This document shows positions 1 through 10,895 of a DNA stretch of 10,895 nt, one piece after another (within the stretch, counting starts at the first letter, position 1; each line of letters starts with the position of its first letter). Below the pieces are notes generated by a model, which was not told where the DNA came from, did no database searches, and saw only the letters and a program-made list of their open reading frames with translations. The translations under genes were made by a program, and so were the position numbers. Origin of the DNA: Burkholderiales bacterium (GTDB taxonomy: Bacteria > Pseudomonadota > Gammaproteobacteria > Burkholderiales > Burkholderiaceae_E); NCBI GenBank assembly GCA_020348765.1, contig CP070753.1, positions 2,403,560 through 2,414,454 of the forward strand, given 5' to 3'.

Positions 1-420
1 ACCCGCGCCGGCGCCCGTCGCCAAGCCCGAACCGCCCCCGGCGCCTGTCGCCGAGGCCAAACCCGCGCCGGCGCCCGTCGCCAAGCCCGAACCGACCCCG
101 GCGCCCGTCGCAAAGCCCGAACCGCCCCCGGTGCCCGTCACCGAGCCCGAGCCGGCTCCAGCGCCTGTCGCCGAGGCCAAACCCGCGCCGGCACCCATCA
201 CCGAGCCCGAACCGACCCCGGCGCCTGTCGCCGAGGCCAAACCCGCGCCAGCACCCGTCACCGAGCCCGAGCCGGCTCCGGCGCCTGTCGCCGAAGCCAA
301 ACCCGCGCCAGCACCCGTGGCAGAGGCCGAGCCGACCCCGGCGCCTGTCGCCGAGGCCAAACCCGCGCCAGCACCCGTGGCAGAGGCCGAACCAACCCCG
401 ACGCCTGTCGCCGAGGCCGC
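1..420 (+). repeat. 60-bp coding tandem repeat (two 30-bp half units), seven copies visible
   Basis: Seven successive 60-base blocks line up without indels from base 1 to 420. Each is made of two 30-base half units encoding about ten residues, alternating versions of PAPAPVAEAK and PEPTPAPVAE. The half-unit core gcgcctgtcgccgaggcc recurs nearly unchanged. Copies differ at a few positions only, for example Val-Ala versus Val-Thr and Glu-Ala versus Lys-Pro. The array runs off the left edge, so the true copy number is unknown. A 60-base in-frame period means slippage changes rod length without breaking the frame. Confidence 0.95.
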
Positions 421-1411
421 ACCGGCACCCCCGCCCGGCGCCGAGGCCGAGCAAAGCGCCGGTGCGGTACCGGGCCCCGCTCCGGTGCCGACCGAGCGCC
501 TGCCCGAAGCGCCGAAGCCTTTGGAAGCCGCGCCCGCGGTTCGGGCCGAGACCGCGGCGGCGGACACGGCTTCAGCCGCAACGGCAGCCGCCGCCGCTAG
601 CGGCGCCCGACCGGACGAACCGGCCGACAAGACCGGCGCCGACGCGATCTCCGAGCTGCTCGCGACGCTGGCACGAAAGGCCGCCGCGCCTGAGGTCGCC
701 GAGTCCCCCGCGAGCGAGACCGTCGAGCCCGCGGCGCAGAAACGCACCGAACCGGATGCCGAGTCGGCGAGCTCGACCGCCCGGGCCGCCGAGCCGGACG
801 CCGGAACGCCTCCATCGACCCTGGCGCTCGCACCCACTCCTGCGCCGGCACCGCTGCCGAGACTGGAGCCGCCATCACCGCCGCCGTTCACGATCGACAG
901 CGGCATCGATATCCTGGACGCGATCCACGCCGCACGAGACCCGTCGCTGCGTGTCCAGGTCGATGCCGGATCGGGGTCGCTTCGCATCGGCAGCGATCGC
1001 CTGCGATTTCGGATCCGGTCGGACATCGGGGGGCTGCTGCACATCTTCATGGTCGGCACCGACGGCTCGCATGTCTACGAGCTGTTCCCGAACGGCCTGG
1101 ATCCGGACAATCGCATCGAAGCGAACCGGGAAATCGACCTGCCGAGGCCCTCGTGGGAAATGGTCGCGGGTGGCCCTCCGGGGCGCAACGAGTTCGTCGT
1201 GATCGTGACACCGGTACCGCGTGACTTCTCGTCCGCAGGCGTGCAGCCTGGCAACCCGTTCGGCGAGTTCGACATCGACGCTGCCAGGCGTGTCGCCCAG
1301 GCGTCCGGCCCCGGGGCGCTCGCTGGCGCTCCGGATTGCCCGCGCTCCGACAGCGGCTGCGCTCGCTATGCGGCGCAGCGATTCCATGTCGATGAGATCG
1401 TCGCGCGTTAG
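1..1411 (+). CDS. DUF4384-domain protein with long Pro/Ala/Glu repeat rod (5' end outside window)
   Basis: The frame is open from base 2 with no upstream stop, so the gene begins outside the window and any GTG inside the repeat is not a credible start. It ends with TAG at 1409-1411, leaving 469 residues here. The first 140 or so are 10-residue repeats of the type PAPAPVAEAK/PEPTPAPVAE. About 150 residues of low-complexity Ala/Pro/Glu/Thr follow. The last 160 or so residues resemble DUF4384, with LRIGSDRLRFRIRSD, then HIFMVGTDGSHVYELFPN, LPRPSWEMVAGGPPG and a closing Cys pair (PDCPRSDSGC) before an F-H-V-D-E-I tail. DUF4384 domains are often fused to Ser/Thr kinases or other signalling modules near T6SS loci; the missing N-terminus would show which. 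The repeats probably form an extended spacer that holds DUF4384 away from the N-terminal domain. The hydrolase gene follows after 56 bases on the same strand. The domain call is from memory of the family pattern. Confidence 0.8.
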   Translation, partial: PAPAPVAKPEPPPAPVAEAKPAPAPVAKPEPTPAPVAKPEPPPVPVTEPEPAPAPVAEAKPAPAPITEPEPTPAPVAEAKPAPAPVTEPEPAPAPVAEAKPAPAPVAEAEPTPAPVAEAKPAPAPVAEAEPTPTPVAEAAPAPPPGAEAEQSAGAVPGPAPVPTERLPEAPKPLEAAPAVRAETAAADTASAATAAAAASGARPDEPADKTGADAISELLATLARKAAAPEVAESPASETVEPAAQKRTEPDAESASSTARAAEPDAGTPPSTLALAPTPAPAPLPRLEPPSPPPFTIDSGIDILDAIHAARDPSLRVQVDAGSGSLRIGSDRLRFRIRSDIGGLLHIFMVGTDGSHVYELFPNGLDPDNRIEANREIDLPRPSWEMVAGGPPGRNEFVVIVTPVPRDFSSAGVQPGNPFGEFDIDAARRVAQASGPGALAGAPDCPRSDSGCARYAAQRFHVDEIVAR

Positions 1412-1467
1412 CGAACGATCGGTCGACGAAACCGGGTCCGGCACGCGATCGGCATTCGGAGTCAGGG

Positions 1468-2166
1468 ATGGCGAGGACGCTTCGCTTCGGTGACCGCGGC
1501 CCGGAGGTCGGCAGGCTGCAGACGCTCCTGAATCAGCGCCTGCGGCCCAGCCCGCAGCTCGGCGTCGACGGCGTCTTCGGCCGGCGAACCGCCGGCGCGG
1601 TGCGTCTCTATCAGGCGGCCGTCGATCTGGGCATCGACGGGATCGCCGGGCCACGAACCTGGGCTGCGCTCGAGACCGAACGGCCCAAGAGCGCCGGCGC
1701 CGAGCGACCGGTCCCGGTCACGTCACCCGATGCGCCCTGGATGGCGATCGCGACGCGCGAGGTTGGCCAGCGCGAGGTGCCGGGCAGACAGCGGAATCCG
1801 CGCATCATCGCCTATCACGCGACCACGACCCTCGGTGCCAGCAGCGACGAGACGCCGTGGTGCGCGTCGTTCGTGAACTGGTGTCTGCTCCAGGCGGGCA
1901 TAGCCGGCACCGACTCGGCCGGAGCGGCCAGCTGGTTGCGCTGGGGCCGCACGTGCGGGCCGCGCACAGGCGCGATCACCGTCATCTACAATCCCGAGCT
2001 GAAGAACAGCGGCATGTCGCGAACCGGCAATCACGTCGGCTTCCTGGTGCGCTCGACGTCGACGCATTTCGTGCTGCTCGGCGGCAACCAGAGCGACCAG
2101 GTCAAGGTCTCGCGATATCCGAAATCCGCCTGGCAATTGAAGGGACATCGGTGGCCGGCACCATAG
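1468..2166 (+). CDS. Peptidoglycan-binding TIGR02594/CHAP-like cell-wall hydrolase
   Basis: This 232-residue protein is a likely peptidoglycan amidase or endopeptidase. Residues 5-69 match a PG_binding_1 domain (FGDRGPEVGRLQTLLN, then DGVFGRRTAGAVRLYQ and GIAGPRTWAAL). From about residue 89 it matches the TIGR02594 NlpC/P60- or CHAP-like fold. The probable triad is Cys132 in TPWCASFVNWC, His189 in GNHVGFL and Asn207 in LLGGNQSD. The ATG at 1468 has a GGAG at 1458-1461, six bases upstream. No signal peptide is visible, so the protein would need T6SS delivery or another non-Sec route to reach a cell wall, or it acts only on lysis. A small lipoprotein gene begins at or just before its stop, which is the arrangement expected for a toxin and a periplasmic immunity protein. 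Hydrolase class is well supported; the effector role is inference. Confidence 0.82.
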   Translation: MARTLRFGDRGPEVGRLQTLLNQRLRPSPQLGVDGVFGRRTAGAVRLYQAAVDLGIDGIAGPRTWAALETERPKSAGAERPVPVTSPDAPWMAIATREVGQREVPGRQRNPRIIAYHATTTLGASSDETPWCASFVNWCLLQAGIAGTDSAGAASWLRWGRTCGPRTGAITVIYNPELKNSGMSRTGNHVGFLVRSTSTHFVLLGGNQSDQVKVSRYPKSAWQLKGHRWPAP

Positions 2167-2189
2167 CCAAGACCAGGGGCAGCGCCTCG

Positions 2190-2618
2190 ATGATCAGACT
2201 CGGCGCATGGCTGGTTGCGTTGTTGCTGTTCTCGAGTGCCTGCGCGGCAACCGGGCCGCAGACGTCCTATCAGGGCTTCTGGGCCCGGTTCAGGCAAGCG
2301 GTGCTGGATGACGACAGGGACCGGGTCGTCTCGCTGATGCGATTGCCGTTCGAAGTGCGCGGACCCGACGACGCGCAACCGGTCAGGCGACTGGACCGCG
2401 CCGGCTTTCTCGAGATCTACGATCGGCTGGTTCTGCAGGAACTCTATCTGCCGCAAGGTGGCGCGCTCGTGGTGCGCACGATGCGCGCGTTGATCGAGCA
2501 ACGACCCGACGCCAGCGAGGACGACTTGTTGACAGAGGGGATCGCCCGCTTTCACCAGTTCCAGTTCGAGCGCATCGGCGACCACTGGCGCTTTACGCGA
2601 GCCTACCTCGAGGAATAG
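2190..2618 (+). CDS. Small putative lipoprotein, candidate periplasmic immunity protein
   Basis: From ATG 2190 this encodes 142 residues with a lipoprotein signal: MIRLGAWLVALLLFSSAC, lipobox S-S-A-C, lipidated Cys18. The mature part is a compact alpha/beta-looking domain (YQGFWARFRQAVLDDDRD, RLPFEVRG, FLEIYDRLV, then FHQFQFERIGDHWRFTRAYL) without a named family that I can assign; its size and closing strands would fit an NTF2-like fold, which is a guess. AGGGG at 2175-2179 precedes the ATG by ten bases. An alternative GTG at 2151 has AAGGGA at 2140-2145 and would overlap the hydrolase gene by 16 bases, adding 13 residues ahead of the signal peptide. The position directly after a cell-wall hydrolase suggests periplasmic immunity, or a chaperone-like partner. 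Its last 26 bases overlap tail to tail with the relic minus-strand frame. Confidence 0.75.
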   Translation: MIRLGAWLVALLLFSSACAATGPQTSYQGFWARFRQAVLDDDRDRVVSLMRLPFEVRGPDDAQPVRRLDRAGFLEIYDRLVLQELYLPQGGALVVRTMRALIEQRPDASEDDLLTEGIARFHQFQFERIGDHWRFTRAYLEE

Positions 2619-2889
2619 CGTCGTCCGTCCCGCAAGGCGCGATCACGCGCTCGCCGCGCGTGCCGACGAACCGCGAAAGGTCGCCGCGGCGGTCTGCACG
2701 ATTGGACACCGGCCCGACGATGCGGCTGCGTGCCAGCTGGGTCGATTCGTGCCCACCGCGGCACCTGCTGCGCGATCGCAAACAGCTCCCGGAACGGCGT
2801 GTGCCAGGTGTACACCTGCTGGTACAGCTCGAGCAGTTCGTCCCGCGTGACCGGCGCCTTTGCACCAGCGACGGCTTGCTGTATAGGAC
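2593..2889 (-). pseudogene. Frameshifted relic of an unrecognised minus-strand gene
   Basis: The 350 bases between the lipoprotein and the kinase hold no intact gene, but two adjoining minus-strand segments look strongly coding. Segment one (2851 down to 2753) reads VTRDELLELYQQVYTWHTPF and on to AIAQQVPRW, with 31 of 33 codons ending in G or C. One extra base at about 2752 then shifts the frame. Segment two (2751 to the TAA at 2593) reads HESTQLARSRIVGPVSN and on to FVGTRGERVIAPCGTDDA, with 37 of 46 codons to residue DDAI ending in G/C. A short piece before segment one (2889-2862, AVLYSKPSLVQ) lies in the same frame as segment two, which would need a compensating one-base loss near 2852-2862. 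No good start or Shine-Dalgarno site is visible. I do not recognise the family. It could be sequencing error rather than decay. Confidence 0.4.
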
Positions 2890-2933
2890 CGCGGCACCGG
2901 GCGGGAACCGCGGGCGCGAGCGCTTCGCTTCCC

Positions 2934-2939
2934 TATAAT
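2934..2939 (+). promoter_or_regulatory. TATAAT -10 element upstream of the kinase gene
   Basis: An exact TATAAT stands out in this GC-rich background, 29 bases before the kinase ATG. Transcription would start near 2946 and give a leader of roughly 23 bases with no clear Shine-Dalgarno site. No good -35 hexamer lies at the usual spacing. A second possible sigma-70 site, TTGCAC (2860-2865) with a 16-base spacer and TATAGG (2882-2887), lies upstream. Either would make the kinase and TssQ-like genes a transcription unit separate from the hydrolase-lipoprotein pair. Confidence 0.4.
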
Positions 2940-2968
2940 GGGGCCTCGCCGCCCGCACCCGCGTTCAC

Positions 2969-4966
2969 ATGTCCGATCCCGCCGTCGAAACGCCGAGATC
3001 CGGCTCCACGCTTCCGCCAGGCACGCGCCTGAACGAGTTCGAGATCGTTCGGCTGCTCGCCGCCGGCAGCGTCGGCGGCCTGTACCTGGCCGAGGATCGA
3101 CTGCTCGGGCGACGGGTCGCGATCAAGGAGTTCCTGCCCGAGCAGATCGCGCTGCGTACGGCCGACGGCGAGGTGCGTCCGCGATCCGAATCGACCGCGG
3201 CGGCATTCGACGCCGGGCGGCGCAGCCTGCTGGAGGAAGCGCGCCTGCTGGCACAGGTCGAGCACCCCGCGCTCGTGAGCGTACTGCGCTTCTGGGAAGC
3301 CAACGGCACGGCCTATGTCGTGATGCCCTATTACGAGGGGCAGGTGCTGCGCGAGGCGCTCGCCGCGCAGCCGCACCTGGGCACCGAGCAGTGGCTCAGG
3401 CGGCTGGCGGCCCGGATGCTGGGAGCACTGGCGGCGATGCATGCGGCTGGCGCCGTGCACGGCGACCTGTCTCCCGAGACCGTGTTGATCCTGCCGGGCG
3501 ATCAGCCGATGATCGTCGGACTCGGCGCCACGCGGCGCAAGCTGGCCGAAACGGCCCCCGGTCTGACGGTGATGGTCAAACCGGGCTTCGCGCCGATCGA
3601 ACAGTATGCGACCGATCTGCCGTACGGCCCGTGGTCCGACGTCTACGGCGTGGCCGCGATCCTGTACCTCGGCGTCACCGGCAAGCCGCCGGCGCCGGCG
3701 ATCACCCGCGTCGCCGGCAAGGCGCTGGTGCCGGCCGCCGATTTCGGCCACGCCGGCTTTTCCGCCACCTTCCTCGAGGCGATCGATCGAGGACTGGCCC
3801 TCGAGGGTGCAGACCGGCCGCAGTCGGCACAGGCGCTGCGCGAGTTGCTCGGCATCGACGATGCAACCCGCGGCGACGGCCGGATGGTTACCGGCATCGC
3901 GCCGACCGAATTGCGCGCCGCCGCGGCAGCCGGGACCGACGCAACGCGGCGGACCGCCGGCGAAGCGGCGGAACCGTCGCGCGCGCAAGTGCCGACGGCG
4001 CCGACTGCAGCCGGCGCCGGATCCGAAGCGGCCGCCGCCGAGCCCTCGATTCTCGCAGTGCGGGCGTCTGCCGCCGAACCGGCCCCGGGGCCGGGGGCGG
4101 GGGCAGGAGGCGGCACCGCCGACCGGGACGCGGCTTCCGCTGCGGCCGGCGCCCCGCCAGCGGCGGGCAGTGGTTCGGCTCGGGGCGAACAGGCCACCCA
4201 AGGCGACGCGCTCGCCGCCGTCAGCGACGCCAAGTCGCGACTGCGCGAGCAGCGCAGGCGCGACCCGCAGCGAGCGGCGAGCCGCACGGCGCCGCGGCGG
4301 CGGCTGCCGATGGTCCCGATTGCCGGCGGCCTCGCGGTCGCGCTCCTGATCGCGCTGGTCTGGTTGCTGCTGCAATCTCCGTCGAAAACGGATCAGCCGA
4401 TCGCGCCGTCGCCGGTGACGGGCGACGTATCGCAGCCGCCGCAGGCGGGCGATGCAGCCGCGGCGAAGGCGACCGAGCCATCACCGCAGCCGGACGCTGC
4501 CCCAGCCGCAGCGGCCGGCGCGGGACCGGTCACCGGCGATGGCTCGGCCGCAGTCGGCGGCGCTGCGAGCGGCGGCGGGACCGGGGCAGTGCCGGGCGCT
4601 GCGGCTGGTACCGCCTCCGGTGCCGACTCGGCTCCCGCCGGCGCGGACCGAGCAACCGCGACGGCCGCGCCGAGCCGGCCACGTCCGCCGGCCGGCACTG
4701 CGACGGCCCCGTCGCAGCCGCGCCCCGCGCCGCAACCCGCAGCGCAGCCGGTGCCACCGGCGAGCGGCACGGTGCTGCTGTCGGTCCGACCCTGGGGCGA
4801 GGTTTTCGTCGACGGGCAATCGCGCGGGGTGACGCCACCGCTGAAGCGACTGCCGCTGGCACCTGGCGAGCACGTGATCGAGATCCGCAACCCGGCCGGT
4901 AGCCCCTATCGGCGTACGATCCGCATCGATGCGTCGCAGCAACTGACCCTGACGCATGATTTCTGA
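2969..4966 (+). CDS. T6SS-associated Ser/Thr kinase-like membrane protein with PEGA domain (probable pseudokinase)
   Basis: This 665-residue protein has the layout of T6SS PpkA-type kinases. Residues 22-290 or so are the kinase domain: loop AAGSVGGLYLAED (31-43), VAIKEF with Lys53, helix-C acid Glu89/Glu90, catalytic loop HGDLSPETV (164-172) with Asp166, and PGFAPIEQY (205-213) followed by WSDVYGVAA (222-230). A Pro/Ala linker leads to one membrane span at about 449-469 (PIAGGLAVALLIALVWLLL). An Ala/Pro/Gly-rich extracytoplasmic linker then ends in a PEGA domain at about 602-665 (LLSVRPWGEVFVDGQSRG). Two metal-binding residues are missing. The DFG motif reads Gly184-Leu-Gly, and the catalytic-loop Asn is Thr171. 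The first glycine of the loop is Ala31 or Ala32. Fold and placement are certain; phosphotransfer activity is doubtful. The ATG at 2969 has no clear Shine-Dalgarno site. The TssQ-like gene follows after 30 bases. Confidence 0.9.
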   Translation: MSDPAVETPRSGSTLPPGTRLNEFEIVRLLAAGSVGGLYLAEDRLLGRRVAIKEFLPEQIALRTADGEVRPRSESTAAAFDAGRRSLLEEARLLAQVEHPALVSVLRFWEANGTAYVVMPYYEGQVLREALAAQPHLGTEQWLRRLAARMLGALAAMHAAGAVHGDLSPETVLILPGDQPMIVGLGATRRKLAETAPGLTVMVKPGFAPIEQYATDLPYGPWSDVYGVAAILYLGVTGKPPAPAITRVAGKALVPAADFGHAGFSATFLEAIDRGLALEGADRPQSAQALRELLGIDDATRGDGRMVTGIAPTELRAAAAAGTDATRRTAGEAAEPSRAQVPTAPTAAGAGSEAAAAEPSILAVRASAAEPAPGPGAGAGGGTADRDAASAAAGAPPAAGSGSARGEQATQGDALAAVSDAKSRLREQRRRDPQRAASRTAPRRRLPMVPIAGGLAVALLIALVWLLLQSPSKTDQPIAPSPVTGDVSQPPQAGDAAAAKATEPSPQPDAAPAAAAGAGPVTGDGSAAVGGAASGGGTGAVPGAAAGTASGADSAPAGADRATATAAPSRPRPPAGTATAPSQPRPAPQPAAQPVPPASGTVLLSVRPWGEVFVDGQSRGVTPPLKRLPLAPGEHVIEIRNPAGSPYRRTIRIDASQQLTLTHDF

Positions 4967-4996
4967 GCCATTGGCGACCGACTGGAGGGCTGGAGC

Positions 4997-5506
4997 ATGA
5001 CCGAAACGCGCGCCGAAACCCCACAGACCACGCTCGCCGGCCACTGGCGCAGTCGCTGTCTGATCGGCATTGCGGCCGCGGTCCTGGCGTCGGGCTGCCA
5101 GACGCCGGCGCCCAAGCCGGCACCGCCGCCGGCGGCTCCGCCCAGACCGGCTGCACCTGCGCCCGCTCCAGCTCCTGCCCCGGTACCGCTGACACCGGCG
5201 CAGGTTCGCCTGAAAGTGGGCGCCACGCTGTACGATCGCGGCGACTTCGAGCGAGCGATCCGAAGCCTCGGGTCGGCCGAACCGATATGGCAGAGCAACG
5301 AACCGCTGGTGAAGATCGCCGCGCACAAGCTGATGGCATTCAGCGCCTGCGCGCTGGGCCGGCGCCAGGCCTGTCGCGATGCGTTCGACGCGCTGCTGAA
5401 GATCGATCCCGGCTTCGAGTTGACGCCGGCCGAAGCCGGCCACCCGATCTGGGGACCCATTTTCGTCGAGGCCAAGCAGGCGGCCCGCACCGGGACCGGG
5501 CGCTGA
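4997..5506 (+). CDS. TssQ-like T6SS-associated lipoprotein
   Basis: This 169-residue protein has a lipoprotein signal with lipobox L-A-S-G-C (Cys34) after a hydrophobic stretch LIGIAAAVLASG. A Pro/Ala linker (about 36-68) follows, then a helical TPR-like domain: AQVRLKVGATLYDRGDFERA, IAAHKLMAFSACALGRRQAC, and LKIDPGFELTPAEAGHPIWG (up to about residue 155). The pattern of a repeat helix pair, two Cys around an R-R-Q-A, and a G-H-P-x-W-G-P-x-F ending matches the TssQ family of T6SS lipoproteins as I remember it. The site of action would be the periplasmic face of a membrane. GGAGGG at 4984-4989, seven bases before the ATG, supports the start. The gene follows the kinase by 30 bases and is probably cotranscribed. 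Its role in T6SS is not well defined, so the function is inferred from linkage. Confidence 0.8.
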   Translation: MTETRAETPQTTLAGHWRSRCLIGIAAAVLASGCQTPAPKPAPPPAAPPRPAAPAPAPAPAPVPLTPAQVRLKVGATLYDRGDFERAIRSLGSAEPIWQSNEPLVKIAAHKLMAFSACALGRRQACRDAFDALLKIDPGFELTPAEAGHPIWGPIFVEAKQAARTGTGR

Positions 5507-5536
5507 CCGTGCCCTACCGCCGGCGCGCGGAACGGC

Positions 5537-6304
5537 TCAGCGCATCACCACCTGCGTGGCCAGGTTGACCTCGCCGTACCAGAGCGCCATCGCCGAGTAG
5601 TTGTCCTGCCCCTTGCGACCGCGATTCAGCACCGAGTGCTCCATGCGCGCCAGCCAATCGTCGGGCGACGAAGCGCGCTGCAGCGCGCTCTCCATCTCGC
5701 GTTCGTCGACGTATTCCCAGAATCCGTCGCTGCAAAGCAGGAACGCGTCGCCCGGCTCCAGGCTCAGTGGCTGCGCAACGATCTCGGGCTCGAAGCCGTC
5801 GCGCACCCCCAGCGATCCGGTCAGCACGTTGCGGCTCGGTCCATGGCATGCAGTGGCCTCGTCGATGTAACCGGCGTCGAGCATCGACTGCACCAGACTG
5901 TGATCGCGGGTGCGGCACTGGATGTAGCCGCCCCGAAAACCGTACAGGCGCGAATCACCGACGTGGCCCCAGACCGCAATGCCCGGGTTCGCGTCGAGCG
6001 CGACCACGACGATGGTCGCGCGCATGTCGCTGAGATCGCGGCTGGACAACTGAGTGCGATTGACCGCTTCGTTGGCCTCGGCGATCAGCGTGTGGATCGT
6101 GTCCGGCGTGGCCGTTGGCCGGCTGGCAAAGGACTCGAGCACGCTATCGACCGCGGTCCGCGCGGCGACATCGCCGCCACCATGTCCGCCGGCGCCGTCG
6201 CAAAGCACGCAGCAGATCGTATCGCCCTCGGTCGAGTAGCCGCAGGCGTCCTCGTTGCGATCACGACCGCCGACCTTCGACAGTACGGAGAGCCGAACAT
6301 CCAT
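5537..6304 (-). CDS. pppA: PP2C-family Ser/Thr protein phosphatase of the T6SS phosphorylation switch
   Basis: The 255 residues carry a complete PP2C (PPM) motif set: GGRDRNED (12-19) with Glu18, LCDGAGGHGGGDVA (34-47) with metal ligands Asp36 and Gly37, VGDSRLY (115-121), RDHS (133-136), CSDGFWEY (191-198) with Asp193, and GQDNYSA (232-238) with Asp234. The protein is cytosolic, with no signal or membrane segment. In T6SS loci such phosphatases (PppA/Stp1) oppose the PpkA kinase by dephosphorylating FHA-bound substrates, usually turning firing down. The ATG at 6304 is favoured because the first strand (VRLSVLSKVGGR) starts immediately. The Shine-Dalgarno site is weak. The gene is last in the minus-strand operon, 86 bases after tagH, and ends 30 bases from the convergent lipoprotein gene. 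Unlike its kinase and FHA partners, nothing in it looks damaged. Confidence 0.92.
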   Translation of the reverse strand: MDVRLSVLSKVGGRDRNEDACGYSTEGDTICCVLCDGAGGHGGGDVAARTAVDSVLESFASRPTATPDTIHTLIAEANEAVNRTQLSSRDLSDMRATIVVVALDANPGIAVWGHVGDSRLYGFRGGYIQCRTRDHSLVQSMLDAGYIDEATACHGPSRNVLTGSLGVRDGFEPEIVAQPLSLEPGDAFLLCSDGFWEYVDEREMESALQRASSPDDWLARMEHSVLNRGRKGQDNYSAMALWYGEVNLATQVVMR

Positions 6305-6390
6305 CTTTGCCGTGATCGCCTCGCTCGCTTCGGTCGCTTTGTGGATCGTGGTCTCGACTTCGGGCTCGTGGTCGGCCGCCGCGACTCGGC

Positions 6391-8376
6391 CTATTTCCTG
6401 CCCCGGTCCTCGAGCCGCTCGATCTGCTCTTCGTAGGCACGCGTGAACTCGCGCCAGAACAGCGCTTCGAAGTCATCCTCGGCCTCGCGCGAGATCTCGT
6501 CGAAACGCTCGTTGAACAGTTCCCACAGCCGTGCCTGCCGGTGCAGTGGCACCACGGCATCGATGACCGATTTGCGCGTCAACCGACTCTCGAGCGCCTG
6601 CGGATCGAAGCGCGCGATCAACCCCTGCATCGCGGCGCGCATGCCGGCCACGAACCCGACCTGGTGAGCGAGCAGGTCCTGGTAGGCATCGCGCATCGCA
6701 GCCGTGGGTTCCATGAAACCGCGCAAGGTCTTCGGCGCCAGCAGGTGCGCCAGCGCCGCGACCGCGTTGGGAGAGAACTTGAGCGGGTTGTTGTCGTTGG
6801 CCGCGATGACCGTGACATCGGTCTTCATCTCGCGCTTGAGCGCGGCGCGTGCAGCCAGCAGTTCGAGCGTGCCGTCGACGGCCGCGCGTAGCAACTCGCC
6901 GATGCGTCGCATGGTCTCGGGGCTCAGCGTGCTGACCGCCCCGGCGCCTGCATCGAGCCCCTTCGACAGTTCGGGCAGGCCGGAGCCCAGCAGGAATTGC
7001 CGCAGCAGCTCGGGTGCCGCATCGCCACCGCCGGTCGCGACCCGTTCCTGCGAGGCCCGGCCCGCGGCCTGCGCTGTCTCGCGGTTGAGCGCGTTGAGCA
7101 TCATCGTGGTCTGCGCCGGCGGCGGCGGCGTGAACCGATCCTGATGGGATTCGATGACGCCGCCGACGAGCTCGCGCACCTCGTCCGGTTCGAGGAAGCG
7201 CTGCGGGGCCGGAGCCGGCGGCTGGCTGGGTGCCGGTGCCGGCGCCTGGCTCGGTGCCGGTGCAGCGCCCGCCGGCGGCGGCGCGACCTGATTCGATCGC
7301 CCGGCCGGTTGCCCCGCGCTCTCCCGGCGCAGCGATTGCGTCGGGCTCAGTCCTTCACGGCTCTCCCACGAGCGAAATGCGCCGCCGCCGCCACCGGCCG
7401 CCGGCGGTCCACCTGCAGCCCGGGCAGCGCCGGAAGCAGCCGGCGGCGGCGACGGTGGTCTTCGGGGCTGCGGCACCCGGAAGCTGCCACGCAGCTCCGG
7501 AGTCGTATCCGGCAACGGCGGCGGCGGCGCCGGCCGGCCGGCGGCTCGACCGAGCGCCGCCAACGGATCCTGCGAGTCGGCCGTGTTCGGCTGCGAAAGC
7601 GGCCCGTCGAGCGTTCCACCGAGCTTGTCGAGCGCATCCGTCTTCGCGTCACCACCGAGTCCGAACAGCTGGTCCAGGCTCTCGCCTGGGGCCGACTCCG
7701 CCGGGCGCAAGGCGTCCGTCGACGGGTGCGGCGCGCCCGGTCGGCGCTCGGCGCCGCGCAGGCCGAGTGGATCGCCGGCGCTGGGCTCGGCGGGCGCACC
7801 GGTGTCGCCAGACTCGGCGGGTGCGGGGGCGAACGGGTCGAAGTCCTCCGGGATCAACTCTCCGGCGCCGGACGGCGCCGGCGGCCGCGGAGCCACGCGC
7901 GACGGCGGCTCGACGAACGGAGGGCCGGCCGAAGGCGGCACCAGCCCTGCCAGCGGATCGTCGGTGGCCGGGCTCGGCGCCAGCGAGCGCCAGAACTGGG
8001 TCGCCGGCACCTGCTCGGCCGGCTGCGATGCTTCGGCGCCCGGCGGCGCCAGCGGCTCCGGCTCCGGGTGCAGCTCGACCACCAGTTCGTATTCGCCGAT
8101 CGTCAGCACCTCGCCGTCGGCCAGCACCACCTGCTGGTCGCGGCCGATCTCGGCACCGCCACGCAGGACCCGGCTGCTGCTTCCCCGGTCAGTGAGTACC
8201 CACACGCCACCGACATAGGTCACCTCGGCCTGCAGCCGCGAAATGTGCTTTTACTGGTCCTGCAGCACCAGCGTGCAGTCCGAACCGCGCCCGATCGTTC
8301 CCCCTTGCGGGCCGAAATCCGCGCTGACCGGCGCCTCGGGCGCCTTGCCCATCGCCCTGATGACGCGCACGCGCAC
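6391..8376 (-). pseudogene. tagH: T6SS FHA-domain protein TagH, interrupted by an in-frame TAA
   Basis: The gene most likely starts at GTG 8376, three bases after the PAAR stop, and would encode 661 residues plus one internal stop at codon 42. The FHA domain covers about residues 1-105: VRVRVIRAMGKAPEAP, then GGTIGRGSDCTLVLQDQ, stop, KHISRLQAEV, GGVWVLTDRGSSS and LTIGEYELVVEL. Gly-Arg (29-30) and Ser-Arg in HISR are the usual phosphopeptide-contact residues. A long Pro/Ala/Gly linker runs to about residue 395. The last 190 or so residues match the T6SS FHA C-terminal domain (TagH/ImpI), including NNPLKFSPNAVAALAHLL and GFVAGMRAAMQGLIARFDP. TagH relays kinase and phosphatase signals to T6SS assembly. 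The frame downstream of the TAA stays open for 610 codons from GTG 8223, but that start would delete half the FHA fold. Either a recent nonsense mutation, readthrough or a sequencing error explains it. Confidence 0.85.
8251..8253 (-). other. In-frame TAA stop inside the TagH FHA domain
   Basis: Minus-strand codons read CTG-CAG-GAC-CAG-TAA-AAG-CAC-ATT-TCG-CGG. The frame on both sides matches the FHA fold with no gap, so a single substitution such as CAA or GAA to TAA explains the break. The codons just after it (AAG-CAC-ATT) are unusually A/T-rich for this gene. Confidence 0.9.
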
Positions 8377-8379
8377 GGG

Positions 8380-8679
8380 TCAACCCCCGATGATGACCGT
8401 CGGGCAACCCGGACCGACGATGACACCGCCGTGCACCGTGGTGTCAGTCACGCGCGCGGCCATCAGAAAGTTGACGAACACCGAGGATGAGCCCTTCATG
8501 ATCATGTCCGGTGGGCCGACACAAACGCACATGTCGGTGACTCGAGCCGCCGGAAGCATGCCGATCAGCACGTTGGGCGAGCCGGGGCTCGTGATCGGTC
8601 CGCCGACGTGCGGCACCGGCGGTGTGCCGGGGGTCACCATCGGGCAGGTGTGCATGTCGGTCAATCGCGCCGCGAGCAT
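8380..8679 (-). CDS. PAAR-repeat protein, T6SS spike tip
   Basis: This 99-residue protein is a stand-alone PAAR protein, which caps the VgrG trimer and sharpens the spike. It begins MLAARLTDMHTCPMVTP, continues PPVPHVGGPITSPG and NVLIGMLPAARVTDMCVC (36-53), and ends MAARVTDTTVHGGVIVGPG then CPTVIIGG. Three LAAR/PAAR/MAAR-T-D turns are visible, at about residues 2-8, 43-49 and 73-79. His10, Cys12, His24, Cys51, Cys53 and His83 are the candidate zinc ligands; the family normally uses three His and one Cys. The stretch before the third turn (SSVFVNFLMAAR) departs from the usual G-S-P-T-V-x-I-G-G pattern. The ATG at 8679 has an AAGGAGGT site six bases upstream. No effector domain is fused, so cargo must ride on VgrG or be brought by the DUF4123 adaptor. 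Confidence 0.93.
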   Translation of the reverse strand: MLAARLTDMHTCPMVTPGTPPVPHVGGPITSPGSPNVLIGMLPAARVTDMCVCVGPPDMIMKGSSSVFVNFLMAARVTDTTVHGGVIVGPGCPTVIIGG

Positions 8680-8685
8680 GCTCGA

Positions 8686-8693
8686 ACCTCCTT
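8686..8693 (-). promoter_or_regulatory. Strong Shine-Dalgarno site for the PAAR gene
   Basis: The minus strand reads TAAGGAGGTTCGAGCATG. AAGGAGGT is a near-perfect anti-16S match six bases before the PAAR ATG, and its first bases are shared with the TAA stop of the upstream 143-residue gene. This is the strongest ribosome-binding site in the operon and fits a need for abundant spike-tip protein. Confidence 0.85.
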
Positions 8694-9123
8694 ACCAGCC
8701 GATCGCCACCGAGGCCACGCAGTCGGCGCGGTGTTCGGCGAAACCGAAGGCCAACGAGGCCTTTGCCGATTGCACGGCCCAGAAGGCCTGCTCGTTCTCG
8801 GACAGCCCCCGCGGCACGTCGGTCAAAGTCGCCGACGGGAACGCGCGCCGCACGTCCGTCAACCCGATGCACGGCGCCTCGACCTCGAGCAACAACAGGG
8901 TAGCAGCATTCGTCGCCTTCAACACCCGCAGCTCGATGCCGCCCAGCGCGGTCCCGTCGCCGAGCTTCAGCGGGCCACCGGCCAGGAAGCGCACGTGCTC
9001 GTTTTCGTCGACCAGAGACAGGGTCGCCGGAACCTGCGCGGCCACCGCCTCGATCGTCGGTGCAGGCGCAGAGGCCAGCGCACGGCACAGCTCCCAGAGG
9101 CTCGGCGGGCGGGCGGGGCTCAT
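8692..9123 (-). CDS. Unrecognised 143-residue protein, candidate immunity protein for the upstream effector
   Basis: The ATG at 9123 overlaps the stop of the preceding gene as ATGA and has AAGGGA at 9129-9134, five bases upstream. A longer open frame continues upstream but is out of register with the real genes there. The protein starts MSPARPPSLWELCRALASAP and has no signal peptide or membrane span, so it is probably cytosolic. The middle is strand-rich (VPATLSLVDENEHVRFLAGG, LGGIELRVLKATNAATLLLLE). The C-terminal part, CIGLTDVRRAFPSATLTDV then PRGLSENEQAFWAVQSA and LAFGFAEHRADCVASV, looks like a conserved core with paired Cys. I cannot name the family. Its place directly after the candidate effector and before PAAR, with translational coupling, is typical of T6SS immunity genes. 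That role is inference. Confidence 0.7.
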   Translation of the reverse strand: MSPARPPSLWELCRALASAPAPTIEAVAAQVPATLSLVDENEHVRFLAGGPLKLGDGTALGGIELRVLKATNAATLLLLEVEAPCIGLTDVRRAFPSATLTDVPRGLSENEQAFWAVQSAKASLAFGFAEHRADCVASVAIGW

Positions 9124-9899
9124 TTCGGTCCCTTGGCGAGGCGCGCATCGAACCACTGCGCGAAGTGCTGCTCGTAGGCCTGGCCGGAGGCCGGTGCACT
9201 CTCCATGCGGCCGACCACCGCAGCGAACGCGCCGCGAGCCTTTTCCGCGTCGCCTTCGGTGCGCAGTCGCTCGAAGAGCTCCAGGTGGTTTCGGTAGTTC
9301 GCCGGCGCCCCGACCAGCCCGATGTTCGGTCCGCCACTGGTCACGATCTGCCGCTGTACCTTGAGGTTGGCATACAGCGCGGCGCCGAGCTCGGTCAGTT
9401 GAGCGCGTACGAAGGCCTGCTTCGATCCGGTGTCCAGCGCGGCCGGATGCAGCGCACAGCCGGCTGCATGGGCCAGCGCGCGAACCACCGCTTCGGGCTT
9501 GGACGCCTCTGCACCGTCGATCGTGATGGTGCGCGTGCGAGCCGTCGCGAACGAGCCCTTGCCGGCAGGGCCCAGCTTCAGCCGCCAGCCGCGCTGCTGT
9601 AGCCGCAGCACCGCGTTGGCCAGCGCCGGCGATCGGGAAACCAGCGCGTCGACGGCCGTTCCCAGCCCGGTGCGCGCCGGTTGTGGCCGGGCCTGGACCG
9701 GGTCGGCTGCGGCCTGAGACGGGTCGAAGCGCTGCGCATCGCGCTCGGCCGCGATCAGGCGCGCGGCCCAGCCGCCGGCCTTCGCCGTCACCGCTTGCGC
9801 GCCATCGGCGCTCGGTGTGGCCATCACGTTGCGGGCCGCCTGCCTGGCCTCGGCACCGGCTGCATTCCAGGCATCGGTGAACAGGGTCCCCCAACTCAC
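9120..9899 (-). CDS. Candidate T6SS effector, metallopeptidase-like with degenerate HExxH (HAAGC)
   Basis: The GTG at 9899 overlaps the stop of the upstream gene as GTGA and has GGGAG at 9907-9911, seven bases away. This gives 259 residues with no signal peptide. Residues 1-90 are helical and Ala-rich. From about 98 the sequence follows a family I remember from T6SS cargo loci (possibly DUF6782, putative metallopeptidases): QQRGWRLKLGPAGKGSF, ITIDGAEASKPEAVVRALAH, then ELGAALYANLKVQRQIVTSG and GGPNIGLVGAPANYRNH, with a Y-x-x-x-F-x-x-W close near the end. In that family the helix after the V-V-x-x-L-A motif carries HExGHAL. Here it is His144-Ala-Ala-Gly-Cys148-Ala-Leu-His151, so the catalytic Glu and second zinc His are both missing. 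The context (VgrG, DUF4123, helper before; candidate immunity and PAAR after) supports an effector, but possibly an inactive or altered one. Confidence 0.7.
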   Translation of the reverse strand: MSWGTLFTDAWNAAGAEARQAARNVMATPSADGAQAVTAKAGGWAARLIAAERDAQRFDPSQAAADPVQARPQPARTGLGTAVDALVSRSPALANAVLRLQQRGWRLKLGPAGKGSFATARTRTITIDGAEASKPEAVVRALAHAAGCALHPAALDTGSKQAFVRAQLTELGAALYANLKVQRQIVTSGGPNIGLVGAPANYRNHLELFERLRTEGDAEKARGAFAAVVGRMESAPASGQAYEQHFAQWFDARLAKGPK

Positions 9900-10270
9900 G
9901 GTTTCGCTCCCGAACCGGATGCACCGGACTCGAGCGCGGCCAGCGCATCGATTGCGGCCCGTGCGACCAGCCTGGCGCGCACGGCCGGGCTGCGCCCGCT
10001 GTCGCTCAGGACCGCGCGCAGGGTCGGCACCTTCTCGTCGAAGCTCGCCCCCAGCACCCAGGCCGCGAGCACGAAGCGGTAGACGTCGCCCTGTGCGGTC
10101 AAACCGTACTGCTTCGCGCGGTCGATCATCTTCTCGACCTCCAGCGCCATCGCCGGCACGTCTGCGGCAACGATGCGCTCGGGGAAGTGCTGGCGCAACT
10201 GCTCGACCACACGCTCGGCGAACCGGGCGCGGCCGATGCGATCGAACTGCTGTCTGTCGAAAGCGAGCAT
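9896..10270 (-). CDS. 124-residue conserved helper in a T6SS cargo operon
   Basis: This small helical protein starts MLAFDRQQFDRIGRARFAER and continues VVEQLRQHFPERIVAAD, EVEKMIDRAKQYGLTAQGDV and YRFVLAAWVLGASFDEK, ending in a Ser/Gly/Lys/Pro tail. I recognise the pattern F-A-x-R-V-V-E-x-L-R-x-H-F-P, R-A-x-x-Y-G-L/I and D-V-x-R-F as a protein repeatedly found between DUF4123 adaptors and T6SS effectors, but I cannot give it a named function. The ATG at 10270 lies six bases after the adaptor stop with only a weak upstream GGGG. Its TGA overlaps the effector's GTG (GTGA), so the two are translationally coupled. The likely role is a co-adaptor or chaperone for cargo loading; that is inferred from position only. 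Confidence 0.75.
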   Translation of the reverse strand: MLAFDRQQFDRIGRARFAERVVEQLRQHFPERIVAADVPAMALEVEKMIDRAKQYGLTAQGDVYRFVLAAWVLGASFDEKVPTLRAVLSDSGRSPAVRARLVARAAIDALAALESGASGSGAKP

Positions 10271-10276
10271 GAGCGA

Positions 10277-10828
10277 CTACCCCAGCGGCACTTCGGCCCG
10301 GGCCGCGCCAGCCGCGCCCTGTGACAGCCGCAGCGCGACCTCGGGTGCCAGCGATTCGCACACGAATGCCTCGACCGTGCCGAGCAGCGTGCGCTGCTGC
10401 GCCGGGGTCAGCACCGGGGCGGCCACCCGCAGCACGCGCGGATCGTAGAAGCGGAACAGCATCGGCACCCCGTCCGGCGCCCGGGCGTCCAGCGCCGGTC
10501 GCAGCCGATACACCAGCTCGCGCAGCGTGGATCGCGCCAGCGCATAGGTCGCCCAGGCGCGGCCCCATCCGCCGAGCAGCCAGCGCAACACCTCGGGGTG
10601 GTCGGTCACATCGGCCACGAAAGGCGATCGGCGGAACACCTCGGCCGTCAGGTCGCCGGGCAGCAGGCAGTCGAACGGCAGCGTGTGGTCGGCATAGAAC
10701 CGGGCCGGCAATGCGTCGTTGACCGACGCGTCGGCGAGCGCGAACAGCCGCACGCCGTCGGGCCGGGCGCCCAGGGCCGCTTCGAGTGCCGCGACGCGGG
10801 CCGGATCCGGGGGCGGGATCGCGCTCAC
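10277..10828 (-). CDS. DUF4123 T6SS effector adaptor (Tap/TEC type)
   Basis: The 183 residues match DUF4123, the adaptor/chaperone family that loads specific effectors onto VgrG. Characteristic stretches are VRLFALADASVNDALPARF near residues 26-44, PFDCLLPGDLTAEVFRRSPF, EVLRWLLGGWGRAWATYA, LRELVYRLRPALDARAPDG and VPMLFRFYDPRVLR, the last being the family hallmark. The GTG at 10828 overlaps the TGA of the upstream gene as GTGA. The purine-rich GAGGAAGAG just upstream serves as ribosome-binding site and at the same time encodes the acidic tail of that gene. The gene is followed after six bases by the helper. Adaptor specificity usually tracks with the downstream effector, so the 259-residue protein is its probable client. 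Confidence 0.9.
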   Translation of the reverse strand: MSAIPPPDPARVAALEAALGARPDGVRLFALADASVNDALPARFYADHTLPFDCLLPGDLTAEVFRRSPFVADVTDHPEVLRWLLGGWGRAWATYALARSTLRELVYRLRPALDARAPDGVPMLFRFYDPRVLRVAAPVLTPAQQRTLLGTVEAFVCESLAPEVALRLSQGAAGAARAEVPLG

Positions 10829-10895
10829 AGCTGCAGCTCTTCCTCTTCTTCCCTGGAACCGCCACCACCGCCGCCGGTCGATGCGCCGGCACTGC
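10825..10895 (-). CDS. C-terminal end of a gene, probably vgrG (5' part outside window)
   Basis: Only the last 22 full codons and the TGA (10827-10825) are visible. They read SAGASTGGGGGGSREEEEEL then QL. A glycine run followed by a glutamate run and a short hydrophobic end is compatible with a VgrG tail, and VgrG is the usual gene directly upstream of a DUF4123 adaptor. No VgrG domain can be seen in the window, so the identity rests on context. The stop overlaps the adaptor's GTG. Confidence 0.6.
   Translation of the reverse strand, partial: SAGASTGGGGGGSREEEEELQL

What the first reader, a model, noticed from the sequence alone, without database searches (positions are those of the whole stretch)
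8251..8253. Nonsense codon splits the FHA domain of TagH
The frame is continuous and clearly FHA on both sides (LVLQDQ, stop, KHISRLQAEV), and 610 more codons stay open after it with normal codon bias and an intact TagH C-terminal domain. The inactivation must be very recent, an assembly or sequencing error, or the stop is read through or used to make a C-terminal-only TagH. Any real loss would uncouple T6SS assembly from phosphorylation.
Basis: partly seen in the sequence, partly recalled or inferred. Interest (0 to 1): 0.75.

Follow-up and report, generated by a model that had tools for sequence, protein, structure and literature searches.

The report
Stop codon in TagH: likely assembly error
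A stop codon really is written inside a gene of a bacterial secretion machine, but the same draft genome has stray stops inside other conserved genes, so it is most likely a sequence error rather than biology.

Summary
The TAA at 8251-8253 (minus strand) is present in the sequence and lies inside the FHA domain of a tagH gene: PF00498 matches across it with one stop inside. All 119 listed homologues, of 479 hits, keep an FHA domain and a sense codon there.

The source explains it best. The "single contig" genome is a 57%-complete draft whose sampled stretches are short contigs joined by 100-N spacers; the window is exactly one of them. In 1.18 Mb sampled, the scan that finds the TagH stop marks 57 places. 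I chose 12 other genes by reading; 10 are confirmed as one interrupted family on both sides (parE, an aconitase-type protein and beta-carbonic anhydrase among them), by TAA, TAG and TGA alike. Two genomes of the same family (0.72 Mb) gave 11 places, none read as an interrupted gene. Best reading: consensus base error (0.8); then a real recent nonsense mutation (0.14). No reads were available.

One side observation is not explained by rare errors: the kinase-like gene beside tagH (2969-4966) has lost catalytic residues and looks like a pseudokinase.

The parts
8251..8253 (-). in-frame TAA inside the FHA domain of tagH
   Evidence: also marked by the unbiased scan (L019:17810)
8254..8376 (-). 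tagH upstream piece (41 codons from GTG at 8376), first part of the FHA domain; keeps the conserved R (119 of 119 homologues)
6391..8250 (-). tagH downstream piece: rest of FHA (keeps the conserved S, 119 of 119 homologues), linker, T6SS_FHA_C domain; 619 open codons
8380..8679 (-). PAAR protein gene, upstream neighbour of tagH
   Evidence: PF05488
5537..6304 (-). PppA-like PP2C phosphatase; motifs kept (motif names recalled)
   Evidence: alignment with 10 relatives
2969..4966 (+). PpkA-like kinase gene, predicted pseudokinase (DFG Asp and catalytic-loop Asn replaced), PEGA-like tail by motif only
4997..5506 (+). TssQ-family T6SS lipoprotein
   Evidence: NF038027
1..1411 (+). DUF4384 protein, cut by the left end of the contig
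   Evidence: residues from 131 on were scanned
10277..10828 (-). DUF4123 (T6SS chaperone-type) protein
   Evidence: PF13503

Best explanation
The stop is a base error in the consensus of a low-quality draft contig (or a minority variant caught in it), lying in an otherwise ordinary tagH gene of a Burkholderiales type VI secretion cluster. In the organism the gene is probably intact and TagH works as in known systems: the FHA domain reads phosphothreonine and the C-terminal part serves as assembly scaffold. Shown: the stop, the domain on both sides, the nature of the draft, and other interrupted conserved genes. Inferred: the cause, since no reads were available; and the function, from described relatives.
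For: (1) The held genome is 57.46% complete and its 20 first-sampled stretches carry 100-N spacers every few kb; spacers lie directly before and after the window. (2) A scan of 1,177,283 non-N bases marks 57 places where coding signal continues in frame across a stop, the TagH stop included. Besides TagH I chose 12 genes (13 of the 57 places) and searched both sides apart: 10 of 12 confirmed, 9 with successive parts of one model (ParE, NiFe hydrogenase, HpnC, SBP_bac_5, BhcA, Aconitase_C, Pro_CA, HpcH_HpaI, MsbA-type ABC), 1 with successive domains (GFO/IDH/MocA); 5 TAG, 4 TAA, 1 TGA. (3) The only long ParE match in the draft is the interrupted one. (4) Same scan: 7 places in 399,990 bases of G004 and 4 in 320,000 of G016, all TGA, none read as an interrupted gene; at 10 per 1.18 Mb about 6.1 would be expected, chance of none about 0.002. 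(5) Homologues: sense codon in 119 of 119.
Against: No reads were seen. The 12 genes were picked by reading the translations; the other 43 of 57 places (26 with ATG and 7 with GTG/TTG within 12 codons, 10 with none) and the 11 control places were judged by reading only, not by profiles. Two of 12 tested genes matched on one side only. Aconitase_C has 6 other matches without a stop in the draft, so that break could be tolerated. Real pseudogenes in one population could look alike. A homology comparison with the two controls found no clear interrupted gene, but had only 23 and 14 usable proteins. Two unusual Q codons beside the stop are not expected from sparse independent errors.
Confidence: 0.8

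Rival explanations
1. A genuine, recent nonsense mutation in the sampled population: FHA is lost, TagH is either gone or made only as a C-terminal part, and T6SS assembly is no longer tied to threonine phosphorylation.
For: The frame and the conserved FHA residues are otherwise kept. The neighbouring kinase gene has lost DFG Asp and the catalytic-loop Asn and departs at 19 of 62 conserved columns, more than 118 of 119 other rows, as if the phosphorylation branch were under weak selection. The TagH C-domain departs at only 1 of 52 columns. FHA departs at 4 of 17, matched by 1 of 119 rows.
Against: The draft carries such stops in conserved genes unrelated to T6SS. The draft also holds a T6SS-type kinase with HRD, Asn and DFG in place on another contig (L055), and P0144, a relative with the same kind of tail, has also lost DFG Asp, so the kinase change is probably older and separate. 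PppA keeps its motifs.
Confidence: 0.14
2. The stop is real and a C-terminal-only TagH, started downstream, is the functional product.
For: C-domain well conserved. In Serratia, Fha has a phosphorylation-independent essential role (PMC6082577, passages).
Against: All 119 listed homologues keep FHA. In Agrobacterium secretion is abolished without a functional FHA domain (PMC3953482, passages). The first possible restart, GTG at 8223, lies inside the FHA domain.
Confidence: 0.04
3. The stop is read as an amino acid (recoding or suppression).
For: 7 of the 8 TAA places in the scan are at TagH or in the 12 genes taken as interrupted.
Against: TAG and TGA interrupt genes as well. 32 TAA, 247 TAG and 704 TGA follow coding frames in the sample, most without in-frame continuation. 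No TAA-reading anticodon among 10 tRNAs read at 11 Rfam places or 6 tRNA calls in 20 stretches; the draft is incomplete.
Confidence: 0.02

Closest known systems
TagH/Fha of type VI secretion systems (TIGR03354; P. aeruginosa Fha1, A. tumefaciens Fha)
   Same: FHA domain followed by linker and T6SS_FHA_C domain; neighbours PppA, PAAR, kinase; conserved Arg and Ser kept, with the same spacing as R30/S46 of A. tumefaciens Fha (PMC3953482, passages; the correspondence is inferred)
   Different: An in-frame TAA inside FHA, in 0 of 119 listed homologues
PpkA, T6SS Ser/Thr kinase (A. citrulli, PMC12607579, passages)
   Same: Kinase domain 43% identical to the Paracidovorax citrulli kinase P0127 over 44% of the query; beside TssQ, pppA and tagH
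   Different: DFG Asp (residue 179 in P0127) replaced; the paper reports that only wild-type PpkA, not D161A/D179A mutants, restored killing. That P0127 is that very protein is inferred. PEGA-like tail instead of DUF4384
Consensus errors in draft metagenome-assembled genomes
   Same: Isolated stops in conserved genes across one fragmentary draft
   Different: Cause not proved here; no reads. The literature listing was not opened further

Membership tests
TagH (TIGR03354) | C-terminal T6SS_FHA_C / TagH profile | tested here: met
   193.4 bits against cut-off 120.25; PF20232 195.5 bits
TagH (TIGR03354) | N-terminal FHA domain in one open frame with the C-terminal part | tested here: not met
   FHA profile matches above cut-off but with 1 TAA inside; as written the frame is broken
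TagH (TIGR03354) | conserved phosphothreonine-binding Arg and Ser of FHA | tested here: met
   R at -12 and S at +4, each in 119 of 119 homologues; binding role recalled and from PMC3953482 passages
TagH (TIGR03354) | located with T6SS genes | tested here: met
   PAAR, PppA, TssQ, kinase, DUF4123 in the window; a TssM-type gene elsewhere in the draft; TssC family not found in the incomplete draft
PpkA active kinase | HRD Asp, catalytic-loop Asn, DFG Asp, glycine-rich loop | tested here: not met
   Lys53 and HxD Asp166 kept; N171T, D184G, G31A, G34S
Stop-codon recoding | one stop codon used as sense | tested here: not met
   TAA, TAG and TGA all interrupt conserved genes
Stop-codon recoding | matching suppressor tRNA | tested here: inconclusive
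   none among the tRNAs read; draft 57% complete
Consensus base error | low or mixed read support at the site | not testable with these tools
   no reads available

The most novel reading that the evidence does not exclude
The stop is real and fixed: this T6SS has dropped phospho-reading, keeping a C-terminal-only TagH scaffold together with a pseudokinase that serves as a structural partner, a natural separation of the two roles of Fha.
Probability: 0.05. Interest if true: 0.5.

Novelty: not a real feature. Interest (0 to 1): 0.12.

Why it matters
It shows that a single nonsense codon in a draft genome should be weighed against the draft's own load of stops in housekeeping genes before being read as biology. 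If the stop were real, it would give a natural test of which role of TagH/Fha, phospho-reading or scaffold, can be lost.

Tried and rejected
Recoding of TAA was considered when the interrupted genes in the first sample were mostly TAA; the wider sample showed TAG and TGA too. A decayed phosphorylation branch was the leading idea; it weakened when a kinase with all motifs was found on another contig and P0144 proved to be a second kinase without DFG Asp. The first, cruder stop scan gave 11 places in this draft and 0 in G016 and missed the TagH stop; searches replaced it. A homology comparison with the two controls had 23 and 14 usable proteins; its 6 'stops' and 1 frame join were read as spurious antisense frames and were not counted. 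No frameshift survey of useful power was done. Literature: TagH with 'premature stop' gave 2 papers; passages of one, PMC3697988, show no tagH in the main text, the other was not opened. PpkA with 'PEGA domain' and 'type VI secretion' gave none. 'pseudokinase' with 'type VI secretion' gave 31; passages of PMC3953482 only were seen and none of those shown used the word.

Full report
What is there. The minus strand carries a DUF4123 protein, small genes without Pfam match, PAAR, tagH and pppA; the plus strand a DUF4384 protein cut by the left end, a peptidoglycan-binding/CHAP-type protein, a kinase-like gene and a TssQ-family lipoprotein. In tagH the codon at 8251-8253 is TAA. FHA reads on both sides and PF00498 scores above its cut-off across it, with one stop inside. 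Of 479 homologues the best 120 are listed: the draft's own 439-aa product, without FHA, and 119 others, all with PF00498. In the stop column all 119 have a residue.

Where the sequence comes from. The genome is held as one 3.02 Mb piece, 57.46% complete. The 20 first-sampled stretches contain spacers of 100 N, mostly every few kilobases, one ending just before the window and one starting just after it. The window is one contig of a fragmentary draft. A genome of the same family, G004, shares its contig with a public Burkholderiales MAG. The TagH cluster has a single member and the next hit is 42% identical, so no close strain could be compared.

Is the stop special? A codon-usage scan of 1,177,283 non-N bases looked for stops flanked by 30 codons of coding signal in the same frame. 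It gave 57 places (25 TAG, 24 TGA, 8 TAA), the TagH stop among them. Twelve other genes (13 places) looked interrupted on reading; both sides were searched apart with Pfam or NCBIfam. Ten of 12 were confirmed: topoisomerase IV subunit B (TAG), a NiFe hydrogenase (TAG), squalene synthase HpnC (TAG), a family-5 solute-binding protein (TAA), aminotransferase BhcA (TAA), an aconitase-type protein (TGA), beta-carbonic anhydrase (TAA), an HpcH/HpaI aldolase (TAG), an MsbA-type ABC transporter (TAA) and a GFO/IDH/MocA oxidoreductase (TAG). Nine have successive parts of one model on the two sides, the oxidoreductase successive domains. A LolB-like gene and a homoserine-dehydrogenase-like frame with two stops 63 bases apart matched on one side only. 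Of the other 43 places, 26 have ATG and 7 GTG or TTG within 12 codons and read as gene junctions; 10 have none and read as gene ends, spurious or unclear frames; none of the 43 was checked by profile.

Controls. The same scan gave 7 places in 399,990 bases of G004 and 4 in 320,000 bases of G016, all TGA; 2 of the 11 lack ATG within 12 codons, against 26 of 57 in the draft. I read none as an interrupted gene. At the draft's rate of 10 confirmed per 1.18 Mb, about 6.1 would be expected in the controls, with a chance of 0.002 of none. ParE is normally essential (recalled); its only long match in the draft, from model position 246, is the interrupted one. For the aconitase domain 6 of 7 matches carry no stop, so that break alone proves little. 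Base errors, or minority variants in the consensus, are the simplest common cause, and the TagH stop fits in.

What remains for a real mutation. The kinase gene in the window has replaced DFG Asp, catalytic-loop Asn and two P-loop glycines, and departs at 19 of 62 conserved columns, more than 118 of 119 other rows. Sparse errors would not do that. But among 131 listed kinase proteins, 4 share the PEGA-like tail motif: the window's own, P0144, also without DFG Asp, and P0156 and P0158, which keep DFG; so the loss is probably old and separate. The window kinase's tail was not matched by a Pfam model. The draft also holds a kinase with all three motifs on another contig, followed by a stretch resembling the window's DUF4384 protein and beside a TagF-like frame (both names by reading, no profile run). 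PppA keeps its expected motifs (motif names recalled).

How it would work. In Agrobacterium, loss of a functional FHA domain abolishes secretion and FHA binds phosphorylated TssL; PpkA activity there is not absolutely required (PMC3953482, passages). In Serratia, Fha is needed even where phosphorylation is not (PMC6082577, passages). In A. citrulli, PpkA activity is required (PMC12607579, passages). The tagH here most likely does the same job, the stop being absent in the organism. Odds: 0.8 error, 0.14 real recent nonsense mutation, 0.04 functional C-terminal-only TagH, 0.02 read-through.

Noticed in passing
window 2969-4966 (+): T6SS kinase-like gene with DFG Asp, catalytic-loop Asn and P-loop glycines replaced: a predicted pseudokinase with a PEGA-like tail; P0144 is a second such protein.
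   Followed up: partly
L055 (G000 around 1946289-1947155): A second T6SS-type kinase in the draft with HRD, Asn and DFG in place, a DUF4384-like tail and a TagF-like frame beside it.
   Followed up: partly
whole draft genome G000: Held as a single contig but built of short contigs joined by 100-N spacers, so gene neighbourhoods across spacers mean nothing.
   Followed up: yes
L081:16115, L089:15644, L094:11715, L105:4186, L026:12149, L024:5138, L025:145, L102:19743, L090:3818, L098:15152: In-frame stops inside conserved genes, confirmed by profiles on both sides.
   Followed up: yes
L111:16155-16220: A homoserine-dehydrogenase-like frame with two in-frame stops 63 bases apart; only the upstream piece matched a profile.
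   Followed up: partly
window 8254-8265 (-): The residues at -3 and -1 before the stop are both Q, in 0 of 119 homologues: a small cluster of unusual codons beside the stop.
   Followed up: no
L021:3912-4002, L031:15424-15511: ARAGORN calls two selenocysteine tRNAs (anticodon tca) in the draft.
   Followed up: no
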